From positions 1-64,000 of the forward strand of contig JABCZH010000010.1 in NCBI GenBank assembly GCA_013289795.1: a DNA stretch of 64,000 bases, in the 5' to 3' direction. The DNA is from Acidobacteriota bacterium (GTDB taxonomy: Bacteria > Acidobacteriota > Terriglobia > Terriglobales > Acidobacteriaceae). The number at the start of each line of letters is the position of its first letter. The first letter of the stretch is position 1. The position numbers and the translations under genes are program-made. Below the pieces are notes generated by a model, which searched no databases, was not told the DNA's origin, and worked only from the letters and a program-made list of their open reading frames with translations. Of this stretch, positions 1 to 64,000 are shown piece by piece.

Positions 1-268
1 TCACCGTTCCCGCGCCAAAATTTGCAGTCCAGATATTCTGCCCGTCGAAGGCCATGCCATAGGGCTGGCTGCCCACGGGGAATGTGGTGGGCACAGTGTT
101 CGCGTTGTACCACTTCAGCAGCGCCACCTTCAGCGGGTTCGACAGCGGCGGGGCACCGTTTCCGGTTGGCTGCTCGCCAGCGGCTTGCTGCGCATGGCTT
201 ACGAACAAGTTCGCCATCGCCAGAACTACTAGAATCACGGATACGCAAATGAGTAATCGAGTCTTCAT
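1..268 (-). CDS. Secreted beta-propeller protein, N-terminal part (runs off window)
   Basis: Read on the minus strand from an ATG at 268-266, this frame stays open to the window edge (about 89 codons). It begins MKTRLLICVSVILVVLAMAN, a clear signal peptide ending near SHAQ. A segment PYGMAFDGQNIWTANFGAGT follows, which is the repeat signature of YVTN/Vgb-type beta-propellers (GxAFDGxxIWxAN). Such proteins are exported and usually have 6-7 blades, so most of the gene lies left of the window. GGGGAG lies about 8 nt upstream of the ATG and supports the start. The role is unknown. The gene may belong to the chromosome or to the island. Confidence 0.75.
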   Translation of the reverse strand, partial: MKTRLLICVSVILVVLAMANLFVSHAQQAAGEQPTGNGAPPLSNPLKVALLKWYNANTVPTTFPVGSQPYGMAFDGQNIWTANFGAGTV

Positions 269-612
269 ATCTTCACTACTCCCCAGGGGTCGCCCACAAA
301 ATAAAGGGCCAAGGTAAGAAACATCATTTGAGTGGAGCAATTGGAAGATCGACCAGCACTGCGGGACTGCGGCGAACGCTAGCCGATCAGGCGGCGAAAT
401 TATCGCGCTAGCCCGTCCGGTTGTCAAGCGGTAAATGCAAGTCACCGCCGTTGGTGCAAATGAACGACTTACTACACACGACGGTAAGTGGGGAGAAGCC
501 AGTTTACGGCTGAGGTGCTGCGCGATCATGCGCCTTCACAGTGGTACCGCCTCTTTTTCTTATAAGACCGCACGTGGACAGTCTTAGGCCGACTGTTTTC
601 TTGTGACTGTGG
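269..612. other. Non-coding stretch, no gene recognised
   Basis: This stretch separates the divergent-looking edge gene from a tiny signal-peptide ORF. Open frames here are short and lack start-site support. It presumably includes the promoter of the leftward propeller gene, but no convincing -35/-10 pair could be assigned. Confidence 0.4.
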
Positions 613-705
613 CTAGCCCGAGGAGAAGCCAAAGCGGTTGGTCCCGATGGGCGCAACAAGCAACGTCGCAAACAACAACGCGGCCAGCACTCTCTTCAAT
701 TTCAT
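613..705 (-). CDS. Tiny ORF encoding a bare signal peptide; possible truncated remnant
   Basis: A 30-codon minus-strand ORF starts at ATG 705 behind a good ribosome-binding site (AAGGTG, 6 nt upstream). It encodes MKLKRVLAALLFATLLVAPI followed by ten residues and a stop. The product is almost only an export signal (positive n-region, leucine/alanine core). It may be a genuine small exported or membrane peptide, or the 5' stub of a secreted-protein gene whose body was lost when mobile DNA entered. No downstream continuation in other frames was recognised. Confidence 0.35.
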   Translation of the reverse strand: MKLKRVLAALLFATLLVAPIGTNRFGFSSG

Positions 706-1081
706 AAGTTCACCTTTCTCGACCTCGAAGTCTGATCCTAACACTCAAGCAATTGGAGACTATCATCGCCTTTGCGCACAAGGACTGCCTAAATGCCCTC
801 CGAGGAATCGGTCCCACATGGGCAACTTCAATTTCGGCCATGATGCGGTGCCCGTATGCTTGACCCATAGGAAAATCAAGAATCGATTTCGGAGTGAATC
901 ACGCCTTGCAGCAGTCGTGTTCATCGACTGCCTGGCCTTACTATGGAAGACTGGACCACACAAGGCGTTCTTGCCGCGAGCTGGACCGGTCGGCGTCGGT
1001 ATGGAAATCCGCCAACGACGAAGCTGAACCCGCAGAAGTTAGAACCGTGCGACGAGTGAAACTTGCAGTTCCGGCAGAGAC
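706..1081. other. Non-coding stretch downstream of IS91-like transposase
   Basis: The region holds only short unsupported frames. Because the transposase reads leftward and stops at 1082, the replication-origin end (oriIS) expected for an IS91-type element should lie here. I could not define a diagnostic terminal hairpin or target tetranucleotide by eye. Confidence 0.35.
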
Positions 1082-2197
1082 TCACATCACTTTGACTAGT
1101 CTTTCCCTTCGAACCCAACGCATCTCCTGCCCTCGGCTGTCTATGAGTGGATCGAACCCGAAGTATCTCACGAGTGAATCCCGCCAACTCAATCGAGGAG
1201 GGGGGATTTTGACTGTTTGACTCAGCGCCACGAACAAACCAGCCCATTTGTTGCCTTTCGCACTAGGGGCCAGTAGTCCGAAATAGCGAATCGCGTGTCG
1301 GTACAGGTCGGGCACGTGCGCTGCCAGTAGGCGGACGAACTCCGAGAATAGGCACCTTGTACGGACCAGTCGTCCCGCCTTGGTGTCCTTCGCCACGAAG
1401 ACAACCTCACGGTCTGTAACTTCCAACAGTCGCCAGCTAGCTATCGGCGGGCGGCGGACATACCGAGCCGCGTATCGTAGGAAGTGGGACTTCGAGACGA
1501 TTTTATGGAGAAAGATGATCCATCGGGGATGACGCTCGTTTTGATACGCTGTCGACAGAAGGCGCTGAAGACCTTGGGTACTGAGGTCTGATCGTAGTAC
1601 GCCAGCTCTGAGCGCGCTCCGAAGATGAGCGATCACTGCATAACGCCACATTCGCATCAGCGGCCCCTTTTCCAGTCGCAGGTGCGGAATCCATTGGGCT
1701 GACGACTCGTGGAGTCCTCCTGCCGAGACTAGGATGTGAAGGTGAGTATTGAATTTTAGGTCTCCCCCGAACGTGTGCGGGACAACCATCACGAGCACGC
1801 TGACGCCATACCGGATTCTTATCCATTGCTGAATCACGCGGGCACCCAGATCCGGCAAGTCGTGGAGAAGATGACGGTTTCTTTTGAAAATGCTCCATAG
1901 TTCACGCGGCATCGTGAAGACGACGCCCGCATAGGGAATGTCGGGAAGGGCCGCCTCCTGCTTCTCCAGCCACAGAAGGGTGGTGCGATACCCGCAGCTC
2001 GGGCAAAACCTCGATTTGCACCTATGATAACAACGCTTTTCCTCCGAATCGGAAGCATACAGTTCCCATCCGAGTGCCGCTGTCCCGCAATCGAGCACCG
2101 CGGCAAAAGCCTTGCGCACTGCGGGGCGAGTGCTAGGACGATCCCATTCAGTGCGCGTTGCTACCAGGATTTGCTTTAGCAGATTCAAGTCGGGCAT
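1082..2197 (-). CDS. IS91-like HUH (Y2) transposase
   Basis: The 371-aa product has the two signatures of IS91-family rolling-circle transposases. The N-terminal zinc-binding domain is CYHRCKSRFCPSCG (C56, H58, C60, C65, C68). The HUH metal site is in NTHLHILVSAGG (H152, H154). A Y-x3-Y motif follows in RYAARYVRRP (Y242, Y246), the expected nucleophile region, then a conserved HAIRYFGLLA tail segment. These enzymes nick single-stranded DNA and move elements by a rolling-circle mechanism without target duplications. The start codon lies inside the 3' end of the upstream ParB-like gene (13-nt overlap), suggesting translational coupling. Length and motifs look intact, so the enzyme may be active. 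Confidence 0.88.
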   Translation of the reverse strand: MPDLNLLKQILVATRTEWDRPSTRPAVRKAFAAVLDCGTAALGWELYASDSEEKRCYHRCKSRFCPSCGYRTTLLWLEKQEAALPDIPYAGVVFTMPRELWSIFKRNRHLLHDLPDLGARVIQQWIRIRYGVSVLVMVVPHTFGGDLKFNTHLHILVSAGGLHESSAQWIPHLRLEKGPLMRMWRYAVIAHLRSALRAGVLRSDLSTQGLQRLLSTAYQNERHPRWIIFLHKIVSKSHFLRYAARYVRRPPIASWRLLEVTDREVVFVAKDTKAGRLVRTRCLFSEFVRLLAAHVPDLYRHAIRYFGLLAPSAKGNKWAGLFVALSQTVKIPPPRLSWRDSLVRYFGFDPLIDSRGQEMRWVRRERLVKVM

Positions 2198-3126
2198 TTT
2201 GACTCCTCTATTGACCTCAGGGTGGATAGAGCGTCCTTGGTGAGATACGCGATGTTTCCAGGTGCATCAAGCTCAGTTACGACGATGGAGTCGAGCGCTG
2301 CCGATCGATCGGGAACGATAGGCTTGAGAAGACTACCCAGAGTGGCCGGAATCAGTTGGGTTGGCGACAGCCTCGCGACATGTCTCTGGATGAGCCGCCG
2401 ACTCGTCTGGTTCGTGCCTTTGCGGCTTTGATATTCCTCTAAATGGCGCGACTGCTGCTGGGGTGACAAGCGACTCCACTGCCACGCCTTGTGGATACTA
2501 ATCTCTCCGGTCCGTACCGCCTGCTCGACTCTGGCACAAGCCGTCTCCCTCAGTTGCTTCGCCTTCGTAACATTTCCCGTCGATATACCTGCGATCGAGG
2601 CAATTTCCGACCTCACGTCCAGCCGTTGAGCTTCCGTCAAATGTGACGAACCCTTGGTTTGACCGCCGGCTTGCTGGTTCGCCCGCGCCCGTTCTTGGAG
2701 GCAAGCCTCAAGATCAAGAGCTAGCAGCACTCGGCTATAGGAGTTCAATCCGCGGGAAGGACGATGACTCTGAATCAGCCAGCGTAGAGCTTCCTCATCC
2801 GTTAGGTCATATTCAAGGCAGAGAATCGTCTGGCGGCCCTGGCGGCCGGCCAATTCCCATCGAGCATAGCCGTCAATGATGATCCCATCTGGCGTAATGA
2901 CGATGGGTTCTCTGAACGCCAAACGTCCTAGACCTGCCAGCGACGATAATTGGGAGGCTGACACCGATACATGATGGTGGGCATAGCTGGGGTGCGGACG
3001 GAGTTCATGCAGGGGACGGGTCGTGAGGTGGCATCCGAAGCTATCTTCTTGACCGTCGTTCCGTTTCTGTTCGTCACGAACAGCCGTCATATCGCTAGGT
3101 TGGCCCGAGGACGACGGCGACCTCAA
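2185..3126 (-). CDS. ParB/Spo0J-like nuclease-fold protein coupled to the IS91-like transposase
   Basis: This 313-aa protein has a ParB N-terminal-like domain at about residues 35-130: LHELRPHPSYAHHH, then REPIVITPDGIIIDGYARWE and LTDEEALRWLIQSHRP. A ParB-like HTH region follows (EIASIAGISTGNVTKAKQL, near 175-195). The C-terminal third has no motif I recognise. True ParB proteins are CTPases that bind centromere sites, usually beside parA. No parA is present, and the stop codon is embedded in the transposase start. A role in element maintenance or target binding is therefore more plausible than chromosome partition. An alternative ATG 12 codons downstream is possible. Confidence 0.75.
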   Translation of the reverse strand: MRSPSSSGQPSDMTAVRDEQKRNDGQEDSFGCHLTTRPLHELRPHPSYAHHHVSVSASQLSSLAGLGRLAFREPIVITPDGIIIDGYARWELAGRQGRQTILCLEYDLTDEEALRWLIQSHRPSRGLNSYSRVLLALDLEACLQERARANQQAGGQTKGSSHLTEAQRLDVRSEIASIAGISTGNVTKAKQLRETACARVEQAVRTGEISIHKAWQWSRLSPQQQSRHLEEYQSRKGTNQTSRRLIQRHVARLSPTQLIPATLGSLLKPIVPDRSAALDSIVVTELDAPGNIAYLTKDALSTLRSIEESKCPT

Positions 3127-3132
3127 GGAAGT

Positions 3133-3210
3133 CCAGCCTCGGCGCGAGTAAAAAGGAGTCCACGGACCAATATTTCGGCGAGGTCGAGGCTGGAGAGTTT
3201 TTTACTCGCG
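3133..3210. repeat. Interleaved inverted repeats upstream of the ParB-like gene
   Basis: Two arm pairs alternate in the order a-b-a'-b'. CCAGCCTCG (3133-3141) is repeated inverted at 3185-3193, and CGCGAGTAAAAA (3143-3154) is repeated inverted at 3199-3210. The second arm is shared with the terminal repeat of the neighbouring cassette. The arrangement sits directly upstream of the ParB-like start, so it may hold its operator, an element end, or both. Confidence 0.6.
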
Positions 3211-3229
3211 TCGCGCGAGTTGCGCGAGT
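3198..3229. repeat. Left 32-bp inverted repeat of the QueC-like cassette
   Basis: This 32-nt sequence starts with TTTTTTACTCGCG and is an exact reverse complement of 6048-6079. Inside it, ACTCGCG-TCG-CGCGAGT (3204-3220) is a perfect 7-bp-arm palindrome, followed by a further TGCGCGAGT. No matching target-site duplication is visible outside the two repeats. Confidence 0.9.
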
Positions 3230-3338
3230 ACCAGGTTACGTTGGACGGCAACAAGTGCATCTTCCTGTTAGCGCGAGTCGGGTGTAGCATGGCTAACTCG
3301 AAGACAGGACGAATGCCACAAGGATTGGAGAAGCTACC

Positions 3339-4151
3339 TTGGGACACACCCGCCTCGGTCCACTTCCGAAGTCGAGAAGCTGGAACCAAGTAGTTGAGTC
3401 GCTCACTGGGAGAGGCTTGCGTCAGTACGCCGTTTCCAGTTCCGCCTCTCGCGTCAACATAATCGCCGCGGAGACCCTCAAAGCAGCCAGAAGCACACTG
3501 GCAAGGGCGAGCTACGATCCGGGTGTTCGCTATACGTTTTACCTGCTTACCCAGCTCGTTCTGGCGTCCCGTAACCCAGATTGGCGAAGCGAACTCGGTC
3601 AGCACGGAATCTCCCTGTCAGACCAGAGCAGCGTCTTCGACCTTACGGCGGAGGTGCAGGGCACAATTGACCGCTATATCAGTGGTACTGCTCTTGGAGC
3701 GACAGACCTTAGCGAAATGGCACAACAGGCTGCTGGGGAAGCCCTGACAAGTCTCCTCGCCACGCAGACGCCCAGCGTATTTGGAGATTCCGATTCGAAA
3801 GATCTAAAGAACGCATTGCGCAGTTTGTCGACGAAAAAGGGCTTTGGGCAATTGGGGCAGAGGTTTTTCGCTCGCTTCGTCGCGAGATTTCTGAACTTTC
3901 ACCTTAGTCGTGCTACCGCTGCTGGGCTGGGCACTCCACGCTTGCAGAATTTGGGATACATAGGTGAGTTCAATGAGGCACTCACAACCCACTGTGAGGA
4001 GAGTGCGCGAATTGTCCGCGACTTCTGTGGGGACTGGTACTCCAAAACCGAATATGAGCAAGGCATTGATCTTGCAAATTCAACACGTTTTCTGGCAATC
4101 GCCGTTCGGAAACTGAAGAGCGAACTTCAGCATCAGGGGAGTGCCTCCTGA
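3339..4151 (+). CDS. Unknown protein paired with QueC-like gene (QatB-like candidate)
   Basis: This 270-aa frame is mostly alpha-helical, with no signal peptide or membrane segment. It is the first gene of a two-gene cassette and stops shortly before the QueC-like gene. The TTG start at 3339 follows GGAG by 8 nt and gives an N-terminal Met-Gly. However, another frame, ATG 3289 to TAG 3391, also looks coding (MANSKTGRMPQGLEKLPWDT), and a -1 shift at about 3388-3391 would fuse the two. Size, helical character and position before a QueC-like gene recall QatB of Qat defence systems. That is inference from context and remembered family features, not from a decisive motif. The C-terminal part contains CEESARIVRDFCGDWYSKTE. 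Confidence 0.7.
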   Translation: MGHTRLGPLPKSRSWNQVVESLTGRGLRQYAVSSSASRVNIIAAETLKAARSTLARASYDPGVRYTFYLLTQLVLASRNPDWRSELGQHGISLSDQSSVFDLTAEVQGTIDRYISGTALGATDLSEMAQQAAGEALTSLLATQTPSVFGDSDSKDLKNALRSLSTKKGFGQLGQRFFARFVARFLNFHLSRATAAGLGTPRLQNLGYIGEFNEALTTHCEESARIVRDFCGDWYSKTEYEQGIDLANSTRFLAIAVRKLKSELQHQGSAS

Positions 4152-4186
4152 CTCGCAACCGTCTCTTCGTTTGCAGTGGCGCTTCA

Positions 4187-6103
4187 GTGAAGGCCCGTGA
4201 TCCGACCTTGACGGAACGCCACCGAATCAACCTAGACGCGATTAGCGACAATCACAACGTCAAAATCCGGTTCGAGGACGTTGCTCGGACCTTTCAACAC
4301 AATATCTCTCCGCGGCTTATGGACTTTTTGGAAATCGCTTCCTATGTGTTCACAGCGGATTGCTCGACACAGCGGGGTGAGTGGAAGGATGACAAAGGCG
4401 CAGAGCCTTGGGGACGGGATCTAGCTTTCTTGATTGGAGTTAGAGAACCCGAGTTCTGGGAAGCTCCGAGGGTTAAAGGCCTGATCCATGAGGTGCTGCG
4501 CTTTCTCTCGAATGACACCTATTCTTTCCAGTTTGTACCGCTTGAGAAGGATCGCCGGGCCCAAACGCCTTACTTTGAATTTCGCGATAAAGACGACTGG
4601 CCATTTCATAAACCGGATCGTGTGGTGATGTTTTCGGGTGGGTTGGATTCGCTGGCCGGGATCGTCGAGGCGGCGGCCTCTGGAGGCAAGTCGGTTTTGG
4701 TCAGTCATCGACCGGTCTCCACTCTGGACTCACGTCAGAGGAAGCTGTTCGGCGAATTGTGTAAGAAATTCCCTGGCCAGCTTACCCACGTTCCGGTGTG
4801 GATCAACAAGAATGAGCGTTTTGGTAGAGAGCCCACGCAGCGGACTCGTTCGTTCTTGTTCGCCGCCCTGGGAACCCTCGTAGCGCAATCGATTGACGCG
4901 CAAGGCGTCCGATTTTATGAGAATGGCGTCCTGAGTGTGAACCTGCCGCTCGCGGAGGAAGCATTGCGGGCACGGGCTTCCCGGACCACGCATCCCGTGA
5001 CTCTGCATTTGCTGTCGTTATTGGCGGCAGCCGTAACAGGGCGAGAATTGCTGATCGACAATCCCTTTTTGTTCAAAACCAAGGCCGAAGTCGTGCAAAT
5101 TCTGGCGAAATACGACCACACTGACCTAGTCGCGCTGAGCTGCTCATGTTCGCATCTCATGTTCCAATCTAGCGAAAAGCGCCACTGTGGCCAGTGCAGC
5201 CAGTGTATTGATCGAAGGTTCGCAGTGGCTGGTGCAGGGTTGCTCTCCAAGGACCCTGAAACGGACTATGCGAGTGATGTGTTCATCGGTGCGCGCCCGA
5301 AAGAATTGGACCGTTCCATTGCCATTGATTACACGCGGCACGGAATCGAACTCGAACGCAGGTCTGATCTTGAGATCGCGGGGAACTTTAACGCAGAAAT
5401 AAGCCGTGCCGTGCGCTACGAAAGCAAAGGTCGAGAAGTGGCCGAGGCGTTAATTGCGATGTATAAGCGACACGGAACGGTCGTGCGAAGGGTTCTGGAG
5501 GAGCAGTTACGGATTAACGCCGCAAAGTTGATCGATCGAACTCTTGAAGGGACCTCTTTGCTGGCGCTTGCCATTGGCCAGAGCTACTTGGCCGGTGAAG
5601 AACCCTTGGCTGGGACTTTCGCAGATCAAGGTACTGTTCCGAACCGCGAACCTCGCAATGCCAGTAGCCTCATTCTGGCGAAGCTGGACCAGATACTCAA
5701 GGGATTCGAACCCGGCGTTGACAGCCACACGCAGCGTCGCAAAATGACGGGCAAGTCAAGCTCTCCGGCCAAACGAGACACGATCCTCTTCGCTGCTATC
5801 GCCAGCGATCTAGTGGGTCTCAAGTATTGCAGTTTTCTCGATAATCACAGGGTAAGACCGAAGTGGTCTGACACTGGCCCAAAAAGCTACCGGGACAGCT
5901 ATTTCGCAAGCGGTTCTTATAAAAAGAGGGTCCAGGACGAAAAGAGCCGCGCCAAACAGCGGATGAATCGATCTATCGATTCCGTCTTGGCAGAAGCCTT
6001 CATCACCCACCTACCGGGTGAATTCGACAAGCTTGTCTCTCTCTTGAACTCGCGCAACTCGCGCGACGCGAGTAAAAAATTGAGACCGTCCACAGGCGCT
6101 TAA
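4187..6103 (+). CDS. QueC-like PP-loop protein with extra N- and C-terminal domains (QatC-like candidate)
   Basis: The central domain (about residues 143-350) is QueC-like. It has a PP-loop SGGLDS at 150-155 in RVVMFSGGLDSLAG, and a zinc-site cluster CSCSH (C319, C321) plus CGQCSQC (C334, C337, C340). QueC adenylates a 7-carboxy-deazaguanine to make preQ0. At 638 aa this protein is far larger than QueC (about 230 aa). It has about 140 residues before the PP-loop and about 280 after, including a basic C-terminal domain (515-620) not recognised. QueC-like proteins of this kind occur in Qat and type IV CBASS defence loci. GTG 4187 lacks a good ribosome-binding site. A CTG at 4148, 6 nt after AGGGGAG and overlapping the upstream TGA, would add RLFVCSGAS and may be the real start. 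The last residues are encoded by the right inverted repeat. Confidence 0.85.
   Translation: MKARDPTLTERHRINLDAISDNHNVKIRFEDVARTFQHNISPRLMDFLEIASYVFTADCSTQRGEWKDDKGAEPWGRDLAFLIGVREPEFWEAPRVKGLIHEVLRFLSNDTYSFQFVPLEKDRRAQTPYFEFRDKDDWPFHKPDRVVMFSGGLDSLAGIVEAAASGGKSVLVSHRPVSTLDSRQRKLFGELCKKFPGQLTHVPVWINKNERFGREPTQRTRSFLFAALGTLVAQSIDAQGVRFYENGVLSVNLPLAEEALRARASRTTHPVTLHLLSLLAAAVTGRELLIDNPFLFKTKAEVVQILAKYDHTDLVALSCSCSHLMFQSSEKRHCGQCSQCIDRRFAVAGAGLLSKDPETDYASDVFIGARPKELDRSIAIDYTRHGIELERRSDLEIAGNFNAEISRAVRYESKGREVAEALIAMYKRHGTVVRRVLEEQLRINAAKLIDRTLEGTSLLALAIGQSYLAGEEPLAGTFADQGTVPNREPRNASSLILAKLDQILKGFEPGVDSHTQRRKMTGKSSSPAKRDTILFAAIASDLVGLKYCSFLDNHRVRPKWSDTGPKSYRDSYFASGSYKKRVQDEKSRAKQRMNRSIDSVLAEAFITHLPGEFDKLVSLLNSRNSRDASKKLRPSTGA
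6048..6079. repeat. Right 32-bp inverted repeat of the QueC-like cassette
   Basis: This is the exact reverse complement of 3198-3229. It lies inside the 3' end of the QueC-like gene and encodes NSRNSRDASKK, so the stop codon falls outside the repeat-bounded segment. The repeats bound about 2.9 kb containing both cassette genes and no transposase. Confidence 0.9.
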
Positions 6104-6200
6104 TTCCTCGCCGAGCCCTCAAAATCCACTCGCGGAGTCTCATAGGACACTGTCGGCTGTTTTTCAGAAGGTAGACGATGGGATTGTCCAAAGCTGATTG

Positions 6201-6217
6201 GCGGTTAGCGTAACCGC
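6201..6217. promoter_or_regulatory. Palindrome upstream of excisionase-like gene
   Basis: GCGGTTA-GCG-TAACCGC is a perfect 7-bp-arm inverted repeat 52 nt before the excisionase start. It could be an operator for the HTH protein or an arm site for the recombinase. A TTGACT hexamer (6234-6239) follows, but no good -10 was found. Confidence 0.5.
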
Positions 6218-6268
6218 TATTCACCGCAAGTAATTGACTGTAAAGACTGAAATTGGAGTGTTGCCACA

Positions 6269-6469
6269 ATGTTGCCAGATACGCCGAATTATGAAGTGGT
6301 CGATGCTATCGAATTGGCTCAGCGTTGGCGTGTTCCCGTCAGTTGGATCAGGGAACAGACGCGAGGCCGTGCTGGTGATCCGCTGCCATGCGTTCGTCTA
6401 GGCCGCTACGTCCGTTTCGAGTGGGGAAGCCCGAAGTTGGCGGAGTGGTGGGGAAAGCGCAGAACCTGA
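6269..6469 (+). CDS. Excisionase-like helix-turn-helix protein
   Basis: This 66-aa protein has the layout of MerR-type winged HTH excisionases (HTH_17): YEVVDAIELAQRWRVPVSWIRE, then a variable loop, CVRLGRYVRFEW and a final LAEWW helix. Such proteins bend attachment-site DNA and steer a tyrosine integrase towards excision. It lies upstream of the integrase with one small gene between. The ATG follows GGAG by 10 nt. The small size and position make excisionase or directionality factor the best call. Confidence 0.75.
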   Translation: MLPDTPNYEVVDAIELAQRWRVPVSWIREQTRGRAGDPLPCVRLGRYVRFEWGSPKLAEWWGKRRT

Positions 6470-6514
6470 GTTTCCTTCTTGGCTAGCTTACCGCTAAGCG
6501 AGATAATGCATAAC

Positions 6515-6727
6515 ATGGCAAAGAAGAACCCAAACGCAGTAGCCCTGGGAAGGCTGGGCGGGGTCGCTCGGGCCAGTTCGCTGACTCAGGCGGAACGCTC
6601 CGCCATTGCCAAGAAAGCGTCAGCAGCGCGGAACGCCAAGCTCTCTGCTGCTGAGCGCAGTCAAATCGCAAAGCTTGCGGTCAATGCCCGCGAGCAAAAA
6701 CGGAAGCTATCAGGAAAGGAGAACTAG
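6515..6727 (+). CDS. Small basic repeat protein between excisionase and integrase
   Basis: The product is a 70-aa lysine/alanine-rich helical protein with two imperfect copies of a unit: LTQAERSAIAKKASAAR and LSAAERSQIAKLAVNAR. There is no signal peptide. ATG 6515 (MAKKNPNAV) was preferred; ATG 6506 is also possible. The stop is one base before the integrase start, so the two genes are co-translated. It may be a DNA-binding accessory protein of the mobile element, but no function is established. Confidence 0.65.
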   Translation: MAKKNPNAVALGRLGGVARASSLTQAERSAIAKKASAARNAKLSAAERSQIAKLAVNAREQKRKLSGKEN

Positions 6728-6728
6728 T

Positions 6729-8054
6729 TTGAAACGAAAACGACAGCAAGACGGACACATCTTCAAGGCGCGGGGAATCTGGTACGTCCGTTATTTTGAC
6801 ACTCGCGTCATCGACGGTGAAGTGAAACGGGTCCGAATCGCAAAGCAGATCGCAAAGGTGAGAGAGGAAATCAATGGTGTTCAGACGACCATCACCAAGG
6901 CTAAGGCCCGAGAATTGGCCAAGCCGACACTGATCAAGGTTAACCAGTCCGACCGTACACCCCAAACGGCGGTATCGCTCGTTGATTTTGTCGAGCGTAT
7001 TTACCTGCCGCGGATGGAGGAACAAAAGCGACCATCAACAGTAAAAGGGTATCGAGATATTTGGGCGAATCACCTCAGGGGACGCAGCGGGGGTCTCTGG
7101 ATGCGCGAGATTCGTACCTGCGACATCCAGCGGATGCTTGACGAAATTGCGCAGCCCGGAACGCTCAGCGGCAATTCCATGCGCCACATCAAAAGCCAAA
7201 TAAGCGGCATCTTCTCCTATGCCAAGCAACAGGGCTACTTTGACGGCGAAAATCCAGCGCGCAATACAGCCATTCCTCCGGCACGGACCTCGGAAGAAAC
7301 ATATGCATACAGCCTTGAGGAGATTGGGCAGATTCTCTCAGTGCTCTCAGAACCAGCGGCGACAGTTTTCGCAGTCGCTGCATTTATAGGGGCACGGCGC
7401 GGAGAGATTCGGGGGCTAATGTGGGAGAACTACCGGGATGGCGAGATCCAGATCACACGGTCTATCTGGAAGGGCCACGTCACCGAGCCCAAAACGCGGA
7501 AGAGCCGGGGTGCTATTCCAGTAATCGCACCACTGGCCAAGCGCCTAGAGTTTCACCGTGCCAGTAGTGGCAATCGCAAATCGGGCGTTATGTTCCCTAA
7601 CCTAAGCGGCTCCCCGATGGACTTGGGAAACCTGCTAAACCGCGCAATCCTGCCCGCACTGAACCGCTGCGCTGCGTGCGGAAGGCCGAAAGAAGAATGC
7701 CAAAAGCTCGTCAAAGGGAAGGACATCGCGCTAGATCACAAATTTGAACGAGACAAGATGCTCCCTGAATGGCACGGCTGGCACGCAGCAAGGCGGGGAT
7801 TGGGAACGAACCTGTACCGCCTAGGCGTGCCGGAAAAGACGATCCAGGCCATTCTTCGCCATGCAAACGTATCCACAACCAACACCTATTACATCAAGAG
7901 TGCGGCAGCTGACACTCGCGCTGCGATGGCCAAGCTAGAACAGCTCGTGATTGGCAACGAGCCCCCGGCTGGAACAGTACAGCTTGAGATTTTCGCAAGT
8001 GGCAACGAAGTGGCAACAAAAGCAGAAGACGCCAAACCTGCTGCAATCCAGTAA
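6729..8054 (+). CDS. Tyrosine site-specific integrase
   Basis: This 441-aa phage/ICE-type integrase has an N-terminal arm-binding region (GHIFKARGIWYVRYFDTRV), a SAM-like core-binding domain (about 80-190) and a catalytic domain. Catalytic residues are R223 in GARRGEIRG, H352 and R355 in WHAARRG, H378 in LRHAN, and a tyrosine at 387 or 388 in TNTYYIK. An insertion with CAACGRPKEEC (C314, C317, C324) and H337 looks like a small zinc knuckle. The start is TTG 6729 because AAAGGAG lies 8 nt upstream and the frame before it overlaps the previous gene. The gene ends 27 nt before the 3' end of a tRNA gene, which is the probable integration target. Confidence 0.93.
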   Translation: MKRKRQQDGHIFKARGIWYVRYFDTRVIDGEVKRVRIAKQIAKVREEINGVQTTITKAKARELAKPTLIKVNQSDRTPQTAVSLVDFVERIYLPRMEEQKRPSTVKGYRDIWANHLRGRSGGLWMREIRTCDIQRMLDEIAQPGTLSGNSMRHIKSQISGIFSYAKQQGYFDGENPARNTAIPPARTSEETYAYSLEEIGQILSVLSEPAATVFAVAAFIGARRGEIRGLMWENYRDGEIQITRSIWKGHVTEPKTRKSRGAIPVIAPLAKRLEFHRASSGNRKSGVMFPNLSGSPMDLGNLLNRAILPALNRCAACGRPKEECQKLVKGKDIALDHKFERDKMLPEWHGWHAARRGLGTNLYRLGVPEKTIQAILRHANVSTTNTYYIKSAAADTRAAMAKLEQLVIGNEPPAGTVQLEIFASGNEVATKAEDAKPAAIQ

Positions 8055-8081
8055 ACGCCTTGTTTACTGTTCTTTGAATCT

Positions 8082-8158
8082 TGGTGGCGGCGGTTGGACT
8101 CGAACCAACGACCTACGGATTATGAGACCGTCGCTCTAGCCACCTGAGCTACGCCGCC
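8082..8158 (-). tRNA. tRNA-Met (CAU), or tRNA-Ile2; island integration target
   Basis: The minus strand folds as a full cloverleaf: acceptor GGCGGCG/CGCCGCC, D-arm GCTC...GAGC, anticodon loop CTCATAA (anticodon CAU), T-arm GTTGG-TTCGAGT-CCAAC, discriminator A and encoded CCA at 8084-8082. The top anticodon-stem pair is a U-U mismatch. CAU can be elongator Met or lysidine-modified Ile; sequence alone does not settle it. The 3' end faces the integrase gene. Confidence 0.93.
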
Positions 8159-8345
8159 ACTTTTATTTTCAACAACTTGGTAACAGATTATCAATACATC
8201 CTGAGAGCATTGTAGAACATTCTGCGACGCAGCCCACATGGCCAATCCCGGGCGAGAGATCGAATCACCCTTGCCCCTGCCCGTCTCAACCCGTTTGAGC
8301 CCGTCACTGCGAGTCCTTGGTTGCGGTCGAAGATCTGCTTCCAAC

Positions 8346-9425
8346 TCACGCCGCGCCGCTGGTTTCGTGTTTCAGTTTTTCCGCCTGGAAATGTGCGACC
8401 AGGGGATCGATCAACGGTTGGAGCTTGCCATCCATCACTTCCTGCAATTGGTGGATGTTCAGGCCGATGCGGTGATCGGTCACGCGGTTCTGAGGGAAGT
8501 TGTAAGTGCGAATCTTTTCGCTGCGGTCGCCCGAACCCACCATCTGCTTGCGCTCCTTAGCCAGAGCTTCCTGCTGTTTCTGCATTTCCATCTCATACAA
8601 ACGCGAGCGCAGCACGCGCATGCCTTTTTCGCGGTTCTTGATCTGTGATTTCTCGTCCTGGCAACTGACTACAGTGTTTGTGGGAATATGCGTGATGCGG
8701 ACCGCGGAGTAGGTCGTGTTCACCGATTGCCCGCCCGGGCCGGACGAGCAGAACGTGTCGATCCGGAGGTCTTTGGCTTCAATCTTTATGTCCACATCTT
8801 CCGCTTCCGGCAGCACCGCCACCGTGACCGCCGAGGTGTGGACTCTCCCCTGCTGCTCCGTAGCCGGTACGCGCTGCACCCGGTGCACGCCGCTCTCGTA
8901 CTTCAAGCGTGAGTACACGCGCTGGCCCTGGATCATGGCGATGACTTCCTTCAACCCACCCACTGCGGACTCCGAAGTCGAGAGTACTTCCACCTTCCAG
9001 CGCTGGGTCTCGGCGAAGCGGGTGTACATACGAAACAGTTCGGCCGCGAATAATGTGGCTTCGTCGCCGCCGGTTCCGGCGCGGATTTCCAGGATGACAT
9101 CCTTTTCATCGTTGGGATCTTTGGGCAGAAGCAGGACTTTGAGTTCTTCTTCGATGCCGCCAACGCGCGCCTGCAGTTTGTCCAGCTCTTCCTGCGCATA
9201 GGCGCGCATCTCCGCATCTTTCTCAGTGGCGAGCATGGCCTTGCTTTCCGCGATGCCGCGGGTCAGGTCCTTATATTCACGATACTTCTCGGTCACCAGA
9301 GCGATTTCGTTGTGCGCCTTGGCAGTCTTCTGGTACTTCGCCGAGTCATGGATGATTTCCGGCGACGCCAGTGCCCGCGTCAGATCTTCATAGCGGGCTT
9401 CGATTTGGTCGAGTCTTTCAAACAT
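8346..9425 (-). CDS. prfA: Peptide chain release factor 1
   Basis: The 359-aa class I release factor recognises UAA/UAG. The codon-reading tripeptide region is PAT in [14 protein letters not shown] (RF1 type, not the SPF of RF2). The catalytic GGQ is in [16 protein letters not shown] and hydrolyses peptidyl-tRNA. The GGQ glutamine is the substrate of PrmC, encoded about 6 kb away at 15181-16020. Length is normal and the ATG at 9425 is the conventional start. Confidence 0.97.
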
Positions 9426-9430
9426 CGTCG

Positions 9431-9459
9431 TAGGTCCTCGGTCGTTGGTCGTCGGCCAA
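9431..9459. repeat. Left flank repeat of the four-helix-bundle gene
   Basis: This segment is rich in GGTCGTTGGTCGTCGG units. An imperfect inverted copy is present at 9898-9927, so the 23S-IVP-like gene is bracketed by related inverted sequences. Confidence 0.5.
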
Positions 9460-9464
9460 TGACG

Positions 9465-9830
9465 TCAGGCAGCTTCGTCGTCCAAGGAGTTTATGAGGCC
9501 ACTCAGGGCCCGCCCCACCCCACTAGCCGACCCTAACAAGCCTTCCGCTTGATCCTTCGGCAAGTATCGTAATTCCTGCGCAATCAAGATCTGCGGTTGC
9601 AACTCCAGCAGCGATCCGCGCGCATGGAAGAGAAACCGCGAGAACTCGCGGTTCGAGCGATGCCCCTTCCCTTCAGCGATATTACTGGGCACCGAAACCG
9701 CAGCCCGGCGCATCTGTTGCGTCAACCCGTAAACTTCATGTTTCGGGAAAGCCGACGTGGCGGCGTAAACTCCGCACGCTAGTTTCATCGCATCTTGCCA
9801 AACTCGCAAATCCCTAAACGACGATGGCAT
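9465..9830 (-). CDS. Four-helix-bundle protein (23S rRNA intervening-sequence type)
   Basis: The 121-aa product matches the four-helix-bundle/S23 family: FRDLRVWQDAMKLACGVYAA, GLTQQMRRAAVSVPSNIAEG, NREFSRFLFHARGSLLELQ. Members were first seen inside 23S rRNA intervening sequences but are now found scattered in many genomes; the molecular role is unknown. MPSSFRDLRVW at 9830 matches family starts, and upstream codons translate the flanking low-complexity repeat. The gene sits alone between inverted GTCGTTGGTCGT-type repeats. Confidence 0.85.
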   Translation of the reverse strand: MPSSFRDLRVWQDAMKLACGVYAATSAFPKHEVYGLTQQMRRAAVSVPSNIAEGKGHRSNREFSRFLFHARGSLLELQPQILIAQELRYLPKDQAEGLLGSASGVGRALSGLINSLDDEAA

Positions 9831-9897
9831 ACAAGGCCTCCACGGCCCACGGTATGCCCAGGTGAAGGAGTTGATCAGTGACGAATGACCCAAACGG

Positions 9898-9927
9898 TTT
9901 GGCCAACGACCGACGACAAACGACCAC
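9898..9927. repeat. Right flank repeat of the four-helix-bundle gene
   Basis: GGCCAACGACCGACGACAAA and adjoining bases form an imperfect reverse complement of 9431-9459. Confidence 0.5.
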
Positions 9928-10980
9928 CTAAGCGATGACCAGTTCGCCACCGCGCTGCTTTTCGAGCGACATGGCCTCATTCAGCGCCACGATGGCGCAC
10001 TGTGCCTGTTCATCCGCCGGCGGCTGAGTGGTGATCCGTTGCAGCCATAGTCCGGGTGCCGTCATCAGCGCGAATAGCGATCCGCGATGCTTGGCGGCGT
10101 AGCGAATAATCTCGTACGAAAGCCCCGTGATCACCGGCAACAACGCAATCCTTAGCGCGAACCGTGCCCAGAACGTGGTTACCGGGAACAGCATGTACAC
10201 CAGGATCGAAATAATCATTACTGTCATTAGGAAACTGGTGCCGCAGCGGGGATGGTAGGTCGAATACTTCTGCACCTCGGCGGTCTCCAGCGGATCGCCG
10301 TTTTCAAATGCGAATACGGTCTTGTGTTCGGCGCCGTGATATTGATAGACACGCCGAATGTCCGGCCACAAAGAAGTTCCCCAAATGAACAGCAGGAACA
10401 GCAGCAACCGGATGACGCCATCCACCAGGTTGAACATGATCTGCCCACCCAGAGCCGGCTCTACTTTCTTCAACTCCGTCGCCGCCAGCAGCGGCAGGTA
10501 CTTGTACATGAAGATGAAGAAGCCAACCGAGAAAACGATGTTCACGGTTGCGATCCAGCCGCTGATTTCGAATTTCTTCTTTTCCGGCTCGCCTGGCTCT
10601 GGCGCAGGCTGCAACTCATCGAGCGCGACGTTGGCGGAAAACTTCAAGGCGCGGAAACCCAATGTCATGGCGTGGCCCAAGGTGATCACACCGCGCATCA
10701 CCGGCCATCCCATCCATTTGTGCTTTTCGGAAAGCCGCTCCAGCGGCTCACTGTGGACCGAAACCTCGCCCGACGGCTTGCGGCAGGCAATTCCCCAGGC
10801 ATGCGGAGAACGCATCATTACACCTTCGAGCACGGCTTGTCCGCCGACCAGAGTTTCCTCACCGCCCTCAAGTGCCGGCAAGAGCTGTACCGCAACCAGA
10901 AAACGAGACAATGTACGCCAAAACTGCATAGGGATTGGATGATCCTTCAGGGAACCACGAACCAACCTAGAGTATGACAT
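9928..10980 (-). CDS. DUF1385 (YqhQ-like) membrane protein
   Basis: The 350-aa protein carries the DUF1385 hallmarks: GGQAVLEGVMMRSPHAW near residue 46, YHGAEHKTVFAFE and YHPRCGTSFL in the second half. At least four hydrophobic membrane segments lie between 145 and 310. The biochemical role is unknown. In many bacteria the gene lies next to prfA and prmC, as it nearly does here. ATG 10980 is used, but MQFWRTLSRF at 10929 is a possible later start. The gene is divergent from the ATP-dependent ligase. Confidence 0.88.
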   Translation of the reverse strand: MSYSRLVRGSLKDHPIPMQFWRTLSRFLVAVQLLPALEGGEETLVGGQAVLEGVMMRSPHAWGIACRKPSGEVSVHSEPLERLSEKHKWMGWPVMRGVITLGHAMTLGFRALKFSANVALDELQPAPEPGEPEKKKFEISGWIATVNIVFSVGFFIFMYKYLPLLAATELKKVEPALGGQIMFNLVDGVIRLLLFLLFIWGTSLWPDIRRVYQYHGAEHKTVFAFENGDPLETAEVQKYSTYHPRCGTSFLMTVMIISILVYMLFPVTTFWARFALRIALLPVITGLSYEIIRYAAKHRGSLFALMTAPGLWLQRITTQPPADEQAQCAIVALNEAMSLEKQRGGELVIA

Positions 10981-11038
10981 AGTTCGGGGGAACTAGGATA
11001 GAGGCAAGTCGCGATGCTACCGTAGTTTACAGCCGGAG

Positions 11039-12757
11039 ATGAAGAACTTTGCCCAAAACTGCGAGCGGATCGCCGCTACCCCCAAGAAACTGGAGAAGAT
11101 CGCCATTGTCGCCGAGTTCTTGAAGTCGGCGCCAACGGATGAAGCTTCCGTCGCGGCCGTCTTTCTTTCTGGCAGGCCGTTTCCCGTGTGGGAAGAAACC
11201 ACTCTCCAGGTAGGTGGCGCTTTGCTGTGGCGGGTGGTGCGGGAATTATCCGCCAAGAGTGAAGCGGAACTGACCGCAGCTTATCGCAAGCTGGGCGATT
11301 TGGGCGCTGTCGCCGCCGAGGTCCTTTCGGCTCAAGTGGAGGCGGGCGACCCCGCCCACCCGACCTTGGTCGAAGTGCAGACCACCTTCCGGACGATCGC
11401 CGCTGCTCGCGGCCCCGGGGCGAAGGGCGCGCTGGCCCGGGAGCTACTCTCTCAAGTCACACCCCTTGAAGCCAAGTACATCATCAAGATCATGACTGGC
11501 GATCTACGCATTGGCTTGAAAGAAAGCCTGGTCGAAGAAGCCATCGCCAGAGCCTACGGAGCCACTCTGTCCGAGGTGCAGCGCGCCAACATGCTGCTCG
11601 GGGACATCGGAGAAACCTTGCGGCTCGCCGCCGGCGGAAGACTGGCGAAAGCCCGCATGCGCTTGTTTCATCCCCTGGGTTTGATGCTGGCCAGTCCGGC
11701 TGCCTCGTCGGAAGAAGCTCTAAGCTATTTCGAGAACTCCCTGGTGGAAGACAAATACGACGGCATCCGCGCCCAGGCACATGTTTCTGGCGATGAAGTA
11801 CGAATCTTCTCCCGCACGCGAGACGAGATTACCGAGTCTTTCCCAGAGCTGCCGGACGCACTGGCTGGGCTGCCGGAAGGCGTCATTTTCGACGGAGAAA
11901 TCGTAGCTTGGGATTACGGCGAGGAGGACCCAGGACGCGCGCTCCCCTTCAGTGCGCTTGGGCGACGCCTGGGTCGCAAGAAAGTGAGCGAGCAACTCAT
12001 GCGTGAAGTGCCGGTCGCGTATCTGGTGTTCGATGTGCTCTATGGCAACAACGAATTGCTGATCGATCGGCCACTCAGCGAGCGGGCTACACTGCTTGAC
12101 GAGTTGTTGGCGAGACGTTCGACTAGCTCACGGGCGAGGACGCATGGCCTCCATCAAGGAAAGTTGTCATTCGGATCGGAAGAACAGAGGCTGAACGCTC
12201 AGGTGATTCGCGCGCCAGTGTTTAACGCCTCGTCCGCCACGGAACTCGATCAGCTCTTCGAAGCCGCGCAGGCTCGGGGTAACGAAGGTCTGATGATCAA
12301 AGATCCAGAATCGGCATACACTCCCGGACGCCGTGGCAAATCGTGGTTAAAACTGAAGCGCGAATTGGCCACACTGGACGTGGTAGTGACCGCGGTCGAA
12401 TACGGCCACGGCAAACGCATCGGAGTTCTGAGCGACTACACGTTTGCGGTCTGGCATGGGAACCGGTTGGCGAATATAGGCAAGGCCTACTCCGGCCTCA
12501 CTGACGCCGAAATCGGCGAAATGACCAAGTGGTTTCTGGAGCACAAAGTCGAAGACCAAGGTTTCCGGCTGATTGTCGAACCGAAAATTGTTCTGGAAGT
12601 CGCCTTCAATAATATGATGCGCTCAGATCGCCACGAGAGCGGCTATGCACTTCGCTTTCCCAGGATTGCACGATTGCGGCCCGACAAGTCGCCGGAAGAC
12701 GCGGATACGATTGAGACGGTAAGGGAGATTTACGAGAAGCAGGAAAGAAGCAGTTAG
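11039..12757 (+). CDS. ATP-dependent DNA ligase
   Basis: This 572-aa ligase is of the archaeal/eukaryotic type. It has an N-terminal helical DNA-binding domain (1-200), an adenylation domain with nucleophile lysine in LVEDKYDGIRAQAH (about 237-250), FDGEIVAWDY, GNEGLMIKDPESAYTPGRRG and WLKLKRE, and a C-terminal OB domain. It uses ATP to seal nicks, unlike the NAD-dependent LigA that begins at 63322. Bacterial copies are usually accessory repair ligases. No Ku or LigD domains are seen. ATG 11039 starts soon after the divergent DUF1385 gene. Confidence 0.93.
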   Translation: MKNFAQNCERIAATPKKLEKIAIVAEFLKSAPTDEASVAAVFLSGRPFPVWEETTLQVGGALLWRVVRELSAKSEAELTAAYRKLGDLGAVAAEVLSAQVEAGDPAHPTLVEVQTTFRTIAAARGPGAKGALARELLSQVTPLEAKYIIKIMTGDLRIGLKESLVEEAIARAYGATLSEVQRANMLLGDIGETLRLAAGGRLAKARMRLFHPLGLMLASPAASSEEALSYFENSLVEDKYDGIRAQAHVSGDEVRIFSRTRDEITESFPELPDALAGLPEGVIFDGEIVAWDYGEEDPGRALPFSALGRRLGRKKVSEQLMREVPVAYLVFDVLYGNNELLIDRPLSERATLLDELLARRSTSSRARTHGLHQGKLSFGSEEQRLNAQVIRAPVFNASSATELDQLFEAAQARGNEGLMIKDPESAYTPGRRGKSWLKLKRELATLDVVVTAVEYGHGKRIGVLSDYTFAVWHGNRLANIGKAYSGLTDAEIGEMTKWFLEHKVEDQGFRLIVEPKIVLEVAFNNMMRSDRHESGYALRFPRIARLRPDKSPEDADTIETVREIYEKQERSS

Positions 12758-12760
12758 CAA

Positions 12761-12854
12761 TTGGCACTTAGCATTTAGTCGTCACCGAAGGCGCAGCGGG
12801 ATCAGCGGAAAATCTCTCATGGCTAAATGCCAAGTGCTAAATGCCAAGTGCTAG
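12761..12854. repeat. Direct and inverted TAAATGCCAAGTGC-type repeats between convergent genes
   Basis: CTAAATGCCAAGTG occurs twice in tandem (12823-12836 and 12837-12850). A diverged inverted copy, TTGGCACTTAGCATTTAG, lies at 12761-12778. The element fills the gap between the convergent ligase and CDF genes and could fold as a bidirectional terminator. Confidence 0.7.
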
Positions 12855-12857
12855 CCT

Positions 12858-13787
12858 TCAGTGGCTATGTCCGTGGTGTTCCGCCTCGCTCACCGGAATC
12901 ACGCACCCGTGCGCCACTTCGCAGACCACGTTTTCAAACTGAATGGTCGTGTGGTCGATGTGAAATTCCCCGTGCAATCGTTCTTTCACCTCGCGCAGAA
13001 TGCGCTCGCTGACCGAGGGCGGTATGTCGGCGATGGAAATATGGCATGAAAGCGCGGCCGTCTCTGACCCGATGCTCCACACATGCAGGTCGTGCACATC
13101 GTTGACTCCCTCGACCGCGCAAATTGCGGCTGTCACGCGTTCCAGCTTGATTCCTTGCGGCGTGCCTTCGAGCAGAATGTTCAAAGTCTCGCGGACGATC
13201 CCGAAACCTGACCACAGAATGAGCGCGCCAATCCCAAACGAGAGCGCCGGATCAATCCAGTAGTGTCCGGTGGCCATAATCGCCCAGCCGCCCAGGATGA
13301 CCGCCGCAGTTGAAACCGTGTCGCCAATCTCGTGTAGTAGGGTGCTGCGGATGTTGACATCGCGGTGGGACTTGTAAAGCATCAGCGCGATGACGCCGTT
13401 CATCACCACGCCAACCGCCGCCACTCCCATCATCAGGCCAGCGTGCACCGGCTCGGGGTTGCGCAGCCGCTTGACGGCCTCATAGAAAATGAAGAAGGCG
13501 ATGAGCACCAACGAGGCCGCGTTTACCAGCGCAGCCAGCACTCCGGCGCGATGCCAGCCATAAGTCTTGGTGGCGCTCGGCGGGCGGGCCTGAAGATACA
13601 CAGCCACCAGAGAGAGCAAAAGGGCCACCAGGTCGGAAAGGTTGTGCCCGGCTTCCGAGAGCAGCGCCAGCGAATGGGCGCGAATGCCAGCAATCACCAG
13701 CAGCACAATGTAAGCGAGGGTTGCAACCAGAGAAATCCGCAAGACCTTCGAGGTCCGCTCTCCGCCGTGGCTGGCATGCGTATGCAT
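12858..13787 (-). CDS. Cation diffusion facilitator (CzcD/ZitB-like metal exporter)
   Basis: The 309-aa inner-membrane protein has six predicted transmembrane helices in the first 210 residues. Its metal sites are those of CDF proton antiporters: HNLSD in helix 2 and HEIGD in helix 5. A cytoplasmic ferredoxin-like domain (210-300) contains HDLHVWSIGS and HIDHTTIQFE. The N-terminus (MHTHASHGG) and C-terminus (EHHGHSH) are histidine-rich, typical of zinc/cobalt/cadmium exporters. No metal regulator gene is adjacent. Confidence 0.93.
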   Translation of the reverse strand: MHTHASHGGERTSKVLRISLVATLAYIVLLVIAGIRAHSLALLSEAGHNLSDLVALLLSLVAVYLQARPPSATKTYGWHRAGVLAALVNAASLVLIAFFIFYEAVKRLRNPEPVHAGLMMGVAAVGVVMNGVIALMLYKSHRDVNIRSTLLHEIGDTVSTAAVILGGWAIMATGHYWIDPALSFGIGALILWSGFGIVRETLNILLEGTPQGIKLERVTAAICAVEGVNDVHDLHVWSIGSETAALSCHISIADIPPSVSERILREVKERLHGEFHIDHTTIQFENVVCEVAHGCVIPVSEAEHHGHSH

Positions 13788-13846
13788 CTACCTTTAAGTT
13801 TAAGGGGAAGCAGTGCAGGGTTCAAGGCAGCAAAGAAACCAGGGTT

Positions 13847-13878
13847 CCCCTGTGATCCCCTGTGGCCTCTGTGGTTAA
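13847..13878 (+). repeat. Dispersed CTCTGTGGTTAA-type repeat, copy 1
   Basis: CCCCTGTGATCCCCTGTGG followed by CCTCTGTGGTTAA lies directly upstream of the FAD oxidoreductase start. Confidence 0.7.
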
Positions 13879-13890
13879 ATCTGTTGGCAC

Positions 13891-15048
13891 ATGCAAACCG
13901 CGGAAGTCGTCATCATCGGCGGAGGGATCGTCGGCTCCAGCATCGCCTATCACCTGACTGCGGCCGGCTGTAAAGACGTTCTGGTGATCGAGCGTGAAAC
14001 CGCTCAGGGCAAGGGATCCACCGGCAAGAGCATGGGCGGAGTGCGGGCGCAGTTCTCTACGCCGGTAAACATACAGATGTCCCTCTACTCCATCCCATTC
14101 TATGCCAGCTTCGACGAGCGGTTGGGTCACCCCGCCGGCTACCGGCCGCAAGGCTATCTGTTCTGCGCCACCGAAGGAAAGCATCTCGCTTATCTGCGCA
14201 CTAACTACGAAACGCAAACTGCTTTGGGATTAGAGAACGTTCGCCTGATCACTGCCGACGAAATTCGCAGCATGTTCCCGCAACTTCGTTCTGACGACAT
14301 CGTGGGCGGAAGCTTTTGCTCGACTGATGGCTTTGTCGATCCCTACAGCGCCATGAACGGTTTTATGGGCTGGGCTGCCGACCACGGAGCTAAGCTGTGG
14401 AAGAACACTCAAGTCACGAGCATTCGGCTCGACGCAAATGGCATTGCCGGAGTCGAGACTGCGCGCGGTTCTGTCTCTGCACGCAATGTGGTCAACGCTG
14501 CTGGGGCTTGGGCGGCCAGCATCGCACGCATGGTGAATCTGGACCTACCCGTCGAACCACTGCGCCGCATGCTGATTCCGACCGAACCATTCGACCAGTT
14601 TCCTCACACCGCGCCTATGATTATCGACATGTCGAACGGTTTCCACTTTCGGCCCGAGGGTTTGGGATTTCTCCTGGCGTGGAACGACCCTCAGGAAACG
14701 CCGGGATACAAAACCGACTTCGAGCCTGCTTTCATCGAGAAAGTCTTGACCCACGCTGCCGACCGCGTACCGATGTTCGAGAACTTAGCCGTCAATCCCA
14801 AGCGCGCTTGGGCAGGCCTGTATGAGATGACGCCCGACCACCATCCCATCCTGGGTGAAGCGCCAGACGTTCCCGGATTCTTTCTGGCGAACGGCTTCAG
14901 CGGACACGGCGTGATGCACGCTCCAGCGACCGGAAAGATCCTCTCCGATTTGATCCTGACGGGAAAGACCGATCTAGTGGATGTGTCACTGCTCGGCCTC
15001 TCGCGCTTCGCCGAAGGCCGGATGATTGAAGAGACAGCCGTGCTGTGA
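13891..15048 (+). CDS. FAD-dependent oxidoreductase (DAO / sarcosine oxidase beta type)
   Basis: The 385-aa protein opens with a Rossmann FAD-binding motif, VVIIGGGIVGSSIAYHL, with IERE at the end of strand 2. It continues with GKSMGGVRAQF and ends with PDHHPILGEAPDVPGFFLAN and GFSGHGVMHAPATGK, the C-terminal FAD loop of the DAO family. Members oxidise secondary or D-amino acids such as sarcosine, glycine or D-amino acids. The substrate cannot be read from the sequence. No partner subunit genes adjoin it. Confidence 0.9.
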   Translation: MQTAEVVIIGGGIVGSSIAYHLTAAGCKDVLVIERETAQGKGSTGKSMGGVRAQFSTPVNIQMSLYSIPFYASFDERLGHPAGYRPQGYLFCATEGKHLAYLRTNYETQTALGLENVRLITADEIRSMFPQLRSDDIVGGSFCSTDGFVDPYSAMNGFMGWAADHGAKLWKNTQVTSIRLDANGIAGVETARGSVSARNVVNAAGAWAASIARMVNLDLPVEPLRRMLIPTEPFDQFPHTAPMIIDMSNGFHFRPEGLGFLLAWNDPQETPGYKTDFEPAFIEKVLTHAADRVPMFENLAVNPKRAWAGLYEMTPDHHPILGEAPDVPGFFLANGFSGHGVMHAPATGKILSDLILTGKTDLVDVSLLGLSRFAEGRMIEETAVL

Positions 15049-15061
15049 TGCCAAAACCTTC

Positions 15062-15166
15062 AACCGCAAAGCGCGCGGAGACTGGCGCGAAGATCGCAAA
15101 GAAACTCAGCATCCCTTTGCGTCCTTTAGCGGCGTTGCTTTGCGAGCTTTGCGGTTAGGTTTTTGT
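15062..15166. repeat. Inverted pair of CTTTGCGGTTA-type repeats
   Basis: The left arm (AACCGCAAAGCGCGC, with GATCGCAAAG) and the right arm (CTTTGCGAGCTTTGCGGTTA) are diverged reverse complements. This is a variant of the dispersed GGTTAA-ending family seen elsewhere in the window. Confidence 0.65.
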
Positions 15167-15180
15167 GTTGAAATGATCAA

Positions 15181-16020
15181 GTGCTCATCAAAGACGCTCT
15201 CAACTCGGCGATTTCCGCCCTCACCGCGTCCCAGGTCGGTTCGCCGCGGCTGAACGCCGAGACGCTGCTCATGTTCACCCTCGGACGCGACCGCGCCTAT
15301 CTCTTCGCGCATCCCGAACATGAACTGACTTCGCAAGAGAAAATCAATTACCAGGAGGCAATCGCGCAACGCGCCATGGGAATTCCGACCCAGTACATCA
15401 CGGGGCATCAGGAATTCTGGGGCATGGATCTCATCGTTTCTCCTGCCGTGCTCATCCCGCGCCCTGAAACTGAACATGTGATTGAAGCCGCGCTGACCCT
15501 ATCGCCCGGTGCCGGTTCCCGCATCGTGGACGTCGGCACCGGCTCGGGATGCATGGCTTTGGCGCTCGCCAAAGAACTCCCGCACGCTGAGATTTATGCG
15601 ACCGACATCTCCCCCGCTGCTATCGAGATCGCCCGCGCCAACGCGGCTCGTCACGGGCTCGCCCCCCGCATTCACTTTCACCAAACCGATTTATTGCGGG
15701 GGTTCGATCCGGCCGCGTTTGACGTGGTCGTTTCCAACCCACCCTATGTCGGCGAATCCGAAGAAGACCATGTCCAACTCGAAGTCCGCAAGTACGAGCC
15801 TCGCAATGCAGTCTTCGCTGGCCCCACTGGGTTGGAAGTCATCGAACGCCTCATACCGCAGGCCCACGCAATTCTCAAGCCCGGGGGATTCCTGATCATG
15901 GAGATGAGCGCAACGATCGCGGAATACGTGAAGCGCTTACTTGCGGATTGGTCAGACGTGCGCGTGGTCAATGATCTGCAAGGCATCCCGCGAGTCGCCG
16001 TCGCTGTCAAGGCTCGGTAA
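15181..16020 (+). CDS. prmC: Release factor glutamine N5-methyltransferase
   Basis: The 279-aa SAM-dependent methyltransferase modifies the GGQ glutamine of RF1/RF2. An N-terminal five-helix domain (1-75) is followed by ITGHQEFWGMDLIV, PRPETEHVIEAAL, the SAM motif IVDVGTGSGCMALALA and the catalytic NPPY in VVSNPPYVGESE. All are diagnostic of PrmC/HemK. The start is GTG 15181; the nearby ATG 15173 is out of frame. It lies near prfA and DUF1385, its usual neighbours. Confidence 0.95.
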   Translation: MLIKDALNSAISALTASQVGSPRLNAETLLMFTLGRDRAYLFAHPEHELTSQEKINYQEAIAQRAMGIPTQYITGHQEFWGMDLIVSPAVLIPRPETEHVIEAALTLSPGAGSRIVDVGTGSGCMALALAKELPHAEIYATDISPAAIEIARANAARHGLAPRIHFHQTDLLRGFDPAAFDVVVSNPPYVGESEEDHVQLEVRKYEPRNAVFAGPTGLEVIERLIPQAHAILKPGGFLIMEMSATIAEYVKRLLADWSDVRVVNDLQGIPRVAVAVKAR

Positions 16021-16042
16021 AGCTCTAACCTCTGCGCAACTT

Positions 16043-17005
16043 CTACGGGATTAGCACAATCCTGCGACCGTGTCCGTCGCGCTGCCACGCGCTCTCCACC
16101 TGATCAAGCGGAACCCGCTCCACATCGATGCGGAGTTCACCTCGCGCGGCCCGTATCAGGACTTGTTGGCAGGCGTCCATTAAGACATCGGGAGACGGAA
16201 TACCAGCAGTGCCCATGACGGTCAGCGGCGCGCTGCGCAGCACGGCGGCCAGCAGTGAAATAGCGGCCCCCGCGCTCTCCCCAACTTGCACCAGGCGAAT
16301 CTCGGACTTGACCGCCGCGAATTCCTTGCGGGTGATGGCGGCAAGCAGCGCCTCGATCGGCGCACCCCACAAATAGTCGATGATGACATCGAAGCCGGAC
16401 TCCCCAGCCTGGGAGGCGAATGCGTCCTTGAGATCCTGACCGGGTCTGTCGATGCGGATGATCGCATCAGCGCCGAACTCTTGGAGCGTGTTCAGTACTT
16501 GCTGGTTCCGCCCAGCCGCCACTACTCGCGCGGCGCCGAGGAGCTTGGCAATCTGCACTGCCAGTTTCCCCGTAACACCAGTTGCACCCAGGATAAGAAC
16601 GGTCTCGCCTCGCACCAGCTTTGCCCGCTGAGCCAGAGTCAGCCACGCGGAGACGCCAGGGTTCATAACCGCAGCCGCAGTAACGTTGTCGATTTCCTGA
16701 GGGAGCGGGAAACATCGCTGCCGGGACACGACTGTCCGCTGTGCCATTGCGCCATACGGTGGTCGAGGGCCACCAAAGTAAACTCGTGTGCCGTCCTCGA
16801 AACACCCAACGCCATCGATGCCGCAGACCACCGGCAGTTTGCGCGGACTCGCATAGTGTGAGCCGCTGGCGATCTGTCGATCTACCGGTTTCAACGCGGC
16901 GGCCAGCACTTGCACGATCGCCTCGTTGTCGTCTGCAGCGGTTGGCTCGGGAAACTGTTCGAACTGAGGGTCTTTCTCGAAAGCATGCAGCACGGCAGCG
17001 TTCAT
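16043..17005 (-). CDS. Quinone oxidoreductase-like MDR protein
   Basis: The 320-aa NADPH-dependent medium-chain reductase has a GroES-like N-terminal domain (1-125) and a Rossmann domain with ILGATGVTGKLAVQIAKLLGA (about 137-157). No catalytic or structural zinc cysteine set is visible, so it belongs to the zinc-independent quinone/enone reductase branch. It is divergently transcribed from an AraC-family regulator across a 77-nt gap, which suggests that regulator controls it. The electrophilic substrate is unknown. Confidence 0.88.
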   Translation of the reverse strand: MNAAVLHAFEKDPQFEQFPEPTAADDNEAIVQVLAAALKPVDRQIASGSHYASPRKLPVVCGIDGVGCFEDGTRVYFGGPRPPYGAMAQRTVVSRQRCFPLPQEIDNVTAAAVMNPGVSAWLTLAQRAKLVRGETVLILGATGVTGKLAVQIAKLLGAARVVAAGRNQQVLNTLQEFGADAIIRIDRPGQDLKDAFASQAGESGFDVIIDYLWGAPIEALLAAITRKEFAAVKSEIRLVQVGESAGAAISLLAAVLRSAPLTVMGTAGIPSPDVLMDACQQVLIRAARGELRIDVERVPLDQVESAWQRDGHGRRIVLIP

Positions 17006-17082
17006 GAGATTTGCCTTTCTTTGCTCTGCTGCGTACTCTAGCTAGGTTTCGGGATGGCGCGCTAACTGGAAAGTGGCTATTT

Positions 17083-17907
17083 ATGTCGGGAAAGGGTCAA
17101 TCGTCCAAATCCACGTTTTCGGCCGCGAAGAACGTCGAAGAGTTGCGCCGACTTGCCGAGAGCGACATTCCCGCGCTGGCCTTTGCTTTCGAAAGAAGCG
17201 GCGATGAAGACTGGGCGCCTGAGCACAGCCACGCGCGCGGACAACTCTTCGCGCTGACTCGGGGACTGCTGGTGGTGGAAGCGGCTGGCGAACGTTGGAT
17301 GTTTCCCTCGCAACGCTGTGCATGGATTCCACCCGACTGCAGGCACGCGGCGCGTTCCGTGGGAGGCGCGGCAGGATCGATGGTTTACCTATCTGCGGAG
17401 ACTTGCCGTGGATTACCCAAGATTCCCTGCATGTTTAGCTCCTCTGAGTTGTTGTTTGCTGTCGTTCATCGCGTTCTCGCCTGGGACCCCCGGCAACCGC
17501 TCTCCTCAGCCCAGAAGCGCCTGATCGCCGTTCTTCGGGACGAGATCCGCCAGCCCGAACAGCAGCCTTTACGTTTGCCGATACCTAAAGAGAAAAGACT
17601 GGCCAGAGTTGCTCATGCTTTGCTGAATGATGTCGCGGACGACCGCACTCTGGATGACTGGGCGCATTTCGCTGGAATGAGCCGTCGATCTTTCATGCGC
17701 GCATTTTCCGCCAAGGCAGGTATCTCTTTTGGCCGCTGGCGGCAGCAGGCGCGACTATTTGCTGCGCTTGAGATGCTCGCACAGCGCGAGTCTGTTACCG
17801 ACGTTGCAATTGCCGTCGGCTACGACAGCGTGAGCGCCTTTATTGAGATGTTCCGCACCATGTTGGGCAGCACGCCGCAGGCATACTTTCGCGGCAAGCG
17901 AGAATAA
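17083..17907 (+). CDS. AraC-family transcriptional regulator
   Basis: The product is about 274 aa from ATG 17083 (MSGKGQSSKST); upstream codons overlap the divergent promoter region. The N-terminal cupin-type sensor includes PEHSHARGQLFALTRGLLVV and AWIPPDCRH. The C-terminal double HTH includes RTLDDWAHFAGMSRRSFMRAF and VTDVAIAVGYDSVSAFIEMF, with the family ending GSTPQAYFRG. It probably regulates the divergent oxidoreductase gene. Confidence 0.9.
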   Translation: MSGKGQSSKSTFSAAKNVEELRRLAESDIPALAFAFERSGDEDWAPEHSHARGQLFALTRGLLVVEAAGERWMFPSQRCAWIPPDCRHAARSVGGAAGSMVYLSAETCRGLPKIPCMFSSSELLFAVVHRVLAWDPRQPLSSAQKRLIAVLRDEIRQPEQQPLRLPIPKEKRLARVAHALLNDVADDRTLDDWAHFAGMSRRSFMRAFSAKAGISFGRWRQQARLFAALEMLAQRESVTDVAIAVGYDSVSAFIEMFRTMLGSTPQAYFRGKRE

Positions 17908-18020
17908 CGAGAAACGAAATGAGAACGGCATGCAGGTCGACGCCGTCTTGGTGTTCCAAGCCATCGCCCGCTTACTAGCGCTGGTAGTAACGACTAAGTC
18001 ATAGCTACTCTCCAATAGCA

Positions 18021-21000
18021 ATGCCATCCTACTTAACTGCGCTTCGGGTAAGCTTGCTGGCCTCCCTGATTTCCTTGCCGCTGCTCACTTCCGGACAAAC
18101 TCCGACGGGATCCATGCGCGGCGTGGTGCAGGATTCCAGCGGCGCCCGGCTGGCTCATGCCAAGGTCGTCGCCCGCGCGCGCGGCGCTGCTTTCGAGCGC
18201 CAGGTGACCGCCGACGACCATGGAGAATTTCGCCTGCTCGATCTGCTCCCCGGAGATTATCGCCTGACTGTTAGCGCTCCCGGCTTCGCCGAAGCCCACG
18301 CCGACGTCGAACTCATCGTCAGCTCAGTGCGCGATTACACCATCACCATGAAGCCGGCGGGATCTCGGGAAACGGTGAAAGTCGAGTCGCAAGCAGCTTC
18401 TATCACGACCCAGGCCATTGATTTGGCCAGTGCCATCCACCAGACGGCAGTCATGTCGCAGGACCTTCAAACCCTGCCACTCAGCGCCCGCAGCTTTGCC
18501 AATATCGCATACCTAGCTCCGGGGACCGCGCCGGTTGAGCCTTCCGATCCCACCAAGGCGCGCATCACTGCGGTTTCCACCGGCGGAAGCTCGGGCCTGA
18601 ACAACGCGCTTTCCGTGGACGGCGTGGACAACTCCGATGACTGGGTCGGCGGGTTCCTGCAAAATTTCTCTCCCGATGCGATCCAGGAATTCGCGGTGCA
18701 AACCGCCCAGGAGGATGCTGACTCCGGAGGCACGACCGCGGGTTCTGTAGTCATCACCACCAAGCGCGGCACCGACGATTGGCACGGGAGTTTCTCATTC
18801 TTCGACCGTGAGGCAGCTCTCAACGCGCGCTTCCCCATCGAGAATCCTGCACCCAATCCCAAGCAGCCATTCTCACGGCAAAACTACGTTGGCACCATCG
18901 GCGGGCCGATCAAGAAAGATAAAGTATGGTTCTTCGCCGCCTTCGAGCACGTTCACGAAAACGCCAGCATCGCCTACAGCGACGCCAGCGTGACCCAATT
19001 CAACGCTCTAGCGACTCTAGCTTCTGAAGCATTGATTCCCGGCGTTAGTTCCATTGCCGTGCCCAACAACGTCCCCATTCCATTCCGCGATTACAACGGC
19101 TCCCTGCGTTTCGACTGGACGCAGTCACCCAAATCACAATGGTTCCTGCGAACCTCTGGAGACAGCTACCTCACCCACAACGCTCTGGTTCAGCAAGCCA
19201 CCCTGCCTTCGACCGGCCTGACTACGCACAATAACTATTGGAACGCTGCCATCGGCAATTCATATTCTTTCAGTTCGACTTGGGTAGGCACGTTCACCTT
19301 TGGCGCCAGCGAACTGCATCTCACACAGGCGCGCAACTCCGACCTCGGCTTTGCCCTCGCTTTCCCGTTTAGTTCCACCTCGCTGAGCGTCTCCGGCTTT
19401 GAAACCTTTGGCGACAATCAGTTTGCTACGCCGATTACTTTGTTTCCCGACCTGCGCAAGCAGGAGAAATATCAGTTCCGTTATGACGTGAGCCATGCCT
19501 CTGGACGGCATGCGCCGAAGTTCGGCATCAACTTCATTCACGAGCCGGTGCTCAGCGGCGCATTTTCCGGCAATAACGAGACTCTGTTTTCTTTTCCGCA
19601 GAACCCTAGGTTTTATCTCACCCAACCACGTTCCGTGTTCACGGCTGACATGCAGGCCGGAGCCTCGACCTCCAATCTCGGTGGCTCCTTCTCACAGAAC
19701 GTGCAGCGGCTCGCCTTCTACGCCCAGGATTCCTGGCGGGTGACGTCACAGCTCACCGTGAATTACGGTTTGCGCTACCAAACCAGTTTCGGACTCTTCC
19801 AGGGTTCAGGCCGCAGCCAGCTCGAGAATCCGGCGTACCTCACACTAAAAGCGCTGGGGATTCCGTTGCAGCAGGGCGCGCCGCAGGACTACCGCAAGCA
19901 ATTCGGGCCGCGCCTCGGAATCGCCTATGCTCCCGCGCACAGCGGCAAGACGGTAATTCGCGCCGGCTTCGGCCTCTATTACGACGATCTGGCGCAGAAT
20001 GGTTGGGCAACCGCATTTCAGGCGGTGAATCAATCTGTGGGGCCGTGCAGCTTCAACAACGTCCCTGGCCACTATGCCCTGGTCGGTTCCGGCTGCATTC
20101 TGGGCGGTGCCGGGGCCGGGAGCAGCCTCATCGGTTCCGGATACAAAACTCCCTATAACATTCATGCGACTGGCGGCGTTCAGCACGCCTTCAACCAGAA
20201 GTGGATCCTGAGTGCCGATTACACTCACGAGGAAGGCAATCACGCCTACCGGGGTTACCGCTACACCAGCGGCGTCAATCTATTTACTCCACTCATTCCT
20301 GCTTCCGATCCCACCTTCGCTGCCGATCAAGCCAGCGTGGTTCCCAACCTCAATCTCTTCAAGTCCGACAATCGGTCCAGCTACAACGCCCTCATGCTCC
20401 ATCTACAGGGGAATATGTCGCGCCGCTTCAGTCTGATTGCCAACTACACTCTGTCCCGAGCGTCCACTTGGGGCTGCGTCCTTGGCGAACTCTTTGACTA
20501 CGTGAACGGCGTTTGCAATCCGCTGAACCCCTTCGGCCCCGGCGACTACGGCCCGTCGGGAGAAGACGTCACTCATCGCTTCGTGCTCGCCGGCACTCTC
20601 CATGTTCCCGGCGGATTCGAGGTGACAACCCTGACCCAGGCCGAAAGCGCCCGTCCACTCACCATCACCACGGCGGACAATAGCCATCGCATCTCGGTAA
20701 ATGGCGTGCCCACCAGCCTGGACGAGTTTCGCGGCACTCCTTACATTCAGGCTGACCTGCGGGTCAGCCGGCCTTTCAATTTCCATGATCGCTGGTCGCT
20801 GATTCCCTTCGTCGAGTTCTTCAACCTCTTCAACCGCAACAATCCTGGGGCCAACTTCATCGGAAACGTCGCCGCGCTCCCGGTTCCGCTCGCTGACCAG
20901 CAGTCCGGGAACGTGACTGCGATCTGCACTAATCCTGCCTGCACCACCACCAGGCCCGTCACCAGCTTGCAGCAGTTGACTGTTCCGGCTGGCGCGCTGG

Positions 21001-21074
21001 GGGACTTCTTTGGTCCGGGAACGACTGTCGGCATCCCCTTCGCCGCGCAGATCGGGGCGCGCGTAACCTTCTGA
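18021..21074 (+). CDS. Oar-like TonB-dependent receptor with carboxypeptidase-regulatory domain
   Basis: The 1017-aa outer-membrane protein has a signal peptide (1-25), a carboxypeptidase-regulatory-like beta-sandwich (about 28-110, TGSMRGVVQDSSGARLAHAK), a plug domain (about 130-240, containing LNNALSVDGVDNSD and GSVVITTKRGTDDWHGS) and a long barrel region ending in GARVTF with terminal phenylalanine. This architecture is greatly expanded in Acidobacteriota and is linked to uptake of large substrates or adhesion. The substrate is unknown. The three secreted HExGEW proteins lie immediately downstream on the same strand. Confidence 0.92.
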   Translation: MPSYLTALRVSLLASLISLPLLTSGQTPTGSMRGVVQDSSGARLAHAKVVARARGAAFERQVTADDHGEFRLLDLLPGDYRLTVSAPGFAEAHADVELIVSSVRDYTITMKPAGSRETVKVESQAASITTQAIDLASAIHQTAVMSQDLQTLPLSARSFANIAYLAPGTAPVEPSDPTKARITAVSTGGSSGLNNALSVDGVDNSDDWVGGFLQNFSPDAIQEFAVQTAQEDADSGGTTAGSVVITTKRGTDDWHGSFSFFDREAALNARFPIENPAPNPKQPFSRQNYVGTIGGPIKKDKVWFFAAFEHVHENASIAYSDASVTQFNALATLASEALIPGVSSIAVPNNVPIPFRDYNGSLRFDWTQSPKSQWFLRTSGDSYLTHNALVQQATLPSTGLTTHNNYWNAAIGNSYSFSSTWVGTFTFGASELHLTQARNSDLGFALAFPFSSTSLSVSGFETFGDNQFATPITLFPDLRKQEKYQFRYDVSHASGRHAPKFGINFIHEPVLSGAFSGNNETLFSFPQNPRFYLTQPRSVFTADMQAGASTSNLGGSFSQNVQRLAFYAQDSWRVTSQLTVNYGLRYQTSFGLFQGSGRSQLENPAYLTLKALGIPLQQGAPQDYRKQFGPRLGIAYAPAHSGKTVIRAGFGLYYDDLAQNGWATAFQAVNQSVGPCSFNNVPGHYALVGSGCILGGAGAGSSLIGSGYKTPYNIHATGGVQHAFNQKWILSADYTHEEGNHAYRGYRYTSGVNLFTPLIPASDPTFAADQASVVPNLNLFKSDNRSSYNALMLHLQGNMSRRFSLIANYTLSRASTWGCVLGELFDYVNGVCNPLNPFGPGDYGPSGEDVTHRFVLAGTLHVPGGFEVTTLTQAESARPLTITTADNSHRISVNGVPTSLDEFRGTPYIQADLRVSRPFNFHDRWSLIPFVEFFNLFNRNNPGANFIGNVAALPVPLADQQSGNVTAICTNPACTTTRPVTSLQQLTVPAGALGDFFGPGTTVGIPFAAQIGARVTF

Positions 21075-21120
21075 CCCGCTTACCTGCCTGATCAATTGGC
21101 GTAGGAAGAAAGTCTCCACT

Positions 21121-21303
21121 CCACGGTCGAAAGACCCCGTTGACCCGGAACGCAGTCAAAGCTACACTTCCTTCCCAGTCCGAGTCTGCTCGAAGTCCCG
21201 GGTTCGTCTCCGCTCCACGCGCCTTGTCTTGGTAAGACGCGAGAGGATTCTCGGGTCGGTCGATCGGGAAATCGAACAATCCTACACCTGAGGAATAACC
21301 TGT
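21121..21303 (+). promoter_or_regulatory. Conserved 5' leader, copy A
   Basis: About 180 nt before the first HExGEW gene closely match the leader of the third gene (23985-24185), including GGTCGAAAGACC (a GAAA-capped hairpin, 21125-21136), GAGTCTGCTCGAAGTCCCGG, AGGATTCTCGGGTCGGTCGA and TGAGGAATAACC at the ribosome-binding site. A more diverged version precedes the second gene. Conservation may reflect recent duplication, a structured RNA, or both. Confidence 0.65.
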
Positions 21304-22458
21304 ATGAAGAGAAGTTTGATTACTGGCAGCTTGATCACCGTACTCGTTGCGCTGGCCTGCATAAGTTTGGTCGGTACCGCATTCTCGCAAGAGCCTCTCT
21401 ATGACCCGTCGGCGCGTGGCGTGTTCACGACTCTGCCCCCGCACAGCTACTACCCGAGCCAATTGCCGTCTACTCCGCTGACACAATGGACGTTCACCTG
21501 GAAATCGTCCTTTGACAACCGGACCTTCAGCAGCGTGTTCGTTGGAACCGACCCGTCGACACATAACGCCACCACCACCATTAGTGTTGGAATTATCCCC
21601 ATCAAGATGGTTTACGGATCAAGCAACGGAAACAAGACTTTCGATCCCAACACCACCGGCGAATTCGGAAGCATGTCGACCACGCAGATGGTCAATAACT
21701 CGCCCATCTTCAAGTCGGAAGTTGACTTCAATCAGGGCGGCACGGACCTGGGTACCACGCAATACATTGATGCCTACGAGCGCGGCAACTTCTGGACCGA
21801 TGTCATGACCAACACCAACTATCACGTTCTTCTCAAGACGCTGATTGCTCCTGAACAGACTTTCACCGTTCCCGCCGGGATTGGCAACGTAATCCCCAAT
21901 CCTTGGAGCGGCATCCCCACCGGGACCGCCGACATCAATTGGTTTGACCAGCAGTTGCAAACCGTGATGCAGAAGTACTCGTGCACGGTTAGAAAAGAAC
22001 CCTGCATCTCGCCCAATGTCCTGCCTCTGTTTATCACCGAGAACGTTTACCTGACCTCAGGTGGATGCTGCATCGGCGGCTATCACAGCGCCAATGGCGG
22101 TCCACCAAACGGCCAGACCTACTCCTACAGCACCCAGATTCAGCAGGCCGCCGTCCCGGTGTTCTCACAGGACGTGGGCGCGCTGGCGCACGAAGTCGGC
22201 GAGTGGCTGATCGATCCGTTCACCCAGAATGCATCTCCCTGCCCGAACAACGGCATCCTGGAGAACGGCGATCCGCTGGAAACCGAAACCGGTATCCATG
22301 ATTTCGGCGACTGGCCGTACACCATTAGCGGCTTCACCTACCATCCTCAGGATCTGGTATTCCTGTCGTGGTTCGGAGAAACCCCCTCGACCGCAGTGAA
22401 CGGATGGGTCACCTTCCAGGGTAGCCCGACGCTGGCCGTTTGTCAGACTGCTCACTAA
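21304..22458 (+). CDS. Secreted HExGEW protein, paralogue 1
   Basis: The 384-aa exported protein (signal peptide 1-30, ending AFSQ) belongs to a three-gene tandem family. It has a cysteine pair in YLTSGGCCIGGYHSANG, then VGALAHEVGEWLIDPF with H296-E-x-x-E, and downstream CPNNGILENGDPLETETG. The HExxE plus D-P arrangement resembles zinc-binding protease-like folds, but HExxE is not the standard HExxH, so peptidase activity is only a suggestion. The family is commonly annotated hypothetical. The gene has its own leader and terminator. Confidence 0.85.
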   Translation: MKRSLITGSLITVLVALACISLVGTAFSQEPLYDPSARGVFTTLPPHSYYPSQLPSTPLTQWTFTWKSSFDNRTFSSVFVGTDPSTHNATTTISVGIIPIKMVYGSSNGNKTFDPNTTGEFGSMSTTQMVNNSPIFKSEVDFNQGGTDLGTTQYIDAYERGNFWTDVMTNTNYHVLLKTLIAPEQTFTVPAGIGNVIPNPWSGIPTGTADINWFDQQLQTVMQKYSCTVRKEPCISPNVLPLFITENVYLTSGGCCIGGYHSANGGPPNGQTYSYSTQIQQAAVPVFSQDVGALAHEVGEWLIDPFTQNASPCPNNGILENGDPLETETGIHDFGDWPYTISGFTYHPQDLVFLSWFGETPSTAVNGWVTFQGSPTLAVCQTAH

Positions 22459-22472
22459 CTCTGTCTTACTTG

Positions 22473-22505
22473 AAAAGCCCGCTCCCCCAGGAGCGGGCTT
22501 TTTTC
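22473..22505 (+). terminator. Intrinsic terminator after paralogue 1
   Basis: AAGCCCGCTCC and GGAGCGGGCTT form an 11-bp stem closing a short loop, followed by a T-run. Confidence 0.93.
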
Positions 22506-22561
22506 TTGCGTCATTGCCCTGCTGCAGCTACCGGTTTGATTTTGCAGGAGAAGGATGCCCC

Positions 22562-22739
22562 CAGGGGCCGAAAGGCTCCATTGACGCCATCCGGCTGTCG
22601 AAGGTACAGTTCGTGCCTAGTCCGATTCTGCTCGATGCCCCGAACGCTGGTCTACGCCGCGTAACCTTTGCCCGAGGGGGAGTTCTTGGGGCCAGTCGAT
22701 CAGGAATTAAGACAATCTGCAAGCCTGAGGAAAAAGACC
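22562..22739 (+). promoter_or_regulatory. Conserved 5' leader, diverged copy B
   Basis: GGGCCGAAAGGCTCCATTGAC-like start (22565 onwards), TAGTCCGATTCTGCTCGA, GGGGCCAGTCGATCAGGAA and a ribosome-binding TGAGGAAAAAGACC align in order with copies A and C, but with many substitutions. The GAAA-loop hairpin is kept with changed stem bases, which hints at covariation. Confidence 0.55.
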
Positions 22740-23864
22740 ATGAAGAAAAGAGTCATTGCCGGCAGCATGATCGCCGCACTGGTCGCGCTATTCTGCGTTA
22801 GCCTAGCCGGTTTCGGTGTCGCCCAGGACATTCAAAGCGCGCAGCCGATTTTCACGACCCTGCCCCCGCACAGTTATTACCCGGTGAAACCAGCCGACCC
22901 TGCCGCGCAATTGCCGCAGTGGACCTTCGCTTGGACGTCCTCATTCGACAACCGCAACTTTAGTTCAGTGATTGTTGGAGCGGATCCCAGGACCTCGAAC
23001 ACCACAACCACCGTGACGGTGATGGTGTTTCCGATCAAGATGGTTTATGGCGCCAGCAACGGGAACATGACCTTCGACCCCAGTACGCCGTACTTCGGAA
23101 ACGTCTCCACCACCGGCATGATTGCAATGTCGCCTATCTTCCGGGGGGAATTTGATTTCGTCCAGGGAGGCACGGATCTGGGCAAGACGCAATATATCGA
23201 TGCATACCAGCGTGGCAACTTCTGGGCCGCAATCAAGCACAACCGCAAGTATCACATTGTTCTCCAGAGGATGGCCGAGCCCGAACTGACGTTCAATGTC
23301 CCGGCCAGCGATGGCAATGTGATCCCCAATCCCTGGAGTGGCATTCCCACCGGCACAGCCGACATCAACTGGTTCGACCAACAGCTCCAGGCTGTGATGG
23401 CCAAGAACACGCAGATCCAGCCCAACATCCTGCCCCTGTTTATCACTGAGAATGTTTACCTGACGTCTGGCGGTTGCTGCATCGGCGGCTATCACAGCGC
23501 CAATACCGGAGCGCCCGGCGGGCAGACTTACAGCTACAGCACCAGCATTCAGCAAGCCGTGGTTCCGGTGTTTTCACAGGACATTAGCGCACTCTCCCAT
23601 GAGCTCGGCGAGTGGCTGATGGACCCGTTCACCACTAATTCGTCTCCCTGCCCGAGCAACGGCATTCTGGAAGTGGGCGACCCGCTGGAAACTGAAACCG
23701 GCGTTCATGATTTTGGGGACTGGCCGTACACCATCGGTGGCTTCACCTTCCATCCTCAGGATCTGGTATTCATCACCTGGTTCGGAGCACCGCCGACGAT
23801 TTCCGTGAATAATTTTGTTACGTTCCAGGGTGACAGCCTGAACGTTTGCCAGACTGCTCACTAA
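22740..23864 (+). CDS. Secreted HExGEW protein, paralogue 2
   Basis: The product is about 374 aa from ATG 22740, chosen because MKKRVIAGSMIAALVALFCV is a clear signal peptide and GAGG precedes it; earlier codons fall in the conserved leader. It shares FTTLPPHSYYPV, GGTDLGKTQYIDAYQRGNFW, YLTSGGCCIGGYHSAN and ALSHELGEWLMDPF with paralogue 1 over its full length. It ends with a conserved VCQTAH tail. An extracellular or periplasmic location is expected. Confidence 0.87.
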   Translation: MKKRVIAGSMIAALVALFCVSLAGFGVAQDIQSAQPIFTTLPPHSYYPVKPADPAAQLPQWTFAWTSSFDNRNFSSVIVGADPRTSNTTTTVTVMVFPIKMVYGASNGNMTFDPSTPYFGNVSTTGMIAMSPIFRGEFDFVQGGTDLGKTQYIDAYQRGNFWAAIKHNRKYHIVLQRMAEPELTFNVPASDGNVIPNPWSGIPTGTADINWFDQQLQAVMAKNTQIQPNILPLFITENVYLTSGGCCIGGYHSANTGAPGGQTYSYSTSIQQAVVPVFSQDISALSHELGEWLMDPFTTNSSPCPSNGILEVGDPLETETGVHDFGDWPYTIGGFTFHPQDLVFITWFGAPPTISVNNFVTFQGDSLNVCQTAH

Positions 23865-23878
23865 CTCTTGTATCGCTG

Positions 23879-23909
23879 AAAAGCCCGCTCCGAAAGGAGC
23901 GGGCTTTTT
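23879..23909 (+). terminator. Intrinsic terminator after paralogue 2
   Basis: AAGCCCGCTCC-GAAA-GGAGCGGGCTT stem-loop followed by TTTTC. The stem is the same as that after paralogue 1. Confidence 0.93.
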
Positions 23910-23984
23910 CATGGAGGGCGGGGGCCCACCACCTCCCTCATACAACCTCTAGCTGCAACGTAGGCGGTGTCTTCTTCGCGCCAC

Positions 23985-24185
23985 TGGGCCGAAAGACTCC
24001 TTGCTAGGTCGAAAGACCCCGTTGACCTCGGGTGCTGCTGAAGCTACACTCTGTTCCCAGTCCGAGTCTGCTCGAAGTCCCGGGTTCATCTACGCTCCAC
24101 GCGGCTTGATTGGAAAGACGTGAGAGGATTCTCGGGTCGGTCGATCGGGAAATCGAACAATCCTACACTTGAGGAATAACCTCCC
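23985..24185 (+). promoter_or_regulatory. Conserved 5' leader, copy C
   Basis: The leader carries two consecutive GAAA-capped hairpin motifs (GGGCCGAAAGACTCC at 23986 and GGTCGAAAGACC at 24007), then a long stretch nearly identical to copy A, including TCGGGTCGGTCGATCGGGAA and the TGAGGAATAACC ribosome-binding region. Confidence 0.65.
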
Positions 24186-25289
24186 ATGAAGAAAAGCTTG
24201 ATTACTGGCAGCTTGATCACCGTACTCGTCCTGAGTCTGGCTGGTATCGGTCTCGCCCAAGACATTCAACAGGACTATCCTTATGCAAATCCGTCCCGCA
24301 AGCTTGTGACCCTGCCGCAGCATCCCCAAACCTACAACGTGCATACACCATCCGGGAATTTGGCGCAATGGAACGGCAGCTTCACGGATCTTACTCACGT
24401 GAAGCGCACCTTTACCATGGTGGGCGCAAATCCCCTCAACACGAATACCACGACGACCGTACCGCTTTTCGTTATCCCGGTCAAAATGGTGTTTGACGCG
24501 AACCACGGCAATCACACCTTTGATCCCAACGTCGACGAATTTCAGGGTCAGGCTGTGCCGGTCACTACAACCATCATCAACTCACCTCTGTTCCAGCCCA
24601 ACGTGGATTTCGTGCAAGGCGGCACGGACTTGGGGCAAACTCAGTACATTGATGCCTTTCAGCGCGGCAACGCTTGGCACTACGTGCAACACAATAACAA
24701 CTACCACGTTCTGTTGGGCACAGCGACGGTCCTGCCCGAACAGACGTTCAATTGCAACTTCGCGGGTTGCGCAGTCGGGAACGAGTTCGGCAAAACCGTG
24801 GGGTTGGTGGACATCAACAGCTTCGATAACTCCGTGCAAACCTGGCTCCGGCAGTTCGCATCGCAGATCACGCCAGACACCTTCCCAATCTTCCTCATGT
24901 ACGACACTTACATGACTAGCGGCGGCTGCTGCATCGGTGGCTATCACAGCGCCAACGGGAGCCAGCCGGCTGGCCAGACCTACGGTGTCAGCTCGACGAT
25001 TGATCAGGGCTCCGGCGTATTTTCGCAGGACACCGCCGCCCTGTCGCACGAGATTGGCGAGTGGATGGACGACCCGTTCGTGGACAACAATGTCGGCTGC
25101 TTTGACAACAGCATTCTGGAAGTCGGCGATCCGTTGGTGTTGGACGATCATCCGTACACCGTAAATGGTTTCACATACCACCTTCAGGACTTGGTTTTCA
25201 TCGGCTACTTCGGTGCCCCTAAAGCAGTATCGGTGCATAGCTGGCTGAGTTTCCAAAACGACGAAAAGAACATCTGCCCGGGCCAGTGA
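24186..25289 (+). CDS. Secreted HExGEW protein, paralogue 3
   Basis: The 367-aa product is the most diverged of the three, although its leader and signal-peptide codons (MKKSLITGSLITVL) are almost identical to those of paralogue 1. It keeps GGTDLGQTQYIDAFQRGN, YMTSGGCCIGGYHSANG and ALSHEIGEWMDDPF, but lacks the ETETGIHDFGDW segment of the other two. It ends CPGQ rather than CQTAH. This pattern suggests the 5' part was homogenised by conversion while the mature domain diverged. Confidence 0.86.
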   Translation: MKKSLITGSLITVLVLSLAGIGLAQDIQQDYPYANPSRKLVTLPQHPQTYNVHTPSGNLAQWNGSFTDLTHVKRTFTMVGANPLNTNTTTTVPLFVIPVKMVFDANHGNHTFDPNVDEFQGQAVPVTTTIINSPLFQPNVDFVQGGTDLGQTQYIDAFQRGNAWHYVQHNNNYHVLLGTATVLPEQTFNCNFAGCAVGNEFGKTVGLVDINSFDNSVQTWLRQFASQITPDTFPIFLMYDTYMTSGGCCIGGYHSANGSQPAGQTYGVSSTIDQGSGVFSQDTAALSHEIGEWMDDPFVDNNVGCFDNSILEVGDPLVLDDHPYTVNGFTYHLQDLVFIGYFGAPKAVSVHSWLSFQNDEKNICPGQ

Positions 25290-25344
25290 GGCATTATTCG
25301 CTTGCCCGCGGCTAGTGTGTAACTGTTTTGGCCGTGCATTAGTT

Positions 25345-25379
25345 GAAGCCCGCTCCGCTCCGGAGCGGGCCTTTTTTTC
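25345..25379 (+). terminator. Intrinsic terminator after paralogue 3
   Basis: GAAGCCCGCTCC/GGAGCGGGCCTT stem with a T7 tail. The stem is related to the two terminators upstream. Confidence 0.92.
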
Positions 25380-25394
25380 TTAACGAGAAGACGC

Positions 25395-26822
25395 TTATCT
25401 CTTCAAAGTGGCGGGCTGGATTTCTTCCACATCCACTAAATTGGTGGGATAGGAACCGGTGTAGCAGGCAGTACAGTAGGTGGTCTTCTCGCCGTCGCCG
25501 CAGGCCTTTTTCATTCCTTCAAGCGACAAGTAGGACAACGAATCGGCGCCGATGAACTGTCGAATCTCCTCCACCGACTTGTTGGCGGCGATCAATTCCT
25601 TCTTTGATGGCGTGTCCACTCCGTAAAAGCACGGAGAAATGGTCGGCGGGCAGGATACGCGCATGTGCACGGCTTTGGCTCCCGCACTACGCACCATGCG
25701 AACGATCTTCCGGCTGGTGGTGCCACGAACAATGGAATCATCGATCAGCACCACGCGCTTGCCTTCGAGCAGGCTGCGCACCGGGTTGAGCTTCAGCCGC
25801 ACTCCGAAATCACGCACCGTTTGGCGAGGCTCAATAAAAGTGCGGCCGATGTAGTGGTTGCGGATCAGTCCAAAGCGGAAAGGAATACCGCTCTCGGCGG
25901 CGTAGCCCATGGCGGCGGTCACTCCGGAATCGGGCACGGGGACCACAATGTCAGCTTCCGCCGGCGCTTCGCGCGCCAGTTGCCGGCCCAGTTCCTCCCG
26001 GCTCTGCTGCACCGCGCGGCCAAATACCAGACTGTCGGGCCGCGAAAAATAAACATGCTCAAAGATGCAACTCGACTGCGCCAGTGGTGGCGAATAGAGA
26101 CGCGAGGTCACTCCCTCCGGGCCAACCACGATGAGTTCCCCCGGCTTGACGTCGCGCTCGAAAGTAGCGCCGATCAGATCGAAGGCGCTGGTTTCCGATG
26201 CGAAAACAATCGTGTCCTGTTTCTCGCCGGACTGTGCCGGAATTCGCCCCATGGCCAGCGGCCGGAAACCGCGGGGGTCGCGCGCCGCAAAAATCCGGTC
26301 GGGACTGATCATCACCAGCGAAAATGCGCCTTCGACTTTTCGCAGCGCATCCGCCATTGCCTCAGGCAGCGTCTGCTCCCTGGACAGAGCAATCAGATGA
26401 ACGATGACTTCGGTATCGCTGGTGGTCTGAAAAATCGACCCCTGACTCTCCAGTCGCCCGCGAATTTCCTGCGCATTTACCAGGTTGCCGTTATGCGCCA
26501 GCGCCATCATGCCTTTATTCGATTGCACCATGATGGGTTGAGCGTTCAGCAACGCGGAATCGCCGGCAGTCGAGTAGCGAGTGTGTCCAATGGCCAAAGT
26601 CCCGCGCAACTGGGCCAGAACTTCCTCGACAAAAATATCCGCCACCAGGCCCATGGCTTTGTGAACGTGCAGAGCCATGCCATCAGAAGTAACAATTCCC
26701 GCCGACTCCTGGCCGCGATGTTGCAGCGCGTGCAGACCGAGGTAAGCAAGCTTCTCCGCCTCGGGATGGGAGTAGATTGCAACCACCCCGCACTCGTCGT
26801 GAAATTTGTCGGAAGATGGCAT
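25395..26822 (-). CDS. purF: Amidophosphoribosyltransferase
   Basis: The 475-aa enzyme catalyses the first committed step of purine synthesis, PRPP plus glutamine to phosphoribosylamine. A ten-residue propeptide precedes Cys11 of CGVVAIYSH, the glutaminase nucleophile after processing. LGLHALQHRGQESAGI and the PRPP loop VVLIDDSIVRGTTSR are present. Cysteines in SCPPTISPC and YCTACYTG match the Fe-S-binding (Bacillus-type) form. It lies downstream of purL on the same strand. Confidence 0.97.
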   Translation of the reverse strand: MPSSDKFHDECGVVAIYSHPEAEKLAYLGLHALQHRGQESAGIVTSDGMALHVHKAMGLVADIFVEEVLAQLRGTLAIGHTRYSTAGDSALLNAQPIMVQSNKGMMALAHNGNLVNAQEIRGRLESQGSIFQTTSDTEVIVHLIALSREQTLPEAMADALRKVEGAFSLVMISPDRIFAARDPRGFRPLAMGRIPAQSGEKQDTIVFASETSAFDLIGATFERDVKPGELIVVGPEGVTSRLYSPPLAQSSCIFEHVYFSRPDSLVFGRAVQQSREELGRQLAREAPAEADIVVPVPDSGVTAAMGYAAESGIPFRFGLIRNHYIGRTFIEPRQTVRDFGVRLKLNPVRSLLEGKRVVLIDDSIVRGTTSRKIVRMVRSAGAKAVHMRVSCPPTISPCFYGVDTPSKKELIAANKSVEEIRQFIGADSLSYLSLEGMKKACGDGEKTTYCTACYTGSYPTNLVDVEEIQPATLKR

Positions 26823-26866
26823 TTAGCTCTTAGCCTCTGGCTCTTAGCTCTAGCGCCTAGCTTTTC

Positions 26867-26960
26867 CTTGCGTACTTCGCGGCCTCTCTTTGCGACCTTT
26901 GCGGTTAAGAGCTCTTCTCTGCGATCTCCGGCGATTTTCTCCGTGATCTCTGCGTTAAAA
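26867..26960 (+). repeat. Dispersed repeat cluster between purL and purF
   Basis: Successive units CTTTGCGACCTTTGCGGTTAA and TCCGTGATCTCTGCGTTAAAA belong to the GGTTAA-ending degenerate family. Adjacent TTAGCTCTTAGC-type units (26822-26862) form a second low-complexity motif. Confidence 0.7.
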
Positions 26961-26965
26961 AGTTC

Positions 26966-29287
<2,322 letters not shown>

Positions 29288-29348
29288 GGGGAAATACTAT
29301 TGTCGCATTTTGGGAGATGGATGGGTAGGAGTCTGACAGCATGGGTGT

Positions 29349-29376
29349 TGTCCTAAATCTGCATGTTTAGGACAAG
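29349..29376. repeat. Short perfect inverted repeat upstream of purL
   Basis: TTGTCCTAAA and TTTAGGACAA form 10-bp arms around an 8-nt centre, about 65 nt upstream of the purL start. It may be an operator or an RNA hairpin; no matching regulator is known. Confidence 0.55.
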
Positions 29377-29537
29377 ACCACAACATGGATGCCATGGGCT
29401 GGGGAATGACACAGTGCTGATCCGAGGTTAGCGCCGACTCGCGTTACTGGCGTAATGTTCAACAATCGGTTCGCCTGATAGTCGGGCGGCCGCCTCCGTG
29501 TAAAATTATTGGCAGGATCTTCCTTTCCAGGGGCACT

Positions 29538-29765
29538 ATGAAACGAATTGCCATATGGATGCTGTTTGTCGCCGGGACGCTTGCGGTGTCGACACCGGAC
29601 CAAGCTCAAATCTTCATGGGCCCGAACAGTGCGCGGCAGGCACAAAAGGCCGCCAAGAAGGAGCAGAAGGCGTCAAACAAGGCAGCCAAGAAACAGCAGA
29701 AAGCAATGAAGAAAAATAGGAAGATGCAACAGAAAGCGGCCAAACGGTCCCAACGTCACCCGTAA
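29538..29765 (+). CDS. Small exported lysine/alanine-rich protein
   Basis: This 75-aa protein has a signal peptide (MKRIAIWMLFVAGTLAV, cleavage near DQAQ) and a very basic mature part made of KAAKKEQK / KAAKKQQKAMKK-like repeats ending SQRHP. AGGGG precedes the ATG. It could bind polyanions at the cell surface. Family unknown; the biased composition makes homology judgement unreliable. Confidence 0.6.
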   Translation: MKRIAIWMLFVAGTLAVSTPDQAQIFMGPNSARQAQKAAKKEQKASNKAAKKQQKAMKKNRKMQQKAAKRSQRHP

Positions 29766-29855
29766 ATCCCTGCACTACAATCGGGCCGGCCACGATCAAG
29801 TCAGGCAACGCACGATATTCAGTTAATCCTAGGCGGACGCTGACGCCACCACGCG

Positions 29856-29878
29856 AGCCTCTAGTATCATTCCAGTCG
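29856..29878 (+). repeat. Direct repeat of the selB leader, upstream copy
   Basis: A 23-nt sequence beginning AGCCTCTAGTATCATTCC is identical to 31617-31639. Similarity continues into the bases matching the first selB codons (TGAAGTCCGTCGTCGTCGGC), so this is a degraded duplicate of the selB 5' end. Confidence 0.85.
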
Positions 29879-29977
29879 ACTGAAGTCCGTCGTCGTCGGC
29901 GTGCCGCAGTCGTAAGCAAGGTCACATCCTTCGTGTCCTTCTTGAAACGAAGAGCTTCGCGGCACTTAGGCTGCACT

Positions 29978-30298
29978 TCACGTTGGCAAGAAAACAGTTC
30001 TCAAAAAGTCTTTGGTCCCAAGAGGGCCGGTGAGCCGCAACTTCACCGGCCCCATGTTCGGTTGGGCAGCCAACTCGAATGTCAAGAAGGGGCAACACTC
30101 GCGCTCAACGACAATCAAATCCGCCACAGCCGCAATTGACTGCTTATCTCCGGGAATGCGGAAAGCATACCCGTCGGGAAGTTCCTCACTTGCGATCACA
30201 ACAGACTTGAACTGAGCGATCAAGGTCGCTTCGCGCTCGCGGAACCTTGCATCCGACAGACAGCAGGCCACCGGGATGTCGCCAGATCCCTGCTTCAT
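29978..30298 (-). CDS. Small conserved cysteine-containing protein
   Basis: The 106-aa cytosolic protein contains VACCLSDARFREREATL and VVERECCPFLTFELAAQPN, two CC pairs spaced by a small alpha/beta domain. I recall similar unnamed proteins beside MerR-type regulators, so metal or thiol chemistry is possible. Its ATG overlaps the upstream DinB gene by 4 nt, so the two form one operon under the MerR-type promoter. Confidence 0.75.
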   Translation of the reverse strand: MKQGSGDIPVACCLSDARFREREATLIAQFKSVVIASEELPDGYAFRIPGDKQSIAAVADLIVVERECCPFLTFELAAQPNMGPVKLRLTGPLGTKDFLRTVFLPT

Positions 30299-30942
30299 GG
30301 GCGGCTCGCCGGCGGCACGATACCGTTCATGCGTAGGTACACGACCATTTGCCCGTAGTGGTCGAAAGAGTGAATCAACGACTCGACCGTGAGCCCGAGG
30401 CGAGTCGTCGCGCTGGGTGGCAAGGGCGAAATCGGTGAATGCTTTACCATCACGTTCTTGTCGCCGATCGCGTCGATCGCTTTGCCCAGATGGATGAACG
30501 AGCTATTCAGGTATTCGAGAATTTCCGCTTTGGTTCGGACAGTTTCCGGCCCTTGCTCGTCTCCTGCGTCGGCAGGCGGATCCTCTCCTAACGCGGCGGC
30601 GGCCAGGGTATGGTTCGTCGCTGCCAGATGCCGCACTTGGGCGCCAAAGGTGCGTACGCCCTTGAATTCGCCTTCGCTTGGGGCGAACTCATACTTGGTG
30701 GCAGGCATCGCCTCAGCCGCAGATACGATTTGTCTCTGTACGGATTTCAGAAAGATCTGTAGCGCACGCTTTTCCCGTAGTGCGTCGAGAGTGGCGCCCT
30801 CTCTATCGGCGGACGGCTGAGGCGCCGCCATTCCTGTTGCCACCGCATTAACAATCCTGCCCGGTTCGTTTGTCTGTGCCAGCGGGACGATGCTTCCACA
30901 GGCCAGCCAAAATAAGAATGCGAATATCCAGTTCTGCTTCAC
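30295..30942 (-). CDS. Exported DinB-family protein
   Basis: The 215-aa product has a signal peptide (1-23, ending PLAQ) and a DinB-like four-helix bundle. Putative metal histidines lie in VRHLAATNH and the C-terminal SLIHSFDHYGQMVVYLRMNGIVPP. DinB/YfiT proteins include thiol-dependent transferases and hydrolases; the substrate here is unknown. It is the first gene of an operon with the 106-aa protein and is read from a promoter containing a MerR-type operator. Confidence 0.85.
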   Translation of the reverse strand: MKQNWIFAFLFWLACGSIVPLAQTNEPGRIVNAVATGMAAPQPSADREGATLDALREKRALQIFLKSVQRQIVSAAEAMPATKYEFAPSEGEFKGVRTFGAQVRHLAATNHTLAAAALGEDPPADAGDEQGPETVRTKAEILEYLNSSFIHLGKAIDAIGDKNVMVKHSPISPLPPSATTRLGLTVESLIHSFDHYGQMVVYLRMNGIVPPASRP

Positions 30943-30989
30943 GAGAGTCCCCTTACCACTAAGCTTGGCGCTCTGCCGCCCTAATGGAA

Positions 30990-31020
30990 ACCTTACAACT
31001 TAAAGTGGACTTTAAGGCAA
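30990..31020 (-). promoter_or_regulatory. MerR-type promoter/operator for the DinB operon
   Basis: On the minus strand, TTGCCT is followed by a 19-bp spacer and TAAGGT. The palindrome CTTAAAG-TGGA-CTTTAAG (30999-31016) lies in the spacer. An overlong 19-bp spacer carrying a dyad is the hallmark of MerR-activated promoters. Confidence 0.75.
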
Positions 31021-31088
31021 GCGGCATGTTTGTAAATTATTGTCAATTTTGATGGAGCGGCCGGAACGCGGTGCTCTAGAATGTAACG

Positions 31089-31529
31089 GTGTCCCAATTA
31101 ACCATTTCTGAGGTCGGACGGCAGGTTGGGCTTCAGCCCTCCGCAATTCGCTACTACGAGCGCATCGGACTGCTTCCTCCGGCGCCACGAACGAGTGGGC
31201 AGAGACGTTACGACGCAACGGTGCTTTATCGGCTTGCAATCATCCAGCAGGCGCGACGGCTCGGGTTTAGCTTGGACGAAACCCGGCAGGTGTTTCTCGG
31301 GTTCCGCGATGCCGCTCGCGCCTCGAACCGCTGGCAAAAGCTGTGCCGGCGAAAGCTCACCGAGCTCGATGTCATGCTGGACGGCATAAAGACAGTGCGA
31401 CGCCTGCTTCGGAAAATGATGCAAAACTGCCGCTGTGAAACGCTCGACCAGTGCGGCAAGGGAATTCTTCGGAGCGGATGTGTGAATGTTACGGTGAAAA
31501 CTCTGCCAGCAAATCGTTTTCGCCGATAG
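31089..31529 (+). CDS. MerR-family transcriptional regulator
   Basis: The 146-aa regulator has the winged-HTH SEVGRQVGLQPSAIRYYERIGLLPPAPR with SGQRRYD, a dimerisation helix and a cysteine-containing C-terminal loop, CRCETLDQCGKGILRSGC. The cysteines suggest metal or redox sensing as in the MerR/CueR/SoxR groups. The start is GTG 31089. It is divergent from the DinB operon, and the dyad in the shared region fits as its operator. Confidence 0.92.
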   Translation: MSQLTISEVGRQVGLQPSAIRYYERIGLLPPAPRTSGQRRYDATVLYRLAIIQQARRLGFSLDETRQVFLGFRDAARASNRWQKLCRRKLTELDVMLDGIKTVRRLLRKMMQNCRCETLDQCGKGILRSGCVNVTVKTLPANRFRR

Positions 31530-31616
31530 TGAAGTCGCGTCGCCGCCCTGGCCGGGGTTAGCCCGGATGCTCGTCAGGACATGAAACGTACGTTGCGGCG
31601 GTAATCTTGAACCCGC

Positions 31617-31639
31617 AGCCTCTAGTATCATTCCAGTCG
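31617..31639 (+). repeat. Direct repeat at the selB leader, downstream copy
   Basis: Identical to 29856-29878. It includes a TAGTAT/TATCAT -10-like hexamer close to the selB ATG. Confidence 0.85.
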
Positions 31640-31641
31640 CA

Positions 31642-33540
31642 ATGAAATCCGTCATCATCGGCACCGCGGGCCACATCGATCACGGCAAAACCGCGCTGGT
31701 CAAGGCCCTCACCGGCATCGATGCCGACCGCCTGGAAGAAGAGAAGCGCCGCGGCATCACCATCGACATCGGCTTCGCACATCTCGAGCTGGCTGCCCCC
31801 GGCGGCGAAACCCTGCGCCTGGGCTTCGTCGACGTCCCCGGCCACGAGCGTTTCGTACGCAACATGCTCGCTGGTATCGGCGGCATTGATCTCGTTCTTC
31901 TCGTAATCGCGGCCGATGAATCCATCAAGCCGCAAACTCGCGAACATTTCGATATCTGCCGCCTGCTCTCCGTGCGTCGCGGAATCACCGTGCTCACCAA
32001 GTCCGATCTCGTCGACCCGGAAACCCTCGACGTCGTCCGCTTGGAAGTCGAAGACTTCCTGCGCGGGACATTCCTCGACCCATCCCACGCCGGGATTGTG
32101 CCAGTCAGTTCGCTTACCGGCGCTGGAATGGATGACCTGAAGCGCGCTCTTGTGCGTGTGACCGCCGAGGTGCCCGCACGCGATTCCACCAGCCTCGCCC
32201 GTCTCCCCGTTGATCGCGTCTTCTCCATGAAAGGCTTCGGCACGGTGGTTACCGGCACTCTGATTTCCGGGGCTATCAATAAAGAGGCCGAACTCGAACT
32301 CTTTCCCAAGGGCAAGCGCGTACGCGTGCGCGGAATTCAAGTTCACGGGACATCGTCCGAACAAGCCCTAGCCGGGCAGCGCACCGCGCTGAATCTCGCC
32401 GGCGTAACTACCGAAGAACTGGCACGGGGCATGACCCTCGCCCCACCTCTAACTTTCAATGCCACCGCGCGAGTCGACGTCCAACTTTCGCTTCTCACTT
32501 CCGCCAAACCGCTCAAGGACCGCGCCCGCGTGCACTTTCATTCCTACACCTCCGAAACCATCGCGACTGTCGTGTTATATGGCAAGAAGCAGGTTGCGCC
32601 GGGAGAAACCGCGTTTGCGCAGTTGCGGTTATGCGAGTCCACTCTGCTGCTTCCCGAGGACCGCTTTATCATCCGCAAGTTTTCCCCCGTGATCACCATC
32701 GGTGGAGGCGTGGTGGTTGAGAACGCTCCGCCTCCCAAAATAAAAGATGCAGCCGTTTACGCTGCCTATCTTTCATCCCTCGCCGGCGGGTCCCGATCTG
32801 ACGCGTTGCAAGCTCGGGTGCTGTCGGCGGGCGCACGCTGCCTGAGCGTCGCTGACACAGTCGCCCGCACTGGTTGGACGAGTCAGCAGGTCGAGATCGT
32901 GGCGTCCAAGGTGTCCGGGATCACGCGCGTGAACGACCTCCTCATCGCAAACTCAGCCCTGGATGTCCTCCGCAAGAAGCTCCTGGATGCGCTCGAGTCC
33001 TTTCACCGCCAGAATCCCCTCGTATCTGGTATTAGCCGGGAAGAACTGCGCGGACATTTTCCCGAAGCTTCGCCCGAGATTCTTGCCCACGTCCTCGACC
33101 ACGCACTTAAAGAAAAGAAAATCGAGCTCTCTGCAGACCTGGTGCGCCTGTCCGGACGCGGCGTCGCCCTGAAAGACGAAGAAGCCGAATCGCAGAATAT
33201 CATCGAGAACGCATTCGCCGCGGCTGGCCTGAAAGTCCCGGCACTGAAAGACGTCCTCGCCGGGCTGAAGGTGGACAAAGCCCGCGCCCAAAAAATCGTC
33301 ACTCTACTGCTGCGAGACAAGGTTTTGGTGAAGATTTCCGAGGAGCTGGTGTTTCATCGCGACTCGCTCGCCGATCTACGCAAGCGGGTGGCCGCGCAAA
33401 AAGCCCAGTCTCCACGAATCGACGTCGCCCGCTTCAAAGACCTGACCGGAGTGACCCGCAAGTACGCCATCCCGCTACTCGAATACCTCGACCGCGAGCA
33501 TGTCACCCGCCGCATAGGAGATGAGAGAGTGATTCTGTAG
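31642..33540 (+). CDS. selB: Selenocysteine-specific elongation factor
   Basis: The 632-aa translational GTPase delivers Sec-tRNA(Sec) to UGA codons with a SECIS hairpin. It has [19 protein letters not shown] (G1), [14 protein letters not shown] (G2), VDVPGHERF (G3) and LTKSDLVD (G4, TKSD), EF-Tu-like domains II-III, and C-terminal winged-helix repeats (about 370-632) that bind SECIS RNA. Its presence means the organism makes selenoproteins, but selA, selD and tRNA-Sec are not in this window. The start follows a 23-bp sequence duplicated 1.76 kb upstream. Confidence 0.96.
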
Positions 33541-33580
33541 CACGTCTGCCGCTTCCGACCCCGACGCCGCATCGCGTCCG

Positions 33581-33586
33581 TATAAT
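33581..33586 (+). promoter_or_regulatory. Possible -10 box
   Basis: A perfect TATAAT lies 58 nt before the DUF4440 start. No convincing -35 is spaced correctly. Confidence 0.35.
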
Positions 33587-33644
33587 AAACAGTGAATCCG
33601 GGGACGACCGACGACAACTGCCTTCGCAAAGGGTGCAGCCGGTG

Positions 33645-34091
33645 ATGAGAGCAATGTTTCCAGCCGTATTACTGTTGGTCTTGTCTCCGGGCGTTTTTGC
33701 GCAACACGGGTCCAATACCGACGCTGAGCAGACCCGAATCCTCGCCTTCGAGAACGCTTGGAATCTGGCTGAGGAACACAAAGACGTCCGGGCGCTCGAC
33801 GGATTGCTGGCTGAAAACCTGGTCTACATCGACTATGACGGCACCATTATGGACAAAGCCCAGTTCATGGCCAGCGTGCGCGCGCCGTCGCTCCACCCCG
33901 AACAGATTGTCAACGAAACCATGATCGCGCACATCTACGGAGACAGCGCGGTGGTCACCGGAGTCTATCGCGAAAAGGGTGTCAACAAGGGCAAGCCCTA
34001 TTTGCGCCGCGGGCGCTTCACCGATACCTGGGTCAATCAGAATGGGACCTGGGTCTGCGTGGCCAGTCAGTCCACGCTGATAAGTCATTAG
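33645..34091 (+). CDS. Exported DUF4440 / SnoaL-like protein
   Basis: The product is about 148 aa with a signal peptide (MRAMFPAVLLLVLSPGVFAQ) and an NTF2-like cone fold: TRILAFENAWNLAEEHKDVR, LVYIDYDGTIMDKAQFM, RGRFTDTWVNQNGTWVCVASQ. Family members are small enzymes or ligand-binding proteins of mostly unknown role. ATG 33645 was chosen; GTG 33633 or 33642 are alternatives. Confidence 0.85.
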   Translation: MRAMFPAVLLLVLSPGVFAQHGSNTDAEQTRILAFENAWNLAEEHKDVRALDGLLAENLVYIDYDGTIMDKAQFMASVRAPSLHPEQIVNETMIAHIYGDSAVVTGVYREKGVNKGKPYLRRGRFTDTWVNQNGTWVCVASQSTLISH

Positions 34092-34133
34092 CACGACTTA
34101 TTGATCATAACTCGAGGCTGGAGCCAGATACCG

Positions 34134-34616
34134 ATGCTCACAATTCGATTTGCGACGGCTGCCGATGTGGCTCTGCTGAGGACCCTCATTCGCGAGCTGG
34201 CTGAGTATGAGCGCGAGTTGGATATGGTTTCCATCACAGAAAACGATTTATTACGAGACGGCTTCAGCGCGGCGCCGAAGTTCCGCGCCCTTATTGCCGA
34301 GTGGCTCGGTCAAACCGCCGGGTATGCTCTGTTTTTTGGCTTCTACAGCACTTGGGAAGGGCGACAGGGATTATTTCTTGAGGATATTTTTGTCCGGTCA
34401 CAATTTCGACGCCACGGCATTGGCAAAGCTCTTCTTGCCCGCGTGGCGCGTATCGCGTGTGATGAAGGCTGTTATAGTCTGCGGTGGGAGGTGTTGGGAT
34501 GGAATCAACCAGCGATTGAGCTTTACAAATCGCTTGGGGCCACGTTCCTTGACCAATGGCGATCGGCGTTACTTACGGACGAGGCGCTCCAACGGCTGGC
34601 CGAGGGCGCATCGTGA
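34134..34616 (+). CDS. GNAT acetyltransferase (SSAT-like)
   Basis: The 160-aa protein starts at ATG 34134 (MLTIRFATAADVALLRTLIR). It carries the spermidine/spermine or thialysine acetyltransferase signature FFGFYSTWEGRQGLFLEDIF, the acetyl-CoA loop RSQFRRHGIGKALL, and WNQPAIELYKSLGA. It probably acetylates a small amine. The stop overlaps the GTG of trmFO (GTGA), so the two are translationally coupled. Confidence 0.9.
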   Translation: MLTIRFATAADVALLRTLIRELAEYERELDMVSITENDLLRDGFSAAPKFRALIAEWLGQTAGYALFFGFYSTWEGRQGLFLEDIFVRSQFRRHGIGKALLARVARIACDEGCYSLRWEVLGWNQPAIELYKSLGATFLDQWRSALLTDEALQRLAEGAS

Positions 34617-35947
34617 GTTCAGCCGTCAAAATCATCGGCGCCGGCCTTGCCGGATCCGAAGCAGCATGGCAGTGCGCTCGCCAGGGCATTGCCGTCGAGT
34701 TGTTCGAGATGCGGCCAGTCTGCTCCACACCTGCTCACCAGACCGGAGACTTCGCCGAACTAGTCTGTTCCAACTCCCTGAAGTCCGACAGCGAGAACAC
34801 TGCGCCCTGGCTGCTCAAAGAAGAGATGCGCCGCGCGGGATCGCTCCTGCTCGAAATCGCCCGCCAATGCGCGGTTCCAGCCGGGCATGCGCTCGCCGTC
34901 GATCGCACCACTTTCGCCGCCAAAGTCACCGAAGCCATTTCCCGTGAGTCGCTGATCACCATCCGCCGCGAAGAAGTCACCCATATCGACGAAGGCCAGC
35001 TCACCATCATCGCCACCGGCCCGCTGACCTCCGATGCACTTTCGCAGGAAGTCGCCCGCCTCAGCGGAGCTTCACATCTATATTTCTACGACTCGATAAG
35101 TCCCATCGTCGAAGCCGATTCCATCGACATGGCGAAGGTTTACCTGGCCGCGCGCTACGACAAGGGAACCGCCGACTACATCAACTGCCCCATGTCGAGG
35201 GACGACTATGACCGCTTCTACGAAGCGCTGATCACCGCCGAATCAGTCGAAGCCCACGATTGGGAGAAACTGAACTACTTCGAAGGCTGCCTGCCCATCG
35301 AAGAAATAGCCCGCCGCGGCCGTGACACGCTGCGCTTCGGCCCCATGAAACCAGTGGGCCTGAAGAATCCGCGCACCGGGCAAATACCGTATGCGGTGGT
35401 TCAATTGCGACAGGAGAATCTGCGAGCCGATTCCTACAACCTAGTCGGCTTCCAGAACCACCTGAAGTTCGGCGAGCAGGCCCGCGTGCTCCGCCTGATT
35501 CCTGGCCTGGAGAACGCCCGCTTCCTGCGCTACGGCCAAATCCACCGCAACACCTACATCAACGCTCCCACGCTTCTCGAAGAGACGCTGCAGATGAAGC
35601 AGCATCCCCAAGTCTTGTTCGCCGGCCAGATTTGCGGCGTCGAAGGCTACACAGAATCAATCGCCACCGGGCTGCTCGCGGGATTGCACGCTGCCGCTCT
35701 GGTCACGGGGATGCAGCCGATCCCGCCGCCGCGAGCCACGGCTTTCGGCTCGCTCACCCACTACATCACCCACGCCGACCCCGCCAAGTTCCAGCCCGCT
35801 AACATCACTTTTGACCTGCTACCCTCGCTGGATCACAAGATCCGCGACCGCAAGGAAAGGCATCGCTTGCAGTGCCATCTTGCTCTAACGCACTTCGACA
35901 TCTGGCTGGATAAGGCCAAGCCAACTCCCACCTTGGCGCCGTTGTAG
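34613..35947 (+). CDS. trmFO: Folate-dependent tRNA m5U54 methyltransferase
   Basis: The 444-aa flavoprotein methylates U54 of tRNAs with methylene-THF. It has an N-terminal FAD motif (VKIIGAGLAGSEAAWQCA), FEMRP, TGDFAELVCSNSLKSD, and AGQICGVEGYTESIATGLLAG near the C-terminus, all characteristic of TrmFO. The start is GTG 34613, overlapping the GNAT stop by 4 nt. Upstream in-frame codons belong to the overlapped gene. Confidence 0.95.
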   Translation: MSSAVKIIGAGLAGSEAAWQCARQGIAVELFEMRPVCSTPAHQTGDFAELVCSNSLKSDSENTAPWLLKEEMRRAGSLLLEIARQCAVPAGHALAVDRTTFAAKVTEAISRESLITIRREEVTHIDEGQLTIIATGPLTSDALSQEVARLSGASHLYFYDSISPIVEADSIDMAKVYLAARYDKGTADYINCPMSRDDYDRFYEALITAESVEAHDWEKLNYFEGCLPIEEIARRGRDTLRFGPMKPVGLKNPRTGQIPYAVVQLRQENLRADSYNLVGFQNHLKFGEQARVLRLIPGLENARFLRYGQIHRNTYINAPTLLEETLQMKQHPQVLFAGQICGVEGYTESIATGLLAGLHAAALVTGMQPIPPPRATAFGSLTHYITHADPAKFQPANITFDLLPSLDHKIRDRKERHRLQCHLALTHFDIWLDKAKPTPTLAPL

Positions 35948-35963
35948 CGCCGGCGTCCTCGCT

Positions 35964-35999
35964 GGCTGTCGTGGGGGCGTCTCGCCCCCACAATGTCAG
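35964..35999. repeat. Strong GC hairpin after trmFO
   Basis: GTGGGGGCG and CGCCCCCAC form a 9-bp stem around TCT, with outer GGCTG/CAGCC pairing. There is no T-run. It may act as a transcript-stabilising hairpin or be a dispersed palindromic repeat. Confidence 0.6.
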
Positions 36000-36109
36000 C
36001 CTCCCCACCCTAATTTTCTGAAACAAAACCAACCTTATTTCCGTATCACACCCCAGCGGCGGCCCGTCCTGGCTCACGTTCGGGCGGCCTGACCGTCCAA
36101 TCTTCGGCC

Positions 36110-37369
36110 ATGATTCTGCGCGACCTCATCGGCGACGTCCTCCGCACCCTCTGGTCTCACAAGCTACGCACCTTCCTCACCATGTTCGGCATTGCTTGGG
36201 GAATTGTTTCCATCGTCCTGATGACGGCGGCTGGCGAGGGCCTGCGCAAAGGCCAGGAAACTCAAGCCCAAACCTTGGGCAAGGACGTCATGATCGTCTT
36301 CCATGGCCGCACCAGCTTGCAGGTCGGCGGAACCCGCGCTGGCCGGACCGTGCATTGGGAAGATGCCGACATGGCTGCGATCCAGGCCCAAACTTCCGAT
36401 TGTCAGTACACCATTCCCGAACTCGAGCAGGAGGACGTCCGCACTCACAGCAACTACAACAACGCCGCTCTCCTGGTGACCGGCTCACAGCCTCCGTTTC
36501 AGGACATTCGCAGCCTCGGCGTGGGCCAGGGACGTTTCTACGACTGGGACGATACGCGCGAAGGCCGTCGCGTCGCTTTCCTCGGTAGCGATGCCGCCAA
36601 GCAGCTCTTTCCGGGCCGTAATCCTGTCGGTGAAAACATTTATCTGAACGACTTCCCTTACACCGTGATCGGCGTGATGGAGAAGAAGAAACAGGACTCC
36701 AGCTACGACGGCTGGGACGTCAACAAGATCTTCATTCCTTTTGGCGCCATGCGCCGAGACTTTCCCGACAAGCCTCCGGGTACGTCAACCACTTTTGATC
36801 AGTTACTGGTAACGCCCAAGTCGTACGAGCAGCACGAAGCCTGCAAGCGAGAAGTGCGCGTCGCCCTCGGCCAGATGCACAACTTCGATCCGAATGACAA
36901 AGAAGCTTGTCCCATCTGGGATACGGTTCAGGAGGCCAAAGCCTTCCGGCAGATGACCGATGGCATGAAATATTTCCTCGGTGCCGTGGGCGTTGTCACT
37001 CTGTTTCTCGGCGGCCTCGGGGTCATGAACGTCATGATGGTGGCGGTGCGCGAGCGCACTCGTGAAATCGGTGTGCGCAAGGCGCTGGGCGCTCCCGCAC
37101 AAACTATCTTGAAACAATTCTTCTTCGAGGCGCTGTTGATTGCCTGTCTCAGCGGCGGCATTGGACTGGCTATCGCCTTCGGCCTTTGCTTTCTGGTGGA
37201 TTTGCTGCCCATGCCTGACTTCTTCGCTGGACTATTGCCCACATGGGGATCGGGATTACTGGCCTGCGGTTTGCTGGGCACGATCGCGGTACTTTCGGCG
37301 CTCTATCCCGCGCGCAAGGCGGCGTCGATTGATCCGATCGAGGCCCTGCGATTCGAAGCTGGAGGTTAA
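36110..37369 (+). CDS. MacB-like ABC transporter permease 1
   Basis: The 419-aa inner-membrane protein has one N-terminal transmembrane helix (about 22-42, KLRTFLTMFGIAWGIVSIVL), a large periplasmic MacB_PCD domain (50-280) and three C-terminal helices with an FtsX segment, NVMMVAVRERTREIGVRKALGA. MacB-type exporters couple this fold to a cytoplasmic ATPase and act on lipoproteins, toxins or peptides. No ATPase or membrane-fusion gene adjoins. A homologous permease follows after 39 nt. Confidence 0.9.
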   Translation: MILRDLIGDVLRTLWSHKLRTFLTMFGIAWGIVSIVLMTAAGEGLRKGQETQAQTLGKDVMIVFHGRTSLQVGGTRAGRTVHWEDADMAAIQAQTSDCQYTIPELEQEDVRTHSNYNNAALLVTGSQPPFQDIRSLGVGQGRFYDWDDTREGRRVAFLGSDAAKQLFPGRNPVGENIYLNDFPYTVIGVMEKKKQDSSYDGWDVNKIFIPFGAMRRDFPDKPPGTSTTFDQLLVTPKSYEQHEACKREVRVALGQMHNFDPNDKEACPIWDTVQEAKAFRQMTDGMKYFLGAVGVVTLFLGGLGVMNVMMVAVRERTREIGVRKALGAPAQTILKQFFFEALLIACLSGGIGLAIAFGLCFLVDLLPMPDFFAGLLPTWGSGLLACGLLGTIAVLSALYPARKAASIDPIEALRFEAGG

Positions 37370-37370
37370 C

Positions 37371-37407
37371 TCTCCGTGACGCTCAGTGTCCTCTGTGGTT
37401 AAGCCTT
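37371..37407 (+). repeat. Dispersed CTCTGTGGTTAA-type repeat between permease genes
   Basis: TCTCCGTGACGCTCAGTGTCC followed by TCTGTGGTTAAGCCTTT occupies nearly the whole 39-nt gap between the two permease genes. Confidence 0.75.
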
Positions 37408-37408
37408 T

Positions 37409-38665
37409 ATGTTGATCGAAATCATTCGCGAAGCCTGGATCGCCCTGCGGCGCAACTACACTCGCAGCTTGCTCACTATGCTGGGCATCGTTTGGGGCAT
37501 CACCACGGTGACGCTGCTGATCGCCTACGGTAGCAGCTTCCGCGACGTGCTAGTGGGTGGCTTCGATGCTTTCGGCAAGGGTGCGGTCATCTGCTGGCCG
37601 CAACAAACCAGCGAACAACCCGGCGGCCAACGTGCTGGCAAGAAAGTCGTTTTCGAGCAAGCCGATCTCGACATGGTCAAAGAGACCGCCCCTCTGGTGA
37701 AACACGCTTGCCTCGAAACCGTGCGCCGCCCAGGCATCGCCTACGGAGACCGCATGGTTGGCACCGCCGCCGTTCGCGGCGTTTGTGCAGCCTACGGAGA
37801 GATGAGGAATGAGGTGCCATCGGAGGGGCGCTGGATCAATGATAGCGATGAACTCGAACGCCGCCGCGTGGCGTTCCTCGGCGGACGCATTCGCGAGCAA
37901 CTGTTCAGCGGACGCCCGGCTGTGGGCGAGATCATCCAGATCGGCGGAGTGCGGTTTACCGTGATCGGAGTGATGGCCCGCAAGATTCAGCTCAGCAACT
38001 ATTTCAGCAGCGACGATGAATCCACCTGGATTCCCTACACCGCCGCCGGCGATTTGTGGAATACCAAAGACGCTGCCGTGATGATCTTCGAGCCAGTCGC
38101 GCCCCAATTCGAAAAACGAGCAATGGCGCAGGTGCTGGCAGCAGTGGCGACACGCCAGGGGTTCTCACCTACGGACCCCAAAGCCATTCAGATGTTCGGG
38201 CGGGACGAGTTCCGCCCCGTCATCGACGCTCTTACCATCGGCCTGCAAGTGTTGCTTGCGTTCGTTGGGACTTTGACTCTCGGCATTGGCGGCGTGGGTG
38301 TGATGAACATCATGCTGGTTTCGGTGGACGAGCGCATCCGTGAAATAGGTTTACGTCGCGCTCTGGGCGCGCGTAAGCGCCACATCAAGTTTCAATTCCT
38401 CGCCGAAACTCTTCTTATCATGCTCCTGGGAGGAGCCATCGGTGTACTGCTGTCCTATGCCATCGCGGCCGCGGTTGGGACTTTGCCGCTAATGGGCCCT
38501 CTGTTTGAAGATGAATCAGGCAAAGGCGATATCCATCTCCGCATCTCGCTGACGACCGTGACACTTTCGACCATCGTGCTTCTGATTGTCGGCGTCATCA
38601 CCGGCCTCGTGCCCGCACTGCGCGCCTCGAAGCTCGATCCCGTCGAAGCCTTGCGATACGAATAG
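37409..38665 (+). CDS. MacB-like ABC transporter permease 2
   Basis: The 418-aa paralogue of the preceding gene has the same plan: an N-terminal helix (SLLTMLGIVWGITTVTLLIA), a periplasmic domain and the FtsX end NIMLVSVDERIREIGLRRALGARKRHIKFQF with three helices. The two probably form a heterodimeric permease sharing an ATPase encoded elsewhere. It ends LDPVEALRYE, a typical MacB-family tail. Confidence 0.9.
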   Translation: MLIEIIREAWIALRRNYTRSLLTMLGIVWGITTVTLLIAYGSSFRDVLVGGFDAFGKGAVICWPQQTSEQPGGQRAGKKVVFEQADLDMVKETAPLVKHACLETVRRPGIAYGDRMVGTAAVRGVCAAYGEMRNEVPSEGRWINDSDELERRRVAFLGGRIREQLFSGRPAVGEIIQIGGVRFTVIGVMARKIQLSNYFSSDDESTWIPYTAAGDLWNTKDAAVMIFEPVAPQFEKRAMAQVLAAVATRQGFSPTDPKAIQMFGRDEFRPVIDALTIGLQVLLAFVGTLTLGIGGVGVMNIMLVSVDERIREIGLRRALGARKRHIKFQFLAETLLIMLLGGAIGVLLSYAIAAAVGTLPLMGPLFEDESGKGDIHLRISLTTVTLSTIVLLIVGVITGLVPALRASKLDPVEALRYE

Positions 38666-38766
38666 AGAACGGCCACGGATTCAAGGGAACCAACAAATCA
38701 TTTGACCGGCCACCCTGTTAAGCAGTACCTTGCTGCCAGTTCTCTCATGACTTTGCGAGGTGTTGC

Positions 38767-39843
38767 TTGCCGATCTCCGCGATCGATGCCATCAGTCCAG
38801 CCTTCCAACACACCAAACAGCAGCTTCTTCAGCCGTTCCGCGCAACGCAGTGGGCCAAGCTTGCGCTGGTGGGGTTTCTCGCCGGCGAGCTCAGTTCGGG
38901 AGGATGCAACGGTGGCAACTTCCATATGCCCTCTCAAACCGGCGGCGGGCAGCGTTTTGTGCATTCCGGGTTGCCCAACTTCGATCCCATGATGCTCGTC
39001 CCTTTAATTGGGCTGCTGGTCGTGATCGCCATAGTCCTCTGGATACTCTTCCTCTACGTGAGCAGCGTGATGCGCTTCGTCTTATTCGATAGCGTGATCG
39101 CGAAGCGGTGCGAAATTGGGCTTTACTGGGGACGGCGGCATGGCGCCGGGTTAGGTTACTTCGTGTGGCAACTTCTTTTTTTTCTCGCGATGGTGGCCGG
39201 TTTAGCCATCTTGCTGGGAATCCCTGCCGCGCTCGCCTTGGCCGAGGGCTGGTTCAACGATCCACGGCAGCATGCGGTTCCGCTCATCCTGGCCGGCATA
39301 GTCGTGTTCTTTGTGGTGTTGAGCTTCATGGTGTCTGCCTTGGTGGTCCACGTTCTGACCAAGGATTTTGTGGTGCCAACCATGGCCCTCGAAAACATCA
39401 ACGCCATAGAAGGCTGGCGGCGACTGTGGCCCATGTTGAAAGCAGAGAAGGGCAGCTACGCTGGCTATATCGGCATGAAGATCGTAATGGCCCTGGGAAC
39501 TGCGGTGGTGGTGGGGATCATTACGCTTATCGTGGTCATCATCCTGCTGATCCCAGTGGGCGGCGTCGGCGTGGTTGCCGTCCTGGCGGGCAAGACTGCT
39601 GGCCTGACCTGGAACCTTTACACGATTACCCTGGCAGTGGTTGCGGGGTGCATTGTGCTCGCGATACTTCTATATGTGGTGTCCCTAATCTCGGTGCCGG
39701 CGATTGTATTCTTCCCGGCCTATTCCATCTATTTCTTCGCATCGCGCTATCCGGCGCTGGACAGGTTCCTGCATCCGCCGCCCAGCGTTCCCCAAGTTCC
39801 TCCGCCGCCGTTGTTGCCGCCGGAAGCAGCGCCAATTGGATAA
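38767..39843 (+). CDS. Polytopic membrane protein of unknown function
   Basis: The 358-aa protein has about six to seven hydrophobic segments (roughly 80-105, 137-165, 180-207, 242-275, 287-310, 312-335) and a proline-rich C-terminus (PPPSVPQVPPPPLLPPEAAP). The start is TTG 38767 behind GAGG. It resembles uncharacterised integral membrane proteins common in Acidobacteriota with a repeated glycerophosphoryl-type helical layout. No catalytic motif is seen. Confidence 0.8.
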   Translation: MPISAIDAISPAFQHTKQQLLQPFRATQWAKLALVGFLAGELSSGGCNGGNFHMPSQTGGGQRFVHSGLPNFDPMMLVPLIGLLVVIAIVLWILFLYVSSVMRFVLFDSVIAKRCEIGLYWGRRHGAGLGYFVWQLLFFLAMVAGLAILLGIPAALALAEGWFNDPRQHAVPLILAGIVVFFVVLSFMVSALVVHVLTKDFVVPTMALENINAIEGWRRLWPMLKAEKGSYAGYIGMKIVMALGTAVVVGIITLIVVIILLIPVGGVGVVAVLAGKTAGLTWNLYTITLAVVAGCIVLAILLYVVSLISVPAIVFFPAYSIYFFASRYPALDRFLHPPPSVPQVPPPPLLPPEAAPIG

Positions 39844-39907
39844 TACGGCTGGCGCTCCGGGAAGCTAGCTTAGCTGCATCGGTGGCGCAACGATCCCGTT
39901 GCCGCTA

Positions 39908-40735
39908 TCAGTTCTCAGTCGCCGCGCGGGCGGCTTTCGGGCTGCGGCCCCACGAGAACCGCCGTCCCACGATGCATTTGATGATCAGATGGTCGGTGGA
40001 AGCGGTCGCTCCCACTCCGACTCCGAAGTTGAACTCCCAGTTCGGTCCCAGATCGAGATCGATGGCGGGGACAAATTGCTGTTGCTGCTGATGCAGGGGA
40101 TCGAAGCTTGTAATCGGCCCGTAAGACGCGTAGTACTCCAACCCTCCCGCGATCCGCTTGGTGAAGTCGTAGCTGACTTTCGCGTTGGGTGAAAAAACCA
40201 CGCCTTGATGCACACTGGCGCCGTGAAACGAGCGATCAAGCGTGGGATTGAAACTCAGATACCAAGGGCCGATCTTCTTGTCCACAATGGGGCGGATCTC
40301 CCACGTCCAGGTGTCCAGCGAGAAGTCGCGGCGCTGATAGCCAATCTCGTTGGAAATGCTCACCCCTACCGGCCAGTGCCAGGAATCGGGAACGCGAACA
40401 CGGGGGCGGATGTGGTCGCCCACCCACTGCCAGCCGCCATCGGACTGAATGCTGGTGAAAACGTAGAAGCCGACCTCGAACCAGTTGGTAATGCCCTGCG
40501 TGATTTCCAAAGTCTCGTGCTCCGCGTGATTCGACGGCAGCACGCCTTCGGTCACCGTCTTGCTCCCCTCCACCGTGAAGTTGCTGTGCAGTTCCACCAT
40601 GGTGTGCGCGGGTGGAACCGTGTCGTAGGAATAGACCTGAATCTCGTAGTTATCCTGGGCGTGGCAGGGGGCGACGGCGGAGGCAGCCGACGCGAGGGCT
40701 GCGAATCCGGAAAGCAAAAGGCGTCGAACGTTCAT
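39908..40735 (-). CDS. Putative outer-membrane beta-barrel protein
   Basis: The product is 275 aa from ATG 40735, chosen because MNVRRLLLSGFAALASAASA is a signal peptide. The rest is rich in alternating aromatic/polar strands (YEIQVYSYDTVPP, NWFEVGFYVFTSIQ, GPWYLSFNPTLDRSFHG, WEFNFGVGVGATAST), as in small outer-membrane porin-like barrels. It may be a channel for hydrophobic compounds. No assignment beyond the fold is made. Confidence 0.75.
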   Translation of the reverse strand: MNVRRLLLSGFAALASAASAVAPCHAQDNYEIQVYSYDTVPPAHTMVELHSNFTVEGSKTVTEGVLPSNHAEHETLEITQGITNWFEVGFYVFTSIQSDGGWQWVGDHIRPRVRVPDSWHWPVGVSISNEIGYQRRDFSLDTWTWEIRPIVDKKIGPWYLSFNPTLDRSFHGASVHQGVVFSPNAKVSYDFTKRIAGGLEYYASYGPITSFDPLHQQQQQFVPAIDLDLGPNWEFNFGVGVGATASTDHLIIKCIVGRRFSWGRSPKAARAATEN

Positions 40736-40893
40736 TGTGTCCGGCGCGTTCCTGGGGTTCGCGACCGTGTTTTCATCATGCACCGCACACGGGGGTCCGT
40801 GCAAGCATCCTGGAGTTGGCTCAACCAGCCGTGAGCGCCGCTTGCATGCTCCCGCAACAACGCCAATAATGCTTGCAGCATTCTGGGGAACGC

Positions 40894-41316
40894 GTGCTGG
40901 CATTCGAACAGAAAGTGCGGGAGAGCTTCGGTCGCCAGGCCTTGATGGCCACGATTGCGGCTGAGCTACTATCAGTGGCTCCCGGCACTGTCGAAATCAG
41001 ATTGCCTTTCGGCCGACATCTCACGCAGCAAAACGACTTTCTCCACGCCGGCGTCATCACCAGCGTTCTGGATTCCGCCTGCGGCTACGCCGCGCTCAGC
41101 GTGGCCCCAGAAAATGCCGAAGTCCTCAGCGTGGAATTCAAGGTCAATCTGTTGGCCCCGGCTGTCGGAGAATCCTTCATAGCCCGTGCCCAGGTCAAAC
41201 GCGCGGGAAGAACCCTGACTGTCTGTACCGCCGACGCCTTCGCGCTGAATCAGGGAAACGAAAAGCTGGTAGCGACGATGCAAGCTACCATCATGAACAT
41301 GATTCCGCAGGCGTGA
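40894..41316 (+). CDS. PaaI-type thioesterase (hotdog fold)
   Basis: The product is about 140 aa from GTG 40894 (GGGGAA 5 nt upstream; homologues begin with FEQxVRxSF). HAGVITSVLDSACGYAALSV contains the HxG...D catalytic region of PaaI/4HBT acyl-CoA thioesterases, followed by EFKVNLLAPAVGESFIARA. The acyl substrate is unknown. A TTG at 40873 is an alternative start. Confidence 0.88.
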   Translation: MLAFEQKVRESFGRQALMATIAAELLSVAPGTVEIRLPFGRHLTQQNDFLHAGVITSVLDSACGYAALSVAPENAEVLSVEFKVNLLAPAVGESFIARAQVKRAGRTLTVCTADAFALNQGNEKLVATMQATIMNMIPQA

Positions 41317-41368
41317 TCGCTGCCCTGACGCTCCCCAAGCTTGCAGTCTTCAGATATCATGGCCTCCC

Positions 41369-41887
41369 GTGACCTCGACGCAGGAATCCGCCCCGGGTTC
41401 GCGCCGCCGCGCGCTGCGCGACATCCTGCTCTTCGGGGTGTGCGGCGGCGTACTCATCGTGGTCCTGAAACTGACGGAGTATCGCTTCCTGGTGGTCGAG
41501 TACTCGGTGGAGATCTACGTTGCGCTGGTCGCCGCCCTCTTTGCCGGACTCGGTATCTGGCTGGGGCTGACACTCACCAGAAAAAAGCCGGCGGTGATCA
41601 TCCAAGAAAAGATCATCACGGAAACAATCATCAAGGAAATCCCGGCTCAGGCACTAGATCCGTTCGTCGTTGACGAGACCCGCGTGAACCAACTCGGCAT
41701 CACCACGCGCGAGCTGGAGATTCTCGGGCTCATCGCCGCCGGGCTAAGCAATCGGGAGATTGCCGGAAAGCTATTCGTCAGCGAAAACACGGTAAAGACC
41801 CATTCCAGCAGGCTGTTTGATAAGCTCGGCGCCAAGCGGCGCACCCAGGCGGTGCAGATGGGCAAGACCGCCCGGCTGATCCCGTGA
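41369..41887 (+). CDS. Membrane-anchored LuxR-type regulator
   Basis: The 172-aa protein has two transmembrane helices (about 19-36 and 48-68), a linker rich in IIQEKIITETIIKEIP, and a C-terminal LuxR/GerE HTH (TTRELEILGLIAAGLSNREI, ENTVKTHSSRLFDKLGAKRR). There is no receiver domain. Membrane attachment suggests sensing of envelope state. It is followed by a DUF4199 membrane-protein gene with repeated GGGTGA dyads between, which are candidate binding sites. The start is GTG 41369. Confidence 0.88.
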   Translation: MTSTQESAPGSRRRALRDILLFGVCGGVLIVVLKLTEYRFLVVEYSVEIYVALVAALFAGLGIWLGLTLTRKKPAVIIQEKIITETIIKEIPAQALDPFVVDETRVNQLGITTRELEILGLIAAGLSNREIAGKLFVSENTVKTHSSRLFDKLGAKRRTQAVQMGKTARLIP

Positions 41888-41897
41888 CCTGTCAGCA

Positions 41898-41952
41898 CCA
41901 CTCGAAAGGGTGATTTTTCGCTTCCCCAATGCAGAATCACCCAAAAGGGTGA
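41898..41952. promoter_or_regulatory. TCACCC-GGGTGA operator-like repeats
   Basis: TCACCCAAAAGGGTGA (41937-41952) is a perfect 6-bp-arm dyad. A second half-conserved copy, CACTCGAAAGGGTGA, lies at 41899-41913. Both sit upstream of the DUF4199 gene. Confidence 0.6.
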
Positions 41953-42024
41953 CGACATCGCGTGCGTCCCCCGCTACACTTCGGGCATCGTGAAAGCAGT
42001 TTTACGTTAGGAGACTCGAATTCC

Positions 42025-42561
42025 ATGAAAAAGACGGTTCTGACCTTCGGACTGATATCCGGCGCAGTGTCGATCGCAACCATGCTGGCGGCGCTCCCCT
42101 TTGAGGATAAGATCGGCCACGACAAAGCGGAGATTCTTGGCTACACCATCATCGTGCTCTCGGCGTTGCTGGTTTTCTTCGGCATACGGTCCTATCGGGA
42201 GAATGTCGGGGGCGGCCGCCTGAGCTTCGGGCGCGGGTTCGCCGTCGGCATCCTTATTACGCTGATTTCGAGCGCGTGTTACGTGGGCACATGGGAAATC
42301 GTCTATTTCAAATTCATGCCCGACTTTGCCGTAAAATACGCCGCCCACATGGTGGAGCGCGCCAAAGCGTCCGGGGCAAGCCAGCAAAAGATCGCCGAGA
42401 CCGAGCAGCAAGCCAGAGAGTTCAAGCAGGCATACGACAATCCCTTGATCAACGTGGCCTATACCTTCATGGAAGTTTTCCCGGTCTACTTGGTGGTGAC
42501 TACGGTTTCGGCCGGAATTCTGCGAAAGAAAGAGCCGAAGGCTAGCTCGCTCTCGTCTTGA
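42025..42561 (+). CDS. DUF4199 membrane protein
   Basis: The 178-aa product starts at ATG 42025 (MKKTVLTFGLISGAVSIATM). It has four transmembrane helices: two N-terminal, one in FGRGFAVGILITLISSACYV and one near the C-terminus. KFMPDFAVKYAAHMVERAKASGAS lies in the loop, typical of DUF4199. Function unknown. Pairing with a membrane LuxR regulator suggests a small regulatory module. The 3' end overlaps the convergent der gene by 20 nt. Confidence 0.88.
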   Translation: MKKTVLTFGLISGAVSIATMLAALPFEDKIGHDKAEILGYTIIVLSALLVFFGIRSYRENVGGGRLSFGRGFAVGILITLISSACYVGTWEIVYFKFMPDFAVKYAAHMVERAKASGASQQKIAETEQQAREFKQAYDNPLINVAYTFMEVFPVYLVVTTVSAGILRKKEPKASSLSS

Positions 42562-43975
42562 TCCAGATCGGCGTGCCGACAAATCCAAACGCCTTGCGAA
42601 TCTGGTTTTCGAGGAAGCGCTCGTAGGAGAAATGCAGCTTCACCTTGCGGTCCGTAAAGAGAATGAACGTCGGCGGAGCCACCGTGGCCTGCGTCAGGTA
42701 ATAGATTCTTACCCGCAGCTTGGCGGGAACCGAGGCGCGGTCGAAATCTACATCCTTGAGAAAGCGGTTCATTTCCGCAGTAGGGATTCTCATGCGCCGC
42801 TCGGCAGCGACTTTTTCCAGCAGTGGCAGAATCTTCTCCGTGCCTTTCCCGGTCGAAGCCGAGATGAACAATATCGGGGCATACTGTAGAAACTTGAGCC
42901 CGAGCCTCAGATTCTGCTCGTAGACTACGCGTTCGGCCGGGTGCTTGCTCGCCTTCATGCGCGCGTTCTTTGACTGGCCGACGGCCTTCTTCTGGCCGCT
43001 CATCACCAGATCCCACTTGTTCACAATAATGATCACCGACCTGCCGCTCTCATGCGCATAACCAGCTATGGCGGCGTCGAGCGCGCTCACGCCCTCAGTG
43101 GCATCAATCATGAGCAGGGCGATGTCGGCCGCTTCGAGGTGCTTTCGCGCCATCACCACAGAAAGTTTTTCCGCCATCAGATAGGTCTTGCCTTTGCGCC
43201 GGATGCCGGCCGTGTCGATGAAGCGAAAGCGCCGGCCATCGTACTCCATGACTTCATCGACGGCATCGCGGGTGGTGCCAGGGATGGGCGAAACAATCGA
43301 CCGCGCCGCTCCCGTCAGGCAATTCAGCAGCGTTGACTTGCCGACATTAGGATGGCCAATGATCGCGACCCTGGTCTCCCGTGGCGTTTCCGCCTGATCC
43401 TCTGTGTCCTCTGTGCTCTCTGTGGTTAATTCCGGCGGCGGCAGCGCCTCGAATACTGCGTCCAGCAAGTCATCCAGGCCGCGGCCGTGCTCGGAAGAAA
43501 TGGGAAACATGCGCCGAATCCCCAGGCGATGAAATTCATTCACCCAGGCCTGTTGCTTGTCGGTGTCAATCTTATTGACCGCAAGAAACAGCGGCTTGCC
43601 CAGTCGCAGGAGCAAACGTGCGAGTTCGAGGTCCGGAGCAGTGAGATCGCTACGTCCATCCACCACCATGATGATCGCCGCCGCTTCCTCAAAGGCCACC
43701 TTGGCCTGGCGAAATATCTCGGAAGGAATAAATTCGTCGTCATCGGGGATGATGCCGCCCGTGTCCACAATACGCAACTCGCGGCCGCGCCACTCGGCTT
43801 TTCCGTAGAGCCGGTCGCGAGTGATGCCGGGCTCGTCGCCAACGATGGCGCGCCGCGATCCCACGATCCGGTTGAACAGCGTGGACTTGCCCACGTTGGG
43901 GCGTCCCACGATCGCAAGCGTGGGAACGCCCGCCGTTGCCGGAAGGCTCAGCGAATTAGAGTTGATTCGAGTCAA
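42542..43975 (-). CDS. der: Ribosome-assembly GTPase Der (EngA)
   Basis: The protein of about 477 aa has two tandem GTPase domains: VGRPNVGKSTLFNRIVG with DTGG and NKID, then IGHPNVGKSTLLNCLTG with DTAG and NKWD. A C-terminal KH-like domain ends GVPIWIK-like (FVGTPIWIKTR). Der is needed for 50S maturation. The start is probably TTG 43975, since the upstream frame runs into the divergent helicase promoter. The linker between the G domains, ELTTESTEDTEDQAETPRE, is encoded by the dispersed intergenic repeat of this genome. Confidence 0.95.
   Translation of the reverse strand: MTRINSNSLSLPATAGVPTLAIVGRPNVGKSTLFNRIVGSRRAIVGDEPGITRDRLYGKAEWRGRELRIVDTGGIIPDDDEFIPSEIFRQAKVAFEEAAAIIMVVDGRSDLTAPDLELARLLLRLGKPLFLAVNKIDTDKQQAWVNEFHRLGIRRMFPISSEHGRGLDDLLDAVFEALPPPELTTESTEDTEDQAETPRETRVAIIGHPNVGKSTLLNCLTGAARSIVSPIPGTTRDAVDEVMEYDGRRFRFIDTAGIRRKGKTYLMAEKLSVVMARKHLEAADIALLMIDATEGVSALDAAIAGYAHESGRSVIIIVNKWDLVMSGQKKAVGQSKNARMKASKHPAERVVYEQNLRLGLKFLQYAPILFISASTGKGTEKILPLLEKVAAERRMRIPTAEMNRFLKDVDFDRASVPAKLRVRIYYLTQATVAPPTFILFTDRKVKLHFSYERFLENQIRKAFGFVGTPIWIKTRAS
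43394..43430. repeat. Dispersed CTCTGTGGTTAA-type repeat inside der
   Basis: CCTCTGTGTCCTCTGTGCTC and TCTGTGGTTAAT are read in frame on the minus strand as TTESTEDTED, the acidic linker between the two GTPase domains. Confidence 0.85.
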
Positions 43976-44026
43976 TCCAATGGTTCGTGTGTGAGGGGAG
44001 GTACAGACAGTATTATAGAGGTTCCC

Positions 44027-46021
44027 GTGGCTTCCGCCTCCCAGCCCGTAGTTCCAGCCAGGAATCAGAGCACGTCGCTCTACAACTTCTTTGCGCCGGG
44101 AGGTGTGCTGTCGCAGACCCATCCGGCGTACGAATTTCGCCGCGGACAACTGCAAATGGCGCAAGCCGTCGAGCAAGCGCTGGCAGAGAAGCGTCACCTG
44201 ATCGTCGAAGCTGGCACGGGAACCGGCAAGACACTCGCCTATCTACTGCCTGTCATTCGCTCTGGCAAGCGGGTCATCATTTCGACCGGCACCAAGAATC
44301 TGCAAGAGCAGCTCTTCAACAAAGACGTTCCTTTCCTGGAGCAAGCGCTGTTTCCCAATGGTGAGGGCAAGCTCAACGTCTGCTATATGAAGGGACGCAA
44401 CAACTATTTGTGCCGCAAGAAGCTCTACGACCTCACCGACCAGCCGGTGTTAAGCGGCCTGGAGGAAATTGAGCACTACCGCGCCATTGCCGCCTGGGAG
44501 AAAGCTACTCACACCGGAGACCGCGCCGAACTCGCCGCACTGCCAGAAGCCAGCATGCTTTGGCACAAGTTGGACGCCCGCTCCGACACCTGTCTGGGCC
44601 AGAAATGCAGTTCCTTCGACAAGTGCTTCATCACGGAAATGCATCGCCGGGCGATGGAGAGCGACATCATCATCGTCAATCATCATCTTTTCTTCGCCGA
44701 TCTGGCCATCAAGCAGCAGTCCGAATATGCTCCTGACGCCGGTATTCTCCCTGAGGCCGGAGCGGTCATTTTCGACGAAGCTCACGAGTTGGAAGATGTG
44801 GCTGGCAGCTATTTTGGAGTTTCCATCAGCAATGGGCGGGTTGAAGAGTTGTGCCGCGATGTCGAGGCCTCGCTTCAGCGCAATCACGCGCTTTCGGCAT
44901 CGATTTCCGGCGCGGTGAAGAGCTTGCGTGACCGGTCGATGTTCTTCTTCGCACTGTTGCCGCAAGGCGAAGGCCGCTTTGCCTTCGAGAATCGTCGCGA
45001 ATTCCTGGAAGAGAATGGCGACGAATTCCTGGCACTGCAACAATCGTTTACGCGGCTCGGGTCTGAGCTGGTGAACCTGCCTTCGAAGCCGGAAGAAGTT
45101 TTCAACTTCGTGCACCGCGCCCAGGAACTGCAAGTGCAACTCGGCTTCCTGATGGAATCGGAAGATCGCAACACTGTCTTCTGGATCGAACGCCGTCGCG
45201 GCGGCCGGGAGCGGCAGAATGTTTTTCTTCAAGCTACTCCCATCGACGTTGCTCCCATCTTGAAATCTTGTCTTTTCGACCAACTGGAATGTGCTGTACT
45301 GACCTCGGCCACACTTGCTGTGGGCGGGGGATTTGACTACATCCGAAAGCGGCTTGGGTTGGAGCATGCACGAGAGATAGTTCTGCCGTCACACTTCGAC
45401 TATGAGAATCAGGCGCTGTTTTACGTACCTCCGGACATGCCCGACCCACGTACACCACAGTTTGCGGCCAAAGCAGCCGACTGCATTCGGCGGCTGCTGG
45501 AGATCAGCCGCGGCCGGGCGTTTGTTCTGTTCACCAGTTATGCCCAGATGAACGATGTCTACCAGCGCCTGCTTAGCGAGATCGAGTTCCCCATGCTGCG
45601 TCAGGGTGACGCGCCCAAGAGCGCGCTACTGGAAGAGTTCCGCGTCACGCCGAATGCGGTACTGTTTGCGACATCGTCGTTCTGGCAAGGGGTTGACGTG
45701 CGGGGCGAGCAGCTCAGTTGCGTGATCATCGACCGCTTGCCATTTGCCGTCCCCAGCGATCCGGTCGTGGCCGCACGAGTGAAGTCCATCGACGCCGAAG
45801 GCGGCAATGCATTCTTCCAGTATCAAGTTCCGGCAGCGGTCATCACTCTGAAACAGGGCTTTGGGCGGCTGATTCGGTCTCTCCATGATCGCGGCCTGCT
45901 GGTCCTGCTCGACAACCGGATTCTGAAGAAGCAGTACGGGCGAGTGTTCGTGGAAAGCCTGCCGAACTATAGGAAGACGACGGATTTGAGGCAAGTGGAA
46001 GAGTTCTTCGGGGTATCTTGA
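44027..46021 (+). CDS. dinG: DinG/XPD-type ATP-dependent DNA helicase
   Basis: The 664-aa superfamily 2 helicase has Walker A EAGTGTGKTLAYLLP, motif II DEAHELED, VNHHLFFADL, and C-terminal motifs FVLFTSYAQM, ATSSFWQGVDVRGEQL and QGFGRLIRS. Cysteines around CYMKGRNNYLCRK, CLGQKC and KCF fit an Fe-S cluster as in DinG/YoaA. These helicases unwind 5'-overhang and R-loop structures in repair. The start is GTG 44027 behind AGAGG; codons upstream overlap der on the other strand. DinG versus YoaA identity is uncertain. Confidence 0.9.
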   Translation: MASASQPVVPARNQSTSLYNFFAPGGVLSQTHPAYEFRRGQLQMAQAVEQALAEKRHLIVEAGTGTGKTLAYLLPVIRSGKRVIISTGTKNLQEQLFNKDVPFLEQALFPNGEGKLNVCYMKGRNNYLCRKKLYDLTDQPVLSGLEEIEHYRAIAAWEKATHTGDRAELAALPEASMLWHKLDARSDTCLGQKCSSFDKCFITEMHRRAMESDIIIVNHHLFFADLAIKQQSEYAPDAGILPEAGAVIFDEAHELEDVAGSYFGVSISNGRVEELCRDVEASLQRNHALSASISGAVKSLRDRSMFFFALLPQGEGRFAFENRREFLEENGDEFLALQQSFTRLGSELVNLPSKPEEVFNFVHRAQELQVQLGFLMESEDRNTVFWIERRRGGRERQNVFLQATPIDVAPILKSCLFDQLECAVLTSATLAVGGGFDYIRKRLGLEHAREIVLPSHFDYENQALFYVPPDMPDPRTPQFAAKAADCIRRLLEISRGRAFVLFTSYAQMNDVYQRLLSEIEFPMLRQGDAPKSALLEEFRVTPNAVLFATSSFWQGVDVRGEQLSCVIIDRLPFAVPSDPVVAARVKSIDAEGGNAFFQYQVPAAVITLKQGFGRLIRSLHDRGLLVLLDNRILKKQYGRVFVESLPNYRKTTDLRQVEEFFGVS

Positions 46022-46169
46022 GGCCTTGCGAAGAAGTAAGGAACAACACGAAATGTAAGGACTGCGAGGCCTCGCGCTTCATCTCTGAAACGACCGGTCG
46101 ACCAGGCATTTAAACACCCTCCGTCGTACAATAAGTGTTTACAGAGCGTATCTCGGGCCCAGGGATTCC

Positions 46170-46547
46170 ATGTTCGAAGTCACCGTCGAAGACTCGTTTG
46201 CCGCAGGACACTACCTCCGCAATTACAAGGGGAAGTGTGAAAACCCGCATGGGCACAATTACAAGATCCGGGTCACGCTGGCCGGCAAGGAGCTTGACAA
46301 GGCCGGCCTACTGCTCGACTTCAAAGATCTTCGCGAGGTCATGAAGCACGTAATCGAGCGCCTCGATCATCAGATGATCAACGATCTGGAGCCATTTACG
46401 AAGCTGAACCCCTCGGCCGAAAATCTGGCCAAGTATTTCTACGACGAGAGCAATGCCAAGCTCGATCGCGTCACCAACGGGCGCGTGCGAATAAAGAACG
46501 TGACTGTATTCGAGACAGACAGCACAACAGCTACATATTCCGAGTAA
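46170..46547 (+). CDS. queD: 6-carboxytetrahydropterin synthase
   Basis: The 125-aa enzyme makes 6-carboxy-tetrahydropterin from dihydroneopterin triphosphate, the first dedicated step to preQ0. Zinc ligands H14 (AAGHYL), H27 and H29 (NPHGHN) and catalytic C23 are present; ENLAKYF and VFETDSTTATY follow. It heads a queD-queE-queC operon with gaps of 44 and 19 nt. No preQ1 riboswitch motif is apparent upstream. Confidence 0.95.
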   Translation: MFEVTVEDSFAAGHYLRNYKGKCENPHGHNYKIRVTLAGKELDKAGLLLDFKDLREVMKHVIERLDHQMINDLEPFTKLNPSAENLAKYFYDESNAKLDRVTNGRVRIKNVTVFETDSTTATYSE

Positions 46548-46591
46548 CGGTTTAGCTGAAAGCTGAAAGCCAAGGGCTGATAGCTCGCCCC

Positions 46592-47272
46592 ATGCAAATA
46601 ACCGAGATTTACAAGTCGATCCAAGGCGAGTCCACCCATGCGGGACTACCGTGCGTCTTTGTCCGCCTCACCGGGTGCAACCTGCGCTGCTCCTGGTGTG
46701 ACAGCGAATACACCTTCACTGGTGGTCATCGCATGAGCATGGAAGAAGTCCTCGAAGAAGTGGAACAACTCAGCCCCGGCGGCCTGGTCGAGATCACGGG
46801 CGGCGAGCCGATGTTGCAGGAGAAAGAGGTCGTGCCCTTGATGCAACGCCTGCTCGACGACGGCTACACCGTGCTGCTCGAGACCAGCGGCGAGCGCCGG
46901 TTGGACCACGTCCCCCGGGCGGTGCACAAGATTGTCGACGTTAAATGCCCGAACTCCGGCGAGCCTGATACCTTCCACATGGAAAACTTGGAAGCCCTCA
47001 GCTCGGCGGACGAAATTAAATTTGTGCTGAGCGACCGCACCGACTATGAGTTCGCAAAGGATTTCGTGGCCCGCCACGATTTAGCTCGCCGCGTTAACGC
47101 GGTTTTATTCTCGCCCGCCTTCGCCAAAGATGCCCGCGGCGGGCGGGACACTTCGCACTGCCTGCTCGATCCCCGCGAACTGGCCGAGTGGATGCTCGCC
47201 GACAACGTTCCCGCGCGCCTGGGATTGCAGCTTCATAAGTTCATCTGGGACCCGGCGCTGAAGGGGGTTTAG
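46592..47272 (+). CDS. queE: 7-carboxy-7-deazaguanine synthase
   Basis: The 226-aa radical-SAM enzyme contracts the pterin ring to 7-carboxy-7-deazaguanine. The cluster motif is C29-x3-C33-x2-C36 in [31 protein letters not shown] at the N-terminus and [11 protein letters not shown] are typical of QueE. It lies between queD and queC. Confidence 0.96.
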
Positions 47273-47291
47273 CCTCCCTTCACTCTTTCTT

Positions 47292-47987
47292 ATGCCGGAA
47301 ATGTCATTCTCATCTCGCGCCGTCGTTCTGCTCAGTGGAGGCATGGATTCTTGTGTCTGCGCCGCTCTGGCAGTTCGCGATTTCAACGCCGCGGCCGTCC
47401 ACGTGAGCTATGGACAGCGAACGGAAGACCGCGAGCGCAGGGCCTTTAATTCGATTTGCGACCGCCTGGGCATCCGTGACCGGCTGATTGTGCGCAATGA
47501 CGCCCTGCGCGCCATCGGAGGATCGGCGCTTACCGATCCTACGATTCCCGTCCCCGAGTCCCAGGCCATTGGGCACGACATTCCAGTAACCTACGTGCCC
47601 TTTCGCAATGCCCATTTCTTGTCCGTGGCCGTGAGCTGGGCTGAGGTTCTGGGGGCCGGGAAGGTGTACATTGGAGCGGTCGAACAAGACAGTTCCGGAT
47701 ACCCCGACTGCCGGCCGGAATATTACCGGGCATTTAACGAGGTCGTGAAGACGGGCACCAAAGACGGCCGCATCCAGATCGTCACGCCTCTGATCGGCAT
47801 GCGCAAGTTCGAGATTGTCCGGCTTGGCCTTGAATTGGGTGCGCCCTTCGATTTAACGTGGTCTTGTTACACTAAGGAGGATCGTGCCTGCGGAGTCTGC
47901 GACAGTTGCGTGCTTCGGCTGCGCGCTTTTCGTGAGGCTGGGACCGCGGATCCGATTTCGTACGAGGAAGCAATAAGCAAGCTGTAA
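47292..47987 (+). CDS. queC: 7-cyano-7-deazaguanine (preQ0) synthase
   Basis: The 231-aa ATP-dependent enzyme converts carboxy-deazaguanine to preQ0. Its PP-loop is [14 protein letters not shown] (SGGMDS at 15-20), [16 protein letters not shown] follows, and the zinc cysteines are in [15 protein letters not shown]. Length and motifs are canonical. This makes the longer island QueC-like protein (4187-6103) clearly additional rather than the housekeeping enzyme. Confidence 0.97.
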
Positions 47988-48083
47988 CCGGCGCTGTTTT
48001 CGACTTCCAATGTCCGATCCTCGAATCCCGGGATCGTAGATTGAAAATCGAAACAATCAGTTGTCACTTTCCTGGAGGCAGCG

Positions 48084-49229
48084 ATGAAACAACGATTTCT
48101 GGCGCCGGTGCTCTTTGGCCTGATGGCGGCTGCATGCTCACAGTTAGCCTTTGCGCAGGCTACCGTGAGGGGCCTATGCACAGATGTTGACGGCAAGCCC
48201 GTTACCGGAGCAGTCGTGCACCTGGCCGACGTCGATACCGGCCGCAAGTATGACCTGAAAACCAATGGCAAAGGTGAATACTTTTCCCTGGGAATTGCCG
48301 CCGGAAAATACAACGCCACCTTGTTGAAAGATGGCAAGGAACTGTTCCATCTCAATGGAGTTCAGGTCGGCGCCGATGAAGTGGTGCTCGATTTCGACCT
48401 GAAGAAAGCCCTCGCTGCAACCGGGGGAATGACTCCGGAGCAATTGAAAGCGCAGCAGGAACAGAATGAGAAAGTTTCCAAGGAAAACCTCACCATCAAG
48501 GCTTTGAACGAGAAGCTGGCAGCCGCCAAAACCGCCGCAGACGCCAAAGACTTCGATACCGCCGTCAAGACCCTGACCGAAGCCACTCAAATGGATCCAT
48601 CGAAGGATCTACTGTGGGCGAAACTGGGAGACTACACCCTTAGTTCCGCCGCCAACCAGACCGATAGCGCCGCCAAGACCAAGAACTACGAGGACGCGAT
48701 CAGCGACTACCAGAAGGCGCTCGACATCAAACAGAAGACTATCGACGCCGATCCCAGCAAGAAGACTCCAGACGCCTCCAAGGTGCTAGCCTCTTACTAC
48801 AACAACCTGGGCAAAGCGGCGGCCTCGGATGGCAAGACTGATGACGCGGTCAAGGCCTACAACCAAGCTGCGCAGTTGGATCCTGCCTCCGCAGGTATGT
48901 ACTACTTCAATTTGGGCGGCACCTTGACCAACGCCAATCTGAAGAACGACCCCGCAATGCGCAAAGCTGCCGTCGAAGCTTTCGACAAGGCAATCGCGGC
49001 CGACCCGAACAGAGCCGACGCCTACTACTGGAAGGGTACGAACCTCATCGGTGCCGCGACCTTGCAGGGTGACAAGATGGTCGCACCTCCGGGCACTGCC
49101 GAAGCCTTTCAAAAGTACCTGGATTTGGCACCCACAGGAGCGCATGCCGAAGAGGCTAAGTCCATGTTGGCCGCTGTCGGCGCAAAGGTTGAAACCAGTT
49201 ACGGCACCCAGAAGAAACCGAAGAAGTAA
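48084..49229 (+). CDS. Exported TPR protein with carboxypeptidase-like domain
   Basis: The 381-aa protein has a signal peptide (1-24, ending LAFAQ), a carboxypeptidase-regulatory/Cna-like domain (25-110: ATVRGLCTDVDGKPVTGAVV), a charged coiled-coil stretch (KAQQEQNEKVSKENLTIKAL) and three or more TPR units (about 150-360, e.g. KNYEDAISDYQKALDI, DAVKAYNQAAQLDP). It probably acts as a periplasmic or surface scaffold. It has its own terminator. Confidence 0.88.
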   Translation: MKQRFLAPVLFGLMAAACSQLAFAQATVRGLCTDVDGKPVTGAVVHLADVDTGRKYDLKTNGKGEYFSLGIAAGKYNATLLKDGKELFHLNGVQVGADEVVLDFDLKKALAATGGMTPEQLKAQQEQNEKVSKENLTIKALNEKLAAAKTAADAKDFDTAVKTLTEATQMDPSKDLLWAKLGDYTLSSAANQTDSAAKTKNYEDAISDYQKALDIKQKTIDADPSKKTPDASKVLASYYNNLGKAAASDGKTDDAVKAYNQAAQLDPASAGMYYFNLGGTLTNANLKNDPAMRKAAVEAFDKAIAADPNRADAYYWKGTNLIGAATLQGDKMVAPPGTAEAFQKYLDLAPTGAHAEEAKSMLAAVGAKVETSYGTQKKPKK

Positions 49230-49252
49230 CTCAAACTGGTTCAGAAGTCCCC

Positions 49253-49282
49253 CAAAGGGCAGCCTAAAAGCTGCCCTTTCTT
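49253..49282 (+). terminator. Intrinsic terminator after TPR gene
   Basis: AAAGGGCAGC-CTAAAA-GCTGCCCTTT stem-loop followed by CTT. Confidence 0.85.
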
Positions 49283-49396
49283 GTGGTTACCAAGGTATAT
49301 GGATTTTACGTTCTTCGTGGCCCCATCCCCTTATTTTCGCTAGATTAGGTTCTTGGTGCCCTCGCGGCGTTCGCGTGGTCGCAGCACACAAACCAA

Positions 49397-50512
49397 ATGG
49401 CAGCCCCGGCTAATGCTCCCGCTTCGTCTTTCTTTGAGCCCTCCACCAGTTTCGACGCGGGGGCGACAACGGCATTGCTGGGCGCCATGCTCCGCACTCA
49501 CGAGCACGTCAGCGATCTGATTTTCTCCCCCGGCCGGCCACCGCAAGTGGAAGTACACGGACGCCTGCTGGCAGTGCAAGCTCCCGGGTTTCGCACGCTC
49601 AGCGCCGACGATACCCGCCGCATCGCCGCCGATCTCATCGGCAACAACAAACAAGCCATCACCATTCTGCGGGAACAAGGTTCGTGCGACGTTTCCTATG
49701 GCATGCCGGGACTGGCGCGCTTTCGCGTGAATGCCTTCATCCAACGAGGAAGTTGTGCTGTAGTCATGCGCGTCATCCCTACGGCAATTCCGGATCTGGC
49801 TACGCTCGGTCTGCCCTCGCAACTGTCAGAAATCGCGGGTCTCCGTGACGGCATGGTGCTGGTTACCGGGCCCCGCGGATCGGGCAAGTCCTCCACCCTC
49901 GCCGCTCTGCTCGACCTCATCAATCAACACCAGATCTGTCATATCATCACCATCGAAGATCCCATCGAGTTCCTGCACAACCACAAGTCAGCCACCGTCC
50001 ACCAGCGCGAGCTGCACAGTGACATCCCCAGCATTCCGCTTGCCCTGCGAGCCGCCTTGCGCCAGGCGCCCAATGTCATTCTGGTGAGCGAGTTGCGCGA
50101 CCGTGAAACCGTCGAGATGGTATTGGAAGCTGCGGAAACCGGACACTTGGTTCTTTCCAGCTTGAACACCGTGGATGCCGCCAAGACTGTGGATCGCATC
50201 CTGAGTTTGTTCCCAGCCACGGAGCAGTCGGCCACCCGCAGCCGCCTGGCCAGGTGTATCCGCCAGATCGTCTCCCAGAAGCTAATTCCGCGCGGCGATA
50301 ATCGCGGCCGGGTGCCGGTGGTCGAACTTCTCAAAGTCCTTCCCGGAACCCTGGAGTCTCTGGAGATCAGCAGCCCCGCATCGACGCACACGCTGTACTT
50401 TGACAGCGAAATCGAGAAGTTGGTCCGCACCGGGGTGGTGGATCTGGAGACTGCCATCTTGCATGCCACCGATCCCGGGCAGCTGCGCCAGGATCTGGCT
50501 GAACCCAAGTAA
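49397..50512 (+). CDS. PilT/PilU-like type IV pilus retraction ATPase
   Basis: The 371-aa secretion-type ATPase has an N-terminal PAS-like domain (1-130) and a RecA core with Walker A GPRGSGKSSTLAALLD, the Asp box IITIEDPIEFLHNHK, Walker B VILVSELRDRETVEM and the His box TGHLVLSSLNT. It would power pilus disassembly. Walker A (GPRGSGKS) and the SELRD Walker B vary slightly from PilT (GPTGSGKS, GEMRD), so it may be a PilU-type or divergent paralogue. No other pilus genes are close by. Confidence 0.9.
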   Translation: MAAPANAPASSFFEPSTSFDAGATTALLGAMLRTHEHVSDLIFSPGRPPQVEVHGRLLAVQAPGFRTLSADDTRRIAADLIGNNKQAITILREQGSCDVSYGMPGLARFRVNAFIQRGSCAVVMRVIPTAIPDLATLGLPSQLSEIAGLRDGMVLVTGPRGSGKSSTLAALLDLINQHQICHIITIEDPIEFLHNHKSATVHQRELHSDIPSIPLALRAALRQAPNVILVSELRDRETVEMVLEAAETGHLVLSSLNTVDAAKTVDRILSLFPATEQSATRSRLARCIRQIVSQKLIPRGDNRGRVPVVELLKVLPGTLESLEISSPASTHTLYFDSEIEKLVRTGVVDLETAILHATDPGQLRQDLAEPK

Positions 50513-50571
50513 AATCAACAATCGAAACTTCCTTTCCTTCCCGTATCATCTTCTGCTGGGGAAGAATCTGA

Positions 50572-51813
50572 ATGCCTGCACCCGAGCGTATCTTGAGCTT
50601 TGAAGATGCCCGCCACACCGTGGAGGAGCACGCCGCGCAGTTTCGCCCTCGTGGCAAAGAACTAGTAGAACTACTCGACAGCGCGGGCCAGATCCTCGCC
50701 GAAGTGGTGCCCGCAGACCGCAATTTCCCACCTTTTCCCCGCGCCACTCGTGATGGATACGCCGTGCGCGCGGCTGATCTCGCCCGGCTCCCCGCCAAGC
50801 TTCACGTAATTGGCGAGATCAAAGCCGGAGCGCCCGATGCTCCTATCAGAATAAAGCCCGGCGAGGCCGCGGCAATTATGACCGGGGCTGCCGCGCCTGC
50901 GGGTGCCGATGCTGTGGTCATGATCGAATACACTTCCCGCAATGGCGATCAGGTGGAAATCACGCGAGGAATCGCCGCTGGTGACAACATCGTTCCCACC
51001 GGTGCCGAAGCCAAGCGTGGCGATCGCCTGCTTACACCCGGAATGAGACTGGACCAGGCAGCCATCGCTGTGGCCGCGTCGGTCGGCAAGTCGCGTTTGC
51101 TGGTTTACTCCAAGCCGCGAGTCGCCGTCTTGTCCACCGGCGATGAGGTCGTGGACATCGACGTGCCTCCAGCACTAAACCAAATCCGCAATTCCAACAG
51201 CTACTCGCTGGCGGTACAAATCCAGATGGCCGGGGGCGACCCGGTGCTGCTGCCGATTGCTCCCGATGAGCCGGAGCGTCTTCGTGAATTGATTGCTGAA
51301 GGCCTCGAGGCGGACTTGCTTCTGCTCACCGGAGGGGTCTCCATGGGCAAGTACGATCTGGTCGAGCAGGCGCTGCTGGAATTGAAAGCGGAATTCTTCT
51401 TCACCGGGGCAAAGATTCAGCCCGGTAAGCCGATTGTGTTCGGGAGAATCCCCGACGGATCTGCCCACAAATATTTCTTCGGTCTGCCGGGAAACCCGGT
51501 CTCAACTATGGTCACATTCGAGTTGTTCGCCCGGCCGATGGTCGAGGCTTTGGCGGGAATGCAACCCCGAAAGCTGCTTTTCCTGCGTGCCAGGCTTAAA
51601 TCCGAGATCAAAGCGAAACCCGGATTGAAGCGCTTCCTGCCGGCAGTTCTCTCCGGCGAGTTCGAGGACGCGGAAGTTGAGTTGGTCCGCTGGCAAGGCT
51701 CGGGAGACATTGCTGCCACCGCTCGGGCGAATTGTTATGTCGTGGTGGATCGCGGCGATATTGCGGCTGGCGAGTGGGTGCCGGTGCTTTTGCGATGGGC
51801 CAGCGTGATTTGA
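50572..51813 (+). CDS. moeA: Molybdopterin molybdenumtransferase
   Basis: The 413-aa enzyme inserts molybdate into adenylylated molybdopterin. It contains NFPPFPRATRDGYAVRA, IMTGAAAPAGADAVVMIE, VAVLSTGDEVVDI, LLTGGVSMGKYDLV, KIQPGKPIVFG and FGLPGNPVSTMVTFELF, the full MoeA motif series. It starts 59 nt after the PilT-like gene. The moaC and mog genes lie about 5 kb downstream. Confidence 0.96.
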   Translation: MPAPERILSFEDARHTVEEHAAQFRPRGKELVELLDSAGQILAEVVPADRNFPPFPRATRDGYAVRAADLARLPAKLHVIGEIKAGAPDAPIRIKPGEAAAIMTGAAAPAGADAVVMIEYTSRNGDQVEITRGIAAGDNIVPTGAEAKRGDRLLTPGMRLDQAAIAVAASVGKSRLLVYSKPRVAVLSTGDEVVDIDVPPALNQIRNSNSYSLAVQIQMAGGDPVLLPIAPDEPERLRELIAEGLEADLLLLTGGVSMGKYDLVEQALLELKAEFFFTGAKIQPGKPIVFGRIPDGSAHKYFFGLPGNPVSTMVTFELFARPMVEALAGMQPRKLLFLRARLKSEIKAKPGLKRFLPAVLSGEFEDAEVELVRWQGSGDIAATARANCYVVVDRGDIAAGEWVPVLLRWASVI

Positions 51814-51922
51814 CCGTTCTTGATTACGGATTGAAGGTTCTTATTGTGATCGCGATCCTATGCGCAATCGCGCCGTGCCGTGGGGTAGATAAGGCAGCTC
51901 ATTCTTAGACATTTTTGGGCCT

Positions 51923-53263
51923 ATGCCGTCCTTATCCTCAGTTTCGCTGGTGGTCCTTCTGTTCTGCGCCGCCCTGTTCGGGCAATCCGCAACCCCTTCA
52001 GCTGCGCCTCAGACGTTCCATATCAGGGGCACGATTGAGGACACCGGCGGAAGCGCGATCTTCGGAGTGAGGGTCGCGTTCCAAAACGAGCAACTCAGTA
52101 AGGTTGTGCTCACGAATGACGCAGGGGTCTACGACGCCGACCTCCCTCTCGGCGACTACACCATGACTGCTCAAGGCGTGAACTTCAGACCCTACCGCCG
52201 CCCACTGTTTCGGGTAACCTCACCGATCAGCCTTGATTTTGACCTTACTTTGCGACATTACGGAAGTTGCGACATATTGGTTTTTAATGGCTCGGGAAAG
52301 GTAAGTCCTCAGGAGTGGGCAACTGCTCAGCAAGACAGTTGTTTGCAAGAAGACTTTCTCCCCGTTCCGTTCGGTGACGTGCCACTCCAACTCTCCATCC
52401 GCTACGGAAGTCGCACAGCAACCGTGAACGCTTATTCTTACACCGCTGAAAACACGAATCCGGGCAAGACGCCCGTCTTCGTCGCGTATAACCTCTTCAC
52501 GCTACACGCCGATAGAGTCCTCTATGACTCGAAGGCCCACACAGTCGAGGCAAGCGGCAACGTTGTTGTTGTGAACGAGCCGGGAACAATCCAACGCGCC
52601 AACTCGCTGACCTTCAAGATCGACAACGGCAAGGTGACTATTGTGCCCCAGGTCTTGACGTTCCACGTTTCAGGGACGATTTCGTACAGCGAGGGGGGAG
52701 AAGTCGCCGGGGCCAAGGTGGCGTTCCACAGCGTTCAATTCGACAGAACCACCATTGCTAACCCCGCGGGCGTCTACGAGGCCGACCTCCCTCTTGGCGA
52801 GTACACCATGAGCGCGATGGGTCGGATGGTGAGGACTTACCAGAAAATGCACTTCAGCGCGACATCACCGACGACCCTGACTGTGAACGGCAGGGCTTAT
52901 CCCATGCAAATGAGCTGCGATATCGTAGCGGGACTGGAAGAGAGGAAAGCGTTCTGCGGAGGCGAAGATTTCTTCCCGGTTTCTTCAGGGGGCGAGAAGC
53001 CGTTTCAGTTGGATATTCAATATGGAGAGCGCGAGACTGCCAACCAAGGATACGTTTACGGTGTGGGGCATGGGCGGACTCCCGTCTTCGTCGAGTACAA
53101 CCTCTTTGCGCTGCACGCGGATCGAGTCGTGTATGACACGAAGAATCAGACAATCAAGGCCAGTGGGAATGTTGTCGTGTTAGACGAGTCGGGGCGTGAC
53201 AAAGCCCGTGCCGACTCTATGACCTTCGGGATCGCAAGCGGTCAGGCCTCACCACTTCCGTAG
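51923..53263 (+). CDS. Exported protein with internal duplication (carboxypeptidase-like + OstA-like units)
   Basis: The 446-aa protein has a signal peptide (1-22) and two tandem units of about 205 residues. Each unit begins with a carboxypeptidase-regulatory-like domain (FHIRGTIEDTGGSAIFGVRV; FHVSGTISYSEGGEVAGAKV). Each ends with an LptA/OstA-like segment (LFTLHADRVLYDSKAHTVEA; LFALHADRVVYDTKNQTIKA followed by SGNVVV). The combination suggests an envelope beta-structure, possibly binding lipid or polysaccharide. No experimentally known family was recognised. Confidence 0.75.
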   Translation: MPSLSSVSLVVLLFCAALFGQSATPSAAPQTFHIRGTIEDTGGSAIFGVRVAFQNEQLSKVVLTNDAGVYDADLPLGDYTMTAQGVNFRPYRRPLFRVTSPISLDFDLTLRHYGSCDILVFNGSGKVSPQEWATAQQDSCLQEDFLPVPFGDVPLQLSIRYGSRTATVNAYSYTAENTNPGKTPVFVAYNLFTLHADRVLYDSKAHTVEASGNVVVVNEPGTIQRANSLTFKIDNGKVTIVPQVLTFHVSGTISYSEGGEVAGAKVAFHSVQFDRTTIANPAGVYEADLPLGEYTMSAMGRMVRTYQKMHFSATSPTTLTVNGRAYPMQMSCDIVAGLEERKAFCGGEDFFPVSSGGEKPFQLDIQYGERETANQGYVYGVGHGRTPVFVEYNLFALHADRVVYDTKNQTIKASGNVVVLDESGRDKARADSMTFGIASGQASPLP

Positions 53264-53375
53264 CGAACAGACAGGCTGGCACAATCAGACCCAGCATCAA
53301 AATATCCCCTCGTTGTCGATCCAGCCCTCCCTCATTCGACAAACCAGTAGAAACAAGAAAGACGAGGGTAGGGCA

Positions 53376-53753
53376 ATGCAACACACATTCTTAAGGCGCG
53401 CGAAATCAATCGCAGGAGCGGCCCTCATTGGGCTCGGGATCTTCATTCTTCATAAGAATCTCGATCAGGCCGCGGCCCAGTTGAATCAACTCGTTAGCTC
53501 TCCGAAAGAAATGCTGGGCGTGGTGCCGGTAGTCATTCTGGCGGCTTTGCGAGTCCTGCAGGCTTACACCTCGAATCACCAGCAGTTTTTGGATAGTCTT
53601 TTTCAACACCTGTGGCTGACCTTCTGGCCGCTAGTGCTCGTCTCGGCTGGCACCGCATTGTCGCGAGAGGTACACCCAGGTGGCCCGAGTGTCCCCGAAA
53701 AAAAAGATTGTGAAATTGTCGATTTGACTGTCCGTCGTTCGACATTAAAGTAA
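53376..53753 (+). CDS. Small membrane protein, unknown
   Basis: The product is 125 aa from ATG 53376, preceded by GAGGGTAGGG. It has two hydrophobic stretches (about 14-26, AGAALIGLGIFIL, and 45-58, MLGVVPVVILAALR) and possibly a third (LWLTFWPLVLVSAG). No motif of known function is present. Similar short proteins occur in Acidobacteriota, judged from memory only. Confidence 0.6.
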   Translation: MQHTFLRRAKSIAGAALIGLGIFILHKNLDQAAAQLNQLVSSPKEMLGVVPVVILAALRVLQAYTSNHQQFLDSLFQHLWLTFWPLVLVSAGTALSREVHPGGPSVPEKKDCEIVDLTVRRSTLK

Positions 53754-53792
53754 GAGTTATTGCAGACTGAAAGCTACTAAGGAGAAACAACC

Positions 53793-54167
53793 ATGCAATT
53801 CATGATGATAGTTAAGCACGCTGAGAAGCAGGGGCCGCCGCCCAAGGAGCTCATCGATGCCATCACGAAGATGAGCGAAGAGGCGGCCAAGGCCGGCACC
53901 ATGCGCGGAAGCGGCGGGCTCGAGCCCACCGCTCAGGGCGCCCGCGTCCGGCTTTCAAAAGGGAAGCTGACCGTGATCGACGGGCCGTTCACTGAGGCCA
54001 AGGAGGTGGTCGGCGGCTACGCGCAGTTCGAGTTGAGCTCGAAAGAAGAGGCGATCAAAGGGGCGCTCGCCTTCATGGAACTTCATAAGAAATACTGGCC
54101 AGGATGGGAGGGCGAGACCGAGATTCGCCAGATGATGGGACCGGAAGGCTGCGCCCCCAAGGCTTAG
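53793..54167 (+). CDS. YCII/DGPF-domain protein
   Basis: The 124-aa dimeric alpha/beta-barrel protein contains the family motif VIDGPFTEAKEVVGGYAQFE and starts MQFMMIVKHAEK. YCII-like proteins often accompany ECF sigma factors, but none is adjacent. The enzymatic role is unknown. A strong hairpin lies just downstream. Confidence 0.92.
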   Translation: MQFMMIVKHAEKQGPPPKELIDAITKMSEEAAKAGTMRGSGGLEPTAQGARVRLSKGKLTVIDGPFTEAKEVVGGYAQFELSSKEEAIKGALAFMELHKKYWPGWEGETEIRQMMGPEGCAPKA

Positions 54168-54189
54168 AGGCGGGCGCGGTACAGCGGTG

Positions 54190-54224
54190 GCGAAGCTCGC
54201 GCGGAGTTCGAGCGCGAGCTTCGC
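54190..54224. terminator. Strong hairpin between convergent genes
   Basis: GCGAAGCTCGCGC and GCGCGAGCTTCGC form a perfect 13-bp stem with a 9-nt loop between the YCII and DUF1801 genes. It lacks a long T-run, so a bidirectional terminator role is likely but not certain. Confidence 0.65.
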
Positions 54225-54249
54225 TAACCCACACACGAAGACAATCCGA

Positions 54250-54657
54250 TCAGTGCCGTTTCTTGCTTTCGATTTGCGCCACCCTCGCCTTCACCAACTT
54301 CTTAATCAGTGCAGTCGGCAGCGGCTTGTCCGTGGGGAAGTGGATAGTCCCCTTGGATGTAGAGAATCCCTTCAGTTCGTTCTTGAAGGCTTCGATCACT
54401 GCGGCGGTGGGGAACAAGCTGCAATGGTTCGAAAACGCAGCGAACCAGACCAGCACTCTCTTGTGCTTAAAGGCAGGGATGCGGTAGCTGATGATCTCGG
54501 TCGCCTCCAGTGGCACCGCCAACCGAATCGCCGCACGCATCTTCTTCACGGTGCTGCGGGCGGGCTCCGGGACACCGGCAATGTACTCGTCAACGCTTTT
54601 CGGAGCGCCCTTGCCTTTCGCCACAGACCTGCGGCTGCGAGATTTCGCCTTCTTCAT
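54250..54657 (-). CDS. DUF1801 protein
   Basis: The 135-aa protein has a basic N-terminal tail (KKAKSRSRRSVAKGKG) and a DUF1801/YdhG-like domain: SVDEYIAGVPEPARSTVKKM, ISYRIPAFKHKRVLVWFAAF, STSKGTIHFPTDKPLPTALI. Related Bacillus proteins have been called iron chaperones, but for this branch function is open. Confidence 0.88.
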   Translation of the reverse strand: MKKAKSRSRRSVAKGKGAPKSVDEYIAGVPEPARSTVKKMRAAIRLAVPLEATEIISYRIPAFKHKRVLVWFAAFSNHCSLFPTAAVIEAFKNELKGFSTSKGTIHFPTDKPLPTALIKKLVKARVAQIESKKRH

Positions 54658-54787
54658 GTGCGCGATGCTACAAGAACTCCAATTTCAAGTCCACGTTTCG
54701 GCCTGCCTGCACGCTGACTGAGTTGCTCCGAAACCTCTCAACTTCCTACTCAGCGTAAAATGGGTACCGTATTCGGAGGGGACAAAG

Positions 54788-56428
54788 ATGGTCCGACGGA
54801 CAGCTGTTATCTGCCTGCTAACCTGCGTGTGGGTGTTGTTTGCTTTTGCGGGGTCAGCGTTCGCTGATGAGACGCCGGCGCATCATCACGATGCCGCCGA
54901 AAAGCTCGGCAACATTTCGTTTCCAATCTCCTGCGCGCCCGATTCGCAGAAGCCCTTCGAGCGCGGTGTCGCGCTCATGCATTCTTTCGGCTACGAAGAG
55001 GCCGAAGCCCAGTTCGTCGAGATTACGAAAAAAGACCCCGCCTGCGCCATGGCGCACTGGGGGGGCGCGTTAAGTTTGTTCCATCAGATATGGGAGCGCC
55101 CCGGCGAATCGATCTTGAAGCACGGCTGGGGCGAGATGGAACAAGCACAGAAGCTAGACGCCAAGACCGACCGTGAACGGGGCTATATTGCCGCGCTGTC
55201 CGAGTTCTACCGTGACTACGGCACTCGCGACCACATGCAGCGCGTCGCCGCCTATTCTGAAGCAATGGGGAAGCTCTACCAGCGGTATCCCAACGACATT
55301 GAAGTGGGCGCGTTTTACGGCCTGTCGTTGTTGGCCGCTGAACCTCCCGCCGACAAGTCGCACGAGGCAAGAAGGAAAGCCGTCGCCGTGCTCGACCCGC
55401 TCTTCCTCCGGCAACCGGATCACCCTGGGCTGGCGCATTACATCATTCACGCCTGCGACTCTCCCGACATGGCTCCGTTGGGCCTCGACGCTGCCCGCCG
55501 CTATGCGGCCATCGCGTCCTCATCGGCGCATGCGGTTCATATGCCCAGCCACATCTTTGCCCGGCTCGGCCTCTGGCAGGAAGACATCGATGCCAACCTG
55601 AAATCCGTGGCGATGGCTGATCCATCCCACGAGATGTACATGCACGGCCACGAACTGCATGCCATGCATTTCCTCATTTATGCCTATCTACAGACGGGGC
55701 AAGACGAAGCAGCCAAGCGCGAGGTCGACGCTTCAAAACGGATTCTCGCCAGCACCCCCAGAACTGGCGACGATAATGGGATGCTCGAATATTTCGGCTA
55801 CGCCACCGCTCACTTTCCGGCGCTTTACGCGTTAGAGATGCATCACTGGTCCGAAGCTGCTGCCCTTGAGCCGGCAGCCGACGCAACTCCTGAACTGCAA
55901 AGAATCACTTACTGGGCGCGAACCATTGGCAGTGCGCAACAGGGAGACGTCGAAACCACACGCAACAACGCGCAGAAGTTCGATGCCGCGGAGGAAGCAA
56001 TGCGCAAAACAAAGGACGCCTACATGCTAGACGGCCCAAACGCCTCTCGCGGAGAAGTCCACGCTTGGCTGGCTTTTGCCGAGAAGAGGAACGACGACGC
56101 ACTACGCCAGATGCGCGAAGTAGCCGATCTGCAGGACAAAGTGGGAAAGCGCGAGGTCGACATTCCCGCACGAGAAATGCTGGCCGAAATGCTAATCACG
56201 CTCAACCGGCCGCAGGAAGCCTTGGCCGAATACAAGAGCGCGCTCAAGACCGATCCCAATCGCTTTAACGGACTCGCCGGCGCCGCCCGCGCTGCCGAAT
56301 TGGCCCACCAACCCGAGAAGGCCAATACCTACTATGCCCAGTTGCTGAAGAATTGCAACGACGGTAAGAGTTCGGACCGTCCCGAACTCGCCCGCGCCAA
56401 GACCGTAGTGCTAAAGAACGGAATGTAG
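54788..56428 (+). CDS. Exported TPR-repeat protein
   Basis: The 546-aa protein has a signal peptide (1-26, ending SAFA), HHHD at the mature N-terminus, and TPR-like helical pairs throughout, e.g. ALMHSFGYEEAEAQFVEITK, NRPQEALAEYKSALKTDPNR and HQPEKANTYYAQLL. A histidine-rich centre, HAVHMPSHIFARLGLWQEDI, is conserved in a family of acidobacterial TPR proteins I recall as unannotated. An envelope scaffold role is inferred. Confidence 0.85.
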   Translation: MVRRTAVICLLTCVWVLFAFAGSAFADETPAHHHDAAEKLGNISFPISCAPDSQKPFERGVALMHSFGYEEAEAQFVEITKKDPACAMAHWGGALSLFHQIWERPGESILKHGWGEMEQAQKLDAKTDRERGYIAALSEFYRDYGTRDHMQRVAAYSEAMGKLYQRYPNDIEVGAFYGLSLLAAEPPADKSHEARRKAVAVLDPLFLRQPDHPGLAHYIIHACDSPDMAPLGLDAARRYAAIASSSAHAVHMPSHIFARLGLWQEDIDANLKSVAMADPSHEMYMHGHELHAMHFLIYAYLQTGQDEAAKREVDASKRILASTPRTGDDNGMLEYFGYATAHFPALYALEMHHWSEAAALEPAADATPELQRITYWARTIGSAQQGDVETTRNNAQKFDAAEEAMRKTKDAYMLDGPNASRGEVHAWLAFAEKRNDDALRQMREVADLQDKVGKREVDIPAREMLAEMLITLNRPQEALAEYKSALKTDPNRFNGLAGAARAAELAHQPEKANTYYAQLLKNCNDGKSSDRPELARAKTVVLKNGM

Positions 56429-56487
56429 GAGATGTCTCCCGCCGTCTGTGAAATGGCTGGATAGCTTCTAGTAGGATAGTTCTTCGG

Positions 56488-56967
56488 ATGCCGAAGAAGC
56501 TCTCTCACTACGACCATGCCGGACGCGCGAAGATGGTCGACGTTTCCCCAAAATCTCCCACGAAGCGCACCGCCGCCGCCAGCGCCTTCGTCGCCATGAA
56601 GCCTGCGGTGCTTAAAGCGCTCCCCAAGAATCCCAAAGGCGATGCGCTTGAAGTAGCCCGCCTGGCGGGAATCATGGCTGCAAAGCGCACATCCGAACTG
56701 ATTCCCATGTGCCATCCTCTGCCGCTGGGTCACGTTGATGTGACTCTGCGGCTGTGCAAGAATGGCGTCGCCATCACTTCACAAGTTACAACCACCGCCG
56801 CAACCGGGGTAGAGATGGAAGCCTTGACCGCCGTCAGCGTCGCCGCGCTCACCGTGTACGATATGTGTAAGGCTCTCGACAAGGGCATCGAGATTCGCGA
56901 AATCGTACTTGAGCACAAGACCGGTGGGAAAAGCGGGGACTACGTCCGCGCTCGTAAGAAGAAATAG
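56488..56967 (+). CDS. moaC: Cyclic pyranopterin monophosphate synthase
   Basis: The 159-aa enzyme finishes the first step of molybdopterin synthesis after MoaA. Motifs are [56 protein letters not shown] and [11 protein letters not shown], including the catalytic lysine region. The next gene begins 3 nt after its stop, so it is probably the first gene of a moaC-regulator-mog transcription unit. Confidence 0.96.
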
Positions 56968-56970
56968 TCC

Positions 56971-57744
56971 ATGTCGAACAACGTCAAAGTCCTGCTGGTG
57001 GACGACAATCCCATGATTCTGGGGATGTTGCGGGGTGCGCTCACTCCTCTCGCCATGGTCTCGACCGCGGCCGACGCCGCCGATGCCCTGCTCAAAGCGG
57101 TCGACGATCCTCCTGACCTGCTGGTATGCGACTATCGCATGTCTGGCATGGATGGCCGCCAACTGGTCGAGAAGCTCCGAAGCCGCCCGCGAACAGCGGG
57201 AGCTGCGATCATCCTGCTTGCCGCCAAGAGCGACATCACCGAGAAACTGACTACTCCGGACCTACCCATTGACGACTTCGTCGAGAAACCATTTTTCCTG
57301 CGCGAGGCCACCCAACGCATCAAGCGGCTCATCGACAAGATTGCCCTGGAGAAGATGGCCAAGACCGCTCCTTCCGATGGCGTGCTGCGCGGCAGCTTGC
57401 TGCAAATGAATGTGATCGACCTGGTTCAATCGCTGGAGATGGGCCGCAAGAGTTGCGCTCTGACCCTCACCAGCAAAGACGAAAAGTGCGAAGTGTATTT
57501 CAAGGAGGGCCAGGTAACGCACGCCGCCTATGGTTCGCTGAATGGCGACCAGGCTGTTTTCAAGGTCCTGCGCTGGACCGACGGCAATTTTCAGGTGAAT
57601 TTCGAAGGCAAGACCACCAAACAGACTACGACGCTTAACACTCAAGGCTTGCTGATGGAGGGCCTGCGGCTGCTGGACGAGTCTCAACGCGATGGCGGCA
57701 AAGCGGCTGGCGAGGAAGAAGAAGATGTCCTCCTCGACTCCTGA
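56971..57744 (+). CDS. Response regulator with PatA-like DUF4388 output domain
   Basis: The 257-aa protein has an N-terminal receiver domain (VLLVDDNPMI with the DD pair, LLVCDYRMSGMDGRQL with the phospho-Asp, FVEKPF with the Lys). A DUF4388/PatA-type domain (about 138-235) follows: LRGSLLQMNVIDLVQSLEMG and CEVYFKEGQVTHAAYG. There is no DNA-binding domain, so output is probably protein-protein. The C-terminus is acidic (EEEEDVLLDS) and overlaps the mog start by 20 nt. Its place between two molybdenum-cofactor genes is unusual. Confidence 0.9.
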   Translation: MSNNVKVLLVDDNPMILGMLRGALTPLAMVSTAADAADALLKAVDDPPDLLVCDYRMSGMDGRQLVEKLRSRPRTAGAAIILLAAKSDITEKLTTPDLPIDDFVEKPFFLREATQRIKRLIDKIALEKMAKTAPSDGVLRGSLLQMNVIDLVQSLEMGRKSCALTLTSKDEKCEVYFKEGQVTHAAYGSLNGDQAVFKVLRWTDGNFQVNFEGKTTKQTTTLNTQGLLMEGLRLLDESQRDGGKAAGEEEEDVLLDS

Positions 57745-58222
57745 TGCGTTGAGCGCAGCCGTCATCACCGTCAGCGATTCCTGCGCCCGCGGTGAACGCA
57801 CCGATGTTTCCGGTCCCGCAGTCGTCGAGGTTCTCAGGAAACACAATTTCGTGGTCGTCGGAACTGCAACCGTTCCTGACGAGCAAGCTGCCATCCGGCA
57901 AACGCTCCTTTCCTGGATTGACCGTGCGCGGCTGGTGGTGACCACGGGGGGCACCGGAATCGCTCCTCGCGATGTCACTCCCGAAGCCACGCGCGCCATT
58001 TGCAAGCGTCTGCTCGAAGGTGTAGCTGAACGCATGCGTGCGGAAGGTGCGAAGAAAACGCCATTAGCCGCGCTCAGCCGGGCGGTCTGCGGTGTGCGCG
58101 GAAAGGCGGTCGTCCTGAACCTTCCCGGAAGCCCTGCGGGCGCAGTCCAGTCGCTGGAATCCGTCATCGACTTGCTGCCTCACGCTCTGCAATTGCTCAG
58201 CGGCAACACGCGGCATGAGTAG
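57725..58222 (+). CDS. mog: Molybdopterin adenylyltransferase (MogA/MoaB type)
   Basis: The 165-aa product starts at ATG 57725 (MSSSTPDALSAAVITVSDSC). It has the MogA/MoaB fold: VVTTGGTGIAPRDVTPEAT and VLNLPGSPAGAVQSLE. It adenylates molybdopterin to the substrate used by MoeA (gene at 50572). The gene overlaps the end of the response-regulator frame. MogA versus MoaB is not certain from sequence. Confidence 0.93.
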   Translation: MSSSTPDALSAAVITVSDSCARGERTDVSGPAVVEVLRKHNFVVVGTATVPDEQAAIRQTLLSWIDRARLVVTTGGTGIAPRDVTPEATRAICKRLLEGVAERMRAEGAKKTPLAALSRAVCGVRGKAVVLNLPGSPAGAVQSLESVIDLLPHALQLLSGNTRHE

Positions 58223-58228
58223 TTCGTT

Positions 58229-58270
58229 TCTCCCTGTGAACCTCCGTGCCCTCTGTTGGTTAAGCCTTTT
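58229..58270 (+). repeat. Dispersed CTCTGTTGGTTAA-type repeat
   Basis: CCCTGTGAACCTCCGTGCCC followed by TCTGTTGGTTAAGCCTTTT lies after mog. Its end matches the permease-gap copy (GGTTAAGCCTTT). Confidence 0.75.
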
Positions 58271-58333
58271 CTCGCGGACTTACCGAATGCGGCCAGCAAT
58301 GCCCGCCTTAACGTACACTTCTAGACTCAGGCC

Positions 58334-58963
58334 TTGAAGACCATAAAACACATCCTTACCCGTTACACCGTGTTCCTCTGGGCGCTGCTCAAGCCGCTGG
58401 GAGCCTGGGGCGTGCTGGCTGCGGCGGCCCTCGATGGCGGGTTCATCGGGCTGCCGGTCGATGCGGTGGTCGCTGGCTACGTCTACCAGAACCGCACCCT
58501 TTTTCTTTTGTACGTGTTCATGGCGGCCGCGGGATCGGCGCTGGGCAGTATCGTTATTTATGTTATTGGCTACACCGGCGGTGAGGAATTTCTCCGCAAG
58601 CGAATGTCAGCCGAACGCTTTGAGAAACTTCACTCCGCATTCAACCACCACCCTTTCTGGGCGCTCATGTTCCCCGCCATGCTGCCTCCTCCCACTCCGT
58701 TCAAACTGTTTGTGCTGGCGGCCGCCATTTCAGAGATGAGCTTTGTGCGCTTTCTGCTTGCGGTCTTTTGCGGGCGCACGGTACGTTTCCTGATTCTCGG
58801 ACTTCTAACCATCAAATTCGGCCCTGATGTAGTCCGCCTTACAGGGGAGCTTTTCGGGCATCACTATTATTGGATCCTGGCCGCGGCGGTGATGGGACTG
58901 ATCGTGTGGTGGACACTACACAGAAAGAAGCAGCGTCGCAGCCGCCAAGCCGCGCAAGAATAA
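58334..58963 (+). CDS. YqaA/DedA-like VTT-domain membrane protein
   Basis: The 209-aa membrane protein has the VTT/SNARE-associated layout: GVLAAAALDGGFIGLPVDAV, FMAAAGSALGSIVIYVIGYTGG, and PAMLPPPTPFKLFVLAAAIS with the re-entrant loop, then FCGRTVRFLILG. DedA-family members help flip or transport phospholipid carriers and maintain membrane potential. The start is TTG 58334. The arginine/lysine-rich tail is cytoplasmic. Confidence 0.88.
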   Translation: MKTIKHILTRYTVFLWALLKPLGAWGVLAAAALDGGFIGLPVDAVVAGYVYQNRTLFLLYVFMAAAGSALGSIVIYVIGYTGGEEFLRKRMSAERFEKLHSAFNHHPFWALMFPAMLPPPTPFKLFVLAAAISEMSFVRFLLAVFCGRTVRFLILGLLTIKFGPDVVRLTGELFGHHYYWILAAAVMGLIVWWTLHRKKQRRSRQAAQE

Positions 58964-58986
58964 AGCCCACAGCGTAAACCGTGGGC
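58962..58986 (-). terminator. Hairpin terminator for the DUF6580 gene
   Basis: GCCCAC and GTGGGC pair around a 10-nt loop. On the minus strand the stem is followed by TTTATTCTT. Confidence 0.65.
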
Positions 58987-59028
58987 CGAACGCAAAAGTC
59001 GATCACGCTCCGGAGGAGCGAAAGAACC

Positions 59029-59556
59029 CTACGCAGCCGCCGCGTGGTCCGCCTTGCCAAGCATCTCGCTCAGCGCCTTCAACAACACTGGCGTGCCAAA
59101 CATTGCAGCGGTGAAGAGCAGATCGCCTTCCACCGCATGGCGGAAGAACGGAAGCCCAGCCGCGTATGACATCATCACGCCGCTGAGGTTCTTGGGATAC
59201 ATGTCCAGCCACGCCCAAGCTGTCAAATTGGTCAGGAGGAAGAACGAAACTGAACTAGCAAGCGCCGCGCCCACAATCGGCAACGGTCGGGCGTTGTCGC
59301 GCAGCTTGGTCCCCAGCCACAGCACTCCCGCATACCAGGCAAAACTTGCAAAGTGATCCAGCGTAAACGGATAGGAATAAACCACTCTGGTGAGCACGAC
59401 ATCAGAGGCAGCCAACAACAAAAAGGGCACCCAGAGCTGGCGGCGCGATCCGCGGGCTCCAAAGAATAGCAGCGACCCCGTTACCGGAGTGAACATCCAG
59501 GGATGCGGAATGAACCTCACCGCTACTCCAAGCGCCACAAAAAGATACGCCAGCAT
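59029..59556 (-). CDS. DUF6580-like membrane protein
   Basis: The 175-aa protein has five or so hydrophobic segments: MLAYLFVALGVAVRF, FTPVTGSLLFFGARGS, WVPFLLLAASDVVL, ALASSVSFFLLTNLTAWAWL and the C-terminal MFGTPVLLKAL. The PVTGSLLFFGA and NLTAWAW segments are typical of a small family fused to or near cobalamin-related transport in some bacteria. Function unknown. Confidence 0.8.
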   Translation of the reverse strand: MLAYLFVALGVAVRFIPHPWMFTPVTGSLLFFGARGSRRQLWVPFLLLAASDVVLTRVVYSYPFTLDHFASFAWYAGVLWLGTKLRDNARPLPIVGAALASSVSFFLLTNLTAWAWLDMYPKNLSGVMMSYAAGLPFFRHAVEGDLLFTAAMFGTPVLLKALSEMLGKADHAAAA

Positions 59557-59683
59557 GAAGCCTCCTCAGCAGTCTTTGATTGTGGCGCGGCCAACCCGCC
59601 GTGTCAAGCCGCAGCCGCGCGGCGTATTGTCTTATTTTGGCAACGAGAAGGGAGGCGGATGACGAGGCCGGAAACGTTCAACT

Positions 59684-60316
59684 TCACCCATATGTGACGA
59701 ACGAAATGACGTTGCCATCGGGATCTCGCACCTGAAAATCAGTTCCACCCCAGGCCTGCTTTTTGAGCGTTTGCGCAAATTCCACGCCTCGCGCCTTGAA
59801 CTCCTTGAATAAGCCCTGCACGTTTGAGACTTGGATAGACGCGAAGATCAGCGATTTCTCCTGAGCGGCAGTTTGTGCGAACAGAGGTTGCTGCACGTAG
59901 CGCATGTGCAGGCAAACGCCGTCTCGCGATACCGCGCCGTAAAACGGAGGAAGACCATGGAGAAAGTCGATCTCGAAGCCCAGCTTGTGCTGGAAGAAGG
60001 CGGCGCAAGCCTTAACATCCCGCACGCAGAGGATCGGGGTTACATCCTTCAGGAACGGCGGGCCAGACGAAGCGCGCGGCGTCTTGGATGCTCCGGCGGT
60101 CGCCGCTTTCAGTTCCGCCCAACTCTGATAGCCGGCTTCAATCGCAACGATCTCCTGCGCCACGGTAAGGGTGAACTTAAGCGCCAAGACTTCGTGGTCC
60201 GTCAAAGACTGGAAGCGTTCGAGCTTGCGTACCTTCCCGCCAATGGAATAATCTCTCTCGCGATGCCAGCGGAGTAGGAGCTTGGCTTGCTTACGGTAGG
60301 TCTCGATGGTTGGCAT
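59684..60316 (-). CDS. VOC (glyoxalase/bleomycin-resistance) family protein with N-terminal helical domain
   Basis: The 210-aa protein has an N-terminal helical domain (1-72: YRKQAKLLLRWHRERDYSIG, VAQEIVAIEAGYQSWAELK) as seen in many ankyrin- or VOC-linked soil-bacterial proteins. A VOC domain follows (88-210: VTPILCVRDVKACAAFFQHK, LHMRYVQQP, VRDPDGNVISFVTYG). One metal His and the terminal E/G positions are not obvious, so resistance-type ligand binding is as likely as catalysis. Confidence 0.87.
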   Translation of the reverse strand: MPTIETYRKQAKLLLRWHRERDYSIGGKVRKLERFQSLTDHEVLALKFTLTVAQEIVAIEAGYQSWAELKAATAGASKTPRASSGPPFLKDVTPILCVRDVKACAAFFQHKLGFEIDFLHGLPPFYGAVSRDGVCLHMRYVQQPLFAQTAAQEKSLIFASIQVSNVQGLFKEFKARGVEFAQTLKKQAWGGTDFQVRDPDGNVISFVTYG

Positions 60317-60506
60317 AGGCGCACTCCTGCTGAGATTTTTCAGCGGGCGGGCCTAGCCCTTTCGGCAGGGATGCCGACGTGCCCCACAGGGAACAACCGT
60401 ATGCTAGACCGGAACGCAACCTACTGTCAAAACGGCATAACTCGTTCCCACCGACGTCCACAATGCGGCCGCTGAAATTCGAACTGAGACATTACCCCGC
60501 GCGGAT

Positions 60507-61550
60507 CTACTTTGCAGCCCCGCTTGAGATTCGCCGAGTGCGCCTTCCTACGTTCTCCGCCACCACGTTCAGATTGCGATCGAGTTCCACGCTCGATCCC
60601 AAGACGCTCCGTCCTGTACTGCCCGGATAGGCATAGCGCAGGTCGCTGAAGCGTACTACATATCCTTCCGGCACCTGCTCGGTTTCCGTCAGCGGATACT
60701 GCGCCCAGTCCAGGTAAACTCGCCCTAGATAGGACTTCTTCGCCGCGAGCGTCACTGGAGTCTCTTCCGGTTTATAGAAGACCTGCATCTCGCCGTTGGG
60801 ATCGACCTCCGGAGTCAGCGACTCGACCATCATGACGGCGAAGAAATTCTGCGCCTCAATCACGCCGCTCCAATGAAACGGACTCCACCATTCAGGATAA
60901 GCAGAAGCGCGGACGGGGTTCTCTCCTTGATAAGTACGCGCTTCGAGCGCATTGACAGCTCGCCGGTGCTCGTAGTCGCGCACTCCCCATAGCGCCACCA
61001 ACCCGACCAGCGCCGCAATCGCTCCCCAGCGGCCACGTGGGCCGCGACTGCGCACTCCCAGTTCCTTGTCGATCAGGCCAAAGAATAGAGGCAGCACCAA
61101 CCCACCCACTAGCAACGCCAGAATCACAGGGTCGGCGATAAAGACGATGTCCCAGGAATACCACTTCTCAGAAAATGGCCAGAACGGACGCACTCCATAG
61201 TTGTTGGTGAAGTCGAGAAGAATATGGGTGAGCCCCGCTAGATAGGCGAAGCCAAACAGCAATCCCCAGCGCGGCGGCAGTTTGGGATCTTTGACTTTTT
61301 TTCCTCGCAGCCGCCAGATCACGTAGATAAAGCCCACCACCAGGGCTGATACCAGCACCAAGCCGAGAAACGAATGCGTAAATCCGCGATGGTGGCCAAA
61401 GCCAGACACCGGCCCTTTCAAGCTTTCGAACACATCGAGATCCGGGGCCTCGGCCGCCAGCGTCATCGTGGCTGTGGCCAGCGCGGTTCTGCGATTAAAT
61501 CCGGCTCGTCCCAGACAGGCGCCGGTCAAGAGGTGAGTTATGGGTTCCAA
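60507..61550 (-). CDS. Membrane-bound metal-dependent hydrolase (YdjM-type)
   Basis: The product is about 347 aa from TTG 61550 (EPITHLLTGACLGRAGFNRR). The extended frame upstream translates the dispersed repeat and is not credible. Histidine/aspartate motifs THLLTGA, EAPDLDVF, GHHRGFTHSFLG and THILLDFTNNYGVRPFWPF define the YdjM/LexA-regulated membrane hydrolase family. Four or five transmembrane helices lie in residues 85-190. The C-terminal part is extracytoplasmic. Substrate unknown. Confidence 0.88.
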   Translation of the reverse strand: MEPITHLLTGACLGRAGFNRRTALATATMTLAAEAPDLDVFESLKGPVSGFGHHRGFTHSFLGLVLVSALVVGFIYVIWRLRGKKVKDPKLPPRWGLLFGFAYLAGLTHILLDFTNNYGVRPFWPFSEKWYSWDIVFIADPVILALLVGGLVLPLFFGLIDKELGVRSRGPRGRWGAIAALVGLVALWGVRDYEHRRAVNALEARTYQGENPVRASAYPEWWSPFHWSGVIEAQNFFAVMMVESLTPEVDPNGEMQVFYKPEETPVTLAAKKSYLGRVYLDWAQYPLTETEQVPEGYVVRFSDLRYAYPGSTGRSVLGSSVELDRNLNVVAENVGRRTRRISSGAAK

Positions 61551-61630
61551 GGTTCGCGAAGAAGTATAGATGTAGTCGTCAGCTATGCCGATGCAGACTC
61601 TTTGGAACAGGGCCTGTGCTCTCGCTCTGG

Positions 61631-61750
61631 TTTCTCGGCGTCCTCTGCGCGACCTCCGCGATTTGGGACTTCGAATCTCCCGCTGTCTCAGCAAAACCCT
61701 AAAACGCTGAGACCGCTGAGAAAAGCGGCAGAGAACGCGGAGGCGCGAAA
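61631..61750. repeat. Inverted pair of CTCTGCG-type repeats
   Basis: TCGGCGTCCTCTGCGCGACC on one side and CGGCAGAGAACGCGGAGGCG on the other are diverged inverted copies, with CTGAGACCGCTGAG between. They occupy the gap between the lipid kinase and hydrolase genes. Confidence 0.65.
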
Positions 61751-61751
61751 A

Positions 61752-62681
61752 CTATGCTGTCGGCGTTAATATCGTCAGTGCATCGGGCACAACGCTGATC
61801 TCTACCGGCAATGTCCCCAGCAATTCTCCGTCAGCTTCCACGAAAATGGGGGACGATTCTCCAACCGAAAGGCAACTCACCCGCGACGCGTGGGCCAGTT
61901 CGATCCCTGGGATTTGGCAGTTCGCGCCTAAGAGGCCCCGCAAGACATAACCCAAGTACGCCGCGCGGCTACGAGTGTGAAACAACACCAGCCGAAGATC
62001 ATTGCGGTCGAGCGACGCGCCCGGAGCCAGTTCCCGCAACACTCCCCCGAAATGCCGGATGCGGACCGCCAAGAGCTGTGAGACTTCCACGCCCCTTGAA
62101 GCCTGGCCATCCGTCTCGATCACGAACATTTCCATCTTGTGCGTGAGCCACAAGCGCGTGGCGTTGGCGTAGTAGGCGGCCATCCCCAGATGACGTTTCG
62201 CCAGCGGATTCAACTTGTAGAAGAGATGCGCATCCACCCCAACCCCGGCGGTGACCGTGAAGTAGCGTGAACCCCTTCCCCCCTGGAACTCCTGGTACGC
62301 GACACGGCCCACGGCGATCCGGCGAGGCTTCGCGGTCAGGGCGGCCCGCGCGGCGCCGGTCGGGGAAAGCGGCAACCCAAGATCGTGGGCCAGCGAATTG
62401 GCTGTCCCCAGCGGAATGACTGCTAGGGCCGCCTCACTGCCAACCAGTCCCTGCAGTACGTCGTTCACCGTGCCGTCGCCGCCGCAAGCGAAGATGGTGT
62501 CGCAACCGTGGCGGATCGCCTCCTTCACCTGCTCGGCAGCATCGCCGGGACCAGCCGTCGCAGCCGAAGTCGCCTCCACGCCGCCCGCCAGCAGTACCGC
62601 CTGCGCACTCTCCACTTCATTCACACGCCGACCGCGACGGCGTCCGGAAAGCGGGTTGTAAAGCAGCAACGCCTTGCGCAT
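61752..62681 (-). CDS. Diacylglycerol/sphingolipid kinase-family protein
   Basis: The 309-aa YegS/BmrU-like lipid kinase contains LLYNPLSGRRRGRR, the nucleotide motif IFACGGDGTVNDVLQGL (GGDGT), LAVIPLGTANSLAHDLGLP, FTVTAGVGVDAHLFYKL and VEADGELLGTLPVEISVVP. It phosphorylates a lipid alcohol at the inner membrane. ATG 62681. Confidence 0.94.
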   Translation of the reverse strand: MRKALLLYNPLSGRRRGRRVNEVESAQAVLLAGGVEATSAATAGPGDAAEQVKEAIRHGCDTIFACGGDGTVNDVLQGLVGSEAALAVIPLGTANSLAHDLGLPLSPTGAARAALTAKPRRIAVGRVAYQEFQGGRGSRYFTVTAGVGVDAHLFYKLNPLAKRHLGMAAYYANATRLWLTHKMEMFVIETDGQASRGVEVSQLLAVRIRHFGGVLRELAPGASLDRNDLRLVLFHTRSRAAYLGYVLRGLLGANCQIPGIELAHASRVSCLSVGESSPIFVEADGELLGTLPVEISVVPDALTILTPTA

Positions 62682-62709
62682 GTCAGGGGGATTCTACCGG
62701 AACAGGCCC

Positions 62710-63210
62710 CTACGCTTTTCCCCTCGATCCCCACTCCCACATGCCGAACATCGCCTTTTGCGGCAGCGGGTGCCCGACTTGGCGTGCCAGCATGCAAATC
62801 TGCCCGCGATGATGGGCGTCATGAGCGATGAGATACCCAAAGAATCCTGCCACGTCCGGTTTGAACCCCTTCACTCGACCGTCCCCTTCCAACGCCGATT
62901 TGAGCACTGCGCTCAGCGCCGCCCGGCTTTGCTCCAGCCCCTTCAAAGCCTGCACCGGAGTCACGCTGACGCGGTCAAGCTGTTCGGGAATCTTGCTTCC
63001 CTTGGCTGCCGCCTTCAGCCACATCACTCGCACGTTATGGATGTGCGCCACCATGGCTGCGACGGTCCGCCCTTTGCCTTCAGGCGGCTCCGCTCGCCAG
63101 GCGTCGGCTGGAAGGTTTTCGATCATGTACTGATTGATGCGGTCATTGGTGTCGAAAGCGGTGAGCAAGGATTCGGAAATAGTGAAGGTAACTGCGACAG
63201 TCTTAGCCAT
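62710..63210 (-). CDS. DinB-family protein
   Basis: The 166-aa product starts at ATG 63210 (MAKTVAVTFTISESLL); the longer frame upstream runs into the ligA promoter and 5' end. It is a four-helix DinB fold with histidines HIHNVRVMWLKAAAKG and YLIAHDAHHRGQICMLAR, the classic third metal position HxxHR. It ends MWEWGSRGKA. It is unrelated in detail to the exported DinB protein at 30295. Confidence 0.9.
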   Translation of the reverse strand: MAKTVAVTFTISESLLTAFDTNDRINQYMIENLPADAWRAEPPEGKGRTVAAMVAHIHNVRVMWLKAAAKGSKIPEQLDRVSVTPVQALKGLEQSRAALSAVLKSALEGDGRVKGFKPDVAGFFGYLIAHDAHHRGQICMLARQVGHPLPQKAMFGMWEWGSRGKA

Positions 63211-63252
63211 CGAAGGTCTCCAGAACTGAGGATTGTAGCTTACCGTAGGCAG

Positions 63253-63301
63253 GTTTTTCCGCGTTCTCCGCGCGCCCTCTGCGTCGTCAGCGTTTTGAGA
63301 T
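63253..63301 (+). repeat. Dispersed CTCTGCG-type repeat upstream of ligA
   Basis: TTTTTCCGCGTTCTCCGCGC and CCCTCTGCGTCGTCAGCG precede the ligA promoter. They are a diverged member of the CTCTGTG/GGTTAA family. Confidence 0.6.
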
Positions 63302-63308
63302 TCTCGCC

Positions 63309-63314
63309 TATAAT
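63309..63314 (+). promoter_or_regulatory. -10 box of ligA, suggesting a leaderless transcript
   Basis: TATAAT ends 7 nt before the ligA ATG (63322), so a transcript starting at the usual distance would begin at about the start codon. No Shine-Dalgarno is present. Confidence 0.5.
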
Positions 63315-63321
63315 TTCTCCA

Positions 63322-64000
63322 ATGTCCGCCGCCAAACACGAGAAGAAGATCGAAGTCCTCCGCGACAAGATACGCCACCACGAATACCGCTACTACGCCC
63401 TTGACGATCCTGAGATCTCCGACGCTGAATTCGATCAATTGATGAACGAGCTTATAAAGCTCGAAACTGAACATCCCGCGCTCATCACGACCGATTCTCC
63501 CACTCAGCGCGTCGGCGGCCAGCCGCGTGAAGGAGTGGTCAAGGCGCCCCACTCCTCACCCATGTTGTCGCTCGACAACACCTACAACCTGGACGATCTC
63601 CGCGACTGGGAGCGGCGCGTACACGAGCTCAGCGGCCGCAAGGACGTGGACTACGTCTGTGAACTCAAGCTGGACGGCATGTCGTTGGCTCTGATTTACG
63701 AGAATGGCAAATTGGTGCGCGGCATCACGCGCGGCGACGGCAGTGTTGGCGAAGACGTGACCCTGAACGTGCGCACCGTGCGGTCCATTCCACTTTCTAT
63801 TTCCAAAGAGAAGCTGCGAGCTTCTGGCATTCCCGCCGACTTCGAAGTTCGTGGCGAGATGCTGATGCCCATCGCCGCGTTCAAAAGAATGAACGTCGAG
63901 CGGGAAGAAAAAGGCCTCTCGCTGTTTGCCAACCCGCGCAACGCCACTGCCGGAACTGTGCGCCAGCTCGATGCCAGCATCACCGCCGAACGCCGCCTCG
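63322..64000 (+). CDS. ligA: NAD-dependent DNA ligase, N-terminal part (runs off window)
   Basis: The frame is open from ATG 63322 to the window end (226 codons, about a third of a normal LigA). The NAD-binding Ia domain has YRYYALDDPEISDAEFDQLM. The adenylation domain has the nucleophile lysine in CELKLDGMSLALIYENG (KLDG), then TRGDGSVGEDVTLNVRTV, FEVRGEMLM and FANPRNATAGTVRQLD. It is the essential replicative ligase. Confidence 0.96.
   Translation, partial: MSAAKHEKKIEVLRDKIRHHEYRYYALDDPEISDAEFDQLMNELIKLETEHPALITTDSPTQRVGGQPREGVVKAPHSSPMLSLDNTYNLDDLRDWERRVHELSGRKDVDYVCELKLDGMSLALIYENGKLVRGITRGDGSVGEDVTLNVRTVRSIPLSISKEKLRASGIPADFEVRGEMLMPIAAFKRMNVEREEKGLSLFANPRNATAGTVRQLDASITAERRL

What the first reader, a model, noticed from the sequence alone, without database searches (positions are those of the whole stretch)
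3198..6079. Two-gene QueC-like cassette bounded by perfect 32-bp inverted repeats
The sequence shows exact 32-nt inverted repeats 2.9 kb apart. They enclose one unknown 270-aa gene and one 638-aa gene with a QueC PP-loop and zinc cysteines, and no transposase. QueC-like proteins are known in Qat and type IV CBASS anti-phage systems; recent work on those families implicates deazaguanine-type modification of a partner protein. Here only a B-like and a C-like gene are present on a tRNA-integrated island. This may be a minimal, self-bounded, possibly mobilisable defence cassette.
Basis: partly seen in the sequence, partly recalled or inferred. Interest (0 to 1): 0.87.

Follow-up and report, generated by a model that had tools for sequence, protein, structure and literature searches.

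The report
Minimal Qat-like immune pair, repeat-bounded
Two bacterial genes related to the core of the Qat anti-phage system sit between matching DNA ends that, in the genomes searched, surround only this gene pair; a distant relative has a DNA-cutting domain fused to the enzyme, which suggests a compact two-gene immune system.

Summary
The repeats are real: exact 32-nt inverted arms at 3198-3229 and 6048-6079, the only copies in the genome. Each is the core of a ~90-nt end; the unit is 2,990 bp (3144-6133). Such ends lie at 9 acidobacterial loci, always with this gene pair, and at no other convincing place in 298 genomes of the order. The pair is a divergent QatB/QatC without QatA or QatD. 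C matches QatC profiles and structures. B matches no QatB profile, but its weak model aligns best to solved QatB (Z 12.3; next 6.5) and keeps a glycine tail, MGHxRLGxxP, shared by Leptospira and 11 IMG/VR contigs. The end of C varies: a DpnII/MboI nuclease in Leptospira, winged-helix-like on IMG/VR contigs, unidentified here. Most likely: a two-gene Qat-type defence in which C modifies B's N-terminal glycine. Self-mobility is not supported: no transposase inside, no target duplication, a ParB-like gene outside at 6 of 6 readable loci, an integrase at 7 of 9. The function of the ends is open.

The parts
1082..2197 (-). IS91-family Y2 transposase gene, outside the bounded unit
   Evidence: NCBIfam transpos_IS91 3.3e-65 and Pfam Y2_Tnp/Zn_Tnp_IS91
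2185..3126 (-). ParB-like gene overlapping the Y2 gene, outside the left end
   Evidence: PHROGs ParB-like 3e-6; a ParB-like gene left of B at 6 of 6 loci with a readable left flank
3140..3229 (+). Left end of the unit: outer half-site GCGAGT at 3144-3149, core 3200-3229; contains the 32-nt arm 3198-3229
   Evidence: R1 model match 2.9e-17; alignment A7 of 13 ends. This end is one of the 13 sequences R1 was built from
3283..3290 (+). -10-like element TGTAGCAT upstream of B, at a variable distance from the end among loci
   Evidence: Position from the script offset; that it is a promoter is inference
3339..4151 (+). B gene, 270 aa, divergent QatB-like protein
   Evidence: VIA-align to QatB 9y02_A Z 12.3; no QatB HMM match; dN/dS well under 1
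3339..3383 (+). B N-terminal tail MGHTRLGPLPKSRSW with the putative acceptor glycine (residue 2)
   Evidence: GHTRLG after the start codon in 6 of 6 B of end-bearing loci with a readable N-terminus; MGHERLG in Leptospira; MGHVRLG or MGHQRLG in 11 of 11 B on IMG/VR contigs
4187..6103 (+). C gene, 638 aa from GTG, QatC-like; the homologous reading continues upstream to a CTG at 4148 that overlaps the B stop, so the true start may be there
   Evidence: NCBIfam QatC 6.6e-58, PADLOC QatC 1.5e-54, PDB QatC 8.6e-28; upstream reading compared by eye with L025/L024 N-termini
4634..4651 (+). SGGLDS pyrophosphate loop of C (residues 150-155)
   Evidence: Sequence; aligned to the QatC SGG loop; S150 G151 G152 D154 S155 invariant in A5
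4979..4996 (+). SRTTHP of C: S265 and T267 align with P. aeruginosa QatC T278 and T280
   Evidence: phmmer alignment; RASRTTHP in 7 of 7 C of end-bearing loci in which the stretch was read
5186..5206 (+). Zinc-site cysteines C334, C337, C340 of C
   Evidence: Aligned to the QatC CGxC region; invariant in A5
5279..6100 (+). C-terminal extension of C (residues ~365-638); the distal ~155 aa is an unidentified domain
   Evidence: No Pfam or PADLOC match to the window segment at E up to 10, none in the PDB for the alignment; PHROGs only a weak 0.047 match; conserved alignment A8 of 5 loci
6048..6138 (-). Right end of the unit: core 6048-6077 (inside the C gene), outer half-site ACTCGC at 6128-6133; contains the 32-nt arm 6048-6079
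   Evidence: R1 model match 1.5e-18; A7. Also one of the 13 training sequences
6269..6469 (+). Small excisionase-like gene
   Evidence: Read by eye; relatives precede related integrases; no Pfam match
6729..8054 (+). Tyrosine integrase
   Evidence: Pfam Phage_integrase 1.3e-10 (on the longer ORF from 6606)
8082..8158 (-). tRNA-Met next to the integrase
   Evidence: ARAGORN
46170..46547 (+). queD
   Evidence: TIGR03367 3.4e-31, over its cut-off
46592..47272 (+). Probable queE between queD and queC
   Evidence: Read by eye; no family search made
47292..47987 (+). Canonical queC
   Evidence: TIGR00364 4.2e-53, over its cut-off

Best explanation
This is a minimal two-gene, Qat-type anti-phage module. 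B is a divergent QatB: a helical protein with an N-terminal tail that starts with Met-Gly. C is a divergent QatC: a QueC-family ATP-using enzyme with N- and C-terminal extensions. Mechanism, step by step. (1) B and C form a complex (inferred from QatBC structures). (2) The initiator Met of B is removed and the tail (M)GHxRLGxxP enters the C active site (inferred; the tail is the best conserved part of B across distant relatives). (3) C uses ATP to couple a 7-deazaguanine-type group, or a related acid, to the N-terminal glycine of B (inferred from Cap9, where this is published, and from QatC, where the glycine is essential but the product is unknown). (4) The complex, triggered by infection, acts through the C-terminal domain of C, which takes the place of the missing QatA and QatD (only the anatomy is shown: a nuclease domain in the Leptospira relative, a winged-helix-like end in others, an unidentified domain here). 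In the acidobacterial branch the pair is delimited by two ~90-nt inverted ends that stay with the gene pair while the neighbouring gene families change; they are boundary or cis-acting sites whose reader is not known.
For: C: NCBIfam QatC 6.6e-58 and PADLOC QatC 1.5e-54 within residues 12-365; PDB QatC 9vlk 8.6e-28 and 9zee 6.7e-26 with PP-loop, RxRSFxF, TTHP and zinc cysteines aligned. B: VIA-align ranks the two QatB entries first and second, Z 12.3 and 12.1, 189 of 211 residues, rmsd 4.4, against 6.5 for the next chain. Tail: GHTRLG after the start in 6 of 6 B of end-bearing loci; Leptospira MGHERLGILPKTRSW although the whole is only 24.7% identical; 11 of 11 B on IMG/VR contigs begin MGHxRLGxLP, the first of them found by a pattern that left out the start codon. 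Two-gene layout: B and C adjoin or overlap in Leptospira and at L161. Effector-like ends: Leptospira C ends in Pfam REase_DpnII-MboI, 38.3 bits against a cut-off of 27. Published (PMC13279940, abstract to discussion read): QatBC alone protects against lambda-vir; QatB Gly2 and tail residues 16-22 are essential. The C clade (5 acidobacterial rows, SC52, Leptospira) has support 99/98 among QatC. The host has queD, queC and a probable queE in the same window. Both genes are under purifying selection (dN 0.11-0.19 against dS 0.9-1.8 for the closest pairs).
Against: No phage test exists for this branch. B matches no QatB HMM, and profile comparison with six QatB is negative (probability 1.9%). The B model is weak (mean pLDDT 60.4 from 4 sequences), Foldseek alone is not significant (QatB E 2.5-2.6, ranks 14 and 17), and the VIA tool warns that helical models can reach Z 13-14 through a common arrangement. 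C is below the curated QatC cut-off (196.5 of 280 bits). QatC T278 is serine here, and the product of QatC is unknown even in the studied systems (PMC13279940). The tail tryptophan (W15), matched to the conserved Trp18 of QatB, is missing in 9 of 11 IMG/VR-contig B. The acidobacterial C-terminal domain is unidentified. Many relatives lie on contigs classed as viral, where a role against rival phages, or another role, is as open as host defence.
Confidence: 0.66

Rival explanations
1. The ends are terminal inverted repeats and the pair is the cargo of a non-autonomous transposable unit moved by a transposase in trans.
For: The ends have nearly fixed inner geometry (outer GCGAGT to first inner ACTCGC 58-60 nt in 13 of 13 ends) but a variable distance to the -10-like element of B (53-163 nt at 6 loci). 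The right end overlaps the last gene, as in compact transposons. In 298 genomes they were found only with BC. ParB and integrase neighbours differ in family between loci with close B.
Against: No target duplication beyond chance at 4 of 4 two-ended loci. Neighbour types are constant: ParB-like at 6 of 6, integrase at 7 of 9. No copy with another cargo or with a transposase inside was found. L068 and L072 share sequence past the left outer half-site to about 140 nt from the core, so the left boundary is not sharp there. At most two copies per genome.
Confidence: 0.2
2. The ends are binding sites read by the BC proteins themselves (for instance by the C-terminal domain of C), for autoregulation, anchoring or self-recognition.
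For: BC is the only gene set constant with the ends; ParB types and integrase families change. Each end carries four GCGAGT/ACTCGC half-sites in a fixed pattern in most copies. Related C on SC52 and on IMG/VR contigs end in what looks by eye like a winged helix (Pfam PF00486 only E 0.16 and 0.13).
Against: The distance from end to -10-like element varies from 53 to 163 nt, unlike an operator. DNA binding by the acidobacterial C-terminal domain is not shown. The Leptospira, L006 and L161 pairs, winged-helix-like ones included, show no such flanking inverted ends.
Confidence: 0.3
3. The ends are control sites of the island, read by the ParB-like protein or the excisionase/integrase, which face outward from them.
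For: Each end lies between BC and an outward-facing gene set (ParB-Y2 on the left, excisionase-like gene and integrase on the right).
Against: 14 of 14 fetched ParB-Y2 loci without BC and 9 of 9 fetched stretches with related integrases lack the ends. The ends are alike beside two ParB types (31-42% identical between types, 46-75% within the larger one, 54% within the other) and several integrase families.
Confidence: 0.2
4. B is not a QatB but an unrelated helical protein, and the pair has a non-defence role.
For: No profile relation to QatB; no phage data; relatives on contigs classed as viral.
Against: QatB stands far above all other chains in the structural comparison; glycine tail conserved across distant relatives; genes adjoin or overlap; C has the QatC-like substrate loop; fused restriction-type nuclease in Leptospira; the host has its own queC.
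Confidence: 0.12

Closest known systems
Qat (qatABCD) anti-phage system, QatB-QatC core (PMC13279940; PDB 9y01, 9y02, 9zee, 9vlk)
   Same: QatC-type enzyme with PP-loop, zinc site, TTHP loop and extensions; partner with a QatB-like helical fold, low-confidence (probably flexible) tail and N-terminal Met-Gly; B directly before C.
   Different: No qatA or qatD in the unit; B beyond QatB profile detection; tail MGHxRLGxxP instead of MGTS; S at the T278 position; C about 170 aa longer than the solved QatC, with a C-terminal domain (a nuclease in Leptospira); ~90-nt inverted ends in Acidobacteria.
Type IV CBASS Cap9 with its CD-NTase (PMC11996544, seen only in a search listing with the start of its abstract; described in PMC13279940)
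   Same: QueC-family enzyme acting on the N-terminal glycine of its partner (published there, inferred here).
   Different: Partner is not a CD-NTase, no Cap10 in the unit; C has the QatC-like loop (S/T where Cap9 has Tyr/Asp) and long extensions.
Canonical QueC (queuosine pathway)
   Same: PP-loop ATPase fold and zinc cysteines.
   Different: C is nearly three times longer, scores 20.8 of 150.3 bits with the QueC model, and the host has a separate queC at 47292-47987.
Transposons with terminal inverted repeats / non-autonomous units
   Same: Inverted ends with several short sites in fixed order; right end overlaps the last gene.
   Different: No transposase inside, no target duplication seen, constant neighbour types, only one kind of cargo seen.

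Membership tests
Qat system (qatABCD) | QatC-type QueC-family protein | tested here: met
   NCBIfam NF041925 6.6e-58, but 196.5 bits is under the curated 280; PADLOC 1.5e-54; PDB QatC 8.6e-28; among QatC rows in the tree
Qat system (qatABCD) | QatB by sequence profile | tested here: not met
   No PADLOC or NCBIfam QatB match at E up to 1, 0 matches of NF041924 in G000, hhalign probability 1.9%
Qat system (qatABCD) | QatB fold | tested here: inconclusive
   VIA-align Z 12.3 to 9y02_A, 189 of 211 residues, next 6.5, but model pLDDT 60.4 and Foldseek E 2.6; I lean to positive
Qat system (qatABCD) | N-terminal Met-Gly on a tail with conserved Pro and Trp | tested here: met
   Met-Gly in 18 of 18 close and distant B read (6 acidobacterial, Leptospira, 11 IMG/VR) and in L006. 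Pro at residue 10 in all 18; Trp15 in 9 of the 18 (absent in 9 of 11 IMG/VR B). Residues 1-39 under pLDDT 50
Qat system (qatABCD) | qatA (KAP NTPase) in the operon | tested here: not met
   Only B and C lie in 3144-6133; adjacent genes are ParB-like, Y2, excisionase-like, integrase. The rest of the genome was not searched for qatA
Qat system (qatABCD) | qatD (TatD nuclease) in the operon | tested here: not met
   Same calls; the rest of the genome was not searched for qatD
Qat system (qatABCD) | Invariant T278 and T280 in the QatC substrate site | tested here: inconclusive
   S265 and T267 align to them; S in 7 of 7 acidobacterial C read and in Leptospira; T-x-T in SC52 and 9 of 10 IMG/VR C (the tenth is broken)
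Qat system (qatABCD) | Anti-phage activity | not testable with these tools
   Needs plaque assays
Type IV CBASS | CD-NTase partner and Cap10 | tested here: not met
   B has no CD-NTase match and the unit holds no third gene
Canonical QueC | QueC over the curated cut-off | tested here: not met
   TIGR00364 20.8 bits of 150.3 for C; the host queC scores 181
Inverted-repeat transposable unit | Inverted terminal repeats shared by several copies | tested here: met
   13 ends at 9 loci, both ends at 4
Inverted-repeat transposable unit | Transposase inside, or an autonomous partner with the same ends | tested here: not met
   None inside; no other strong match to the ends in 298 genomes (strict filters, 14 candidates scored per genome); other orders not tested
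Inverted-repeat transposable unit | Target-site duplication | tested here: not met
   0 of 4 two-ended loci beyond chance
Inverted-repeat transposable unit | Empty sites | tested here: inconclusive
   Stretches beside 41-55% identical integrases hold other genes and are too divergent to align

The most novel reading that the evidence does not exclude
A separate branch of QatBC-type immunity in which the glycine-tailed partner (tail MGHxRLGxxP) is fixed across Acidobacteria, Leptospira and contigs classed as viral, while the enzyme carries interchangeable C-terminal output domains (a restriction-type nuclease in Leptospira, a winged-helix-like end on viral contigs and plasmid pSC52_1, an unknown domain here), so that one modified two-protein complex both senses and acts. 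In Acidobacteria this complex also reads its own DNA ends, which tie the immune pair to a slot in integrase islands.
Probability: 0.3. Interest if true: 0.86.

Novelty: new variant of a known kind. Interest (0 to 1): 0.73.

Why it matters
In qatABCD the chemistry of QatC and the link from QatB to phage arrest are open questions (PMC13279940). A natural two-gene version without QatA and QatD beside it, with a nuclease fused to the enzyme in one relative, could tie the modification directly to an effector and offers a short, strongly conserved substrate tail to test by mass spectrometry. Ends found, in the sample searched, only around this immune pair would be an unusual cis element for a defence module. 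The tail and the end patterns can find members that current QatB profiles miss, as the IMG/VR scan showed.

Tried and rejected
QatB by profile: PADLOC, NCBIfam and hhalign were negative. Foldseek alone was not significant; only the VIA second look separated QatB from the rest. The C model (mean pLDDT 40.9) was too poor to search with. The acidobacterial C-terminal segment of the window found nothing in Pfam or PADLOC at E up to 10, and its alignment nothing in the PDB; one relative (L069) gave weak sub-threshold matches (CARD 0.019, DUF4722 0.13, Cas7_IIIh 0.029), and PHROGs gave a family of unknown function at 0.047; I trust none of them. The Leptospira nuclease segment found nothing in the PDB by sequence.

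Intrinsic terminator: rejected by sequence, since the T-run precedes the core hairpin on one strand and an A-run follows it on the other. Operator of the B promoter: weakened by variable spacing. Concerted evolution of the two arms: the own left-right pair was the best match in 2 of 4 rows (window and L069), so the exact 32 nt in the window may simply reflect constraint on each end. Invertible cassette: at the loci where ParB and B can both be read (6), B is on the ParB side, so no inversion was seen. Sharp empty site: the outward identity profile is noisy, with a shuffled baseline near 57%; some pairs fall to baseline after the outer half-site, L068-L072 does not. Stretches beside related integrases carried other genes and could not be aligned.

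B in IMG/VR by the acidobacterial alignment: 322 stretches, none confirmed; the degenerate tail pattern then gave one contig, and its neighbouring gene led to more. B in GenBank phages: none. G439 holds a degraded B fragment (56 residues matched) without C or ends. The G452 match (E 9e-4) lies opposite another ORF and I take it as chance. Of the 33 weak R1 rows (E 0.0027 to 0.098), one overlaps the known L024 end; the others were not followed up. The L069 row of the ParB comparison was out of frame and is dropped; one search repeats it in frame.

Full report
Observation. The window holds exact 32-nt inverted arms at 3198-3229 and 6048-6079, inside a 37-nt pair at 95%. They are the only copies in the genome at up to 3 mismatches over a 26-nt core. 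Between them are two genes, B (3339-4151, 270 aa) and C (4187-6103, 638 aa). The right arm lies inside C and codes its tail. Relatives of C begin earlier, at the stop of B; in the window the same reading (RLFVCSG) runs up to a CTG at 4148, so the GTG start may be internal (inference).

Organism. The window is therefore acidobacterial (inference from kinship).

Relatives with ends. A pattern for the arm core was found at 12 places in 7 of 298 genomes of the order, with 0 in the reversed control. All 12 places lie at loci with B and/or C, or a C remnant. With L023, from the named genome collection, there are 9 loci and 13 ends. Both ends are readable at 4 loci (window, L024, L068, L069). The other 5 are incomplete: L023 starts inside B; L025 has lost the end of C and the right end; L071 has lost B and the left end; L072 has lost most of C and the right end; L073 is a remnant with the tail of C and the right end. 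Aligned, the 13 ends share an outer GCGAGT (13 of 13), a middle CAGTnTTTATGCG-like stretch in most, and the core TTTTACTCGCGnnnNGCGAGTTGCGCGAGT with few changes. From the outer GCGAGT to the first inner ACTCGC it is 58-60 nt in 13 of 13. A sequence model of the 13 ends finds the same 12 places at E 2.6e-16 or better in 298 genomes and then drops to 0.0027; the 12 are training sequences, so the news is the absence of others, under strict filters with 14 candidates scored per genome. The unit measures 2,990 bp in the window (3144-6133) and 3,036-3,177 bp in the other three two-ended loci.

Neighbours. A ParB-like gene lies left of B at 6 of 6 readable loci, with an IS91-type Y2 transposase (broken in L025) behind it at 5 of them; L024's contig ends there. 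An integrase lies on the right side at 7 of 9 loci (window, L023, L024, L068, L069, L071, L072), but from several families: 51-56% to the window's at L071 and L072, 23-27% at L068 and L023, none detected by tblastn at L024 and L069, where it was read by eye from ORFs. ParB matches were found in 26 of 298 genomes; I fetched 14 of these loci without BC, and all 14 have ParB and Y2 while none has B, C or ends. B of L072 is 81% identical to B of L068, but their ParB proteins are 36% identical; the L072 ParB is nearest to that of L024 (54%), whose B is 68%. So neighbours are exchanged while BC and ends stay together. Against independent movement: neighbour types are constant, no target duplication beyond chance was seen at 4 of 4 loci, and L068 and L072 share sequence beyond the left outer half-site.

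C. C is QatC-like within residues 12-365 (NCBIfam 6.6e-58, below the curated cut-off; PADLOC 1.5e-54) and aligns with two solved QatC sequences. S265 and T267 align with the QatC threonines T278 and T280, which stand where QueC and Cap9 have Tyr and Asp (PMC13279940). C is about 170 aa longer than the solved QatC. Its last ~155 aa are conserved among 5 acidobacterial loci but match nothing known. C and B are under purifying selection.

B. No QatB profile matches. AlphaFold2 from 4 sequences gives an all-helical model with ten helices and a low-confidence first 39 residues, mean pLDDT 60.4. VIA-align places QatB 9y02_A and 9y01_A first (Z 12.3 and 12.1), with 6.5 for the next chain. Foldseek lists the same chains without significance. 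With a QatC next door, I take B as a divergent QatB.

The tail and the wider family. GHTRLG follows the start codon (ATG, GTG or TTG) in 6 of 6 B of end-bearing loci with an N-terminus. A tblastn search of plasmids with B gave one record: Leptospira noguchii plasmid p1 (NZ_CP091938.1), 24.7% over residues 1-263, beginning MGHERLGILPKTRSW. The next gene overlaps it by 4 nt and codes a 621-aa QatC-like protein (31% over 516 aa). Its end matches Pfam REase_DpnII-MboI above the cut-off (1.2e-9) and PADLOC models named Aga_Helical-REase (2.1e-5). No qatA or qatD is annotated in the stretch; PADLOC found none in three neighbours tested; PLSDB tables are incomplete. No comparable flanking ends were seen. 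A scan of IMG/VR with a degenerate tail pattern, start codon left out, gave one contig, and the reading begins MGHVRLGSLPKTRKW right at an ATG. A search with its neighbour, a Fic-like gene (by eye), brought 18 contigs; 11 of these carry B (10 full length, one partial), all 11 beginning MGHxRLGxLP, and 10 carry C (9 open to the end, one broken). At L161, B (261 aa) and C (633 aa, 39% over 460 aa to the window's C) overlap and stand beside primase/helicase-like genes. This set was picked through the Fic-like gene, so the Fic link is biased. The nine open C end in a stretch that looks by eye like a winged helix, as does the C fragment on plasmid pSC52_1 (35% over 265 aa); Pfam PF00486 gives only E 0.13-0.16. 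Trp15, which I match to the QatB tail Trp18, is present in the 6 acidobacterial B, Leptospira and 2 of the 11 IMG/VR B, and absent in the other 9; in QatB, Gly2 and residues 16-22 are needed for defence (PMC13279940). In a tree of 18 proteins, made before the IMG/VR pairs were known, 5 acidobacterial C, SC52 and Leptospira form one clade with support 99/98; SC52 and Leptospira are flagged as long branches.

Canonical and other pairs. Of 297 genomes of the phylum, 19 had a match to C, the weakest at E 1e-4 to 1e-3 and perhaps ordinary QueC. I searched 12 genomes for QatB: 6 have it, 4 over the cut-off, beside QatC and, by eye, next to a QatA-like gene. L006/L133 (same family) holds another pair, a 258-aa protein starting MGSQ and a 472-aa QatC-like protein, without such ends; its B is weakly related to the window's B (E 5e-4 in a two-sequence comparison).

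Substrate. queD and queC are at 46170 and 47292 of the window, above curated cut-offs, with a probable queE between them; queD and queC are over their cut-offs in 6 of 6 genomes tested of the 7 with ends. The cell can thus probably make CDG, and C is not needed as its QueC.

Reading. What it works like: a QatBC pair. Whether it is a member of Qat: not as defined, since qatA and qatD are absent beside it and QatB profiles fail; it is a variant branch of the QatBC core. Shown here: gene content, homology of C, fold similarity of B (weak model), tail conservation, ends and their exclusivity in the sample. Inferred: complex, modification of Gly2, trigger, output through the C-terminal domain, function of the ends.

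Literature. Five searches of the held library list no paper that, from title and abstract start, describes a two-gene QatBC system with such ends or a fused nuclease; preprints outside the library and most subscription papers were not searched. PMC13279940 was read from abstract through discussion and the first methods; PMC13329287 in parts 1 and 2 of 5 and by passages. The latter reports qatA and qatD beside about a third of QatC-cluster genes, and says qatB is found at a similar frequency (data not shown), so it does not show how common B-C pairs without them are.

Noticed in passing
window 1082-3126 and L074-L087: A ParB-like gene followed by an IS91-type Y2 transposase recurs as a two-gene module, in several loci next to tRNA or excisionase-like sequences, without BC (14 of 14 fetched loci).
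   Followed up: partly
window 46170-47987: queD, a probable queE and queC stand in a row 40 kb from the pair on the same contig.
   Followed up: partly
L161 7377-11398; L162-L167, L169, L170, L173, L174: IMG/VR contigs with B (MGHxRLGxLP) and a long C with a winged-helix-looking end, divergent from a Fic-like gene (11 of 18 contigs fetched through the Fic-like gene).
   Followed up: partly
L156 9001-11645: Leptospira noguchii plasmid p1: the same two-gene layout with a DpnII/MboI nuclease domain fused to the QatC-like protein, downstream of an IS982 transposase.
   Followed up: yes
L157 6031-7287: Plasmid pSC52_1: a QatC-like fragment after IS3 genes, with a winged-helix-looking end; a large gene with a weak STAND NTPase match follows.
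   Followed up: partly
L006 569-2829 (L133 6872-9132): A second, distant Met-Gly pair: 258-aa MGSQ protein and 472-aa QatC-like protein, followed by a small PIN-like ORF (by eye), without ends.
   Followed up: partly
L136 4451-8361: A QatC-like gene beside an HTH-ImmA-like gene and another small gene (by eye), with a 212-aa ORF upstream; no QatB profile match in that genome.
   Followed up: no
L071 7578-9053: A group II intron maturase-like gene (by eye) stands upstream of a degraded copy of C in which B is missing.
   Followed up: no
L025 12523-13724: C is cut short and runs into a reverse-strand ORF (glycoside-hydrolase-like by eye), a rearrangement that removed the right end and integrase.
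   Followed up: no
L123 1-4506: A stretch with a 54% identical integrase carries helicase- and nuclease-like genes (by eye) instead of BC.
   Followed up: no
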